Positions 1-64,000 of a stretch of 64,000 bases of DNA are shown piece after piece (position 1 is the first letter of the stretch; every line of letters begins with the position of its first letter). Origin of the DNA: Tetmemena sp. SeJ-2015 (taxonomy: Eukaryota; Ciliophora; Spirotrichea; Sporadotrichida; Oxytrichidae); assembly GCA_027382625.1 (NCBI GenBank), contig JAJKFJ010021740.1, positions 1-64,000 of the forward strand, read 5' to 3'. The translations under genes and the position numbers were made by a program. The notes beneath the pieces were generated by a model. It was not told the DNA's origin, made no database searches, and saw only the letters and a list, made by a program, of their open reading frames with translations.

Positions 1-940
1 GAGGGTACCTGCTGCTCGAATGAGCACCTGCCATCGCCTTGTGATGATTTAAAAATTTCTGTTTTTGTGATCAGCAGCAAGTCATCATGAAAAATAAGAA
101 GCCTAAATTATTCTTTATAGAGAGGCGAATTTTTGCCAAAATCTTTTTGGGGGAAACAACTTTACCTCTTCTTTGGTTTGTGAGGGTACCTGCTGCTCGA
201 ATGAGCACCTGCCATCCCTTTTTGGATGACTTTGAAAATTTCGCTTTTTGTAAACCAGAAAGTTCATTGAATCAAAAGCAAGCCTAAATTTTTCCTTTAT
301 AGAGAGGCGAATTTTGCCAAAATTTTTTTGGAGAGAGCAACTTTACCTTTTTTTTGGTTTGTGAGGGTCCCTGCTGCTCAATGAGCCCTGCCCAGTCCCC
401 TTGTGATGTTTTAAAAATTTCTTTTTTTGTGATCAGCAGCAATCATCATGAATCATAAGCAAGCCTAATTTTCCCTTTTATAGAGAGGCGAATTTTTTGC
501 CAAAATCTTTTTGGAAAAAACTTTAACCTTTTCTTTCGGTTTGTGGGGGCCCCCGCTGCTCGAAGAGCCCTGCCAGCCCCGCCTTGTGATGACTTTAAAA
601 TTTTCTGTTTTTTTGATCAGCAGAAGTCATCATGAATCAAAAGAAAGCCAAAATTTTCCCCTTTATGGAGGCAAATTTTTTTGCCAAAATCTTTTTGGAG
701 AGAGAAATTTTAAAACCCTCTTTTTCGGTTTGTGAGGGTACCTGCTCTCAAATGAGACCTGCCAGTCGCCTTGTGATGACTTTGAAAATTTCTGCTTTTT
801 GTTTTCAGCAGCTATTCATCGTAAATACAAAAATCAAGCCTTAATTTTCCATTTTAGAGAAGCGCATATTTGCCAAAATCTTTTTGATAGAGCAACTTTA
901 ACCTCTTCTTTCGGTTTTTGAGGTTACCTGCTGCTTGTTT
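1..940. repeat. ~181 bp tandem satellite, about five diverged copies
   Basis: Five and a bit copies of one unit follow head to tail. The landmark 'gagggtacctgctgctcgaa' or a variant starts at 1, 182, ~363, ~545, ~733 and ~920, so the period is about 181-188 bp. Each unit also carries 'tgatcagcagc', 'agagaggcgaattt' and 'gccaaaatctttttgg' at constant offsets. Copies differ by substitutions and small indels, and the last one decays into unrelated sequence near 940. No long reading frame is conserved across copies, so short open stretches here are not genes. Such satellites are typical of micronucleus-limited DNA and are expected to be removed from the macronucleus; that fate is inference. The array probably continues left of the window. 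Confidence 0.93.
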
Positions 941-1299
941 GTATTTAGCCCTCACCTATCTCTGAAATCACCTATAGCAACTCGAAACAGTTAAGCATGA
1001 TTAAGTTATTCAGTCACTTTATGCTAGACTCGATCAGAAAGGTAGCACAAATTGTGGCTATCTCCTGCAATATGAGCGTACTTCTAGACCATGAAGTTTT
1101 GCAAAGCTATAGCCACCTAGGACCCCGTTGTCTTTGATTTGTCAGTGATAGTCCAAGACAGCGTTGCTGTAAGTTAAGTTGAAAGTTGACTTGAAACTAG
1201 AGTAAGAGGAGAGTCAAGACTAAGATGACAAAGTGAAACAGCCTTACATATGTATCAAGCAGCTTAAGATTTTACAGGCAGAGTATTTTGGTGAGCAGC

Positions 1300-1800
1300 A
1301 TGAAGATACATGAGCTCTCAATGCATAAGAATGAATGCAAGTTGCAGTAGTCCTCTCTGAGCTTCATTTCTGCTTTCAGCCAAGACAAGATAGTGAGCAG
1401 CTAGATCATAGAAGGAGCATTCAATGCGATTCTCTTTGAGAACTTCATCTACAAGACTCTGAAGAGCATTCGCTGTGACGAGAGTCTCTTGCACAAGAAG
1501 ATTGTTCTACTTATGGACTAAGCAGTCATTCATCGCTTCTCAGAGGTATCTGAAACAGCCAAGCGATATTCAAAGTTGTAGTGCTCTTTAGCTTATAGTA
1601 CTCACCATGGCTCAATCCTATCGAACAGCTCTTCTCATTTGTGAAGCTGCAGCTACGCTCACGCAAGATAGCTAGAAAGTAAGATTGACTCCGTCCTAAC
1701 TCTACAGAGAGAATCTAGTCTCAGCTGTGGCCGAGGTGCTCTAGAGAATGATTGCAAACGATGTCAGCAAGCTGTGGGTTCTAAGTATCAAGAGATGGCT
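1300..1800 (+). mobile_element. Decayed Tc1/mariner-type (TBE-like) transposase
   Basis: From 1360 one frame reads SFISAFSQDKIVSS, then IIEGAFNAILFENF and KKIVLLMDQAVIH, the layout of the second half of a Tc1/mariner DDE domain with its 'MD.A.IH' catalytic aspartate. Near 1570 the frame shifts and the other frame gives YSPWLNPIEQLFSFVK, the hallmark 'SP.LNPIE' block carrying the third acidic residue. The catalytic aspartate codon is followed by TAA, read as Gln, so the element was adapted to the host code. A frameshift, and a missing N-terminal DNA-binding half, show it is a remnant. Telomere-bearing elements (TBE) of Oxytricha encode transposases of this superfamily and help DNA elimination; assignment to TBE rather than another Tc1/mariner group is inference. 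No terminal inverted repeats were recognised. Confidence 0.8.
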
Positions 1801-2510
1801 ATAGACAATCAGGTTCGGCTTCGTTTGAACAATGGTCAGCAATGAAACCAGAGCAGCAGAGTTTGAAATTAAAGTGTCACTAACTTGCATTTGTCAATGT
1901 CCGCATTCTAGTAGCAATCTATTAATATATTTTACGCGCCGGGTCTATATATTAGCTGGATCAGTATAATTCTACCAGCCGAGTTATGATTTTATCAGCC
2001 AAGGTCAAACCAGGAATAGAGTAAGGAGATTCTATCGATCGGAGTCCGATTATTCTGGTGCGAGTCTAATATTATTCTACATATAGGAGATGATTTATTG
2101 TTTCTGTGTATTTATTTATTTCTGCAATTTTGTCTTCAACCTTGATTTTTACAATAGTAAATTCACCATCTGATCTGCAGCTTTTTATATGGTTTATCAC
2201 AAATTAATATGAGTTTCTTCTTTAATTATCACCTCTCAACAGTGAAAAATAGCGCGCATATTTTCATTTTTTAAATCTCTTCTCTCTGATAACTTGTGTC
2301 ATTTATAACTCTTTAGTTACTGTTCTCACACAAAAGTTGCAAGGATGAAAAGATCTAATAATATTATGCTGAATCAAATGGTATAATTATTATTTAATTT
2401 GGAGATACTTCAACTGTCACTGATTTAATCCATTTTAATTTAATATATAAATTTAATTCTATTTTTGTATTAAATTATCAGATAATTAATAATTTATAAA
2501 ATTGATGTGT
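1800..2510. other. AT-rich non-coding germline DNA
   Basis: Between the transposase remnant and the GST segments the DNA is AT-rich and no frame shows protein-like composition. A slightly GC-richer patch (1930-2060) has repeated 'agcc.agt' and 'tctatcgatcggagtc' phrases but no recognised feature. Confidence 0.5.
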
Positions 2511-3395
2511 TTTAAGTGTTGGCTATATTGGCAATGATGTAAATTAATACTAAGTCTTGAGGAAGTAGACCAGTTCAAGGGAGATTTAAAGAAAGATTCC
2601 TACTTGGCAATGAACCCCTCTGGCCAGATTCCTATGATATCCGAGGGCATGTTCAAGATTTTAGGAGGTTCCAACACTCTCATGGCCTACCTATGCAATA
2701 GCCAGCAGCGCATTAAGGACAAGCTGTATCACCAGGAGAACAGACAGGAAATCGAAAAGCATCTTGCCTGGTTCCAATCTAGAATGAAGCCATAGTATGT
2801 AAAGCAAGTTGAGAGCAAGCGATTCTTCTGCGGTGATGACATCACTATTGCAGACATCTAATACTACTGCGAGATAGTTAAGATATGAATTTGGTTAATC
2901 TCAGCAGATGGTACACTGAGAGATGCACCAATATTTTTGCAAATTTTAAGATATTCTTTTGATTTATTAAAAGTGTATCTCTAATGAATAAAGAATTGCA
3001 GTATTGGCAATAGCTGGAGTGCCCCACAGTCTTGATATTTTAGTATGAATGAAATTTTTATTAGAATGAAGCCCACATCCACTAGACTTATCAAGATGAT
3101 CGTGAACCCCAAAGCTTTCGGCGATAAGGCTCCATCCGCTCAAGAGCTCCAAAGAGAAACAGAAGAGTTCTTCAAGAAGCTCCTTCCTTCCCTCGACAAG
3201 CAAGTTGAATTGATTATTGCGAGATCAGTACCATCTTGAACCTTACTAAGAAGGACCTCGATGAATCTACCTTCCCTAATCTCAGAAATCCAATGGGGTT
3301 AATTTACAAGTATTGAGAGATGCAGCGTACTACCTGAGATCATTTAGTCCGACAAGAAACTTAAGGAGATCATCGGCAAGTACAATCTCCAGTGA
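2505..3395 (+). CDS. Glutathione S-transferase, scrambled (order 1-3-5-2-4-6)
   Basis: Cytosolic glutathione S-transferase of theta/omega-like length. Six macronuclear-destined segments lie as 1 (..-2535), 3 (2553-2791), 5 (2802-2875), then 2 (3002-3035), 4 (3062-3208), 6 (3218-3395). Shared direct repeats join them: TATTGGCAAT (2526/3002), AGTCTTGA (2553/3028), TAGAATGAAGCC (2780/3062), AAGCAAGTTGA (2802/3198), TGCGAGAT (2868/3218). Every join keeps frame. The product reads LAIAGVPHSLEEVDQFKGD, then the thioredoxin-fold 'MNPSGQIPMI' (cis-Pro loop), a helical C-domain with FFCGDDITIADIQYYCEI (the conserved N-capping box) and ends EIIGKYNLQ plus TGA. Within segment 6 a 10 bp insert with ATT ends (3302/3312) must also go. 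The first ~20 residues with the start codon were not found. No segment reads through alone. Confidence 0.9.
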
Positions 3396-5990
3396 TGAAG
3401 TATCTACAGCCCTTGCGGAGTTGAGCATAATTATCACTATTTTCGTTTATGAATGAAACGGAGGTATAGTTTTTATTTTTAGATAACTAAGTCTATTATT
3501 TATTTAATTAATTTTATATATTTTTAAAATATAATTATTAATAGTGTTAGAGTGCCTTATCATTCGTTGCTAAGTATTTATTAGTTAACACTCACTAAGC
3601 CTTTAACAAGTTAAATATGTTAATATTCACTCTCTGTTACATATGGACTGATTGAATTGACGATTCAGCCATTTTAATAGGTATGTTTATATCGCCAGAA
3701 GTCTAATCAGATTTCTTAAATTACCCACCACCAGATATACATCATTATGAGTAAAATTTAGAAAACTAGAGATCAATAAAATATAAAACTTTATAATTAG
3801 TGCTCTCACAATCTATCTTTTCATTGATGCTAAGTAGTTTTTGAAATACGTTTAACTGTGTTATCAGCTATATTTGGTTAGTTTGCAGAGGAATTAAATT
3901 AACCAAATTTAAAGTAAATAAAAAATATTAAAATTGATTTATAATTTGGACTATTCCCCTCTTTCTAGTTTGTATTATTCTGTCTTAGAGAGTAGCTCCA
4001 TTTGTTTTATCTTCCAAGTAATTATAATATGCGTACGTATGCTCATTTACATATTCCACAGCCCTATACACTAATAGTATAGTTAAACTTCACTTTCAGT
4101 AAACAAGGAGAGTGAATATATTTGCAAACAAGATTAGACGTTTGAATATAAAGTGTTAGATCATGTTTCAAATTAGTGCTTAGTTCTAAAATAAAGATAC
4201 GTAGCTAAAATAAAAGGGATATTATCGTGCTGCCTTACTATATTATATATAAAATAAATATATTTTATCTGTATGATAACATTTAAAGCAATATATTAAA
4301 TCCTTAAAAATAAAAAGTTAGGCACTACTTAGAGTTTTAGACTCCTTTTAAATGGACTTTTACAGGCCCATTCTTTTTTCAGAGGACAGAGCAATAACAT
4401 TATCCCTATAATTAAAAAACATCATTTTTTATTTTAATTGGGTAACTACGAAATTTGATCAAACTCTGGAAATTTAAGAGAGATGGGGCCGACGAAAAGG
4501 AAAGAGAGCAGACGTATTATATAATAAGATGATGACAAACATTTTATCTAATTAAGTGCATAACGAGTTTAATTAAAATAATATATAATTAAGTCCCCAA
4601 ACTAATCAGCAATAAAATTCAAATACATTTTATATTGAACTAATCTAAAATTTAGGAACATAAATTTCATAATTTGAAAACCGCTTATCCAGAAGAGTCA
4701 AAATAAACTCAAGCTATAGTTTCTCATCCCCAGAATAAGAAAATATTTAACTTGCTCAACGGAGCTTTTTTCTTATTTTAAACAAATAAATATCTATTAC
4801 TAAAGTGGAATTTATAATTATAACTTATTCGGCGAATGAAATAACTACTTTACTGAATTGAAATGAGGATTATTTAAAACATTTGGAATGGTAAAGAGAT
4901 TAATTAGGGAGGAGAAGATTTTAGGTCTGGATGAGTGAATCGATAAGAAAGTTTGTTTGTGGTGGAGAAGTATTCAGTGAGTGGTAGATAGGGAGCTGCG
5001 TCTGAGTTTACGTTGAGGAGTCACTTCCTGGGTAGCTTTGTCAATTATTTTTGAGTTATATTTCTACTCTTTATATTCCAAAGTGTCTGCTCGTATTAAT
5101 TTACAATCCTCTCATCATATATATGTAAATTATCACTCAAATATTAATATATTCACTTTTTTCTATCAATTAAATCAAAATTTAATTCATCGCCATTTTC
5201 ATAAAAAGTCTAAAATTAAAAAAGACTAGTATATAAATTGCTTTGTAATTAAGGTAGCTCTCAATTTTTACTCGTAATCTTAAAATTCTAAAAGTCTGTG
5301 ATCTAAATGAAATAAAAATTCTTTTATTTCATTTATCGTGCAAAATGTATAATAATTATTCATCGGATTCGTTAAAGGGATGTTTCACCTAGATAATTAA
5401 AAGTTATTTATTTCATTTAGAGGTTAGGGTTGAATTTAGAGAAGGAACGAGAATTCGTTAATTTGCGTGAAAGGATAGATAGTTGAACATTTGTGATTAT
5501 TTTATATAATTAATTTTTGTCTCCTTTAATTATATATAACCCAGCCAGATCATAAAATAGATCTCATCAGCATTTAATGCTTTCGCTGATAAATCTTTTA
5601 ACAAATTCGCTCCTCAAAATAAAACACATAATTTATTTAAATGCACGAGAGCAAAATAATATTGCCAAATTTAAGCTGCTCTAAATTTTAAACCCAAAAA
5701 ATAATCTTTTCTAAATTATTTTATATCATCATTATAGTTTATTAGCGAAATATGTTTGCCTGAGTTATAAATAGTTTCAACTAAAACCCTTTATTCAATT
5801 AAGCAAGAAATTATATAAACTCCCCTAATTTATCTAATAATAAAATAAACTGAGATTATTCGCCAAAATAATTTAGCATTACTTATTATCTTTGATTATG
5901 ATTTATTGAATATCAAAATCTTATCCGCCTGTTTTAAAACTATACCGTCAAATTTTCTCCCTTAGATAAATATCCGATTCATCTGAACAA
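3396..5990. other. Long AT-rich stretch, largely non-coding
   Basis: About 2.6 kb of AT-rich DNA with no convincing gene. Two patches have protein-like composition and might be stray gene segments: 4450-4530 on the plus strand and ~4860-5060 on the minus strand, which reads DKATQEVTPQRKLRRSSLST and then, in another frame, SPPQTNFLIDSLIQTQNLLL. Neither can be tied to a gene. The rest looks like micronucleus-limited filler. Confidence 0.45.
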
Positions 5991-5991
5991 C

Positions 5992-8900
5992 ATGATTAAA
6001 GTTAAATCAGCAGAGTGGGTAGACTTCATCAATAAACTTGAAGTCATCAAGACAAAATCTAACAGGGAGGTGCTTTGCATCCATTCACTAATTGCTTATT
6101 CTAATGAAATAATCTCAATTAGTGTTTTGAAATATTTTGTAGTGATTGTTGGTAGATGCTAAATTGCAAGCAAAAGCTTAAGCATTTAAAAAGGAATCCC
6201 GACCACGAGAAGTATCTACTCACATCCACCAAGTATGCCAGTGAGAAGCAAATCCTCTCACTCGCTCAAACTCAAAACAAATTTTACCCCATGCAAGATG
6301 GGGATTCCCTATTTTAATGATTACATAATGCCACCCTACGGTCCGCTAAACAGAGTCAACAAATTGGGGGGTCCCAATGGAGGAATGTTAGTTGGAGATA
6401 CATATCTCAAGAACCTACTCTCCAACGATAACATATTCGCCCACCCTTCACAGCAACACTAAGATTTACTTCTCGCGAACTAGGGACTCCTCTCTCATCA
6501 TGATCAGAACTAACCTTTCGCGAATTAACATTTTTAAACTCTTTTATGCGATTGTTATTTGATTATGATAATAGAGCACTTTATTTAGATATGAATCTGA
6601 ACGGCAGCATTAGCCAACAAGGCTTGATGATGTAATAAGACGGCTCGTTGATAAATGGTAACATTGGGTCGGTAGATGATAAAATTGTTCTAATTATTGC
6701 TAATTTGTAAAGTTAATAAATTAATAAGGTGAGAATTAATTTTTTGTTATAACTAGAAGCTAGACTCGGTGATCAAGGTTCTATAGATGCTTATTTAATA
6801 GGACTTGATAATTACACAAACTCTAAACCATCTCAATCAGAACTTTTAAAATTTTGTGCAGCCCCTCCTCAAGTAGGGTCAGTCGCTATACGGCTCACTC
6901 AACCCTCCACTCTCACTTAATTAGCCCCTTAATTCAATATTTTAAATCCTGTATTACAAGGAGGTAGCTATGGTTCAGGATCCTCAGGAATCTAACCTTA
7001 GATTTCTAAACTTATTTTACAATTAAATTCTCATTTAAAAGTAGGATGGAATATTTTAAATCCAAATTTGAAAACCTATAAATAAAATTTAGTTTGAATG
7101 AAGTATTTTGTATCAAATTTATTTTATGCAAATTAAAGTAAACACGCTTTCAAATTATTTAAATTATTCATCTAAAACTATTTAGTTTATTCTTAAAAGA
7201 GATTGTTTTGGAGATTATTTATTTATCTTAGATTGAATATGTTTTGAGTTTACGATTCAAAATGTTCTTGGTCAAACTGGAAATGGAGGAGTGCCTTAGA
7301 ACTAATCACTCTTGTTTTAGAGCCCCATAAATATCATTTCATTTAAATAAATTATAAATTAAAAATATAAAATTATATTTAATCTCACTTCTTAAATCAT
7401 TTCATAGATGTACTAAAAATAATCTTTAAATTGAGTAAAAACAAAAATTAAAAAACTGTACATCATAATTCAAGCACAAGTTGTCTTTTATTTCTCGTAG
7501 CAAATTTTGTAAGTTGTTTAATTTGGGATTTGTATTAATCTAAATTTTATTTATGATTAGAAATATCCCTCAGCCATTGCATTAAAACTTATTTTTAAAA
7601 CAGTTCTCAGAATGGATTACAGCAAACTACTCACAACTCTTCACTATAATTTTATAATGCAAATTAATTAAAATAAGTTTACATTTCACTAAATGGTAAG
7701 ACAATAACTTTTGTATGTCTAGTGAGTGAACTTTTCTATAGATAAAATAAGCGTGGGGCCTTAAGATTAGGATGCTTCAAACTAATCTAAGAATTTAATA
7801 TCAGGTTCATCTCAGCTCCTCTAAACTCTTAAAAATTATCCCTACCCAAAAATATTTGATTACAAGTTTAAGATAAAAATCTAACAAATAAGTCTTAACT
7901 GAACCCCACTAATTTATTTTTAAGGATAAAATAATCTTAAAAATTAAATTATAAAATGAATGTTAACTTTCCAATTTCAGGTAAGTCAAATTTATTAAAT
8001 CATCCTCATATTGCAGATGTAGAAAAATTTTATAACTTAAATTTGAATTGCTTTAGTTAGAATACTAAATAGGAAACGACAATGTATCGAATATTTGCTA
8101 ATCTTCTGGGACGTCTCAGATGCCCCAGCTGAACAACTATCACTATTTATTTATCACTCTGCGTCATAGAATGTCTCGACTGCTCCTTAAAACTAGGCTG
8201 GATTTTATATTTAATTCTAGCAGCCAATAAACCCCTAGATTCCTTCAAATATTTTGAACAAGTTGAAAAACATAAATTATTTTAGTTCTTGTCGACTTAA
8301 TCCTCCATGAACAATTCGAGCGCAAATGGAGCTCAAGGCTTGCTAAACTCTGGATTTCAATTTTCACAGTCAGCTTCTTTCCCGTTCGGAACAAACAACT
8401 TTAATTTAATTATTCAAATTGAAATTTGATTTTGATGACACATATTGCTAAAGGATATAAAAGAAAGATAGAGAGTGTTGCTGAGTATTTTAATCTGGAT
8501 AGAATTATTGGTTATTTTCGCTATTTATTATTGATCAAGTGAAACTTATGATTTTAATAAATTAAAACCCATTAATATAAAACTGAAGAAAAAGGCTCAA
8601 TTACTATGCAGAGCTTTGTCTTAAAATATAGCTGAAAAAGAGTTCTCTGATACAAAACATATCAAAAGTAAAAAGAAAATTAATTATAATGTATCCCCAA
8701 GTGTGCTACATGGTTTTTGCATATAAATAACATGACAATTACTTTTTATCTCAATAAAAAGTCAGCTTGCTTCATTACTAGAAAATTAAATTTGTATAAA
8801 TGGGGAATTACTACGTATATTTAAATAATAAACAACTTTTAAAATATGACCTAGGCTTCGGGAAATTAAGGAACGAACATGAAAAATTATAACATTTCGC

Positions 8901-10470
8901 TGAATGGTGGCTAACTGCCTTAAAATCAGGTAGCTTCTCAACTCATCTCCAGCTCATCATTTTATTTTAATTGGCGAACTATTCAAACGCCCAAGCAAAC
9001 TCACTACTTAATCCCTTCTACCTCAGCAAGTATTTTATCTTTAATTTATACTATTTTAAACAAATAATATACTATAGTTAAAACTTAAATGAAATGAGAA
9101 TTAATTTAAAATAATAAATGAAGAGTTTTAAAATGTTAGAAGTTGAAATGCGAGATATTTAGATATAAAGGAGGGTTTTTTTTTTAATAGACTATTGAAT
9201 TATAATATAAGTTAATTCTACTGAAATTGCGACAGGAGGTGTCTCTGAGGATACTTGGATGTTACAAACTCAGAACCAAGAAATTAACCAAGTTCAAAAT
9301 CTCTGACCGAAGTAATTCACAGGCCTCTTAAAAAAAAAAAAAAAAAAAAAACAGTTAAAAAAGGATGAAAGCTGCTTTGAATTAAGTTCTCAATCGATAG
9401 GTAATTATTTTAACAATAACACTTACATCTAAAATGCCACTGATTTTAATTACATTCTTTTTTATTAATTTATTTATCTTTTCATTAAATTATCATCTAT
9501 AATTAAGGCAAATTTTGCTATAAATTTTGCATCTTCTATGTAAAAAATATTATTCATAAATTTGTAGTAAAATAAAATAGTTATCATTCTTTCGAATTTA
9601 ATGAAAAAGTTGAAGATATTTCTAAATAAATATAAATGAGATAGATAGAAAATAAGAGCATTTTAAAGCTCAATCTAAAAATATCAATTTTTCTTTGGCT
9701 AACCATTCTAAATGAGTTTCAACTTAAAGAGAGATTAAAATAATATAATACATAAATTTTTCAAAAATATGAAATTAAGAATATCAACAATTGCATGAGG
9801 TTAATAAACAGTAAATTATTAAATAGATGTTGAAATCTAAGTTAATTTTTATTTTTTCCCTTTTCTTTGCAAGCTATATTTTACAAATACATCAAGTTAC
9901 TTATTAAAAAATAGTTTCTATTGTAAGAAGATATTTTGTAAGTATTATAAATCTTAAAAACAAAATATCTTTTTGATAAAAATAATTATATTAATAATTT
10001 CTTTAAATTAAAGTAACTGTAATTTTAATTAAAAGCAAGAGTCCATCCTGTTTGAATCCAGAAGGAGTGAGTGGCGGTAATAATTAAGTTGGCTCAGGAG
10101 TCTATCCTAACTCCGCTTTATTGTAATAGCAATTTATTGAATAGTCAATTTCAAATGCATCTAATCTCAACTCGAGCAACTAAAACGTTACCCCATCACA
10201 ATCTTATTTTATATGCAATAAGACTAGAACTTATAAAAGTATCAACACAAATTAATTTAGTTGCTTAAAGTACATTTAGAAAATATTTAAATTAATTTAA
10301 ATATAACTTAGGATACTAGGGAACGACTCAATAGAAAGGTGCCAACTCACTCGCGTTCAAGCCCTGTCTCGATGCTGAAGTGAGTGGTACTTCATTATTT
10401 TTATTCATAGCAGGCCCTTAACTCTGCCACTATTCAAAATTCTTACTTTGGAATAGGGCAATCTAATAAT
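5992..10470 (+). CDS. Q/N-rich protein gene, scrambled over ~4.5 kb
   Basis: No family recognised. The likely start is ATG at 5992 (MIKVKSAEWVDFINKLEV). An 89 bp IES with TTGCA ends (6075/6164) interrupts the first segment. Pointer repeats then give an in-frame path: 6257-6265 to 10346 (CTCACTCGC), 10379 to 10066 (AGTGAGTGG), 10188 to 6284 (TTACCCCAT), 6503 to 6836 (ATCAGAACT), 6926 to 10415 (CCCTTAA), 10460 to 7784 (AATCTAA). The product moves from a charged N-terminus to Gly/Asn/Gln/Ser-rich sequence (GGNNQVGSGVYPNSALL, GPNGGMLVGDTYLKNLL). The first three joins are strong; the 7 bp ones are weaker. Other coding-like pieces (6580-6690, 7245-7345, 8090-8400, 8960-9020, and 9230-9304 ending in TGA) belong to this gene or a neighbour but are not placed. 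A run of 22 A at ~9330 follows the last. Confidence 0.6.
9345..10040. other. AT-rich DNA between gene segments
   Basis: After the A-run near 9330 about 700 bp of AT-rich DNA carries no coding-like frame and no recognised feature. It separates unplaced segments of the scrambled Q/N-rich gene from the segment at 10066. Confidence 0.4.
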
Positions 10471-10947
10471 TTAAAGTGAGAAATCTGATTGAGACGTCAT
10501 TTTGACTATCAAGGTGAACATTAATCCAGACAAATTATGAGGGAAATTCTCACACTTATAATTATCATTTAATTAAAATCTTTTTAATTTTTAGCTATAT
10601 TATTAATTTATACGTTTTAGATTGCTATTATTGAATATATCGCTTTTTAGCATAGTAATTTATTTAAATAGCTTCATAAATTATATAATTTATTTTCAAT
10701 TAAATAATGAATAAAGTAACTTAAATTGAAAATATCATAATCACGATTCGGCCTTTAGCTTTGATTAAGCTGTATATCTCATTTTTATTTACCTAAATTA
10801 GAGGTAATGAATTATATTAACGAGGCATGCAATAGATCCTTGCCTAATTCAACTATTCTACTTAAATTTATATTATAGGATGAATACGAATGCAGAATCG
10901 GAGGTAAGAGATATTTGAGATAAATTCAATAGTAGACAGTGATTTAA

Positions 10948-11020
10948 GACCTAATGTTCAAATGGTTAACGCCTAGATGAGTCAATTTTTACTCCTCAGT
11001 TCGAAACCCACAGGTAAAAC
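10948..11020 (+). other. Degenerate tRNA-like sequence
   Basis: 'gttcaaatggttaac' resembles a eukaryotic D-arm/A-box (GCTCAAATGGTTAGAGC), and 'agttcgaaacc' about 35 nt later resembles a B-box/T-loop (GGTTCGANTCC). Short ACCT/AGGT and GAG/CTC pairings could be an acceptor and anticodon-stem remnant, and T-runs follow at ~11021 and ~11030. The T-stem does not pair, so this is not a working tRNA. It may be a tRNA pseudogene, a tRNA-derived short element, or chance. Confidence 0.25.
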
Positions 11021-11049
11021 CTTTTTTAAATTTTTTTTTTCTGACCAAT

Positions 11050-11310
11050 ATATTTAATAGCAACAGCAATAACAATAGTAACAGTAGCAATAGCAATACT
11101 AAAAATATTTGAAGACATAAATAAGAAGATGATGAGGAAGAGGAAGATGAGGAATTTTAATTAGCGGAAGAATAGTTTGAAAAGATGAAAAGTTTGAAAA
11201 TAAATAAGGATTGTTTAGAATAAGTGAAAATGAAAGCTGATATAGTTGGTCTCAAAAGTATGCAATTAAAGATCAAGGCAGTTATAAATCTAGAGATGTC
11301 TTTATTAATT
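11050..11310 (+). CDS. Asn/Ser-run plus acidic and coiled-coil coding block
   Basis: One frame starts with an Asn/Ser run (NSNSNNNSNSS), meets TGA at ~11110, then continues QEDDEEEEDEEFQLAEE and a Lys-rich helical stretch (FEKMKSLKINKDCLEQVKMK). A TAAA repeat at 11100 and 11118 bounds an 18 bp insert containing that TGA; removing it leaves the frame open, so the insert is best read as a small IES. In another frame the first part would be a run of Gln codons. No start or true stop is visible. It could be a segment of the Q/N-rich gene to the left or a separate gene. Function unknown. Confidence 0.5.
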
Positions 11311-12680
11311 AAACCATCAGATCTTTTATACATCTCTTTTTAACAATCTCTCTAATCCATTCATATTCTACCTATATATTATTTTAGGATTCAGCTGGTA
11401 TAGATTTATAATCAGATATTTTTACCTTAATAATTGGGAGAGAACAATTTATTCAATTGAACAAATTTACATCCCTGTTCTCCAATTGTTGAATTGAACT
11501 AAAATAAACATAGTGGAACATTTTTTTGGTTAATAAATACCTTGCAAAAATTATCCTATTGCCATTTCATATTGCAATTTTTAAATATCAATCAAACTCC
11601 TTAAAATCATAATGTTTTAATAAATCATATAGTCCACAAAAAAAATTTTTACTTAAATTTGGTATCAAAATGATAAAAAATTTATCTTTTATTTTACTTA
11701 AATTTAAATCTTAATCTTTAATAATCTTATCTATCTTAATATCTCTATAAGCGCAAATATTTCAATCTCTCGTTATCGCAATAAAATATCTAGTTGTTTC
11801 AATCGCTCCAAGATTTTTAAATTTAAAGAGAAATTATAAAAGAAGAAACAAATTATTAAAAAAGGAATTATAAATCATTAATTTTTGTTGTTGTTTTCTC
11901 TCTTTTTACATTTATTATAACCAAGAATTATCAAATTTTTACGAATAAGTGAGTAATTTCAAATAAAAAATTTATAATGAGTCTTGCAAATTTTTTGAGA
12001 TATTTTCTTAGCAATCTTCTAATTAGAAGATAGTCTTAAAACTAATTTAAAATTAATATTTTTGGATTTTTAGATATCAAATTCATATCTTATGCATACT
12101 TAATATATTTAAGGAAAGGTTATGTAATACTTATCATAATTGGAAGATTTAATTATAAAGAAAAGTTTATAATAACTATATGTAATTAAAGTTAAAACAT
12201 ATATATTTTCTAAGATAAGGAGTTTGTGATTGATTAAGGTTTTAAGAAATGAAACTCTCGAATCTCCTAAAACCTACTGGCTATAATTGTATAGCTGAAT
12301 TTATGATTTTTAAACTGATAGTTTCTTATTCAAGCCTGCTCTATAACTTAACTTAAAAACTCAGCTCTTCACTTTACACGATAGTGTATCTATACTTATA
12401 ATAACATGAGCTTATTACAATCACTGTTTAATTAATTAGATTAGACCTTGCTAAGCGGGAATATATATGCATCTAAATTTCAACCACTCATGGAAGTACA
12501 ACTAGTCGTTAAGGCAATACATTCATTACTATTTTCAAAAAATTTTCGAGCATGGTCACACTTATGTTTCATTAAATGTCTTTATTTTAGATTTTTTTAA
12601 TTCAAATGGAAGATGAAAATCATACCTGTAATGGATTGTAAAAACTTATAGACTGGAAATAAATCAATCATTTTAAATAT
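11311..12680. other. AT-rich non-coding DNA
   Basis: Mostly A/T runs without protein-like composition in any frame. A short frame at ~12235-12295 (KVLRNETLESPKTYWLQLY) could be a stray gene segment, but has no neighbour to join. Confidence 0.45.
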
Positions 12681-12681
12681 A

Positions 12682-14951
12682 TCATTCATCTTTTTGCTGT
12701 ATTATTGTAGTCTATTGCGTATGTTTCTCAACTCTATTTTTTTAAAGCTACAATTCATTAAGTGACCCAAAAGCTTTTATAATTTTTTCTATAACTTGAT
12801 TTATGCTTCCAATGTTTTTGGACAGAAAATAATTGTCTTAAACTCCATATTCTGTATTTAACATCAATTTGACTACCTTATCTGCGAAATCAGTGATCTT
12901 TTCAGGTATTAGTAAACAACCTTCAATGAATTGATATGAAACACCGATTACAAAGAAGCTATCAAGTATAAAGTGGAGAATATGCAGTTTAAAATAATAA
13001 ATATTTATCTAGGATCTCTTGTCTGTTTTCAAATACTTATATCTCTAAGTCATCTATGCTTTGATCATAGAAATCAAAACTTTTTTATTGCAAAACGAAT
13101 CTTAAAAACTCAATATCACTAATGCTAGTTAGAAAGGCAGGAATAAGGCAAGCAGGATAAGGTTAGTTCAAAAGCAAGAGGGCTGGGTGCTGTGTTTATG
13201 AACTGCACTTATGAAGCTAAGTTTTGTGAAAATCTGCCTATTTTTGTTTTATGAGAGATAGATTCATTTTTATGGTTAGAAGTTCTTCCTTAGACTATAA
13301 TCCTTGTTGCAGCAAATAAATAAAATTCGAATAAAAAAAATAAGTTGAAAAATGATTAAGAGAAGTAAGTAAAGAGTAATTACAAATACTTTTTTATTTT
13401 GTATTAGCAAATATTGGACCATGTTTCTGAGGTGTATATAACCAGCTGTGTGACAAAAGCTGTCTAAAAGAGCATATGTCTATTTTTGAATGAGTAAAAG
13501 CATATCATCTAAAAGAAAGAATATGTATTTGTTAATCTTGGTTATCTTCATTTATTTCTTAGTACAGCAAACTCATAAGAAAGTACTGCAATTTATCTGG
13601 ACCAATAGACTTGCAATCTTATCTATCTAAATGTTAGAAGATATCCACTACCAAATTCATCCATTCCTAATCAATTTGATAAATTTATTGACCATGATTA
13701 TTTATGCCAATCTAGATTAGGTTTTTATCTTTGTTAGAGTCATTTTAAGTCAAGAGCTAAATGAATTAAGCATGCAGAGTCTCTAAGAAGAATTCAGCAT
13801 TTGAAATCAACTCTTATTTACTTGGAAAATAAGTTTAAAGTGTGTTCACAAACCAGCCAAACAAGATTTAGTTTTGATTTACCATTATCCTTCTTTGTTC
13901 AGGCTTTTATGGTTGATCACTACTGAGAAAGAAAGCATTAGCTAAATTACATATAAATTTAAAGTTTAAAAGTACAAATTCGTTTAATTAAGATGAAAAG
14001 AGTTTTAATAGATAGGGATTTTATCAAATGAGTCTTTCAGAGTTATATAATTCTAAAGAAACTAAAGCCGATCCATTTTATAATTTTTAAATCTCTGATT
14101 ATGATTTTTTAATGATATATTTATGAAAAAATTAATGATAGCTAAATTGACGATATTAGTTTAAGTGATTCCGCGCTAACGCAACCATTCCAGATATATT
14201 TGAGTGAATTCAGTTTTTGTAATTGCACTGTCTCTAAGCCACTTTATTGTCTTAATTAGTCCCTCTATACTTTATTTCATTTTAGCAATCTGAGTCTCTT
14301 ATAAAATAAATTTTAAAAACTCTAAACTTCCACTTATTTTCAAAAATGATTTTTCTTTCATATAGTCTATTGGATACAGAGTTATAAAGTATTAAAAGTT
14401 AACTCGTAATACAAGCATCTAACAAGGCCCATTTCTCTTAAGGATAATAACATATTATTTTTTAAAAAGATAGAGATCTGTAGAAATTCCATCGCGGTTG
14501 ACTCTTTGTATTCTATATTGTCTTTTGCTTTATAAATGAGTCATTAACAAATGTATCTTATTAGACTAAAGGTGAAAGCTATGAAGTAGGCTCTCTGCTT
14601 GAAGTTTTAGTGAATTCTTAAGCACTTTGCATACAATAAAATATCCGTATTTATTGAGAATAATTTGCTTGAAATTGGTTGACATCATTTGTTAGGAAGT
14701 TTATTCAGTCAGTAAAGAGAATTGTTAATAATCTTTTTATAAACTTTTAGATCCTTAAAATTGCTATCCATTACTTGAATGAATGATCTACTTCTTTTCA
14801 CTACTTCTCTTTTCTTCATAATCACTTTATTCAAAGTTTAAACTTTCAAAGTTTATTTAAAGCAGTCGGATTTACTATCAAGAGCTATGCACATTCGTTT
14901 CTACTTATTTATTCTTGCTTTAAGAGTCTGATAAAGATTAATCTTTTCCAT
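12682..14951 (-). CDS. Unrecognised protein, several exons/segments
   Basis: Coding-like sequence runs right to left from ATG at 14951 (MEKINLYQTLKARINKQKRM) to TGA at 12682 (VEKHTQQTTIIQQKDE). Frame changes about every 150-300 bp, as expected if short introns or IESs interrupt it; their exact limits were not fixed. Good blocks include MDRLQFLQNYITLKDSFDKI, AEFFLETLHAQFIQLLTQND, DFYDQSIDDLEIQVFENRQE, and SFFVIGVSYQFIEGCLLIPE near the end. Composition is mixed helical, with no signal peptide and no clear membrane segments. No domain recognised. The start sits about 155 bp from the Rab gene on the other strand, so the two probably share a divergent promoter. Confidence 0.6.
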
Positions 14952-15105
14952 AGAAAGTTTTCTTCATTTTAATTTATGATATCAACTTATTCTTCTTCAT
15001 TAAGTCCAATAGAGATCAGTAATTGAATTTGCTTAAGTTGATAAATTTAGAACGATAGAGACTTGAAAAAAAATCTAAAATTATAATATTTCAGCCAATT
15101 TAATA

Positions 15106-16159
15106 ATGAGTGCGATACTTTTATAATATTTTGATATTAAATATATGCATGAGTGCGAAAGGTGGTGCATTTGATTATCTGATTAAGCTAATCCTAATTG
15201 GTGACTCAGGCGTGGGAAAAACCTGCTTCCTCCTTCGCTTTGCAGACGATAACTTCACATCCTCACACATTTCAACCATCGGTAAGGTCCAAATCAAACT
15301 ACTTCGGCATTTTTACAACAGAATTTAAATTATAAGAAAAGAAGGACGAGGAAAAAATTCATAAATCCAATTTTTATAACTCGCCTACATTATTTTCAAA
15401 TTCAATTGCTAACTTTTTTGTGCAGGTATATAATAAATATGCTTGCAATTTATTTTTGATTGTATCGATTTCAAGATAAAGACGATAAACATCGATGGAA
15501 AGAACGTGAAGCTGTAGATTTGGGACACAGCTGGACAGGAGCGTTTCCGCACAATTACCTAGACTTACTACAAGGGAGCGATGGGAATAATTTTGGCTTA
15601 CGACTGCACGAGTGAAGACTCCTTCAATAATGTGAGAAACTGGGTCCGATAAATCGAGGTGCACGCCAGCTCAAACGTTGAGAAAATCCTTATTGGCAAC
15701 AAAGCTGATCTCACTGATAAAAAAGTCATTGATTACGAACAAGGGGCAGCTCTTGCAAAGGAGTTTGGCATGCAGTTCTTTGAGACTAGTGCAAGGTCAG
15801 GCCACAACGTCAATGAAACTTTCTTCTACATTTCTAAGCAGATTAACAATAATTGATGATACTATTTTATTAAGGACAAACAGCAAAAGGCTCAGAACTT
15901 ACAAGCTGCCTCTGGCTAAAGCGCCAATGGAAAGCTACCTAATGGAAATATTCTCAAATAAATACCTAGTGTTTAATTCCTTAAAACATGCAAATGATTG
16001 CAAATTATAATGGTCTATGATTCAAAAATATTTTTATTTTTCATCAATACCAAAATAGGTGGAGGGAATGAGAATACTTTGATAAATTGTTTTTACCACA
16101 AGAGGATCGACTCTACAGGAAGGAGGAAAAAAGAAAAAGAAAGGCGAATGCTGCAAGTG
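15106..16159 (+). CDS. Rab family small GTPase (Rab1/Rab8-like)
   Basis: Membrane-traffic GTPase. Motifs in order: P-loop GDSGVGKT, switch I ending STIG[I]DFKIKTI, switch [20 protein letters not shown], and ETSAR, then a linker and [12 protein letters not shown] with the prenylated cysteine pair. The path has one intron (15282-15425, GTAAGG...GCAG) and four IESs: ATGAGTGCGA (15106/15149, 43 bp), GTAT (15426/15462, 36 bp), ATTAA (15842/15869, 27 bp, holding two in-frame TGAs) and ATAAAT (15958/16082, 124 bp). Removing them gives the standard Rab length and restores the Ile-Asp after the switch I Gly. The first IES repeats the start codon itself, so ATG exists twice. Switch sequences are closest to Rab1/Rab8; the exact subclass is inference. 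Confidence 0.96.
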
Positions 16160-16357
16160 ATAAGGGTACAGCAATGTGCATAATCAAATATTTGTGCTAT
16201 AAATTCTATTCATAATCTCTTTCAATTGTAATTCTTCGCCTTCACTCCTACATTTATACTAGCCATGAAATAGCATTCTTAGAATATCGGTATTAGAGGA
16301 AACTAGAATACAGAATGAATTTCTTGAAATGAATAATAATTTAAATAAGTTTTAAAA

Positions 16358-17042
16358 ATGCTACCCGCTCCTACCAATGCTTATTTATTTTAACACTTTG
16401 GAAAAAATAAAACAACAGGAGTTCTTTAAAGCTAAGATTCGCGAGGCTTTTAACATCGTGGACTAAGAGAGAAAAGGAATCGTTGATAAGAGGTAAGCAC
16501 CCACTTTTAGTCTGCTATTTTAAACTTCATCTGTCTAAAATGTTTAGCTTATATGTTTAATTTAGAGAAATCAGTTACTTAATGAGATATCTGCTGCAGT
16601 TTCCCTCAGAGGCGCAAGTGAGAGATTACATCATTCCAAAGGTAAGACATTTATCAGTGCTTTTTAATCATTTATTAGCTGGAAGATGATGAGCCCAGCG
16701 ACTATATCAAGTACGAAAAGTTCGAACCCTACATGCTGCAAGTACTCATGAGCAATTTACAAAAATATTTTATTACTCTAATCATCAAACTAATTATTTG
16801 AGAATGAGTTTGAGCCAGCACCAGCAGAGCACTTACTGGCAGCTTTTAGGATTTTAGATCCAGAGGGCAAGGGTTACATTAAGAAGGACGTGATGCACCA
16901 ACTACTAACAACCAAGGGAATTTAACTTAGACCCACAGAGTATGAGTTCTTCAAGCAATTTGCTCTCGACAAAACAGGCCAGTTTATCTACTACGAAGAT
17001 TATGTCGCAAGATTAATCGATGCGCTATTTCACATTGAATGA
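16358..17042 (+). CDS. EF-hand protein like DRC8/EFCAB2 (axonemal nexin-dynein regulatory complex)
   Basis: Small calmodulin-like protein. The order REAFNIVDQERKGIVDKREI, then a PKLEDDEPSDYIKYEKFEPYM block, then AAFRILDPEGKGYIKKDVM, and a final YYEDYVARL matches EFCAB2/DRC8, a ciliary regulatory-complex subunit. Two introns: after DKR at ~16493 (GTAAGC...TTTAG) and after IPK at ~16641 (GTAAGA...TTAG). An IES with AAT ends (16754/16803, 49 bp) splits VLMSN/EFEP; removing it gives the exact family spacing. Near the start the frame shifts by one unless one copy of the tandem TATT (16382/16386) is dropped. Several EF-loops lack full acidic ligands, as in EFCAB2, so calcium binding is doubtful. 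Stop TGA 17040-17042. Confidence 0.85.
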
Positions 17043-17082
17043 AAACAGGAAAATAAAATAGAAATTAATAATTAATTCAAAA

Positions 17083-18736
17083 ATGAAAGCAGACGAAACT
17101 CAATAAAACAATCAAGCACAGGAATAAAAGAAACAACTTAACTAAAATATGTCGCAATAAGAATCTTCATTTAAACTAAAATGCAAGTAAAATTATAACA
17201 TTAGCTTTGTTTATAAGTTTAACATGCACTTAAATCTTCCTAAGTATAAAAGAAAAGAGAACTCATAATACGTGGAGAGAAATGTTCATCAAGCAAGCTT
17301 TCAAATGGCACATGCAAACTCAATTATTCCTAAATTAAATTTAAATTACTAGTTAGGCATTAATTTTAAATGAAGGATATAAATGCAACAGAACAACCTC
17401 CATTAGAGGACAAGAATAGTGACACAAAAAAGTTTCAAAAAGCTTTCAAATCAAGGAAAAATTTAAACGAACCTGCTTAATCAGCATACGCTCCATAAAG
17501 TTAATAGTCAAAGAACTCTTAATACAGAAGAAAATTCTACTTAAAAGCAACAAAAGAAAGACCCACGTAACTATTTATTGAAATAACCTTAAATAGGAAA
17601 AAAGAGGAGTCAAATATAAATTTCAAAAAGTGGTTGCTAACAATGGTTTCAACAGCTAATGTTTTACTCGCTACTTTGATTATAATAATGGGAATCAAAG
17701 CATCATAGTTTAATTTCAACGATTTGCTAGTTGTAGATAAAGCTTTAGTTGCTTTAGGTATTTGGGTACTTTTGATATCTATGCTTAATCTCTACGGTAA
17801 CTTTTTAAGAATCTTTAACTTTTATTAGGTCTTGGTAAAGAGAGTGACGAGATCATGCTTTTCGTTTTGTACAACTGTGTGATATCTTTCATTCTGCTGT
17901 CAATATTTGCAATAGGTGCTATTTCATTTTCAGATGCGTTGATTGATTGGATAGACAAACATTGGGAAGATATAAGGCCAACTGTGAAAACTTACTCAAT
18001 GATTGATTTCAAGCAACATATCTCAAGTGAACTCGTTTCTTTAGGTGCCTTCGCCTTTACTATAGATTTAGCTCTCTTCATTATGATTACAACTATTCTT
18101 CTTATTTAGGGAGTAGAGAAAGTCATGATAGTTTTGTTCCCACTTACAAATCTAATCTTCATTGTGTTTTCAATTGCAATCTTGGCAGTTGCAATCTATT
18201 TCAACTATCACACGTTCTACACTAGTGCAATGCCTATGGGTGCCAATTATGCTCTCTTCCTGATTGCTTTGGTTGTGTTAGTGATTGGTATCTTGGGTTA
18301 TCAATCAGGAAGCAAAGGTAGAATGAAGTACTTGCAATTTTACATCATTGTTTTGGCTATAAGCGCTTTGCTTTGCTTCTTTACAGGTGTTTTTATGATT
18401 CTTAGAACTTCAACAATAAAGGAAACTGTATCCAAAGAGTGGCCAGAAATTTCTCAAAGACTAAAAGAATCAGGCTATGATATTGGAGAGTCAACGTTTT
18501 CTAACTTCTTAGAAGTTAATGTCAAATTTGGTGGATTGTTTGTAATAGTGTTTTGCCTATTCTTGGTAGTAGGTTTCATTCCTGCTTACTACCTAAGGTT
18601 CTTAATTAAGAAAAAGGGAGACGTCTAAACAGTAGGATTAGGTGGTACAGGAGTGTTTGGAACACCTTACAGACTAAATAGCGACAACACTTCACCTAAA
18701 TTGAGAAAGAACTCATAGGACTACTCAGAGGCTTGA
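17083..18736 (+). CDS. Four-helix membrane protein, tetraspanin-like
   Basis: The N-terminal ~150 residues are Gln/Lys-rich and cytosolic-looking. Four strongly hydrophobic helices follow: WLLTMVSTANVLLATLIIIM; CVISFILLSIFAIGAISF after a short intron at ~17794-17827 (GTAACT...TTAG); FPLTNLIFIVFSIAILAVAI; and two close segments around ALFLIALVVLVIGILGY and FYIIVLAISALLCFF; with a last helix FGGLFVIVFCLFLVVGF. That is a tetraspanin-like layout, but the CCG motif of true tetraspanins was not found, so the family is not proved. Basic loop KKKGDV and a Ser/Thr-rich tail end at TGA 18734. The frame of the Q-rich N-terminus is uncertain; more than one frame is open between 17370 and 17620, so an unresolved IES is likely there. 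Confidence 0.65.
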
Positions 18737-18739
18737 GAA

Positions 18740-18950
18740 TTAGGTAATCAGATCTAATATGAATTTTAAATTTTCAATTTTTCTTCAATTCTCATGAGTG
18801 AACTTAAGTAAAACTAATTTGGTTGATCTTATGTAAAATGCATTCAAACTTTAACTTAGAGGACTTCTACTTATATTTATTGCTTAGATAAACGTCATTT
18901 TAGTTCTTAAAAAGGTTAGTTTATAGTTATTTCGAATTCAGATGTGTCCT
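18740..18950. other. Short spacer between convergent genes
   Basis: AT-rich spacer between the stop of the four-helix membrane protein and the stop of the ARF-like GTPase, which converge here. No feature seen. Confidence 0.4.
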
Positions 18951-18951
18951 T

Positions 18952-19614
18952 TCATTTACCGTCAGTGTTTTATTAGATGGAAGTGCCTCTGAAAATCTCC
19001 TCAAAGCAAACCAAAACCTAATCTATTCCACTCCATATGCCTTCTCCATTCAGAGCAGAACACGTCTATGTTTTTATGACGCGATGCTAACTCAAACCTT
19101 CTAAATCCAAAGTCTTTTCTATATCTTCTTAAGGTATGAGTTTAGTGCTTAGATCCTGCTTATTTAGATAAATGAGGAATGGAACATTTCCTATGCTTAA
19201 TTTAAATGTAACATATATATAAAATGCTTTGATCTGTAACTAGTTTATCGAGTTCTAGCTTTGCTCGCTTTAGTTTTTCCTCGTCGGTCGAGTCTATTAC
19301 GAAAATAACTCCATCTATTTTATCAAAATAGTGCCTCCAGAGCTTAGTAATTTACCCTCCTACATCCCAAAAGGTTAGACTATATCGCTTGTATAAAATA
19401 AATTAACTCAGTACTGAATTTGCTCTATGTTCAAACCAACTGTGGGAACTGTTTCCTTGAATTACGCGTCCCTTAAGAAATATAGAAGCGAAGTCTTCCC
19501 TGCATTGTCAAGGCCCAGCAGTAAAATTCTTTTCTCAAAGTTTCCTTAAGCATCTTGGCCATTTTCATTTGAAGTTAGTTTTGCTTTTGTTAAGAAGCTC
19601 ATATCACAACCCAT
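18952..19614 (-). CDS. ARF-like (ARL) small GTPase
   Basis: Starts MGCDMSFL: Gly2 fits N-myristoylation, the usual membrane anchor of ARF/ARL. Motifs: P-loop GLDNAGKTS, switch I TVPTVGLN, switch II WDVGGQ with the ARF-type Gly-Gln and a Trp-Asp, TKLWRHYFDKIDGVIFVIDS, NKQD and a C-terminal CSALNGEGI box. Two IESs were placed. GTA repeats at 19391/19411 (20 bp; TAC on the coding strand) restore IEQIQYKRYSLTFWDVGG. ATGCTT repeats at 19193/19224 (31 bp; AAGCAT on the coding strand) restore DQSIGNVPFLIYLNKQD. Stop TGA complement at 18952-18954. Closest to ARL types with cilium or Golgi roles; the subclass was not decided. Confidence 0.93.
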
Positions 19615-19875
19615 CTGTAATGCTAAAATTTAGTTCTGCTAATTATTTGTGAGGAAAAAATATTTAAGAAGTATGTTTTCTTATGTTTATTTATTCTCTT
19701 ATTGTGTATTGAAAGTGTTTGATTGTGTTTCACTCGTTGTTTTTATCCTTTTGAATTTGTTATAATTTGTATTCTATTTTTGTGTAATTCTTATAGCGTA
19801 AGTTATAATTGCAAGTGAAAAAGTTTATAATCTAATTATGTATGTGTTTATTTATTATAGTATAATACAGTTGTT
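19615..19875. other. AT-rich intergenic spacer
   Basis: Spacer between the ARF-like GTPase start (19614) and the Fes1-like stop (19876), both on the minus strand. T-rich, no coding-like frame; presumably holds the ARL promoter and the Fes1 3' end. Confidence 0.4.
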
Positions 19876-21358
19876 TCAAATACCCAGAGCTAGCGGTGCT
19901 TATTATTTCTGCTCTTCTTAGTTATCTTAAAGATGAATAACTGGGTTGAACTCTTTTGAGTCACTAAAAAATAAATTCATAGTTGGACTTTATTGTTCTC
20001 CCGTCTGCAGTTAACTCTACTCTCTTTGCTTACTCCAATTCTTTTTCAAGTAATTCCAAATAGTCTTATTTACTTGCATCATCTTTAAAATGGAAAAATA
20101 TTGATACCTAAATCTATTATTTATATAGGAAAGGTTGAATGATATTTTTAATTTTATTTAAAATAAGTAATTTAATTATCTGTTACGTTTGATTTATGGG
20201 TGAGAATCTGCTCCTTCAATTTCAATAAAAGTGGTTGTACTTGAGTTAGCAATTATTGCTTTTGCGCATTTACAAGATATTCTAGTATTTACAGAACAGT
20301 TAGCCTCCTATCATGCTTCTAGTGATTTAAAATATCGTCAAAGCTTTGTAAATCACTCTCTAGAATTTTAAATATATCAAATTAATTTCCAGCAACTTAT
20401 TTACTAAGGTGGAGTCTTCAGCAAGAGATTTCCTTATAAATTTTGGGTCTCCCTCTATGTTTAGTTAGTCATCTGAAAATAAATAATTTCTGATAACAGT
20501 AAATCATGAATGAGCATCAAAAACTTCTTTGTGTGTCTTATTTAGTCGACAGGGATTTGGAGAATTGCTTATAAAACACATATAATTTTAAAGGAAAAAA
20601 TGTACATTTCGGGTAAACAAATTTAATAGAATTTAAAACATCTAAATTATAAATAAAGATTTCTCGTGATTCACATTTTCATAATACAAATAAAAAAATG
20701 ATGCTTCTCTAATGAAAGATAACCCTGATTATTCTAAAAGAAACTTCTTCTTGCCTTCGAAGTATTCTCCTTTGATAAATTATGAATATGCTCCAATTAC
20801 TGCTTCTTTGTTGAGTGGGTTTTGCTCTGCCAAATATTTATGTAGAAGATTAGTGGCTCCAATCCTCATCACTATTTGCTGTAAAATATTGTAATGCAAA
20901 CACTTTATCTAGAATAATTAATTATGTTAATATTAGTGATAAATACATGTACCTCTTTATTATTCTGAACTGCAAATGAAAAAATGGAGCATGCTTTTCT
21001 TCTTGCTGCTTCATTTCCGTTTTCCATAATGATTTCAATGATCGTCTGCATGCCTCCACACAAACACAAATTAAGACTACTTCTAGGGTGGAGCTCAACT
21101 AGCTCAAGTAACTATTCCAAACTATCAAGCAACACATCAGGGTGCATCGTCAAGTGATGTGCTTTTAAGTCTTCTGCGATTTCCTTCATCTGATCTGTAT
21201 CGTTGAAAGTATATTGCTTTAATGCTCCTTCGAGCCATTCTCTATCTTCTTTGGACATTTCCTTGAACTAGGTTGGCTTTGTGCCATCCTGATAGCTCAA
21301 AATAATAAAAAATTATATTATTCATGGACCATTTAAAGAGACCGTTCCAGTCAACCAT
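19876..21358 (-). CDS. Fes1/HSPBP1-like Hsp70 nucleotide-exchange factor
   Basis: Armadillo-type protein that releases ADP from cytosolic Hsp70. Starts MVDWNGLFKWSM, the Fes1-type N-terminus. It continues MSKEDREWLEGALKQYT, then arm repeats LDSLEQLLELVELHPRSS, NLCLCGGMQTIIEIM, and ARRKACSIFSFAVQNNKEVQ, the 'AA..LG..AQNNP..Q' hallmark of this family, and VMRIGATNLLHKYLAEQN. An ~85 nt intron (GTACAT...TACAG) lies after NNKE. IESs: GATG ends joining KEVFD to DQLNIEGDPKFIRK, and AAATT ends joining KLLEI to LESDLQSFDDILNH. A 10-13 bp IES near the start and one before the last block (SNYE/DSKEFNPV) are less certain. Stop complement at 19876-19878. A heat-shock element lies 81-103 bp upstream. Confidence 0.88.
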
Positions 21359-21438
21359 TTTGCAATTATTACTTAAGCGAGGATTATTTATTGTATATTA
21401 AATTTAATTTTCGAGACGAGTTAATAAATCAACAAATA

Positions 21439-21461
21439 GAAGGTTCTAGCATATTCTAGAA
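21439..21461. promoter_or_regulatory. Five-unit heat-shock element
   Basis: GAA at 21439, TTC at 21444, GCA at 21449, TTC at 21454 and GAA at 21459 sit at exact 5 bp steps, i.e. alternating nGAAn/nTTCn units with one mismatch (GCA for GAA) in the middle. The outer part is also an inverted repeat (gttctag/ctagaac). Heat-shock factor binds three or more such units. It lies 81-103 bp before the Fes1-like gene start (minus strand) and about 300 bp before glutathione synthetase (plus strand), so it could serve either; Hsp70 co-chaperone genes are classic targets. Confidence 0.75.
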
Positions 21462-21758
21462 CACACATTTAATTTTCTGCTCAATTCTTTTAAGTGTATT
21501 AAATCAATTTCCATTAATTCTTACTATTTTTTGCATACTATTCTTAAATAACAAATTATTTCTTTTATACAAGATTCAAAATCTTTTTTGCAGAAGTATT
21601 TATAAAAAAAGCCAATAAAATTTTTACAGATAAATTTAATTGAGAATATTTTCTATTAGCATTTTATATTTTAAGGTAAAGAGATAAGTAGTTTCAGTGA
21701 GGGGGAAATCAAATTATAAATAATTATTAAAATAACTTTGATATAAAGAAGTAGATTT

Positions 21759-23712
21759 ATGGAAGACTCAAAAAGGAAAGATATAGAAGACAAGGAAGTC
21801 TTAAGAGAAGAATTAATCCGTGATGCAGTGGAGACTTGTGCAACAATCGGTCTGATGGTGAAAACTAGCGGAGATAAAGATAAGGTGGAGTACAATCATG
21901 CTCCTATTTCTCTATTTCCAACTCCATTCCCAGCCAAGCATTATTTTCAAGCTAAGAAAAATCAAAGAGAACTCAGTTTTATGGTAAATGATTTGACCAG
22001 ACAGCCTCTGAAGATCCATGAACTTCTTAAATACTTCAAGGAACACGATACTCTTATGCACTATAATTTAAGAATAAATTTAGAATGCAAAAGATGTTAA
22101 AAGTCAGTGAGAGCTATTTGAGAAGGGGACAAGAAGGAAAACAAAGATAAGATATTCACTATCTTATACTCAGATCTGATTACATGGTAGATAAGCACAC
22201 TGATAGTCTAAAGATGGTTGAATACAACACAGTAGCATCTTCATTTGGCTGTTTGTGTCAAAGAACAGCAGAACTTTAAAGTTATATTCTGGACAAGTAT
22301 AGAGATAGGCTTCAGCTGAATTACTAGGATGAGTAAGCAGGACTAGCCAAGGATCAAGATCTCTCAAACCAACTGACTTAAATCTTATTTGAATTATTGC
22401 AAATCCAGTCTCTTGCAAGCACATTTAATCAAGCAATAAACCATTACCTTGAAGATTAGAAGCTAAGACATACTGAACACTACTCTAGCAAGCAAGCTAA
22501 GGATTTATGGGTGCTATTTGTAGTTGATAGGATAGAAAGAAATATCTGCGATCAGAAATGGATAGAGACGACTATTTATTAAAGCTTTGGAATTAAGTCT
22601 TTCAGAATTCAAAATTATAAATATAAAAGATCATTTTGGTTGTTTTGTTAGTTAATGACTTTTGACCAAATCAGAAACCAAAAAATATATTAACGAATTA
22701 AATTTCACTTTATATCATAAAATATAAAGCTTTATATCAAATTACGTAATAAATAGTTAAGCCTTAGGGAATATTAGATTTTTTACTAAGATGATAAAGC
22801 GGGCTTTATTTATGTTACTCTAATAGCGCTTAAAATGAGGTTCCCCTCTTGAAAAATTAATCCCTATTTAAATTATTAAAATTAATATGATATAAAAAAT
22901 AAAACTCTTAGCTATATCTATTTTTTCAGATTCTTCTGTTCTTTCAAATTTTATGATTTTTATACTTAGATTATAATAAACCAAAGTTACGTCGATTAAA
23001 AGACAAACGCTTTAATTGTAAATGGAAAGGAGATTGCCTTTGTTTACTATCGTACTGGTTACTAGTTAGAGTAATACGAGGGTGAAGAAGACTGGGATAC
23101 AAGGGAGATGCTCGAGCTTGCTCAACCTATTAAGTGTCCATCTATTGATGTCCATTTGACAACATTTAAGAAATTCTAATAAGCATTCTCAGACGAACGA
23201 GTGCTTTTCGAAGTCATGAAGGATCACCCAGAAGAAGCAGAGAATATTAAGCACATTTTCAAAGGTATTTGGACTCTAGAAGATATCGACAACGAGGGAC
23301 CTGCAGGAGATGAAGTTAGACGAGTGGTCGAAGAAGCTAAATAGTCACCACACTCATTTGTGATAAAGCCTTAGAAGGAAGGAGGTGGCAACAACTTCTA
23401 CGATGAAGAGTTGCGAGTGATGTTACAGTCAGAGGATAAAGAATATTTTTTATCCTTGAAGCAGTTTTTGATAATGGAAAGAATAAACCCTCCTGAGATT
23501 GATGCCTTCATGTTGAGGAATGGCAAATTGATTGCAGCACAGACTCATAGTGAATTGGGTATTTACACTAGTGTAGTAATTAGAACTGGAGACAACTAAC
23601 CACCTATTTAGGACAGCGATCTCAATACTTTTGGAAGACTACTTAGGACAAAAGGTAAGGATAGCAATGAGGGAGGTGTAAATGCGGGATTTGCTGTATA
23701 CTTAAAATTTAA
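21759..23712 (+). CDS. Glutathione synthetase (eukaryotic type)
   Basis: ATP-dependent ligation of Gly to gamma-glutamylcysteine, cytosolic homodimer. Starts MEDSKRKDIEDKEVL; then RDAVETCATIGLMV, HAPISLFPTPFPAKHYFQAK (family N-block), LRSDYMVDKHTD and VEYNTVASSFG (the RSDYM and E-N-T substrate residues), VLFVVDRIERNICDQ, VNGKEIAFVYYRTGY, FVIKPQKEGGGNNFYDEE (the Gly-rich ATP loop) and RTKGKDSNEGGVNAGFAV (the C-terminal triad-like loop). An IES with ATGCA ends (22056/22085, 29 bp) restores DTLMQKMLKVSESYLRRG. A long AT-rich gap (~22615-22985) between SFRIQ and VDQKTNALIVNG is another IES or intron whose ends were not fixed. The expected short tail after GFAV was not found, so the true end is uncertain. 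Confidence 0.93.
22615..22985 (+). other. AT-rich insert inside glutathione synthetase
   Basis: About 370 bp of AT-rich DNA splits the glutathione synthetase reading frame between two conserved blocks. It is too AT-rich and poor in protein-like composition to be coding. Either a large IES or an intron plus IES; no matching pointer pair was pinned down. Confidence 0.55.
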
Positions 23713-24099
23713 TTTATTCAACAATTTTACGAAAAAAACTCTGTCATTCTAAAAAAAAGAGATTTATGAAATGAATCACGACATTTAATTTTATTTTCGC
23801 AGCTTAAATGTCATAAATTTTTGAGTCTTAAAAATCTTTAATTATAATATAATAAATTTTTCACTATAATAGATTCGCCCCTCCTTGTTTCTATATTATT
23901 TATTGTCGATAGAGGTAATCTTTGTAGTTTAGCTCCAACAGTTGTCAATTTTTGACTACCTAAAAACAGAATAAATTAACCCATAACTTAAATGTGAAAA
24001 GAAGTATATTTAAACCTAATTCACCTAAAGTCTAGTCTTTGATATCTAAAATCCATATTAGATTTTAATATAAAAAACTACTATTACAAATGAATAAAT

Positions 24100-24835
24100 A
24101 TACATTTAATTTCTTGTTAGGTATTTTATATAGAATCTTAAAGCCTCAATTTGTAAATCTATAGTTAGATAAAAGCGATTGCTAAATAATTTACCAAAGT
24201 TATAAGATGTTTTCTTTTTAGCATCAGTCAATCCATTTGCACTTAGTTATTGAACTTAGGCTTGTGTGCGAGATAACAAACTACTTCCAATATATAATGA
24301 AAATATTTAATATGAGAGTTAAGAGTAGAGCTAGCTTCAAATGGAGAACTTGTACCTTAAATTCTGGACTATATATCTAATCTCTAGTTAGCTGTTATCT
24401 TGTCCATGGCTAACTTAAGTTAGTCCCTCTAAACTTAGTTGCCGCAAGACATTGCGGTTTATTATGGCTTTATTTGAGTGACTGAGGGGGACTTGTCATG
24501 AAATTTATGTGCGATTGGAGACTTTGAAGAATCATTTCTCCTTTATTTAAAATAAGTTAGCTTTGAGTTTGCTGGTTGGTGCATCTCCTATCTAGGGGAC
24601 TGATTGATCTTGCAGAATTTAGTCCCGAGTAAACAATAAAAGAAATAAACTTCAACAATAAGTAAGTAAGTGTTTGCAGTTGGTGGATTTAATTAAGTGG
24701 TAAAAGATGGGGAGATTTAGTCTCTTGAAGTTGGATTGTATTCTTTTTAGAAAAGATTGGGAGAATGGAGAGATGGTTTTCCAGAGTGCATGGTAATAAT
24801 CTTCTAATTGGGCTCTACAGTCCAAACACTTTCAT
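24100..24835 (-). CDS. Gln/Ser/Thr-rich protein, unrecognised
   Basis: From ATG at 24835 the minus strand reads MKVFGLQSPIRRLLPCTLEN, LSILPIFSKKNTIQLQETKS, then, after an AT-rich break near 24650, LNSARSISPLDRRCTNQQTQ, HINFMTSPPQSLKQSHNKPQ and PEFKVQVLHLKLALL. Another frame resumes LLSRTQAQVQQLSANGLTDA and FYLTIDLQIEALRFYIKYL near 24100-24290. Low-complexity, probably cytosolic; no domain recognised. Further open but unconvincing sequence goes on toward 23880. Ends and internal junctions are not settled. Confidence 0.5.
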
Positions 24836-24839
24836 CCTT

Positions 24840-25870
24840 TAGCTATAGCTCTCTTTAGTTTAGTGGTCGAAGTCTCACTGCTACTTCAACTCAAACCACA
24901 AATAAATTAAGTTTTAAACTTCTAAAATTATTTAACAAAAAAGAAATATAAAATTTTTATTTAAATTTTTAGAACTTTCAATCGATTATTTTTGCCATTA
25001 TCAAGCAAGGACATAGATTCAATTAATTTTTAATGACAATTTAAGATATTTTAGGCTAAAAAATACCTCTGGTTTTCTTAAGGTTTTATTCCTTTTTAGT
25101 AACTAACCTTTTGAGAAAAATTATAAATTGCATACACTTTAAGTTGAGCTATTCATTTGTAAATACATGGCCACAATATTCTAGTTCAATTAAATTCTAT
25201 TGTAATTCAAAAAATGTATACAACTTGTAGAAAATTCCAATAACAAATGTAAAAGTGGCTCTTAAGTTTTTCTCAGTATAATTTAAATGCAGTGAATTTC
25301 AATTTATTTGTGATTTAAGATAAATCTTTAATTTTTACACTAGATACAATTTAATACTCTATCTTTAAAAATAATAAATTTTAGGCTTTTAATGATATAA
25401 ATGTTTTTTAATTTAAGGATTCTGAGAGTGATAAAAGAATAAAATAAAAAGAATTAATTTACTGAATGTTTTCCATGAGTTGCAATCTATTATTTGAAAA
25501 TTATATTTATCAGTCAGTCATAGTCGTTAAAATAGCTCAACAAAGATCAACAATATGTATTGGATAGAAAAAATTAGGCTAATCATGAATACTAAAATAC
25601 AAAAGATAACTATTTTTGCTTTCAATAATTACTCTAAAATTAAACTTAAGATAAAGAAAAGTGATGAATCAGGCAGGAAGAATATATGACCATTTAAAAA
25701 GGTAATTATTCATATTTAGAGCTTTTTTTAAAAAATAAAAAAAGACATTTTAAAAGAAACTCGACTCCAAAAAATATTTTGTATGCATTTTCTTAGCTAG
25801 AGAAGGATTCAAATAATTTAATTTCAGGAGAATCAAAATAATTAGTTGTAATTTGGTAATCATCTCTTTG
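24840..25870. other. AT-rich intergenic region
   Basis: About 1 kb of AT-rich DNA between the start of the minus-strand Q/S-rich gene and the stop of the kinesin gene. No protein-like frame, RNA gene or repeat recognised. Confidence 0.45.
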
Positions 25871-28800
25871 TCAAAATGATAAAAATAATTGAATGTTAGA
25901 GGTATAAGAGGATGTGCTAGCCCTACTGCTCAGAAGTGGTTGATATTCTTTGGGTTCATTTTTCTTTCCGAGGACCGGTTGTGCTGACATCCGTGAGTTT
26001 TTCTGCTAGCCACTCTAAATGAAGCTTGAGTTTTAACTGGAAGCAACTGACTGTTTCTTTTGTAAGTTTGCATGGTAGTTAGCTGTAGCAGAGCTGACAT
26101 GTCCCCTTGAAGTAAGGCACTCAATTAAATAGATGAGCTACCTAATTATATTTACTTTATTTATAAACTGCTTCTGGGATTTGTCTTGGCCTTGACTTGA
26201 TTCTTAGCTAGACTCCACAAACTAAACAGATCTAGCGTGAAGTGTGTTTTATATCTTGCTTGAGGTATTTTCATCTCCGAAAGAACACTGTCTCGAAGAA
26301 TTCCTCATCGACTCAGTTATAACAGAATGCTTCTAAAACTCTTATTTGAGACTGGCTCTCTAATTCAAGGTTTAATCTGGCATTTAATTATTGCTCAGCA
26401 TGTTTGTCTTATTTACATTCAGACTTAAGATTCCTTAGTCCCTCAAACTGAGATTATAACTATGGTGAACTTCGACTCTCTGGCTCTAATTGTTGCTTTC
26501 ATAAATACTATCTACTGAGCTACCATTGCTCTCTTAAAATATCATATAGCAAAAGTATAAATAATTTCATTAAAACTACTATTAATTGACAATGGAAATA
26601 TTAATGATGATGGTGATGGTGATTATTTTAGAGTGCTTAATTTTAGTTCTCCTTATCAATTTCAGGTTATTGCTTTTTGGAGGATTGCTGCTTAAAAGAG
26701 ACATAGTCGTTTAAGTTCACTATCATTTGAGGTTCACTAGTTTCGGATTAGTTGTGGATATCTGAATTGTCCCCACCCTCAGCTTGTTCCTCATTTTGTT
26801 AAAGTGTTTCAAAAAGATTGTTTAAGTGGTTTACTGACATCCTATTTTAACTTTAATCCTTCAAGTTCAAGTCGCGTGAGGATTGATTATTCAAGAGCTC
26901 TTCAAAGCTTTTGTTTTTCAACTTATTATCAGAAACATTATCAACTCCTAATTTGTTATTGTTCTAATTAAAAATCCCTGAATCTGTCAACACTTCTTCG
27001 GAATCCTATTAAGGGCTTTCTCCTCCTAATATTTTCATACCTATGATTTTCCCAAAGCAAAATAAATTAAAAACTCTCCTAATCAAGAATATGTTGGTCT
27101 TTGTTTACACTCTAATTAAAGCTGCAAGACATAAGGGTGAAATTTAATTCTTTCTCTCCAAGACTTTGAATTTTCTGGTTCAGTTTGAGTGATTAAGGAA
27201 TTTGAGACTATAGCTTAAAATCTAGATTTTCAAATTAATGAATTGCATTGTTAAATGATTAGCATATTTATAAACTGCTTTCTTGTTCAGAAGGCTGCAG
27301 ACCTAGCAATTTAAATACTATAATATTTTGAGAGCTCTTGATGTGAGTTTATTGATATTGATTTCATCATTTGCTTTCCTTTAGAGTTAGATAATCTTTG
27401 GCGCTCATTTTCAAAATCTTGAGACCTAACATTTTACTTTTAAAGTATGAAATTAAAACTTAGAATGAGGTGAATACTTCTAAGTGATATTAGAAGAAGT
27501 CTTGATTGAAGCTACGTTGTTGTTCTATTAAGAGTTACGATTTTTATTGCTAGTAGATCTCTAAGGTCTTTTCTGACTCTTATTAAGCGAGTTATTTTTA
27601 TTGTTTGTCTTTCTATTACTCTTTTTGTTCTATGTGAAATTAGGTGAGTGGGAAATTTAAAGATCGCTCTTGTCCAACTTGCTTTGGAGGTCAAATATTC
27701 TTTCCTCGCATTAATTGATGAGTGTTTGTCTCGCAATTATGGCATTCACTTTCTTCTGATTTTCCTCACTGACTTAATTCATGTAGCTGTTCTCATTATA
27801 AGAATAGTCTGAATAGGATATAACGTTTATTATTTTAACAGAGAGCGAAATCTACTCTTGAACATCTCGAAGCTACTCCATGATTGCGCTCTTTCTAAGA
27901 TGATATTCTTCCATTGATTACTAGAACTAGGCCTAACTCCTATGCAGCTCGCATAGTTCTTCTTAATCGTCAGGACAGTTAATATCTTGATCCTACTCAA
28001 CTCTACTTTGCTCTTAGGATTACATTTGCATATTAACAAGTAGAGACTCTATCTCTAGGAACTATTGATTGCAAGGCTCACTCTGAGACTACTAGTCTCT
28101 TAATTTCACAAGTTGCTCCTAAATGAAACTTATTTTATTTCTGAATTCTCTTTTAGCAATTTCTCGTTTACAAAGCTCCTAGCAGTTTCCAAACTGTCTC
28201 TCTAAATTTGTTACTTGCTCTAAATCTAGTCCGCGAAGATAGCTCTTACTGAAGTTCTCATAAAATTGCTCTTTCATAAACTTAAAATACTGATTTAATA
28301 AATTTGTTCATCTTGAGGACTCTGAACTCGGTTTCTTCAACTTAAACTTTTTAGATTTTATGTGAAATTAATTCAGAAGCTTGAGAAAGCTAAGCCTCTA
28401 GTTAGTGATTTTTATTCTTCAGTTCGGAAATACAATCAACTAGTGACTATATTTATTCACGTTGCAATTCTATCTGCTCATTTAAACTGGAATTAACAAT
28501 CTTTGATATCCTTAGAGAAGAAAGTAGCTGGTAATTTTCTAGCTGTGATGCGCTTGAACTCTCATTATTCGTTTATTTGTTGGAGTCCATCATTTTATTT
28601 GCTAGATGCTTATTGATAGTGATTGAGCCTACTCCATTTATGATTATTTCTCTTGAAAAAGGGTCATCTTGGCCAATTTCTACTTTACTATCTACATAAT
28701 TACCAAGGATCTTAAGTTGCATGACCTAATTCAAATAATTATCAATTAAATTTAATTCAACTTCTTTAAGTTCTACTTAGTGATCTTTTCTATTAACTTT

Positions 28801-30577
28801 TTCTTTTCCTCAAGAAGTTACTCGATTATCTTTGATTCCTGTTCTCTTTACTTCTATACATCTCTCTTTGCCTTTTCAAGGCTCTTATAAATATATTTCT
28901 AACACTACTATTTAAGGTTAAACAATTATAATCTTTCTCTCATAGTCTGCAATGAGTATCTTCACAGCTTCTTCGTTATTATTGCTTATAATATTTGCTT
29001 GCACCTTGTTTTCTATCTTCATTGCATTTTACCCAAACCTCAAAGAGCTTAGAGTTTGCTCCACTTGAGAAAATACAGGAGTCACACAGATTATCACACA
29101 AGTTTAAAAAATAAAGTTCTTGAGTTGCCACCTAGTGAAGATCTCAAAATCTTTGTGAGAGGAGAGTTTCTGTAGGGAATATGCTGCTAAGATATTGTCT
29201 GAGGATTCTTTGAATTCATGTTAGTCAGTTGCTGCTACAAGCTTAGAGACTTTTGTTCAGCTCGCATGGATATCACTTGAGTTAAGAAGAACAAGCTTTT
29301 ATTGATATTCTTTCCCTCATTTATCCTGCTCTTAACTGTAGAAAATAAAAGAATAAAAATTATTGTAGAATCAATTTGAGGTACTTGATCTCCAAAGTTA
29401 GTCACATACAACTCATCTGGATCTTTACTGTCATAGTGAGAAGATACCTTTTCGGAGCCTGCCAAATCTACAAAGTTCAACACCGACTGCGTAACGTATT
29501 TCCTGATATCTCTGCTGCTATTGTTATTTTAATTCAAGAACTTTAGGCCAGATGTTTCCCCTGTAGCATCTGCTGTTGAAGTTTGCTGTTACTGCTACTG
29601 TTGCTGCTATTACTCTTGCTAAAGGAAATTATTGGTGATGCTTTAAACTTAAAGTCTGAAAAGAGTATGGGATCTGCTACTACTATGATTAAGCTTAGTT
29701 TCAGCATAATGTCTGTTAAGCTCACCTCTTCTGAGGTAGTAGAGGATTTCATCAATTGAAGTAACTGGCTCCTCTATCACTCCTCTTATGTAGAAGTCCT
29801 TGTTCTTGTCCTCACTAAGAAAAGCAAATCAAAATAATTAATGCAGATTTTACTAAGGTGTAAGGGTTCACTGAGGAGTGAATCTTCAGTCCTGAGTAAG
29901 TCGAATATCTGCTCATTATAAATCTCGATGTAAGAACATCTGAGGAAGTAAGTCTTTTCAGAGTCAAGTTTAATCTCCTTGAAAATATCTTGTAGGGCAT
30001 AGATGAGCACTCCAGGTTATTCACTAGACTTCTCTGCAGCTATTTTCTCTTGAGACCTGCCACTTAGGTAGCTCATTTCCATGTTAATGTCATCACACAT
30101 GTCTACCGTGGATATACCTAGGCTCTTTTAAATCTTCAGTTCACTTGCTCTTATATCAGAGTTGGGTGAGCGATCCCTAGTTTGAGATTTGTTATCCTGT
30201 GCGTTGTAGAATTTCTTAGAGAATAGCTATGATGCAGAGCGTGAATTAGAAAGTGATTACTGGCTGCTTTAATTACTTTATTACTGTTATTGTTGGCTGA
30301 AAAATGGGATAATTTCCTTTCGCTCTCTCCCAAGCATTGTGTAAGTAAAACATAAATAAAAAGGTTCTAAAAGTTTTTCCGCTTCCAGTCTGACCATACA
30401 TAAATACTGTTCCGTTTATTCCATTAAGAGATGATAGTGCAATTCTCTTTACCATCTGTTGGTATATTTGCTGGTTCTAGTCCTCCTCCTTGAAACATAA
30501 ATCTATAGCTATCAAAGATGCACAAGATATTTTAAACTCAAGATTAAAGAAATCAAAAATGCAAATAAAATTTTTCT
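25871..30577 (-). CDS. Kinesin motor protein with coiled-coil and Q/S-rich tail
   Basis: Microtubule motor. Motor motifs right to left: GQTGSGKT (P-loop, ~30380), SYIEIYNEQIFDLL (~29920), a switch I block HSSSRSH (~29690), VDLAGSE (switch II, ~29460), GKNINKSLFFL (~29300), then LSSLRFGQNAMKIENKV and a neck-like NNEEAVKILIADYERK. Short frame breaks between these blocks are introns or IESs. A long helical tail follows, then a Ser/Gln/Asn-rich end (NSSRQCSFGDENTSSKI, KSQKQF) to TGA complement at 25871. The codons before the P-loop flow without an intergenic gap from the coiled-coil sequence to the right, so both may be one gene of ~9.8 kb with an internal motor. The usual 'I.V..R.RP' first strand was not clearly seen. 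Family not decided. Confidence 0.85.
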
Positions 30578-33500
30578 TCAGAGAGCGTTCATGTCTCTAA
30601 GTTTTTACTTAATAGTGTTAATATTCTTTATATTAATATCTAAATCGAACTCCAGTTGCTCTTTTTTCTTTTTAGCTGCTATAGTATTTGATCCCTTTGT
30701 AGGTATTTTTGAGTACTCAACTTCCAATTTTGATTTATCAAACTGTAAAGACTGAAGTTGCTATTCCAGTTTAACTATCACATCTTTTTGGTCCAGGAAT
30801 TACTACTAGGAGGGAAAAGTTACTCGCTAGGTTTAATTTTCAGGCTAATAATCTTTTTTATTCTTTTAATGGCCTGAGTATAATTCACTAAGAACTGAAT
30901 TAAAATATAAAAATTTGAGGAAGAATTAAATAACATATTATGGGTCAATATAATTTGAAATTGAAAGAATATAAATTATATTTACAGCATAATCATTTTT
31001 ATTTTAATTAAGATGACAATTATAATCTATCTATATTAGTCTGTTCAAAATATAATAAAATAAAATCTAAGTTCCTTTGGTGGTTTGATTCTTTTTGCTA
31101 AGTTACTGTTGGACATACTAGTCATAATTATCAATAGACTGCTGTTGACGAGTTTGAGATTAATTATATTGTCTATTAGTTAATGAAGTATTAAGCACTG
31201 AGTCATTTCTATCTCTGTGACTTTGATTTTGAAATATTTAACTCTAAACTACTCCATCGTGTCCAGGCTTTTAGATGGGTTTTGAATCCTACTCATTCCA
31301 TGTGAAAACATTAGTCAATTAAGAAGCGTTATTCCTCTACTTAAACATTTGATAATTTTCCTTATCTTTGTTTTATGATACCCATTGAACTTAGGCTGTA
31401 GTGGCTGGAACAGGTTACTTAGATTGAGATTCGTTCTCTAATTTAATCAAGTTACCTTGACTTTTGTTGGATTTCAAAATTGATTTGAGCTCTCCTCTCT
31501 CAAAATCAACTGATTGAAATTACTTCATAACCAATAAATAATAAATTACTATCTAGAGTCTTTGTTTTAAGATTTTATTGCTCCTTAGGGCCACCAGTCT
31601 TTATAATCTTAGTTTTGGCTGACAACAGCAGGAGTCCTCTCAATAGAATTATTAGAAACCTAATTAAACTTCAAATTTTTCTTCTAGTAAATAACATACA
31701 ATTAAATCTATATCCCTAAATGTATTGGATGTTTTATTCCTCTCTCATTTTTTAAAATTCTCCAGCCGATTACTGGCTTTTGTCTTAAAACTTCCCCTAA
31801 CTATTTTTCCTACTATCGAAGGAGCCTTGAGTGTTATGATGCGCCTTACTTTCTTGTTCAAAGCTTTACCAATTTTATTTAAATTCATTGGTTGGAGCCT
31901 AATGTAGAGTTCTTTAGAGTTTTTCTATAGTAGCTTTCATGTTCTAGTTCTCATTTTCTACGTTCTTGAAATCTAACTCATACTTTTAAATCTGACACTG
32001 CATTTGTATTTCTCTCTCCTTAAGGAATTATCTCTCTTGCAGACTTTGCATCCTGTTTTCTTCCAAATCAGCAACAAGAATTTGTTATTAAGTCTGAAGT
32101 GATTAGAGCTATCTGTGAAGAATTTCAGTCTCTGATTCTTTCTGTCTCAAATGATTTTAGAGTTAAAATATTTAAGACTTTTAACTGGCTATTTACTCCT
32201 CGATCTCTTATCTTTTGAGATTTAGTAAATTATTTTCTTGCTTTATATTTTAGTCATGCAGTTGCAGATTCTTAACATCGCTTATCAGATTCATTCTCTC
32301 TGAGTTTAGCTAAAAGATCTCTTCATCCTTCTATCTCAAATTCTTTTCCTATTCACTTCAAATTAAAACAATTCAACAAATTAGAAAAGATATAATCAAT
32401 GGCATTTCTTATTTTAATCTAAGATGCTTATTATATAAATTGTTATTTATAAAGAAAGAAAGTGAAAAATTAGATTTAGATTTAAAAGAAAATAATTGAA
32501 ATCAATATAAAGAATAAATATAATTTATTATACTTTGCAATTAGTGAAGATAGTCAATCTTCTTCCTTAATTCATCTTCGTTCTTGCTGTACATAAACTA
32601 AGTACTCTATTGCTGCTCCTAAGACTACAAGAGTAGACTGTGCTTTTATTTTAGCTCCTCAAAATCTGTCTTGAGTCTCTTGTATACGAAATCACTTTCA
32701 TCGCACTTCTACTTCAACTGATCATTATCAAAGGTCAATTATCTAAGTTATCTTTCATGTGTCTGCTTGTACTCCAGATATTATTTTTAAAGATCTTCAA
32801 AATGCGCTCTTGATGGTCCATTCAATTCATTAGCTTTGCTTAAATTAGTCTGCTGAGATTAAACGAAGAGCAATTCCAATTACTAGTTTCTCTACAGACA
32901 AATCTAAAATTACTGACTCAGTTTTTAAAGTACCATTTCATACTGCAACAGAATGTAATTATTTCCTAGTAGTTGATTTTACTGCTAACTTATCAAGTTT
33001 TCCTAACTTATAGGCTCTTGGTTATGTGCTCCACAAATTTAGTCATCTGGGTTTAATTTTTGCTAAATATTTTCAGAACTTGCCTCCCTATTTAGATTTA
33101 TAATTTATGATAATGAAATAGCGAAAATATATAACATTCAGATTAGATGATTTATTTTTAGATACTAACTCTCTTTAATTTGATTTTCTATGGTTAAAAA
33201 CATTTGCTGTGTGCTGTGAGGGAGTTCAGAGCATATCGAATTGAAGCCAGAGTAGTGATGGAGATTTAACTTGCTTTCCTTGTTTTGATAGTCATTATAA
33301 ATCTCCTAAGAAGTTACTCCCTCCCTCTAGTTCAAAGAGAATGTTATTTGATTGTTTCTGAGAATCTGCTCTTATGACGCAACATGGTCAACTAAAACAA
33401 TAAATCAAGAAGCCTATTGATCTCTAAATTATCTTCTCTTTAATTTGGAGTGATACTTTTCTACCTTGCATGTGCAAGTTTGTATTTAATTTCTGAGTGC

Positions 33501-35725
33501 TCTACTTTTCCAAGATTCACATAATCTTAATTTTCCTGTAGCTAAGGGATAGGTGAGTAATCAACTTTAGTATCACTGTTTCCATCCTGAGAAGAGCTCA
33601 TTAAATTTTTGAATCCTAAATTAGCTTTTGGAGTAATTGCTTGATAACCTTTCTTGCCTGTATTTGCATTTGTATTTACTTCTCTATATGAGAATACCAA
33701 ATCTTGTTGCTTTTATATAAATAAAATTATATCAGAGATTTAAAATAAATTTTAATCAGTGAGTGAAATATTTCTGAAAACATGCGCTCATGACTAGCTC
33801 TTTCAATATTTTGGAATTGACTGTCACACGCTAGTTCACTGTTATTGTGCGCCTTACTTTCATAGCTAGCTAGTTGTGGATGCTGTTAGTTTTCTGCATA
33901 AATTATCATAGTGTCACTTTCTCTTAAAGGACTATGGCTCTATCTTTTTTGTGGTGACTTCTGCACTTAAATAATTTGAGAAATTTCGTCTTTGTAAAAA
34001 TTTACAGTGAATATTAAGTTTAAAAATTATTTAAGATTGATTTATGGGCTTTCCTCTAAATTCTAGAACTGATAATTGGGATTAGATCTCTGAGTATTTA
34101 CTATTTAACTATCTTCAAGTTGCTATTTGAAGTTTCTGAACTGTCTCGCTATTTCTTCTTGCTGCTAATAAAGATGACCTAATTCATTATCTTATACTTG
34201 CACTACTTCTTCTTCTTGTCCTTCATCTCTGGTTCCATCGAATTTTTTATTATATAATTCAAAATAAATATATTTTGTTTAAAATTGAAATTAATTATGT
34301 TAAAATAACTAGAATTCGTGTTGCTATGTTTGCTCAGAATAATCTTCTCTATATCTATCACTACTCGCAATAATATTTGCTTCATCAAACTCCTCTATTT
34401 CCTCAACAGTTTAATAGTTTTGTTGTTAAGTTTAAATGTAGTCTTAGTTAGTAACAGGTGGATTGCAGTTCTCATAAGTCTAAAATCCGCCCTCGTCTCC
34501 CAGATCATAGGTTTAAACTTACAGTGTATAAAATTATAAATTATTTTATTAGATATCCTCGTCTTCAAAAACTATGTCGCAATTTTCCTCTTCGTTGATA
34601 GCATGATGAGGAGATAAATGATTTTCTTGGAAGAACTCTGACTTCTGAGGTGAAAATATGAACTCAGGAAATTAATTTCCATTGGTTGAACTTGGATTAT
34701 ATGGAGTCTAATAGTTTTAAATGACATCAGAGTCTTTTTGCGATAGTCTCAAAGCTAAGTTTTAATGAGCAGATGTTCTTCGCTCATGATTAGTAAAATC
34801 CATTAAGGAACTTATTTTCCTTTAATCTTGAGCAGCAGATTGAGCAAACTTATCACAATCATTTACCGATTGATTGTTTGATTTAGCAAATGAACTGTCA
34901 AATTTAGGAATATTTATAGCCCATCTATTGTCTGGACTTTCGCCTTTAGTAAGCAGAGCTTTATTGTCTCTTGAGGTTGTTTGATCTTCTCTCGCAAAAG
35001 AATTCTGATTACCATTCCTGAGCTATTCTCCTAAAAATATATTCTTAAAATAATCTTGGATAGGAAACATTCTATACTTGTCCGAATTTACTTTGACTCT
35101 AATCTTTGGTTCTTGATTTTGTTCCTAATTTTAACTGTTTTAAGAAATTACTGACTGGCGATGAGACTCTTTGACCTCCACTTGTCTTAGAAAGATTATT
35201 TGAGTTTGCTATTTTGGTGAACTCAAATCAGGCTTTTCAAGTTAACTTATATGTTTATTGGGCTTAGTGAATGACCCTTCATCAGGCAACTAATTATTCC
35301 TGAATTAAATGTTAGCTCGGAGGTCTTTTGCTTTTTGTGAAATACCACTTGCAATTTAAAAAGAAAACATAGAAAGTTAAATGCATGACTGATATTGTGA
35401 GGGATTTATTGCTTCGTAATTTGAACTTTATTCTTCTTAATATCTAAATAGTTTACAAGAGTCTTCTTTTTAGTCTTCTCATTTTATTTAAAAATAAAAA
35501 TATATTTTATGTTTGGTTTTAATCAGGTGATAAATTGTTGAGACATTTCGACATATCAAGACTGGAGATGCTTGTGAGAAACGATTCATCTTCGAAATCT
35601 CCCGGTGGCTTCTGGGTTGAAATCGATTATTTAAAGATAAAATAATCTATATAATAAATTTAGATATATTTTATTTATGAATAGTAGGCTTTGGAGTGAT
35701 CCTTAATTGGTGCTTGATTTTTCAT
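30578..35725 (-). CDS. Long coiled-coil protein, possibly the N-terminal part of the kinesin
   Basis: Begins MKNQAPIKDHSKAYYS at 35725, then KPPGDFEDESFLTSISSLDM, and a Ser/Asn/Gln-rich stretch (SVNDCDKFAQSAAQDQRK, PYNPSSTNGNQFPEFIF). From ~33070 leftward a heptad-like coiled coil runs (HFEDLQKQYLEYKQTHERQL, LKTDFEELKQKHSLLLQSQE, NLRQKDEEIFQLNSERMNLI, LVADLEENRMQSLQERQF), then another Q/S-rich part and a second coil (VKLEQQLQSLQFDKSKLEVE, INTIKQKLRDMNAL). Frame changes and AT-rich breaks mark introns/IESs. The last frame meets TGA at 30578, but dropping one CT of the CTCTCT run there reads straight into the kinesin motor (MNALKKNFICIF). It resembles a kinesin-14 neck-motor junction. One gene or two is unresolved. 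Confidence 0.65.
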
Positions 35726-36074
35726 ATTTAACGATGACAATTTAAATTATTTTATTCAAATTTGTTTTAACTCATATTTAAAGATATGAGAAGAATAAAA
35801 TAATTATAAGTTCTGACTTCAGGATAAATTAATTTATATACAAATTTATTCAACTCTATCTATCTTTCATAAATTGATGTTTATTCTTTACTAAATTAAA
35901 ACAATTTATAGAGCAGAAGTTTTATAATTATGATTGCCCTTATAAAATAATTGCAAATAATTTACTATAATTTTAATTAATTGTAATAAGTTGTTTATTT
36001 GCATCTTAATTATATGCGTGATAGATTTGATGGGAATTGGACGTATGTATTAATCTTTAAAAACCATTTCAAAA
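35726..36074. promoter_or_regulatory. Divergent intergenic region
   Basis: About 350 bp of AT-rich DNA between two outward-facing starts (35725 minus, 36075 plus). Presumably a shared promoter region; no specific factor site recognised. Confidence 0.4.
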
Positions 36075-38552
36075 ATGCTAACATTCAAGCAATTGAAGGC
36101 TCAAGAGCAAAAGATCTTTGGAAATCTCCCAAGTCAAAATCTCCTTATCGATAAGGCATCTCTCATGAGAGCCACTGAAGAAATACAAACCACTCTCAAA
36201 TAAGCTTAAACGCAAAGATCCATATATCACTATATTTATCAAAGCTTAATTAGTAAAAATATATTATAATTCATTCTATATTATTTGCAAAGAGTTAAGA
36301 GCTCCAAGAGACTTTTGTAACTGAATTTAAAATAAGAGCAACAAGAGACTTAAGCAATGGACTTAGATATTTCTTTTATTTTTTGCTTATTGATAAGGTA
36401 TTCATGCACTAAGAGTAAGAGGATTACATAAAAAGGTTGCAGAGGGAAAAGCAACAGAGCAACGAGAAAAGAATTCTGATAGAGTTGTTTTAGAAACAAC
36501 TAGAGGATTTTAAGTTCGAAGAGAACAAAAAGATCTCCTTACGAGAAATGATTGAAGTGTTTGACACTTTGGGCTACGATCTATCAAACGTATAGAAAAA
36601 TGAGCTATATCTAGAAATGGGAGCAGGCAGAAAGTTTAGCCAAAACAAATTCATTAAATGGCTCTCACAAAACTATAAATTCTTGCTTAAGAAACCTAGC
36701 AAGGGTGAGTATATAGGGGCTCCAAATGTTAAGTCTATGGCATAAGACTAGATAGCAAAATAAATATATAATTAAATTTAGATGAATTTCTAAAAGTTGA
36801 CAGAGTAGATAATGAGCAGAAATAATTTTTCTCTTGATGCGAGGTCAAAGTCTTCTAAATTTCTTCCCTACTTGAATGGGTCAAATAAAACTCCAGACAT
36901 CAGATAGCTTTAAGCACTTAGGCCGAACACTCTTGACTACTTCAAGAAGAATATTGATTTATCCATTATCATTATTTTTAAATTAAAATTTTAATATTTT
37001 GAATAGAAACACTATAGACAACTCGAGTTAGATCAGAAATCTAGACGTAGATAAAAACCTATCTTTCGAAAATTTGAAGCCAGTGAGCACTAGGAACCTA
37101 GAAAACAACTTAGTAAAATGGAGTGAGAAACTACTCAATATATCTCGCAACTAAGAGGATGTGGAGTTTATTTTTAGTTTTAGAAACAAGAAATTTACGA
37201 TAGACAACTAGCCAATAAAATCATCAAGTTCAATCACCCTATTTTCCAAGAAGAGAAATAGTTAAATTTATTCGACCAATCCAAAATATATCATAATATA
37301 TGATTTTTTATTAGTTTTATCCTAACAATCTGAAAATTAAGTAGAAAAAGAGAGGATTGAAAAGCGTGAAAGAAGGAGAGAAAGACGCAATCAAAATAAA
37401 ACAGTGGACTATGCAACTCTACCTCCTTAGATAGACCCAAAAGAAAAAGATCTAATGAATAACTCCTAGATAAGCATCAAAAATTAAGAACAGTAAAAGG
37501 AAAAGAAAACTGTATAATTGGGCAATCTGCTCAAAAGATCTTTCTATAATGGAAGCAAAATAGGCTTCTTTGCAAAAGACAAACCTCCTCTTGAAAGGAT
37601 TGATGAGGATCCAAACATGAATGATCCCGCACTTAATAAAACTTTTCAACAGCAAGCCAGAGCCACTATGAATAACACTATCACCTTAGGCCAAAAATAA
37701 GAGGGAGGAGATATAGATGACTCCCACTCGACTAATTAGCAAAGAGCAAATGATAAGCAAAATAAAAACTAGGCTGGATCTAACTTCTAATTTAAGCAGG
37801 AGTCAGTGCTGTTCAACTAAACCAAAGGATGAGGAACTTTTTATGACACTTTTAACACCACATTCTATACACAAACTGAATCAATTTATGACTATGAAGA
37901 GGAGCAGCAGCCAGAACCAAAATCAAAGAAGATCTTAGATGCCAAAGCCAAAAATGTAAACAAAACTCTCATTTAGACAGGGATGGGTCATATTTCTCCT
38001 GACAGTGTTGAGAAGAAGCGAAAAAGGAATCTATCTGTTGATTATCAAGAAAAAGATTAGGATGAGGAAATAGAGGAAGAGGCAGGCGTTTATTAAAACA
38101 AGCAAGAAGATTATTCTAAATTATTGGAGAAAAATATTTCATAATAGGCGAGTCAATATAGAAAAAGACTTTAGAAGAGGGAAGAAATTCAGAAGGCGCT
38201 CAATATGATAACTCTCAATAAGAAAGGCTAAGAATAATTGCAAGAAGCTTTTGAGGCACTCAACAGAAAGAGAGTAAACAAAAGCACTGAAAATATCAGG
38301 AACTATTAAGAAGAGGTGAGAAAGAGACTGAGAGATAAAAAGTTCAAAGAGGAAAGGAAACAAGAATACGAGGTTGCATATATAGCCTCTATGCTACCAT
38401 CTGCATTGGAAATGCATAAATTTATGAAGTACATGAAAAGAGACAAAATCTTTGAAAGTGAAACCGGTTTCAAGATAGTAAGCAAAATTTAAACTCACAG
38501 AGATCAGGAAAGACTTGAATATCTCTTGAATTACAAACTATCATCAAAGTGA
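36075..38552 (+). CDS. Charged, partly coiled-coil protein, unrecognised
   Basis: Starts MLTFKQLKAQEQKIFGNLPS. Blocks in order: LREMIEVFDTLGYDLSNV with AGRKFSQNKFIKWLSQ (EF-hand-like helix spacing but no loop); a Ser/Asn-rich part (LSFENLKPVSTRNLENNL); VEKERIEKRERRRERRNQN; LERIDEDPNMNDPALNKTF; an acidic run; then long charged helices (RKRLQKREEIQKALNMITLN, YQEEVRKRLRDKKFKEERKQ) and the end LEYLLNYKLSSK. An in-frame TGA at ~37830 disappears if the 6 bp between two GGA repeats (37827/37833) is removed, giving TKGTFYDTF. Other breaks (~36210-36310, ~36740-36790, ~36960-37010, ~37270-37335) look like IESs. Possibly cytoskeletal; no family named. Confidence 0.7.
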
Positions 38553-38730
38553 AACTAGAGTATGATATTTAAAAATTATTAAAGAATTGGGGCGTTTTAA
38601 AGACTAATTTTTAAAATTATAAGATTCATTTTTAAATAAAACTTTCCTAATGGAGTAATATATCTGCCAATTTTTTCATCGGTTTGATGCGAATATAAGT
38701 CTTATCACTTTGGCCGAATTAATCTAAAAA

Positions 38731-41130
38731 TCATAAAAACAACACAAAAAGGTATTTTAAATTAATTTAAGTTTAAGAAGCTTTTGTTGTGATGGTATCG
38801 AAGCCTGAGCTTGCAGCTTCTTAGTAGTTAGATTTTAACTGTTAATCTAAATTTCTCATGCTGAATTGCTGTTGAATTATATCCTCATCACCACCAGTAA
38901 GAAGGTCTTTTACAGCATTCAGATTGTGTGATTAGGCAAGGCCATTCATTTTTATCTACTAAGATTTTATAATCTAAGTAGGCGTTTTGTTTCTCTCGAC
39001 TTGCATTACAGCCTAGAGATTTTGTTAGTTCCCTTCATTTTCAGGCATTCTCCCTTAATTCTGTCTCAAAAGCATCAATTAGCTTTTAGGATTAATGATT
39101 AATAATTTAAAGATATTAAACTTTCTTTAACTAAGAATCTTTTAAAATAATAGAGTTCTTATGTAGTCATTATAATTATAAAAACAAAATTTGCCTTCAA
39201 ACTTCAACATATAATTTTTTGCTTTGTTGATCGTGTCTGAGATATTAACTCGCTGGAATAATTTTAGTTTAGGAAGAAGCCAATGACATATCGTTGCTAA
39301 AGAGTTAATTGAATCTGCTTTGATTTTAAATGCTAGAAATTTCTCCTAAATAATTATGCTTGTTTTTCAACAAACGATTAAGTCCAGAATCAGTCCTTGA
39401 CTGCACATTTTTGTTACTGCTTTACCATAGAAATTAAAATAGCAAATTATTAATTTATAATTAAGTATATTAGCAGAGAGAATTCTATTTGCGAAATGGA
39501 TTTGTTTTTTATGGTGTACTGACAAATTTAGCTTAGCCTTGAGCTAGTCTTAAGTCTTCTGATGACTTTTCCACTCATTCAAAGTGTAAGTCGGAGGTGC
39601 TTTCTATAGTTTATTGCTAAACTGATAATTTTCAGTTTGAATCTTTTAGATCTCTTATCTCTTAGTTGCTGCTCTCAAGCTCTCTGTAAATTTAAAAGGC
39701 TCTTACATATGCTCGTTTTTGCGCTAAGAAGAATTAAATTAAGAAAATATTACCAACATAACTTAGAGCATTCTATCTATGAGCATATCATTTCCTTTTT
39801 TTATTAATCCTTCCCTATAAAATTTTACTTAAATTAACGTACCTTTATTTTTCAGGTCTAGAGAGCACTCTTGCTAAATAATGATCTCCGATAGGTTAAA
39901 TATTATTCTTTATTAAAGAATGGGTGTTGAGTTCTCTTTAAATTTATTCTATCTGATTTCTCCTGTAGAGTTGATTTTCAATTTCTTGCTTCATTAGAAA
40001 ATTAAGATTAGAGTTGCCAAGGAATTCCCCAGATTAAGCTAAAAATTTATCCTCTGTTGATAAGCGATTGTAGTTTTCTGAACTCTGCAGCTCATGATAA
40101 ATATATAAATAAATAAATTAATCGTTACAAATTTAATCATTTAGCCAGAGAGTATTTTAATTTAAAAATTATAATTTAGGGCCCCTGTATATCTGAACCT
40201 TTGCTGCTTGGGAAAAAGCGTAAAGATAGCAGGCGTAGAATGAGCGGTAGATTCCTTTCAATGTTTTCGTTAAGATCATCGATAAGAAAGTGGTGTCGAT
40301 ATCCAATAGATCAATGCGCCAATTTTTGTGAACCATTACGTCGTGTGAAACCAGAAGAGCTAAATTACTCCAGTTTACCGCTTCTCTCTTCTGTTTGAGA
40401 GTCTATAATGAGAAGTTTTAGTATTTAAAATCTGAAAGATAATAAAGGATCAGAGGCAGACTATCTTATTACAAATTAGCTGATTCCTCTTATGAGGAAG
40501 TTTCGCTAAGGATTGGCCATTCATCAAAACCATACATGTACTCAAGTTACTCGCTATTTATCTAAGCACCGAGGGTTTCTTAAATCCTCAACAAATATTG
40601 TATAATTCTTAGCCAGGATTTGCTTATATCATTACAAAATAATCTATGAATGATTATAAATCATTAGAACTAATGTAATTACGATAGAGTGTGTTTGAAG
40701 TAATTTTAGCATCTCCTTTATTTTAAAAAGAAGAATTCGTGACAGTTTTAGGAACAATAGTCCTAAAATTGTTAATATTCTTTGCAGTTAAATCCAAATG
40801 ACTACTTTAAATATAATTCTTATAAACTTTATTCAATTGAAGTTAAGGCAGTAGAAGGTGGATATTGATCTTAATTTAAGCTTGCAATCAACTGAATGTA
40901 AGTATTGTTAAAGCCTTGACTTTTCTTTCTCGCTCCTGCAGATTTGTAAACTGCTGAAGAAATTAGGCGTGGCTTTATTTATTGTAACCTTTTCTTATGC
41001 AACTTCATAGCATTCACATCTCTAGCAAAAGAATTCAAGTTTTTAAGGGTAATAAAACTTACTGAATTACATTAGTGAGGTCCTTGTGCTTAATTACTTG
41101 CCTGCTTTGGGAAGCAGAATTAGCTTTCAT
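38731..41130 (-). CDS. Ser/Gln-rich protein, unrecognised
   Basis: Starts MKANSASQSRQVIKHKDL at 41130; a 41 nt intron (GTAAGT...TGCTAG) follows, giving TNVIQDVNAMKLHKKRLQQ, then IKPRLISSAVYKSAGARKK and IASLNQDQYPPSTALTSIEQ. Further blocks: QLEYMYGFDEWPILSETSSQ, SDSQTEERSGKLEQFSSS, LSTEDKFLAQSGEFLGN, KAPPTYTLNEWKSHQKT, VQSRTDSGLNRLLKNKHNYL, and near the end LNAVKDLLTGGDEDIIQQQF and SGFDTITTKAS. Frame switches mark several IESs that were not all placed. TGA complement at 38731-38733. Long, phospho-site-rich and probably disordered; function unknown. It converges on the gene ending at 38552. Confidence 0.65.
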
Positions 41131-41202
41131 TATTTTATTTCTAGTTATTATAAAATATCTCCCTTAAATTTATATGAGTAATCTGTAAAAGTAATAAATT
41201 AA

Positions 41203-41488
41203 ATGGAGAACTAACAAAAAGAGACCACTCAGATTTTCAAACAAGAGCTTCACAATTTCCTGACTTCCAAGCACTTAAATTTATTTTAGCTTGGAATAGA
41301 TGAGCCAAACGCTCAATAAATTATCAACAAGTTCATGCAAAATAACAACAAATTCATTCAGAAGAACAACCTTGATGACCTCAATGACTTCGCAAAAATC
41401 TATCTAGTATGATAACAAAGATCCATATCTTAACCAAGGAGATGTTTTTCTAAAATTCTAGAATTATCTTATCTTCTTAATAAGTTGA
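41203..41488 (+). CDS. Small acidic/polar protein, ~90 aa
   Basis: ATG at 41203 gives MENQQKETTQIFKQELHNFL, then LGIDEPNAQQIINKFMQNNN and LDDLNDFAKIY. At 41401 the frame would stop (LV*) unless 7 bp between two TAT repeats (41401/41408) is removed; then it continues DNKDPYLNQGDVFLKFQNYL to TGA at 41486. No family recognised. It sits 70 bp from the start of the minus-strand gene at 41130 and 39 bp before NAA20, so its promoter is very compact. Helical, no signal peptide. Confidence 0.6.
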
Positions 41489-41527
41489 TTAATATATTGA
41501 GTCTTTTAATATTAATTTAAATTGAAA

Positions 41528-42141
41528 ATGGCAACCATAAGGTCTATGAATATGTTTGACTGTCTCAAGTTCAACAACATAAATTTGGACTTACTCACAG
41601 AGACTTTCTACACTTCTTTCTATGGAACATATCTCTCTAAATGGGGAGAGTACTGTGTACTTGGAGAGAATTCAGTATCCATGTTTTAAGGCTACCTATT
41701 GGGAAAAGTTGAAGGTGATAAGGGAAATGATGCCAAGAAAGATTGGCATGGACATGTTAGCGCAGTCACTGTGGCCCCGCAATTCAGACGACAAGGGTTA
41801 GCCAGAGCACTAATGGATTATTTGGAAGAAGTCACTATCAAGACTCATGATGCTTACTTTGTGGACTTGTTTGTGAGACCTTCGAATCAAGTCGCAATCA
41901 ACATGTAACCTTAATAATTTCTTTTACATTAAAAAAAAATAAAATATTAATTTGTAAAAGCATTTACAAGAACTTAGGGTACATAGTGTACAGGACAGTG
42001 ATAGGGTATTACAGTGGAGGGGCAGACAATGACACTGAGGATGCATACGATATGAGAAAAGCCATGCCCAAAGATAAAGACAAAGTAACTGTAATCCCTC
42101 TAGAGAAACCCATTCACCCTCATGAGTTAGAATTTCACTGA
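41528..42141 (+). CDS. naa20: N-alpha-acetyltransferase 20, NatB catalytic subunit
   Basis: GNAT-fold acetyltransferase that acetylates N-terminal Met-Asp/Glu/Asn/Gln proteins on the ribosome. Reads MATIRSMNMFDCLKFNNINL, DLLTETFYTSFYGTYLSKW, GHVSAVTVAPQFRRQGLA (the acetyl-CoA R-x-x-G-x-A loop), DLFVRPSNQVAINM, then, after an IES with TA ends (41906/41965, 59 bp), YKNLGYIVYRTVIGYYSGG and EDAYDMRKAMPKDK, ending ELEFH plus TGA. Close to eukaryotic NAA20 over its whole length. Only the catalytic subunit is present; its NAA25 partner is not in the window. Confidence 0.97.
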
Positions 42142-42233
42142 TGCTTAATTGACTAGAATGATGATTAATTATCACTTCTTAATTTAATGAATAAGGCATA
42201 AATTAAATTAGTCTATTATAAATTTTAACTAAA

Positions 42234-45212
42234 ATGGACAAGGATCAGATTTTGTACAAACTTAAGAAGGCTATCGAAGATAGCAAACTCTAAGACTTTG
42301 AGTCGGAGTGCAAATCCAACATAGATTAAATTGATCAATACATCAAAGTAATATACACTTTTCCATTTTATGACCTTGTAATTAGAAATTATGCAAGAAT
42401 AACTACTAAGAATTCCTGAGTTCTTTACAAAGTGTTGCTCATTTCAAGGAAGGCATCAAGAGCATAAAAAAAGACATGATAGAGATTAACAACTTCATCC
42501 AATAAATTGACAAGGAATTTTTTACCAAGGCATAAAAATCCATAATAGCAAAGGAGAACTATCTAAAAGCACAAGGAGCAAAGAATCAACTTTTGCATAC
42601 AAGGGTAAGTTTTAGTAATTTACTTTCCTTCTTTTGGGCAAATATATTGAGAGTAATTTAGAGAGTAGTTGAAAGGGCAAAGAAGATTTAGAATTTAATC
42701 CAACGAAATATTCTTAGTGTTGCCTTTCATGAGCTGGATTCTCTGAGAGAAGATGCAGAAGATGAATCTCATTCATCATAATTAAGAGAATGGATTGGAA
42801 GGAGAGTGGAATCTTTTGAGGAAAAACTCATGAAAATTTTACAAAAGACTAAATCACAAATTGTAGTCGATCTAGAGAATAATGAATCTGAAGCAGGAAA
42901 TCAAGTCTTAGATTTTTGTATTTTTTAGATGAAGTGAGAAGATATGTCTAAGTTTTGGGGAATTAGTTCTTGCTCGAAAGCGATGACGATGATAGGAATA
43001 TAAACTCTAACTAATTAACTGAAGTTCAAGGAAAGCCCAAAGGCTCAAACTTTGGAAATAATGCGGCAGCCTAGTATATGAATCTTAAAAGAAGCTAGGT
43101 AGGATTATCTTTATACAAATCAGGAATGGGAGCTATGAATTTAAGAGCGAGTAAATAAGGAAATAACATGCTAATGAGCAGCATTAACAACATGATGCGA
43201 GCTTCTAGAATGGGATAGATCGGAGGCTCCCCTGGCTAAGTAAATATTATGCCTAAATTTCAAGACAGAACAAGTTTAGCGCAGCTTGCATTCTCAAGAG
43301 TAGGAAATATGCCAAAATATGACACTCCTAAAAATAAAAACTCAAACCTTGATTTCATGAGCAGTTAAGCACTTAACCAAGGATCTATGACTGTTAGAGA
43401 GCCTACTCTAATCATAATTCAAATATTTTATTTTAAGATAGAATTTTTCTAATGAGAGGGCAGACCACAGCATTTACTCTCGAGGCCGTTCAAAAGTAGG
43501 CACTTGTAGCTTAAGATATTGTCATTGACATAGACTTTTCCAAGATTGAAAATGCGAGAAAATTATTCCTCAAAGTAGATTAAGAAGATCAGTTAATATC
43601 TTATTTGTAAAATGAACGAGTGCAAAGGTTACTTTAACTTTCTAAGCTCCCAAGAAGTAAGGATAATTTTGATTAACATAATTTACTTAGAGGTAAACAT
43701 CGATGAAAATCTAACAAAAATTATTGGCTTCTTTGTAATACAAATACACTTGACTTTTAATCTACCCTAGATTTTCTTTCCAAGCACTCTATAATCTTAT
43801 TGGGAGCAATGCCTTTTAAACTAACCCCATTTATACTTTGCATTTTAATAAGTTGGAAATGTTTACAAATCTAAAAAAGCTTAGAGCAAATAGTCTTTGA
43901 CTATGAATATCAACCAATAATAGAAACAAAGAAAGAAGTAGTACATTTCATTTTAGCGATAAGAGATTTAGGACTAATTTCAGATCTAAGCTTCTTGAAT
44001 ACTATGATAAAGTTGCATGATGTATTCATGGAGAAATTATTGAATGCTCTAGAGAAAGAAGTCAAGGATATTTTAGAGTATGAAAATTACGAAGCAGTTC
44101 TAGTTAATAATTCAGAAGAGCTATTCAAATATGTAGATAAGTATGAGATAGACTTATCAAGATACTTTGGCTAAAACTAACATATGAATCTTAGATTTCC
44201 AGTTGCTCTTCCTTATTCCATTTCGGTAGTCAAATTTAACGACCTCATCTAAAAGTTTATAGAAAAGAACTTTATCTATTGGCAGTTTCTACTAAATGAC
44301 AAGGCCGACTTTACCCTTGCTTACTCTTCAAGTGATAGAATTATAATGAGGACTATCGAGTTAATTTCTGAGCACTTTTTCCACTTGAATAAGTTTACGA
44401 TTCTCTAAAGAGCCTAGTTTTGTTCAAATCTGGACTATATACAAAAGAGTTTCTCCTTTTTTAAAAGGATCGTATTTCAGCAAGCGAATCAAGGTGCATA
44501 TAACTTCAACTAAGATATCTATGGATTTTCATTTACTTCAGAAAGTTAAATGATGAATTTCAAATCCAAGTGTGAGGACTCTATATTCACTGAGTTGAGA
44601 TTGAAAATAAGCGAATTCTTGAGTATTTTAGAGGGTCTATAATGGAGGCCAAAGAAGCCAGAAAGTGCACATCATGAGTTCGTTGAAGACCTGGTGATGT
44701 TCCTCAGATCAACAATAGTGATTCTTGATCAACAAAATAAGGAACTTGCAAGGTAGTGCTACTTAATCACCTTCTAGCATCTATCTTCAAGAGTAATAGA
44801 AGTCTTGGCCACTTCAAAGACTATCAGTCGTGTCTCACAATCAGGTCTGATCAATTTATATCAGGACTACCTTTATCTCATGAAGTTCTCATAGGAGCCT
44901 ATGGTCAACAATTAGCAGACTTTTGAAATTGGAATGAGTGAACTCCAGTAAATTTTGAATCTATTTCTTGCAAGTTCTGACCAAGGAGTTAAAGAGATTT
45001 TAGATGATGACCTTTATAGAAAGAAGTACGCCAACATTAATCTCAAGCGGCTGGTACTCATTCTTGAGAAATTCAGAGATGATAAAGTCTCATCCGGGCA
45101 AACTTCTAATCAAGAAGTTGAGGAAATAATACAAAGACTACCCAAGATTAAGAAGAGTGATGCTTAAAATGTGGCAAAGAAACTCAGGGACTCTTTGAAT
45201 TTTAGTAAATGA
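42234..45212 (+). CDS. sec15: Exocyst complex subunit SEC15 (EXOC6)
   Basis: Tethers secretory vesicles to the plasma membrane; a Rab effector. N-terminal coiled coil MDKDQILYKLKKAIEDSK with introns at 42348-42385 and 42605-42661, then VVERAKKIQNLIQRNILSVA and HELDSLREDAED. IESs with TTAGAT (42908/42925, 17 bp) and TCTAAT ends (43407/43448, 41 bp) restore NQVLDEVRRYVQVLGNQF and EPTLMRGQTTAFTL. IDENLTKIIGFFV matches the family 'GFF' core. The C-terminal half is continuous (LRFPVALPYSISVVKFNDLI, EDLVMFLRSTIVIL, NLKRLVLILEKFRD) and ends QNVAKKLRDSLNFSK. A Gly/Ser/Asn/Met-rich insert (43020-43400) has no usual counterpart. Junctions between 43680 and 43890 are not fully settled. Confidence 0.9.
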
Positions 45213-45300
45213 TAGTATTTCCATTAAAGAAAGTTAAGTTAAATTTAGAGCTAAATTTGTTTAATCTTTAAAAATCATTGCTAAACTAAATCAATTATTC

Positions 45301-46445
45301 TCATTCTCCAGCTTCGGTTTTTTATGATGCAGCGGATTCAGGGAATTGAGAATTATCAAAATGAGCCTTTGAAGATTACACATTCTAGAAATCTAAATCA
45401 TCTGTAGTCGCATCTTCCATAACAACATCGCCCCTAGAAGCATTTGTGCTAGATTTAAAAATTTATTTGGACCTCAACTTGGATTTTTAACTCCTTGTTT
45501 AAACCAATCCAGTTATAAATTTTATAAGTTAAGATGATGAATCCTTCCTCTTTTATTTCAGAGGTCTTCTTCTTCTTGAATGATCTGCAGACGGTTGCTG
45601 ATTGCGATCTTTGAGAGGAAGTTTCATTCCATTTTCTTTTGACGGGATGGATCTTATTCTAGGCAAAAGAAGATGACTCTACATCCTATTGCAGAGCTCT
45701 TGCTTTTGTAGCTTTCTTAGAAAGCGCCTTTGAAACTCTACTCTTGGTGATAGTTTAGTGATTTCTCTATTCTAAATCTGCACCATTATCTAAAACAGAA
45801 GGGATTCTGTCTGAAATCTGTACTTCAAGTCTTTAAACACTGCTGCTTTAAAGGGAGACTTAGAAAACCAAGTTTGAAATCTAAGTCCATTCTGCGGCAG
45901 CTTTGTAGAACTAGGGATCTTTGATGTCTAGAAAACTTTAAAAGAATTCTCTCTTGAGCCTTGAATCAGAAAGCTAAAGGAGATTGTATTTCACCATCTT
46001 GTTTAAAATTTAAATTTTCCTATTTGAGCTCCTATTCTTGATTCCATCTCCTATAATATGCCTTCTTTTCCTTTTTTGATAGATTGCTAAAGTCTTCTTT
46101 CTTAAGTAAGAGGGTATCAAGATTTTTGAAAGTAAATTTGTCCAGAGGATAGCCATTTGCAGACAAATACTCTTTCTCTGCTTAGTTGAGATTTGAATAC
46201 AGCATCATTAGTCTCTCCCTCTTTAGTTACTTAAGATTTTTTAAAAACATTTAAGAAAAATTTAATCTTCTCCAAAAGAACTTAATCCTGTTACTCCTGC
46301 TCTGAGACTTGGTGATGAATCTCTCTCTTATATTCTTCACAACTTTGCAATCCTGAAAGTTTTTCTTGTTCAAGCTACTTATCCTTAGATGCGTCCCTAC
46401 TTGAAGATATTTGTCTGGAGCGTAATCTGTTAAAGATACTTTTAT
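45301..46445 (-). CDS. Basic, Lys/Ser-rich protein, unrecognised (probably nuclear)
   Basis: Leftward blocks: NRLRSRQISSSRDASKDKQL, LNQAEKEYLSANGYPLDKFT, LSKKEKKAYYRRWNQEQELK, KYNLLQLSDSRLKREFFQSF, IKDPQFYKAAAEWTQIS, KSRVSKALSKKATKARAL, KRKWNETSSQRSQSATV, FKKKKTSEIKEEG, GDVVMEDATTDDLDFQNV, ending SQKTEAGE at TGA complement 45301-45303. At least two frame changes (~46240 and ~45960) imply IESs. No ATG was found for the first block, so the 5' segment is missing or lies elsewhere. Basic clusters suggest a nuclear protein; no domain recognised. It converges on SEC15 (88 bp between stops). Confidence 0.6.
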
Positions 46446-46474
46446 CCTCTTTTATAAATTAAAATTATTTTATT

Positions 46475-46660
46475 GAAAGACTGGATGAGTTCATTTGAGA
46501 CACCTTAAACAAGATAAAATCACAAATTAAGGATGCTAAACAGCAAAGAAAAGAGATTTAGTTTCATATAGATCCAAGAGCGCCCGACAGTAGAGCCCAC
46601 CAATAAGAAAATAGAACTAGGAAAGAACTTACAAAGTGAGAAGCAAGAGTCAAGTTTGAA
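46475..46660 (+). CDS. Possible small helical coding fragment
   Basis: Two overlapping plus-strand frames look coding here: MSSFETPQTRQNHKLRMLNS from ATG 46475, and TLNKIKSQIKDAKQQRKEIQ followed by DPRAPDSRAHQQENRTRKEL. The second looks like a helical protein but carries TGA at both ends in frame. It lies between the 5' end of the minus-strand basic protein and the EBP2 start, so it may be a very small gene or a stray segment. Confidence 0.3.
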
Positions 46661-46762
46661 TTTATTAATTAATTATATTTCTCAATTATACCCTGCAATA
46701 AGATCAGGACTCTGGTAAAGTTGTGTGTATATAGTTCATATCATTAACTAATAAATAATAAA

Positions 46763-48017
46763 ATGGGAAAAGAGTCTAAAATACTCAAAAAGGCCAAAAA
46801 GTAAGAGCGCCTATTTTCAGACAGCGATGACGAGGAAGCACCATAGCTTATCCCCGCACCAGTTATTAAGGCAGACAAAAAGAATGGGAAATTTGTAAAC
46901 AAATCTTCCAATGTCTTAGTCTCAGCTAAAAAGACCACTGAATCGAAAGATGAGACAAGAACCAAGAAGAGCTATAAAGTAGAAGAGATCGAGAGCGACT
47001 AAGATGAGCGCAGCAGCACAGACGATGAGAACGATAGTGATTTAGAGATTGCTGATCAAGAAGATGAGCAGATGAGTGAAGAAGGCGATGATTTTGAAAA
47101 AGAGAAGAAGAAGATTTTCGCATAGAGAGGTATTAACAACGAGGAACTCATTCTTAAGCGCTTGAGCGAGGTCAGAGCAAACTTCTACAACAGACTAGAG
47201 TCCAAGAGCATCATTAAGAAGCAAGGAAGAATTCCTTTCTCAGAGCACATGACAATGAGTAAGTAATACTAATATAGTAATTATATTTTAGCCAACGATC
47301 ACCCCATGGAAGTGCCTGAAGCCCTGACTGTGCATGACGATATCAAGAGAGAAATGGCTATGTAAATATTCACTATCACCTCTAATTTGTATTTAGATAT
47401 AACATTACCAGAGAAAATGTGAAGAAGGGAATGGAAATTTTGATTTAAGCCAAGGTTCCTATTAAAATATACCTTATCTAATATTCTTAGTATTCTCTTA
47501 TAGTAGGCCAGATGACTTTTTCGCTGAGATGCTGAAAACTGATCAACACATGGCAAAGGTGAAGCACAGGTTGCTTCTCCAGCAGCAGAAAATCTAGAAC
47601 TTTGAGGAGAGACAGTCGAGACTGGAAAACAAGAAATTCCACAAGGCTCTCAAAGCCCACAAGCAGAATGTGAAGCACACTGAGAAGAGAGATAACATGG
47701 ACAACATTGACAAACTCAAGAAGGAAATCAAATCAAAGGGAGGAGATGAGCCCAATGAAAAGGAGTTCAACAAGCTATTTAACGGTGGCCAGCCTCAAAG
47801 AACTCAGGGCAAAAAGGGCCAAAAGCAAAGAGTGTTTGATCAAATCTAGAAGAGCTAGAATGCGAACAAGAAGCAAGGCCCTAAGGGAGGCAGTGAAGGC
47901 GATAGACAGGGCAAGAACAGACATAGCAAGGGAATCAAGAAGCAGCAATCAGCCGGCAAGAGACCCGGCAAAGCCCAAAGGAGCAAGCACAAGCAGAGAA
48001 ACAAGAAGATGCGATGA
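46763..48017 (+). CDS. ebp2: EBP2-like rRNA-processing protein
   Basis: Nucleolar factor for 27S pre-rRNA processing and 60S assembly. Starts MGKESKILKKAKKQERLFSD, then a long acidic region (DLEIADQEDEQMSEEGDDFE), NNEELILKRLSEVRANF, and after an intron (GTAAGT...TTTTAG, ~47259-47292) DHPMEVPEALTVHDDIKREM. An IES with TA ends (47363/47398, 35 bp) restores MAMYNITRENVKKGMEILIQ. One more break at ~47475-47505 precedes SRPDDFFAEMLKTDQHM, the family signature; its exact limits were not fixed. The tail is very basic (KKQGPKGG, GKNRHSKGIKKQQ, SKHKQRNKKMR), as in EBP2, and ends in TGA 48015. Confidence 0.92.
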
Positions 48018-48143
48018 TGAATAGATTACCTCTTTAATTAAAATACTTTTGCAGTTTTTAGATTAAATTGAAAAGAAAGAGAAAATATAATTTACCACAA
48101 AATGAGAAAGTCTAGTAAATATAGTATTATAAATTGAAACATT

Positions 48144-48246
48144 ACATGAAGACCTTCTTTGCAAGAATCACCAACAGATCAAGCAAGCATGCTTTGTTTT
48201 CTGCAGTAACTCCTTCATCTTCCTCCCTTAACTGCAGTAGCTTCAT
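48144..48246 (-). CDS. Orphan minus-strand coding fragment
   Basis: Minus strand reads MKLLQLREEDEGVTAENKAC then LLDLLVILAKKVFM, well-formed amphipathic helices with codon use like neighbouring genes, but only ~34 residues. Surrounding DNA on the 5' side (48250-48540) is AT-rich with no continuation. It may be the last segment of a gene whose other segments lie elsewhere, or a micro-protein. Family not recognised. Confidence 0.4.
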
Positions 48247-48249
48247 CTA

Positions 48250-48540
48250 AATTTATAGAACAAATAATGATATTAAATTAAATGAGTAGGAGACATTTCA
48301 GCGATGAGTAAATCAAGTTACCAAACTTCAATAAGCAAAGAGAAATAATTATCATTAACTACTCTATCTATTTTATTAAAATTAGTAACATAAGATTAAT
48401 TTATCTTTGTATAATTTTTTCTTTAGATGAAATAATATTTACTTTAATTAATGCAACGAAACATATATGAAGAAAAAGCAAAAGCTTTGTTATAAATCTT
48501 AAATTTAAATTAAAAGATAAAATTGATGTGTTTTGGAAAA
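48250..48540. other. AT-rich spacer
   Basis: No coding-like frame; a presumed promoter for the rightward gene that begins near 48560 and spacer to the orphan minus-strand fragment. Confidence 0.35.
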
Positions 48541-48559
48541 TAATAATTTAAAGAGAAGC

Positions 48560-49025
48560 ATAAAATGAATAAAGTGATACAGAAGAGCCTCCAACTTTTG
48601 AAAAGAAATTACCCCGCAAGTATGATTCCAAAGTGGAGAGAGCCAGAGATCCCAAGTTCTCATCTTCGTACAAGCAGAAAAAAAGAATCACATAGAACTT
48701 AGAAAGTGGGTTCTAATACTACATGAAGAACACTGACAGAGAAAATCACTTTAATAACAAAATAGTTGAAAAGTTTGGAAAGGAAATGCTCCAAAATATT
48801 TCCCAAATCTCCCTCGAAAAAGTATTGAACCCTGTTAATGAAGACGCAAAGTAATTAAATAACAAGTACATCTCATTCAATCTTATATGCTTTATTCGAC
48901 ACTCCAACTGAATACTACTAAGTTAAATAGGCACTCTCAAATCATAAACCAGCTAAGGTAAACTTAGGGCAAAAGACTAGACACTCTTCATTCCGACAGC
49001 TCAACGATAAATTTAATCTACTTCC
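48560..49025 (+). CDS. Small charged protein, unrecognised
   Basis: Frame SDTEEPPTFEKKLPRKYDSK, VERARDPKFSSSYKQKKR, GFQYYMKNTDRENHFNNKIV, EKFGKEMLQNISQISLEKVL. After an AT-rich break at ~48860-48895 it resumes DTPTEYYQVKQALSNHKPAK and RHSSFRQLNDKFNLLPD. The nearest ATG (48565) is out of frame with this, so a small IES near the start is likely. No clear TGA follows before the Pet127-like gene. About 140 residues, polar, no membrane segment. Function unknown. Confidence 0.5.
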
Positions 49026-49270
49026 TGACTATTATTTATTAAAAATAAACAAATATAAAAATAGCTCAAGAAATCCTTAATCTTATTTTCTTGCATTCAA
49101 ATTAAGGCATTCTTTTATATTTCTTGCTAGATTATTATAATAATTAGATTAATATGATTATACAGCGTAAATATGTAGATAAAATTATACCATCCTCCAA
49201 AAAATTTTTATAAAATAGGATAAAATTTTGATTTAGAAATAGTTTTTAAGAATGTAAAATAGATTTTATA
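49026..49270. other. AT-rich spacer before Pet127-like gene
   Basis: A/T-rich with no protein-like composition, although no TGA occurs in one frame. Treated as an intergenic stretch. Confidence 0.35.
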
Positions 49271-49289
49271 AATTTAACTTGATTTGCAA

Positions 49290-50948
49290 ATATCTATTAA
49301 TTTTGAATCTAAATAAGGAAAGGATCAGTTCTCTTCTTGACGCTAGTAAAAATAATGTGGAAGCAGTAGAGAATGATTGGCAAGATAAAAGCATTATTCC
49401 TGAGCTAGCTAATGGTTTGGAAGTGGTACTAAAGCAGCCAGGAATCTTCCCAGTAGAGTCTATCAATAAATTGAATGAAGGGAAGTTAGGGAACTTCTAC
49501 ACTCACCTTCCCTAGTACTCGCAAATCAACGAAGACTGTATATCTCCTTACTATCCTCCTGGATCAGATACCAACCTGATTAGACTCTGCAACCTTCACA
49601 AAACTAAATACACTATGTCCACATCAACCATCTCTTCAATGCTTTCTCATCTGTATTACTGCATGTCTAACTTCAAGTCGCCCCATTTCAACCATCTCTC
49701 TGAGGCCTATGATAGAGAGCCTTTGAAATTTATGATCTCTCAACGTAAACCTAACACTGTCTTCCTTAAGAAATCTACCAAGGTTCCTGGCGTCTATTCT
49801 GTTGATGGAGACTCTGGCTTCATTGAGTAAGCTAACGTTGTACTTCTTAAGATGGGAAAATATATGGAGAAGATGCTTACTACTGACTCTCAATTTTTCT
49901 CAGACCACTATGTTCTCGATCCTAGAACTAACAAGCCTTTAAAATAATTTGAGGGAGAGATTCAACATGAGCCTGACTATTTCAAGTACCTAAAATCTGG
50001 CAGCTTATTATTGAGATCTCAAATTGATTGCAGAGGTATTGACGGAGAAGGAAATGATGTGGTCTTTGAATTGAAGACGAGAGCCACTAGTGTTCTTAGA
50101 TACGATATTGGAAATTACATTGACTACTTAGACTACGAAATAAACAAATATAAGGGCAAGGCATAAAGCTATGAAAGAGAGTTTTATGATCTTATTAGAG
50201 GAGGTTTTCTGAAGTACATCATGCAGTGTAAAATTGGGCGTATGTCTGGAGCAGTTATTGCCTATCATAATACTCAGAAAGTGTTTGGATTCGAGTATAT
50301 CACTCTGAAAGATATGGAGAAAAGAGTTTTCGGGTGCCCTGAATTCTCTGATGTAATTTTTAAGCATTCTTTGGCTTTAGTTGAAAAGATCTTCGACTTC
50401 ATCATTGAGGACTAGGATAACTTGAAAGATAGCGAATACAATCCTTCAGCTCAACATTATAATATATATTTGACATATAACAAAACAAGATCTTCAAACT
50501 CGGATTCTATGCAAATGAACATGAGCGCACGCTAAATGTGCTAGTTGAAGTTTTTGATAATGACTCATTCTATTAGGAGAGATTCCGCAGTGTATTGCCA
50601 GAATATATGAAGGACCCCATCGATTACTATCTTTCCCATAAAATCAATCCTTAGGTCTACAAATATCAGGTGGGTATATATCCTATCCTAAATGGAGTAT
50701 TCATCGATCACTCACCTATTCTATTCGAAAAAGGTGATACTTTAGATGTCAAATACACAATTTCTAGACAAGGCAAGATTAAGTTCAATCAATCTAGTAA
50801 AAATATTATAATTTCTTATCATAAGAATTAATGAAATGAGTACATGAGATTTTTGCACGAGGCCTATAAATGCGATACAGTAAACGTAGATAATGATTAT
50901 GCAGGAACTTGGAGCTTTTATTATTTTATTTAAAGCTTTGTAGTATGA
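49290..50948 (+). CDS. Pet127-like protein (mitochondrial RNA processing family)
   Basis: Fungal Pet127 acts in mitochondrial RNA 5' processing and carries a PD-(D/E)xK-like core. Here: NGLEVVLKQPGIFPVESI, LPQYSQINEDCI, TMSTSTISSMLSHLYYCM, GKYMEKMLTTDSQFFSDHYV, LLRSQIDCRGIDGEGNDVVF-ELKTRA (candidate D and E-x-K), YDLIRGGFLKYIMQCKIGRM and AVIAYHNTQKVFGFEYITL, all in family order. After a break at ~50430-50485 it continues NEHERTLNVLVEVFDND and VGIYPILNGVF. A TGA at ~50831 vanishes when the 9 bp between AAT repeats (50826/50835) is removed, giving HKNEYMRFLHEAY; stop at 50946. No start codon or mitochondrial presequence was fixed, so the 5' limit is approximate. Confidence 0.85.
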
Positions 50949-51121
50949 GAACCAAAAAATTAATTAGCAGTATAAAAGTTTAGACTTTGTTATAAATTAT
51001 CGACCTATAACTTAATACTTATGTAAATTTAGAGTAAATGAAAATTATCGGAGATAAAAATAGACTCATTATAGGCTCATTATCTGTCTAAAATTATTTC
51101 AACTTATTTATATTAAATTTT
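50949..51121. other. Spacer between convergent genes
   Basis: AT-rich spacer between the Pet127-like stop and the stop of the minus-strand gene ending at 51122. No feature seen. Confidence 0.35.
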
Positions 51122-53123
51122 TCAATGCTTTAACTAAGCTCCTAACCACTTTTAGCGATCCTCTTCTCTAAATTTGTGAAGCATTGGAGGTTTGGAAGGA
51201 TCAATAGTAACATAATTGGGAATAAAATTTTGATTACCACTTTAGGTTGATTTCCCAAAGAATGTCTTAAACTCAGATTGTGCTATTCTTTGCTAACTTT
51301 TGACTCTATCTTCCTTTCTCATTTGTTCTTCAACACACCCTTAATACGGAGAGGATATTCTTATGATATAAAATAAAATAAAGTAAAGTAAAGTAAAGTA
51401 AAATTTTAGGAATGGAATTAATAATCAATTTCAAATCTCAGCACTTAAAAGTACGAGATAAGAAACCGTACTATTATCCTATGTAATGATATAAAATAAA
51501 AATCTCAAATAATAAGTAAATAGGTTTGTCCAGGTCATAGACAGGCATTTATTGAAACTGTTTGAATCTTGAAAAAACTTTGCTGCTTGGAGTTTGGTTA
51601 ACTACTACATTAGATTTAGCTAACTGACTCTAGCTCTTAGAAAATGACAAGAGCCCTAGCTTAGTGCTCATCTCTCTATCTTCAGGCAAAAACTCCTCAC
51701 AGAGAGTTGGATGAAGCATCTGCCTTACTTCTCTTTGATTCTTCCACAGATAAACTTCTGCATCTTCTTTTAGCTTTTGTTTAAAATTCCTTTCTATTTA
51801 AAAGCTCTCCAAATGTTTTAGGACTGGTTAATGCTTTTTCTAATTCTAAACTTAAGTTGCCAAAGGCATATTTTTTGAGTGATTTATTATATTTGAGGAG
51901 CTTGATTAATTAAAAAAGCTATTTTTGTTTTGACTTAGGATTATCAAATATTAAAATAAAAGTAATGGGTAAGAATAAATTAAAATGTCTTTATGGTTTA
52001 TATAGATCTCTTTAAGAGGAGCAAATTTAATATATTTTAACAAGAATATCCTCTTCTTTTATCTCATAAAATCGGTTTAGTGAGAGATATAAAACTAGAT
52101 AAACTTTTTTAATTATCTCAAATTGTGTTTGAATAATAAGGATGACTTATAATTAAAATCTGAGCACACAACAAAGTAAATGAATTATATTTTATAGGGT
52201 AATTTATTTAAGTAATATATTTTGACTAAATTGAGTGGCAGATTAGTGATTCGTTTAGTTTTGAGCAGTATTTTAGGACATTGCTGATTGATGGATATGT
52301 GGATCTCTAAATGTAACTCTTAAATCACTTTTCGCACTTGCAACTCGAGTTAAGATTCCCTTCTGAGGAATAGCTGAGATAGGTCTCATCCCTCCTTCCG
52401 CAAATTTATCATCACCTTTAACAGGTTGCATAAACAAATTGGTTTAACTATTCATAGAAATACTCCTCACAGAACTTGAAGGTCTTAATACCTTCTTATA
52501 AGTAACTGCATCTTCATTGGTTTCATTACTAGTCGCTAATGTTAATCTGGATGAACACTTATTGAGTTCCCTTAAAAATATTAACATCTTTTAGTTTAAT
52601 CTCTCAAAGTAGATGCTTCTATAGGTTCTTTACTGACTGCGTTATTATCCACAAACACTGCACCTCTTCGCTTAGAGTAGCCAAGTCCAGAATGATGAAA
52701 TTCTTTAGTAAAAGTCTTGAGATGTACAGAGGCAGTTTAGGGTCTAGTAACTTTTCTACTCGCTTTAGAACTCGTAATGATAGAGCCTGAACCGTTAAGG
52801 AAATCTTCAATCGTATTATCATGAGCTATTTCTTTGTCAAAAGCCTAAGACTTCAAATCTGTAGTATTAGATACTTTCTTAGATATTCCCATATGAGGGA
52901 ATTTTACCTATCTTTGTCTTAAAAAGGCTTCTTCAAGGGAGATATCAACTTTTCCCTATGTTTAAAATTGGCCTACTTTTATTTAGACGTAATTGGTCAG
53001 CACCTATATACTCTCTTTATATTTTTTATCTATGTGAAACTGAACTGCTACAGAATTCAAGTGCTAAACTATTTAAGGTCCTCTTTCTGATTCAGCAAAA
53101 GTATCGTAATTTGTTACAATCAT
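51122..53123 (-). CDS. Unrecognised protein with helical N-terminus and Ser/Thr-rich middle
   Basis: Starts MIVTNYDTFAESERGPQIVQ, HLNSVAVQFHIDKKYKESIQ (TPR-like spacing), then KVDISLEEAFLRQRQVKF, DNTIEDFLNGSGSIITSSK, VHLKTFTKEFHHSGLGYSKR, NEDAVTYKKVLRPSSSVRSI, RPISAIPQKGILTRVASAKS. Leftward of 51960: LKEDAEVYLWKNQREVRQML, HPTLCEEFLPEDREM, and the end NFIPNYVTIDPSKPPMLHKF, EEDRQKWLGAQLKH to TGA complement 51122. A (gtaaa)n run at ~51380 lies in one interruption. Style resembles axonemal or cytoskeletal proteins of ciliates, but no family is named. Several introns/IESs between blocks were not placed. Confidence 0.65.
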
Positions 53124-53329
53124 TTGCAAGTTATTAGTAAAAATATTATTTATTGCAAATTATAATAACGAATAATTTAATTTACTTCCTAAACTATTGA
53201 CTTAAAAAAAATATTTTAGCATGGCATATATTTTTGAATAGTGATGTTTATTGGATGAGGATCCCAAGAATTGTGATTATCTAATTAAAAATTAATAAAT
53301 AGGAAAGTCTTCCAATCCAGGGAGGAGTA

Positions 53330-54276
53330 AGTAGGCAGCAGATGAAATTTATAAGTTTACTTGTTCTTCTTTATGTCGATTAAATGCGTAAAGTTTAGTT
53401 TTTCGTTAATTCATCAAATAATATTTAATGATTATCTACTACGAATTCTTAAGGCAAACTTTAAAGAAGTGGATGAGAAATGTATTATTTCTTCACAGTG
53501 CATTTTACATCTGTAAGTTTTGAGAAAAAGAGTGCTGGTTTATTTAAGTTATTTTTCTCAGTGTAAGTGGCTGGTTTCTTAATCAAATCCCCACCTGCTA
53601 TTCCACCAAGTGAAGCCATTGCTCTAGAGTAGTGAAGGCCAACGTTCCCATGAGGAATCCACTAATTCTTTCCACTGTCGAAGACATAGTAATCATAAAA
53701 TATAATCTCCCGTTAGATTATCTAGGAATACTTAAGATTTGGTGAGAGTAGGCAACAGTTTGGCATCGTAGTCTTTAATAGAGCTCAACGAACTTCCCTT
53801 TTCATTGTTGTTAATAACTCTCAAGTGAGCTAAATTGGTGGCACAATAGTAAATCAGCATCTGCAGTCCAAAGCCAGCTGCAAACATGCATTTGTTCGTT
53901 ATCTTGCACATCTTGAATAACCTAACTAATTTCTCACATTTCTCCTGCCAAGGGAGAAGAGAACCATCTCCATCAATAAAGACGAAGTCAATATTATTGA
54001 ACAACTAAGTTTATATTAAATTCAAAATTGTTCTTACTCTTTCAGCTTCTGAGTGAGAGTAAATTGTATTGGGCTCATATAGATAGTCGTCTAAATTCTT
54101 GCGATCTCTGACAATTATCTCTGGAATATCTACCATTGACTATTTCTGCTTCATAAATATCTAAACAAGTCATTAAATCAACATGAGATTACCTCTTTGA
54201 TTACTGCAACTAGATCATTTACTCTTTTGATCCCAATGTAGTTGTTTTAGAAACCGTGGACTACTAGTATCTTCAT
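53330..54276 (-). CDS. Class I glutamine-amidotransferase-like protein
   Basis: Starts MKILVVHGFQNNYIGIKRV. Two introns: ~54195-54164 (GTAATC...TTTAG) after VIKE, and ~54038-54006 (GTAAGA...CTTAG) after SEAER. Core: IDFVFIDGDGSLLPWQEK, then CMFAAGFGLQMLIYYCATN, the shape of a class I GATase nucleophile elbow (G-x-C/A-x-G), but the catalytic Cys position is Ala-Ala-Gly-Phe-Gly here, so activity is doubtful. TAATC repeats (53690/53703; GATTA on the coding strand) bound a 13 bp IES whose removal gives GDYYVFDSGKNQWIPHGNVG. Then LHYSRAMASLGGIAGGDLI and SHPLLQSLP. The 3' end past ~53400 is unclear. A related family occurs in other ciliates (inference). Confidence 0.7.
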
Positions 54277-54371
54277 TTATTTTTCAATTAAGAAATTAAT
54301 TAATTCAAAATATATTAATTTCTTATCTAAAGCTTGGAAAATATTTATAGTACAAACAATATATAAATACA

Positions 54372-56260
54372 ATGGAAGGTTAGCCTGACTAGCAACAGAC
54401 AGCAAACCAAAAATAAAATATTGACAAAGCGCCGCTTCATTAGCCAATCAAGCGATCACCTACTGAGAATTCGTTGTTACTAGAAGAAAAGTTCATTAAA
54501 GTAGGATATGACTAGTAGTTCTAAGTCCTCACTTACAATTAGTATCTAACGAGAGTATCTGGTGGATTTGGGAGGATGTAGCTAATTTGCCTCCTAGTTA
54601 TCTTTCTTTTGAAAGTGGCAGGTACTTTAGTTAGCATGAATCTGGGGTTCTTAAAAATGGTTCCTGAATTTCAATGCACTAATATTGAATAGACTACTCC
54701 TTACTTATGCTCTCCCAAATACTTCTGTGATTTCAATAATCAAACTTACAGATCAGATATTAAACTAAATTTATTAAGATAAAACTATACTATAAAATGT
54801 TTCGCTTTAGTGTGGCAATAAATTGGGATAGCGCTTTTACTCTTAAAAACATGGTGACAAAGTTTGATTTGTACTGCTCAGAAAAGCTCTATTATGTTTT
54901 AATTGGAGGTAGCACTATGATAGGCCACGCTATTTTCCTCATATTTTTCTCTTAATTAATAGACACTATTGGCAGGAAATCGGTTATTGTAGGCTCTTTG
55001 CTTGTTCTAATGGCTTCACTTGGAGCTATGGTATTCATCCCAGGGCTCATATTGCAATTTTAAATTATCATGAATAACAATGATATTTAAGCATTTAATT
55101 ATCTATTTAAGCAATAGGTATTTTCATTTGGTTGATGTATGGTTGCTTGGTACTTTATGGGGTAGCCTCAGGTATTTTAAACTTGCAGGGTTGGATTTAT
55201 TTGATAGAGTTTATGCCTAAGAACTACCAGGCAGGTGCAATAATCGTATCCAATTCCGGTAAAGGAGTAGCTCTGATTCTAGGTTCAATATTCTTCTTGG
55301 ATATTTCAAAGAGGCAGGCATTCATGTTTATTTTCAACATAGGAATAGCAGCATTCGTGTTTCTAATTATAACTACTTATATTCCTGAATCGCCTAAGTA
55401 CCACTATATGATGAAGCAGTATAAGAAAGCAAGGGAGATTCTCATAGAAATTGGAAAAGCAAACAAACAGGATGAGGTTAAGGCTAAATTTTAAAGCATT
55501 TATTTAGTATACTATCTTTCGAGAAGAGGACCAAGACCCTAATATAGATATAAACGAAAGCTACATGAATTCTTCTAAAGAGGACAATAATGAACAAACA
55601 AAAGAACACTCTCTCAATTTAACTAATAAAGACGATTAAAAAATTATTGAGACTGAAAGTAAAGTCATCAGAGATGGTTATAAGATATTTGATAGAACTA
55701 ATTTCATTAAAGAAATCAAAGAGAATAAAGACTTCAGAGTCAACACTTTTGGAATCATCTTCTGCCATGCCGTATGCTCGTTCAGTTTCTCTCTGTTTAC
55801 TTTAATGCTTCCAAGCTTAAAGGGAAATATCTACTTGAATGGTTTCCTAATTGGTTCATTCGAGGTCTTAGCTTATTCATTCTCAGGATTGATGATGAAA
55901 ATGCTTGGACTTCGCTATTAAATAATCCTGTGTTACATGATATCCTTAGGAAGTGGAGTTGTTTATTAGCTCTTTGACTTTTCAGAATAGTCATCCCAGT
56001 TGAATGGAGCAATTCTCTTAGCTTTGCTTATGTTCGGAGTTGCAGCAAATAATAACTCTACAGCTTATGCTGCTTATGTTTGCTGTCCTCAAGAGCTCAC
56101 AGCCACATTTTTTGTTGTTCAAAGCTGCTTCACTTCTATTTTTGTGATGTTCAGTCCAATTATAGCCGAGTGGGATACTTAATTAGTAGTTTCTGGCTTT
56201 CTAATGCTCACAGCTTCCTGTATATTTGTATCGTACTCAATCAAATTTAAGAATGTTTGA
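54372..56260 (+). CDS. MFS transporter, SLC22 (organic ion transporter)-like
   Basis: Plasma-membrane carrier. A Gln-rich cytosolic N-terminus (MEGQPDQQQTANQK) precedes helix 1 (LICLLVIFLLKVAGTLV), a Cys-containing extracellular loop, LIDTIGRKSVIVGSLLVLM (the MFS 'D.xGRR/K' loop 2-3 signature), VLYGVASGILNLQGWIYLIE, a helix pair, and YIPESPKYHYMMKQYKKA, the 'PESPRWL' signature of SLC22. A long charged loop then helices 7-12 follow to TGA 56258. IESs: TAAAT (54766/54819, 53 bp) restores DIKLNWDSAFTLKN; ATA (55049/55114, 65 bp) restores FIPGLIGIFIWLMYG; TTT ends at ~55490 restore AKFREEDQDP. Substrate cannot be told. Confidence 0.9.
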
Positions 56261-56516
56261 GGATACTTATTTTTTAAATATAAATGCACCTAATCTCGCA
56301 ATATAACCACGAATCATTCATAATTTGTTGATTAAAGATTTCAAATATACTCTAATTTTTTAACTAAGCATTCTCGATCTATTATGCTAACTCATTCAAC
56401 CTCCTAGAGCCGCAGCTAAAGGAAGACTGAATTCTCTTTTGGTAATCCTTCATTCATTTTTATGATCATTAGAAAAACCTCTTTTTGACTCTCATTCTTA
56501 CTGGTAACGATTTAAA
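56261..56516. other. Intergenic spacer
   Basis: About 255 bp between the transporter stop and the sideroflexin start, same strand; AT-rich, no feature recognised. Presumably the sideroflexin promoter. Confidence 0.35.
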
Positions 56517-57593
56517 ATGGCCTGTTATTTATTCAATCCGCTGTAAGAAGCCACATCCTATGATTATGATTTATAGGAACTCCTTGGTACCAAACTAAAA
56601 GATTCATGATTACAAGTAATACCTAGAGGACATGAGAGGTCGAGAGCAACTTGAAAAGGAAAAGGGAAAGACTTTAATGCTCACTGATTATCAAAAACAT
56701 GTCATAAGAAGAGCGCAGATTGTTACAGGTGCTTCTGTTCATCCTGATACAGGCCAGATAATCAGCTGGCCTTGGAGGATGAGTTCGTTCCTATATCTTG
56801 GTCTTCCTTTGACAATTGGACTCACGATGGCTCCTCCCACTTTTGCAAGCACATTTTTCTGGATATGGGCATCTTAGACATATTTTTCAGGTGTAAACAT
56901 TGCAAACAGGAATGCTTCAAGTGAAGAAGGTTATAGAAACACTTTCATGGGTTTCACAGCAGGAGCGGCCGCAGGAGTAGTCTTAGCCCTAGTTCTTAGA
57001 GGAGCTATCCACCAACTCACTCCTCCCTCGATCTTAAACAATGCTGGAAACAAAGTTCTATTTAATACAACAACTAGCTTTATTGCTCTCTCAGGAGCTT
57101 CTTATATCAATACAGTTGTGAGTAGATACAACGAGCTAAAGAATGGCGTTCTAATTTATGATGAAAAAGGCAAAGATGCAGGAGTCTCTAAACTAGCTGC
57201 GCAAAAGGCTATATTCCAGACAGCAATGACGAGAATAGCAATAGTCTTCTAAATGGTCTTTGTTCCTGGCACAATTAAATTAAATTAATTGTTGGACTGC
57301 TGTAAAAGTACAAGTATGTGCCGGAAACTCCTCTTCTTAAATCTTTGGTCCAAATTCTTGTTGTTGGATCAGTTTTAAAAAATAAAAATAAAAAATAAAA
57401 ATAAAAATAAAAAATAAAAATAAAAAGTTTTGTCTCTAGCTATGCCTGTTAGTCTTGCTTTATATAACAGAGAGTAAAATTATTTTAAGAGAGGGATAGA
57501 TTCCGATTTAAAAAAATAGAACATCATTTGCAAGGTTACAGAATGGAAAATGGAAGTACCCCTCAATATTTGTACTTCAATAGAGGATTGTGA
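56517..57593 (+). CDS. Sideroflexin (mitochondrial inner-membrane amino-acid carrier)
   Basis: Starts MACYLFNPLQEATSYDYDL. A 7 bp IES with GATT ends (56601/56608) restores KLKDYKQYLEDMRG. Then RAQIVTGASVHPDTGQII (the family HPDTG motif), SWPWRMSSFLYLGLPLTIG, FFWIWASQTYFSGVNIANRN, FMGFTAGAAAGVVLALVL, KLAAQKAIFQTAMTRIAI and VFVPGT. Near 57274 one of two tandem ATTAA units must go to reach IVGLLQKYKYVPETP. A 55 bp (AAAAT)n IES with AGTTTT ends (57371/57426) separates VQILVVGSVL from SLAMPVSLALY. The end PQYLYFNRGL matches the conserved sideroflexin C-terminus; a last IES before QGYRMENGST was not delimited. TGA 57591. Confidence 0.95.
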
Positions 57594-57688
57594 AATAATT
57601 GATTCCTTAATTTAATTCTTAATCATTTAATCATTGAATCTTGCTCTGACTAGATGTTAAACCTTAATATTTGCAATTATGTTTACAT

Positions 57689-58993
57689 TCATGTATGCTT
57701 AATGACCAAAAGTAATAGACAAACGATAATAGATACAAGCAAACAGCTGAGCACTCCCTTTGCTCTCATAGATTTCTCGATTTTTACCGTCTTTTCAAGA
57801 TGAACTATTCCTTGCTTTACATCTTTGTGAGCTTACTCGACGTTGAAATCTATTCTATCTAAAATGGTGCCTTGCTCAACTACCAATACTGATAAATCTT
57901 TGAAAAGAACAGCCAAATCATTTATCGTGTTTACTAAGCCTTTGATTTCTTTGTTTCTAACTCTTTAGGTATGATCTATTTCTTCGTCCTCTTCAAGAAC
58001 TTGCATTTGCGAGTCGTCATTTAAAAATTGATCCATCTTTCCTCGAGCTGACTTGAGTTCTCTAACTCCCACATCGTCATGCAATTCTTAAACTTTGAGA
58101 TAGTGCTTCTTTTCTCTAGTTCTTAGTTTGAAAGTGATGTCTTTTAGCCTTGTAGCCAAAGTAATCTGAATATTTTAGCGAACTATTATAACTTTACAAC
58201 TCAATCTTTATCTTACTTTAATCATCGTATTTATCATCTGACTTGAATTTCATTAGCTCTTTGAGTTTACTGTCGCAAGCTCTCACTAACTAAATTATGA
58301 ACATTAAAATGCAATAGTGATTTACATCAGTGACATCTTAAGCAATATTGTTAATCTATTTTTGGAGTGCAGTGGTTGACTCATCTTCATCATCGTCTAG
58401 GAAGTTTACTTTCAGCCGTTTCTATTGTAGCTTCTTGAGTTCGTTCACTATTGAAGATCTTAATGAATTTTATCTTACTTTTAGCATCTATTTCTTCTAT
58501 GTGTCTTTCAATTTCCTCTTAAATGTCAACCCATATAGGAGGCAGAAATCTCTTTCCATACTCTATTGAAGAGTCTTCACTTGAAGCCTTTGTTGACATT
58601 GGCAGTAGTTTCACATTATCATTCACTTTCAAATAAAATAAAACTTTCTCTAGCTCCTAGGGAGAAGAAAGCCCACTATACGTTCCATTATTCTAGCTTT
58701 AAAGAATTGTTGAACTGTTGAAATCGCTTGAGGAAGAAGACAGAAATGTTCCTTTTAGAGGCTTAAATCTATACAGACAATTCAATACATTTTTATGAAT
58801 AGGAAAATATTTTCATTCTAAAAATGGAGTTATTTTTGTTGACTACAGATTCTAAATTCCAATTCACTAACCTATCTCTATTGTTTTCAAGTTCTATTTC
58901 CTTATGCTTGAACTTTAGGAAGAGTGGAGTTAGATTTTTAACAGTTCCTTTAGACCTTGATAGTGGGGTCTAATTTTGTTTAAGAGATGTCAT
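57689..58993 (-). CDS. stx16: Syntaxin-16/Tlg2-like Qa-SNARE
   Basis: SNARE for endosome-to-Golgi fusion. Starts MTSLKQNQTPLSRSKGTVKN. ATAG repeats (~58865/58793) bound an IES; removal gives ENNRDRFKPLKGTFLSSSSS. Then RFLPPIWVDIQEEIERHIEE, NFLDDDEDESTTALQKQINN, an intron (GTAAAT...TTTAG) and LVRACDSKLKELMKFKSDD. TTG ends bound another IES, giving IELATRLKDITFKLRTRE. The SNARE motif RNKEIKGLVNTINDLAVLFK, DLSVLVVEQGTILDRIDFNV has the zero-layer Gln (EQGT) exactly as in syntaxin-16. A C-terminal anchor (VLSCLLVSIIVCLLLLVI) ends KHT at TGA complement 57689. The short N-terminal peptide of Tlg2/Stx16 type could bind a Sec1/Munc18 protein (inference). Confidence 0.93.
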
Positions 58994-59117
58994 TGAATTT
59001 TTAGAGATTATCAATTTTGTTTATAATTTAATATTTTAAGCTGAGACTATTGGAAAATTAAAATACTTATTGATACTTAGGAGCTCTAAATTATAAGTAT
59101 TCTTTATTATATATTCA

Positions 59118-60937
59118 ATGGCATCCACTGCAGGTAAGTTTAGAGTCTTGAATTCTATTTCTGAATAATGACAGATATGTGATTAGTCTAATATATTGTT
59201 TCTTGTAGATGATCATGCACTGATGATCAAGACTATTTCAGAGGTCGTTCAAAATTTAATCCAATCTTATGACAGAGGTGAGCAAATCAACTTAACAAAG
59301 CTAAAGACTAAAATTGCCGCAAAGAATAAGCTTAAAAAGATGCCCAAAATCGTCGATATTCTAGCTGCTCTTCCAGAAAATTACAAGGATAAGCTTAATC
59401 CAATCCTTAAAGGAAAGCCTATCAGAACTGCTAGTGGTGTTGCTGTTGTAGCAATTATGATATTTTATTTAATTAGAATTATGAGTAAGCCTCATAGGTG
59501 CCCTCATATTGCTATGACAGGTAACATCTGCGTGTATTGTCCAGGAGGCCCAGACTCCGATTTTGAATACTCAACTCAAAGCTACACTGGCTATGAGCCT
59601 ACTTCAATGAGGGCAATTAGAGCTAGATATAATCCATATCTCTAAACTAGAGACAGAGTGGAATAGTTGAAACGACTGGGTCATGATACTGATAAAGTAG
59701 AGTTTATCGTAATGGGTGGAACTTTCTTGAGTTTAGACTAGCAATACAGAGACTATTTCATCAGAAACTTACATGATGCTCTCTCAGGGCACTCTTCTAA
59801 TTCAATCTAAGAAGCTATAGCATACTCTGAACAATCAAAGTCTAAGTGTATAGGAATTACAATTGAAACAAGACCTGATTATTGTCTCAAGCCTCATCTT
59901 AATTTTTGAATAATTTAATGATATGCTGAACTATGGTTGCACTAGAATTGAAATAGGAGTGCAAAGCATTTACGAGGATATAGCTAGAGATACAAACAGA
60001 GGCCACACAGTTCAAGCAGTCTCTCAATGCTTCTAGCTAGCGAAGGATTGTGGTTTTAAAGTTATCGCTCATATGATGCCTGATTTGCCTAATATGGGAT
60101 TAGAAAGAGATATCGAAGGTTTTAAGGAATATTTTGAGAATCCAGATTTCAGAACTGATGGCTTAAAGGTCTATCCAACTTTGGTCATCAGAGGTACAGG
60201 TCTCTATGAGCTATGGAAAACTGGAAAGTATAAGAACTATGACCCTAACACCTTAATTGATTTGGTGGCTAAAATTCTGGCTCTCGTTCCTCCTTGGGTG
60301 AGAATTTACAGAGTTTAGAGAGATATTCCCATGCCTATAGTAACATCTGGCGTGGAACATGGAAACTTGAGAGAACTTGCTCTGAAGAGAATGAAAGACT
60401 TGAACTTACCTTGCAGAGATGTGAGAACCAGAGAAGTAGGAATTCAAGAGATTCATAATAAAGTTACTCCTGAGAATGTTGAATTAATTCGAAGAGATTA
60501 CTATGCTAATGGAGGATGGGAGACTTTTATTGCTTACGAGGATCCTAAGCAGGATATTTTAATTGGCCTGTTGAGACTTAGAAAATGCTCTGAAGCAGGA
60601 ACCTTTAAGCAAGAGCTTGTAGGAGCATCGATAGTTCGTGAGCTTCATGTCTATGGAAGTATTGTACTTTTAAATATTTTTACCTATCCATTCTAGAGAC
60701 CCAAATAAGTTTTAGCATTAAGGTTTTGGAACTATGCTAATGGAAGAGGCTGAGAGAATAGCCAGAGAGGAGCATGGATCATACAAGCTAGCAGTTATAT
60801 CAGGAGTAGGCACCAGACACTATTACAGAAAACTCGGGTATGAATTAGAGAACACATATATGGTCAAGTAACCTTTACCCATTTTTTAATCCTAATATGT
60901 TTTAAAGCATAGTGTTTACTTAAACAACGATGATTGA
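59118..60937 (+). CDS. elp3: Elongator subunit ELP3 (tRNA wobble-uridine modification)
   Basis: Radical-SAM plus GNAT enzyme for cm5U-type wobble modification. MASTA, intron 59134-59208 (GTAAGT...TTGTAG), then [18 protein letters not shown]. Radical SAM core: [20 protein letters not shown] has the C-x9-C-x2-C iron-sulphur cysteines; [34 protein letters not shown] and [15 protein letters not shown] follow. The GNAT part holds [31 protein letters not shown] and [15 protein letters not shown]. IESs: TTAAT (59899/59915, 16 bp) gives [17 protein letters not shown] (60665/60681, 16 bp) gives [14 protein letters not shown]. The family normally ends at YMVK; here TAA reads as Gln and the frame runs on to TGA 60935, so the true end may be set by an unseen IES. 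Confidence 0.97.
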
Positions 60938-61215
60938 AGAAAAATTTAATAATTAATTGAGTTATTCATTAAATTTAACAGCTAATCATTAAATAAATTC
61001 TTAACTATAATACTCTCCGAACTTACTCGAAATTATGTTTTCATATTTATATATAAACAAAATCAATTTAAAATCAATTTAAGTTATATCTTTAGGTTAA
61101 ATGATTTTCATACTAAAAATTTTAGAATTGACTTATATTTTTATATATCGATTTTAAATTAATATCTGAAAATAATGATAGGAAATCACTCCCTCGACTA
61201 AAATCAGAAACACTG
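60938..61215. other. AT-rich intergenic region
   Basis: Between ELP3 and the Cdc20/Cdh1 gene; long A/T runs and no protein-like frame until about 61190. Presumably promoter of the latter. Confidence 0.35.
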
Positions 61216-61218
61216 TGT

Positions 61219-63503
61219 TGCCATAAACGAAAGATATTTCGGGCAAAGAGTTCAATCGAATTTTTCTTCGCTTGACTACAATCCATTCATCAATTTTCAA
61301 AAACCACCTATCTATCAGTCTCTCACAAGTTCTCATGGTCCTATGGATTCAACTGCCAATAGTTCTAGCTATAACAGCAAGCTTATTTCTGGATAATGCT
61401 CATCAGCATCATCTATTTAAGCTTCAAAAGTATAATAAGTTTTTTTTCTCCAAAAATATTTTCTTCAAGGTCTAATTCTATCACTTACAACTTTTTATAA
61501 TACTCTTAACTTTTCCAAGGCCTGTGCCCAAAACGACATTTTGCCAAAGCAAACACGCCAAAGCAGTCAGAAAGAAAACTCCAGCTTGCAAAGTAATATG
61601 AATCAACTCTCTAAGGGAGCTAGCAGAAGTTCTTGCTTGAGCTCTAAAAGATCTATAATTTCTACTAGTTCTCTGTCTAATGGTCGTTAATCTGTTCTAA
61701 GTTAAGACTCTTGCGCGTAAAATTCTAGTAGGAGCAGCAGTAACACTTTTAAAGGGGATCGATTCATTCCTTACAGAGGAACTCAAGACAACTTTATGGA
61801 GGAGTATATTATCAACAACGATCACCCATTTACCTAAGCCAAAAAATAGCTCAAGTAAAGCCGTTAGCCCAATTCTCTGCAAACTTAACAACCCAACAAT
61901 AATAACTAGCTTTCAAACGGATAGTTGCCAGAGGCAAACTAGAGACCACCTAATTCCAATAACGAGGATAACTCTCATATTTCTCAGTCAAATATCAGCA
62001 ATAGCAATGAGCCCTCTTCTGTCGCATATCTTCAAGCCACACCAAATGAAAGCAACAGTAGCTAAGGGTCACCTTCGCTAGATCATATTCAATATTCTCG
62101 AGGTTCAGGCAATAAGATCAAGCAAACCTTTTAAGAATTTATCGCGGAGAGTTTATTTACAAGTACAAGAGGTTCTCCTAACACGCTTACTTTAAAAGAA
62201 GCTGAAGAAGAGGAACATCAGCTTAGATCTAAGGCTTTCATAAGTAAACCTTCGAAAAAGTAAAGAATACTGACTTTCAAAGAGAAAAAAGGATGCTAGA
62301 CTCTTTCTTTGCAAAATAACCTCTCTCTAATAAGTTCAATAGCCTAAGAAAAAAGTTAGATCTAGTAAAAGAGCATACGTTATATTCCTTAAGTTCCAGA
62401 AAAAATTTTAGATGCTCCAGATCTTCTCGATGACTACTATCTAAATCTTCTTGATTGGAGCTAAGAGAATATACTTGCCGTCTGCCTTGCACAAACAGTG
62501 TATCTATGGAACTCTAAATCAGGTGAAATCAAGTAATTGTTTGACTCAGAAAATGAGTTAGATTATGTTACCTCTGTTTCATGGATGAACGGATCAAGCT
62601 AAGTATTAGCAATTGGAACTTAGAGTAAGCAGATCCATTTGTGGGATACTTAGAAATTTTCTCATATTTAAACTCTTGCAGATTAACATACTGAGAGAGT
62701 AAGTTCCTTAAGCTGGAATCCTACTCACACTTCTATTTTAAGCTCAGGATCTCTTGACTCATTCATACATAATAACGATGTGAGAATCAGACAAAGAGAT
62801 AGCATTGTTTGCACCTTTAAAGCCCATAGGCAAGAGGTCTGTGGCCTTAAATGGAGTCCAGATGGCTCTCAGCTCGCAAGTGGAGGCAATGATAACTTAC
62901 TTTGCATTTGGGACATCAATAGCAGAATAACAGGATTGAATTAACAGAGGAATATCAACTAAACTTCTCAAGTCTATGGACCTAAGTTTTGCCTTGCTGA
63001 CCATAATGCTGCAGTCAAAGCTCTTTCATGGTGTCCTTGGTAAAAGAATCTCCTTGCTTCGGGAGGAGGTTCAAGAGACTAATGCATCAAGATTTAATTA
63101 TTTAAAAAAGTTTTGGAACACTGAAACTGGAATGCTAGTTAGCTCAACCTAAACTGACTCTTAAGTATGTGCTCTTTAGTGGAATCCTTTCGAAAAGGAA
63201 ATTCTCTCTTCCCACGGGTTTATAAATAATCAACTATCAATATGGAAATACCCTTCAATGAAAAAAGTTGCAGACCTAAGAGGACACACTAGCAGAGTTC
63301 TTCATTTGGCTTTGAGTCCTGATGGTACGACTGTTGCAAGTGCAGCGGCTGACGAAACCTTGAGGTTTTGGAAAGTATTTCAGCCTCCTCTTGCAAAGTC
63401 TAATACCTAGAAAGACTCAAAAGGGCAAAGTTCTAAGAATATTCCACTCTCAGAAAGTTCAAGGCTTTTCTAAAATCCTACATCGTTTGCCTCTCTTCGC
63501 TGA
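61219..63503 (+). CDS. Cdc20/Cdh1-family APC/C activator (WD40)
   Basis: Recruits substrates to the anaphase-promoting complex. A long Ser/Asn/Gln-rich N-terminus includes SQKENSS (a KEN box) and [10 protein letters not shown], a C-box (DR[FY]IP.R) that binds the APC/C. Then [22 protein letters not shown], the block that opens the Cdc20/Cdh1 propeller, and WD repeats [131 protein letters not shown]. An IES with AAG ends (63089/63108, 19 bp) restores [10 protein letters not shown]. Ends SFASLR: a Leu-Arg tail where the family has Ile-Arg. Another AT-rich insert at ~61436-61515 is a probable IES. The start is uncertain; [10 protein letters not shown] (61344) is one option. Confidence 0.93.
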
Positions 63504-63790
63504 TACCAAAATGCTTATAAATACAAAATTTTATCAATGCAATGTAATTAGAATACTTTCCAATAATTTATTCTCCTCTCAATTCATCAGCTTAAGTGCA
63601 AATGCAGCAAAATCAGAATTAATTGAAATTCTAAAAATGTATTCAAAGTACTCGGTATCAATACCAAATAATTTACAAACTACTCGGCCTCCAGCATATC
63701 GAGACTAATCTAGTCTTATTACGCCTAGTCATTTGCAAAATATGAACGCTCGTAAGAATCTCTTGAAATTATATTAAGTTAGATCACAGC
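63504..63790. other. Spacer after the APC/C activator
   Basis: AT-rich to mixed sequence downstream of the Cdc20/Cdh1 stop. One frame stays open across it (SNNLQTTRPPAYRDQSS...), but it overlaps the end of the previous gene in another frame and is probably not coding as a whole. Confidence 0.35.
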
Positions 63791-63817
63791 ATGCCTGGTG
63801 CTCATTGAGATCTTTCA

Positions 63818-64000
63818 ATGTGGAAACCGTTGATGGCTGATGAAATGTTAAAATCATTTGACATGAGAAAGTACAATTCTGAGAAGAAAATAGAGAATTA
63901 TAAATGGATGGTACCTAATGATTTCAAGAGAGAGGGATATTACTACAATGTTTTCAATTCTCATCATCATTTAAATCCAGTTAACACAAAGCCAAGTAAA
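63818..64000 (+). CDS. Start of an unrecognised gene, cut by the window edge
   Basis: From ATG 63818: MWKPLMADEMLKSFDMRKYN, KKIENYKWMVPNDFKREGYY and YNVFNSHHHLNPVNTKPSK, continuing past 64000. An upstream in-frame ATG at 63791 (MPGAH) is separated by TGA, unless a 9 bp insert with TT ends is removed. Charged and aromatic, no signal peptide; no family recognised from this piece. Confidence 0.6.
   Translation, partial: MWKPLMADEMLKSFDMRKYNSEKKIENYKWMVPNDFKREGYYYNVFNSHHHLNPVNTKPSK

Follow-up and report, generated by a model that had tools for sequence, protein, structure and literature searches.

The odd-even pattern of scrambled genes is established in spirotrich germlines, according to PMC9797194, and the scrambled segments published run to tens of thousands in the accounts of PMC9797194 and PMC10901763. 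In Oxytricha trifallax, for which PMC10901763 gives figures, 5,285 of 18,111 chromosomes are scrambled. The same two papers describe canonical pointers of 2-20 bp, those at scrambled junctions being longer than nonscrambled ones. The locus analyzed here resembles the odd-even genes of Oxytricha trifallax and Tetmemena sp., as PMC9797194 presents them, in its two clusters of segments, in pointers that fall within 2-20 bp and in a reading frame that is restored by joining. It differs from the genes presented there in that the array is compact and the first coding segment probably lies far off, beyond a satellite. The odd-even loci of Euplotes woodruffi in the same source also show the pattern arising from two clusters; the median length of their scrambled "pointers" is 48 bp, compared with 8-12 bp here. 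Finally, the legend of Fig. 6D in PMC10901763 refers to spirotrich genes with a segment on another germline contig, and the present gene likewise has one coding segment off its contig. In one open-access library we found no published scrambled glutathione S-transferase (GST) gene. The locus is presented as a clean new example of a pattern that is itself already known.

The window, the whole stretch of DNA that was analyzed, makes up positions 1-64,000 of contig C2815, whose full length is 84,262 bp. The assembly to which this contig belongs, and in which all further searches of the species' own DNA were made, comprises 146 Mb in 5,213 contigs. As judged from the DNA and its predicted protein, bases 2516-3395 of the plus strand appear to be the micronuclear (germline) form of one predicted GST gene of a hypotrich-like spirotrich, scrambled into eight segments. 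We put the probability of this reading at about 0.95. The features are listed in Table 1.

Table 1. Segments (MDSs, local numbering), spacers (IESs) and pointers of the predicted GST gene; positions refer to the window, and pointer positions give the first base of each copy.
Feature	Position	Strand	Size	Description
Right part of putative long first spacer	1-2515			satellite 1-935, DDE_3 fragment, ~350-bp repeat; cis linkage presumed
Segment 1	2516-2535	+		VLAILA(I); left edge placed from the P0001 alignment; right end is pointer 1 (2526-2535)
IES, segments 1/3	2536-2552		17 bp	
Segment 3	2553-2791	+		pointer 2 (2553-2560) to pointer 3 (2780-2791)
IES, segments 3/5	2792-2801		10 bp	
Segment 5	2802-2875	+		pointer 4 (2802-2812) to pointer 5 (2868-2875)
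IES, segments 5/7	2876-2895		20 bp	
Segment 7	2896-2927	+	32 bp	pointer 6 (2896-2904) to pointer 7 (2917-2927); (N)LSRWYTERC(S)
Spacer between odd and even clusters	2928-3001		74 bp	G+C 16/74
Segment 2	3002-3035	+		pointer 1 (3002-3011) to pointer 2 (3028-3035)
IES, segments 2/4	3036-3061		26 bp	
Segment 4	3062-3208	+		pointer 3 (3062-3073) to pointer 4 (3198-3208)
IES, segments 4/6	3209-3217		9 bp	
Segment 6	3218-3285	+		pointer 5 (3218-3225) to pointer 6 (3277-3285)
IES, segments 6/8	3286-3313		28 bp	if retained, frame reaches TGA just past the IES
Segment 8	3314-3395	+		pointer 7 (3314-3324) to stop TGA (3393-3395)
Pointer 1	2526 / 3002		10 bp	TATTGGCAAT, exact copies
Pointer 2	2553 / 3028		8 bp	AGTCTTGA, exact copies
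Pointer 3	2780 / 3062		12 bp	TAGAATGAAGCC, exact copies
Pointer 4	2802 / 3198		11 bp	AAGCAAGTTGA, exact copies
Pointer 5	2868 / 3218		8 bp	TGCGAGAT, exact copies
Pointer 6	2896 / 3277		9 bp	TAATCTCAG, exact copies
Pointer 7	2917 / 3314		11 bp	TGAGAGATGCA, exact copies

Along the DNA the eight local pieces, all on the plus strand, follow each other in the order 1-3-5-7 and then 2-4-6-8. Judged against the relatives, which are colinear, this order is non-linear, with the odd and the even pieces in separate clusters. At each of the seven local junctions, segment n finishes with the exact pointer of 8-12 bp with which segment n+1 begins. Two of the pointers have further copies in the 64-kb window, AGTCTTGA at three places and TGCGAGAT at two; the other five have no additional copy there. 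The seven spacers are AT-rich, with a G+C content of 20.7% (38 of 184 bp) versus 45.3% (315 of 696 bp) in the eight segments. A previous sequence-only reading of this DNA had reported that two blocks (2526-2875 and 3002-3225) have five exact repeats in common, in matching order, and all five are where it had placed them. Its gaps also hold, with 17 and 10 bp between odd segments, 26 and 9 bp between even ones and 126 bp from 2875 to 3002. It had counted six segments; there are eight, since segment 7 sits in the gap that it had given as about 125 bp and its segment 6 is made up of segments 6 and 8, divided by the 28-bp spacer. The earlier observation is in part confirmed and its interpretation in part supported: the kind of gene was right, while the count, the start and the completeness were wrong.

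In the unrearranged DNA, stops occur in all three forward frames when genetic code 6 is used (TAA and TAG for Gln, TGA as the stop). Joining the eight pieces with a single copy of each pointer retained restores one open frame, which runs through ...FPNLSRWYTERCSVLPEIIQSDKKLKEIIGKYNLQ and ...KYNLQ to the terminal TGA. This code is consistent with the joined sequence, in which an in-frame TAA at codon 153 coincides with the Gln of DIQYY in relatives and an in-frame TAG at codon 193 is read as Gln. The locus thus has TGA as stop and both TAA and TAG as Gln; by comparison, Euplotes uses another genetic code.

We scored all 40,320 possible orders of the eight pieces. The order 1-2-3-4-5-6-7-8 came out on top, with 193 of 208 residues identical to the closest relative, the environmental protein P0001. 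The runner-up reached 179 identities and contains a stop; in the frame tested, 734 of the 40,320 orders were free of stops. A chain of seven colinear matches of at least 8 bp was not found in any of 5,000 dinucleotide shuffles, in which the longest chain had five. Elsewhere in the AT-rich window, a chain of the same size occurs in 3 of 1,182 overlapping 891-bp blocks, two of the three overlapping each other, and for this reason the repeats by themselves are not proof. It is the frame and the homology together, rather than the repeats, that decide the predicted order of the segments.

The joined protein matches the Pfam domains GST_C (6.3e-11, 42.8 bits versus a cut-off of 20.7) and GST_N_2 (3.6e-6, 27.9 bits versus a cut-off of 25), while GST_N_3, with 21.6 bits, is slightly below its cut-off of 22. 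With GST_N and GST_C domains above the curated cut-offs, the protein is predicted to be a GST. Among about 5.8 billion proteins searched, 26 relatives were found at E ≤ 0.001, of which 16 were aligned. P0001 has 243 residues and is encoded on a contig of 1,141 bp, a size that fits a one-gene nanochromosome. The eight-piece join aligns with it without gaps (93% identity), and all eight segments add to the identity; the weakest is segment 7, with five of seven whole codons. These Pfam matches (GST_C and GST_N_2) and the colinear 93% relative strongly support the earlier proposal of an odd-even scrambled GST gene in a germline of the stichotrich type. Because a DNA search of the own assembly with 2505-3395 found the locus itself as its sole match, the junctions rest on the relatives.

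The assembly contains germline GST paralogues on contigs C1977, C2685, C1491, C2964 and others. Two of them lie in tandem at C1977:74100-76250, with short gaps between their parts, and match P0001 at only 29-49%. Since this pair is colinear with P0001, scrambling is not general in the GST family, and the pair provides a natural unscrambled control.

Two further explanations of the local array were weighed. The presence of these paralogues, together with an N-terminal piece on a different contig (see below), would be compatible with a decayed, non-functional germline duplicate whose working copy lies elsewhere in the germline. Such a pseudogene is very improbable, given that all eight pieces are open and 93% identical to P0001, that a search of the 146-Mb assembly gave no closer copy of the pieces and that the C1977 copies are so distant from P0001. 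Still less credible, to the point of being negligible, is a gene of only six joined segments, with an intron removed by splicing, or a truncated C-terminus, in place of the rest. The first five repeats agree with it; the frame of the six-piece join, however, closes at a TGA after ...FPNLRNPMGLIYKY (NPMGLIYKY), and the six-segment model was rejected on this ground. Furthermore, the two extra pointers, 6 and 7, yield FPNLSRWYTERCSVLPEI, which is colinear with the corresponding stretch in the relatives. For the preferred eight-segment gene, the seven local junctions would be joined via their pointers of 8-12 bp, each of which would be retained once, and the spacers of 9-74 bp would be removed. 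We infer the actual somatic joining of the gene, and its guidance by RNA. The locus is a convenient test object because it is small, with seven pointers in less than 900 bp and spacers down to 9 bp.

The relatives carry 35 additional residues ahead of VLAIL. In the 64-kb window the best match to this N-terminus had an E value of only 3.3. The search of the assembly gave one close match, on the minus strand of contig C2768 (11503-11625); the other two matches are weaker and come from the distant C1977 paralogues. The 35 N-terminal codons occupy bases 11625-11521 of the minus strand of C2768 and start with MGCSGSK. When this piece is placed ahead of the eight-piece join, the product has exactly 243 residues, 226 of them identical to P0001. 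The gene had previously been taken to start at 2505 and to be complete, as six segments in under 900 bp. The ATG at 2505 was rejected as a start, as it is in a different frame and reaches a TGA in the joined sequence, and the eight local segments lack the N-terminal coding piece on C2768.

The N-terminus is kept in 11 of the 16 aligned homologues, and all 11 start with MGC. This start resembles an N-myristoylation signal. From their sequences, P0001 and its relatives are possibly membrane-attached GSTs. The predicted family is like the phi/theta-type cytosolic GSTs (PDB 5ey6, 6ezy, 2c3q) in having GST_N and GST_C, with similarity across most of the length, and differs from them in the MGC start.

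The two contigs share a rare satellite. Bases 1-9185 of C2768 hold about 49 nearly identical (99%) copies of a 187-bp repeat, and window positions 1-935 hold about five diverged copies of 181-187 bp, which are ~88% identical to those on C2768. Their orientation on C2768 and C2815 is the one expected for contigs that flank a single array. In the assembly search, in which repeat counts are lower bounds, three contigs proved to carry the satellite, C2768, C2815 and C1841, the last with one partial copy. The fact that C2768 and C2815 end in the same satellite with matching orientation points to one germline locus, and as this satellite is rare, the two contigs are probably separated by a break in the assembly of a single spacer. 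An assembly break is also allowed as a cause of off-contig segments in the Fig. 6D legend of PMC10901763. In Oxytricha, a 170-bp satellite repeat is eliminated from the macronucleus, as stated in PMC3491425. We consider it likely that the N-terminal segment on C2768 is in cis with the scrambled array and on the same strand. The locus would then consist of the N-terminal segment, a long spacer with the satellite array and the scrambled array, in this order. The first spacer would measure about 11.5 kb plus 2.5 kb plus the unassembled part, with a minimum of ~13 kb if the contig ends overlap in the array, and the first coding segment probably sits ~13-14 kb or more upstream of segment 1. With a first segment in cis beyond the satellite array, the complete gene would have at least nine MDSs.

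The presumed long spacer also contains, within window positions 1237-1644, a degenerate piece of a DDE_3 transposase (Pfam 9.6e-7), possibly from a decayed Tc1/mariner-like element. A dispersed high-copy repeat of ~350 bp extends from about 2153 to 2490-2506 and ends ~10-25 bp ahead of segment 1; the assembly gave 865 first-look candidates for it, of which 40 were scored.

The piece on C2768 could alternatively belong to a separate germline locus, not in cis with the array, or to another GST. This would agree with the location of piece and array on different contigs and with the junction between them. A join of the N-terminal piece to segment 1 without an indel shares at most 1 bp, unlike the seven local joins, and across shifts from -9 to +9 no pointer of at least 2 bp common to both sides was found at such a join. 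We nevertheless regard a separate locus as unlikely. The C2768 piece is the sole close match to the N-terminus, the satellite common to both contigs in matched orientation occurs elsewhere as just one partial copy, and the gapless join gives exactly the length of P0001.

Three readings of this join of the N-terminal piece to segment 1 are considered: it may need practically no pointer, a small segment may lie hidden or be missing, or an assembly error may mask a pointer. A 5-bp TTTAA is common to both sides there, and its use as a pointer would break the frame. A bridging segment was sought in the own assembly with three 14-base patterns, each of which gave 0 matches. The best match across the expected junction in six stretches with a total of 109,794 bases was one of 11 bp at C2768:16620-16630, in an orientation opposite to that of the gene. 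Because 4 of 100 resampled controls also reached at least 11 bp, it is a weak bridging candidate only and may be due to chance. It is conceivable, albeit rather doubtful, that the first segment is joined to segment 1 with a pointer of a single base at most, over at least ~13-14 kb that consist mostly of the locus-specific 187-bp satellite and transposon remnants. If this were true, one gene would combine two modes, scrambled joins over 8-12 bp and a nearly pointer-free long-range join, and the latter would have to be specified by an RNA template alone. The array and the adjoining satellite-spanning join would then allow pointer-guided and template-guided joining to be compared in one gene. With the wording tried, a search of one open-access library found no published work on pointer-free junctions.

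The sequence-only reading had also attributed the pattern to local duplication followed by alternate decay. In the duplication-then-decay model (Gao 2015, as described in PMC9797194), the spacer between segments n-1 and n+1 resembles the segment n that it replaces, and in Euplotes woodruffi many spacers do so according to the same paper; at the GST locus no such similarity was detected. None of the six MDS/IES pairs was more similar than expected from 2,000 shuffles, since even for the most extreme pair 578 of the 2,000 reached the observed similarity, and the lengths of MDSs and IESs are uncorrelated (Spearman -0.31, p 0.54, n = 6). Six pairs give this test little power. There is thus no detectable trace of duplication and decay, and the model itself is neither supported nor contradicted. 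The missing trace is not decisive against it, because loci that were scrambled long ago show a weak or lost spacer-segment signal in the account of PMC9797194. The same low power and the same loss of signal in old duplications weigh against reading the result as support for the rival 2005 model, as described in the Discussion of PMC9797194. The lack of residual similarity, and of a length correlation between segments and the spacers replaced, would fit that model, to which we give somewhat less than even odds.

The window contains other predicted genes. Among ten code-6 open frames scanned, eight have a profile match, the DDE_3 fragment included. The others match Ras (15110-15856), tetraspanin (17630-18736), kinesin (29094-29780), Sec15 (43800-45212), Pet127 (48838-50610), sideroflexin (56485-57705) and CDC20/Fizzy (61175-63124). 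Some of these frames match their profile only in part and may be interrupted or scrambled too.
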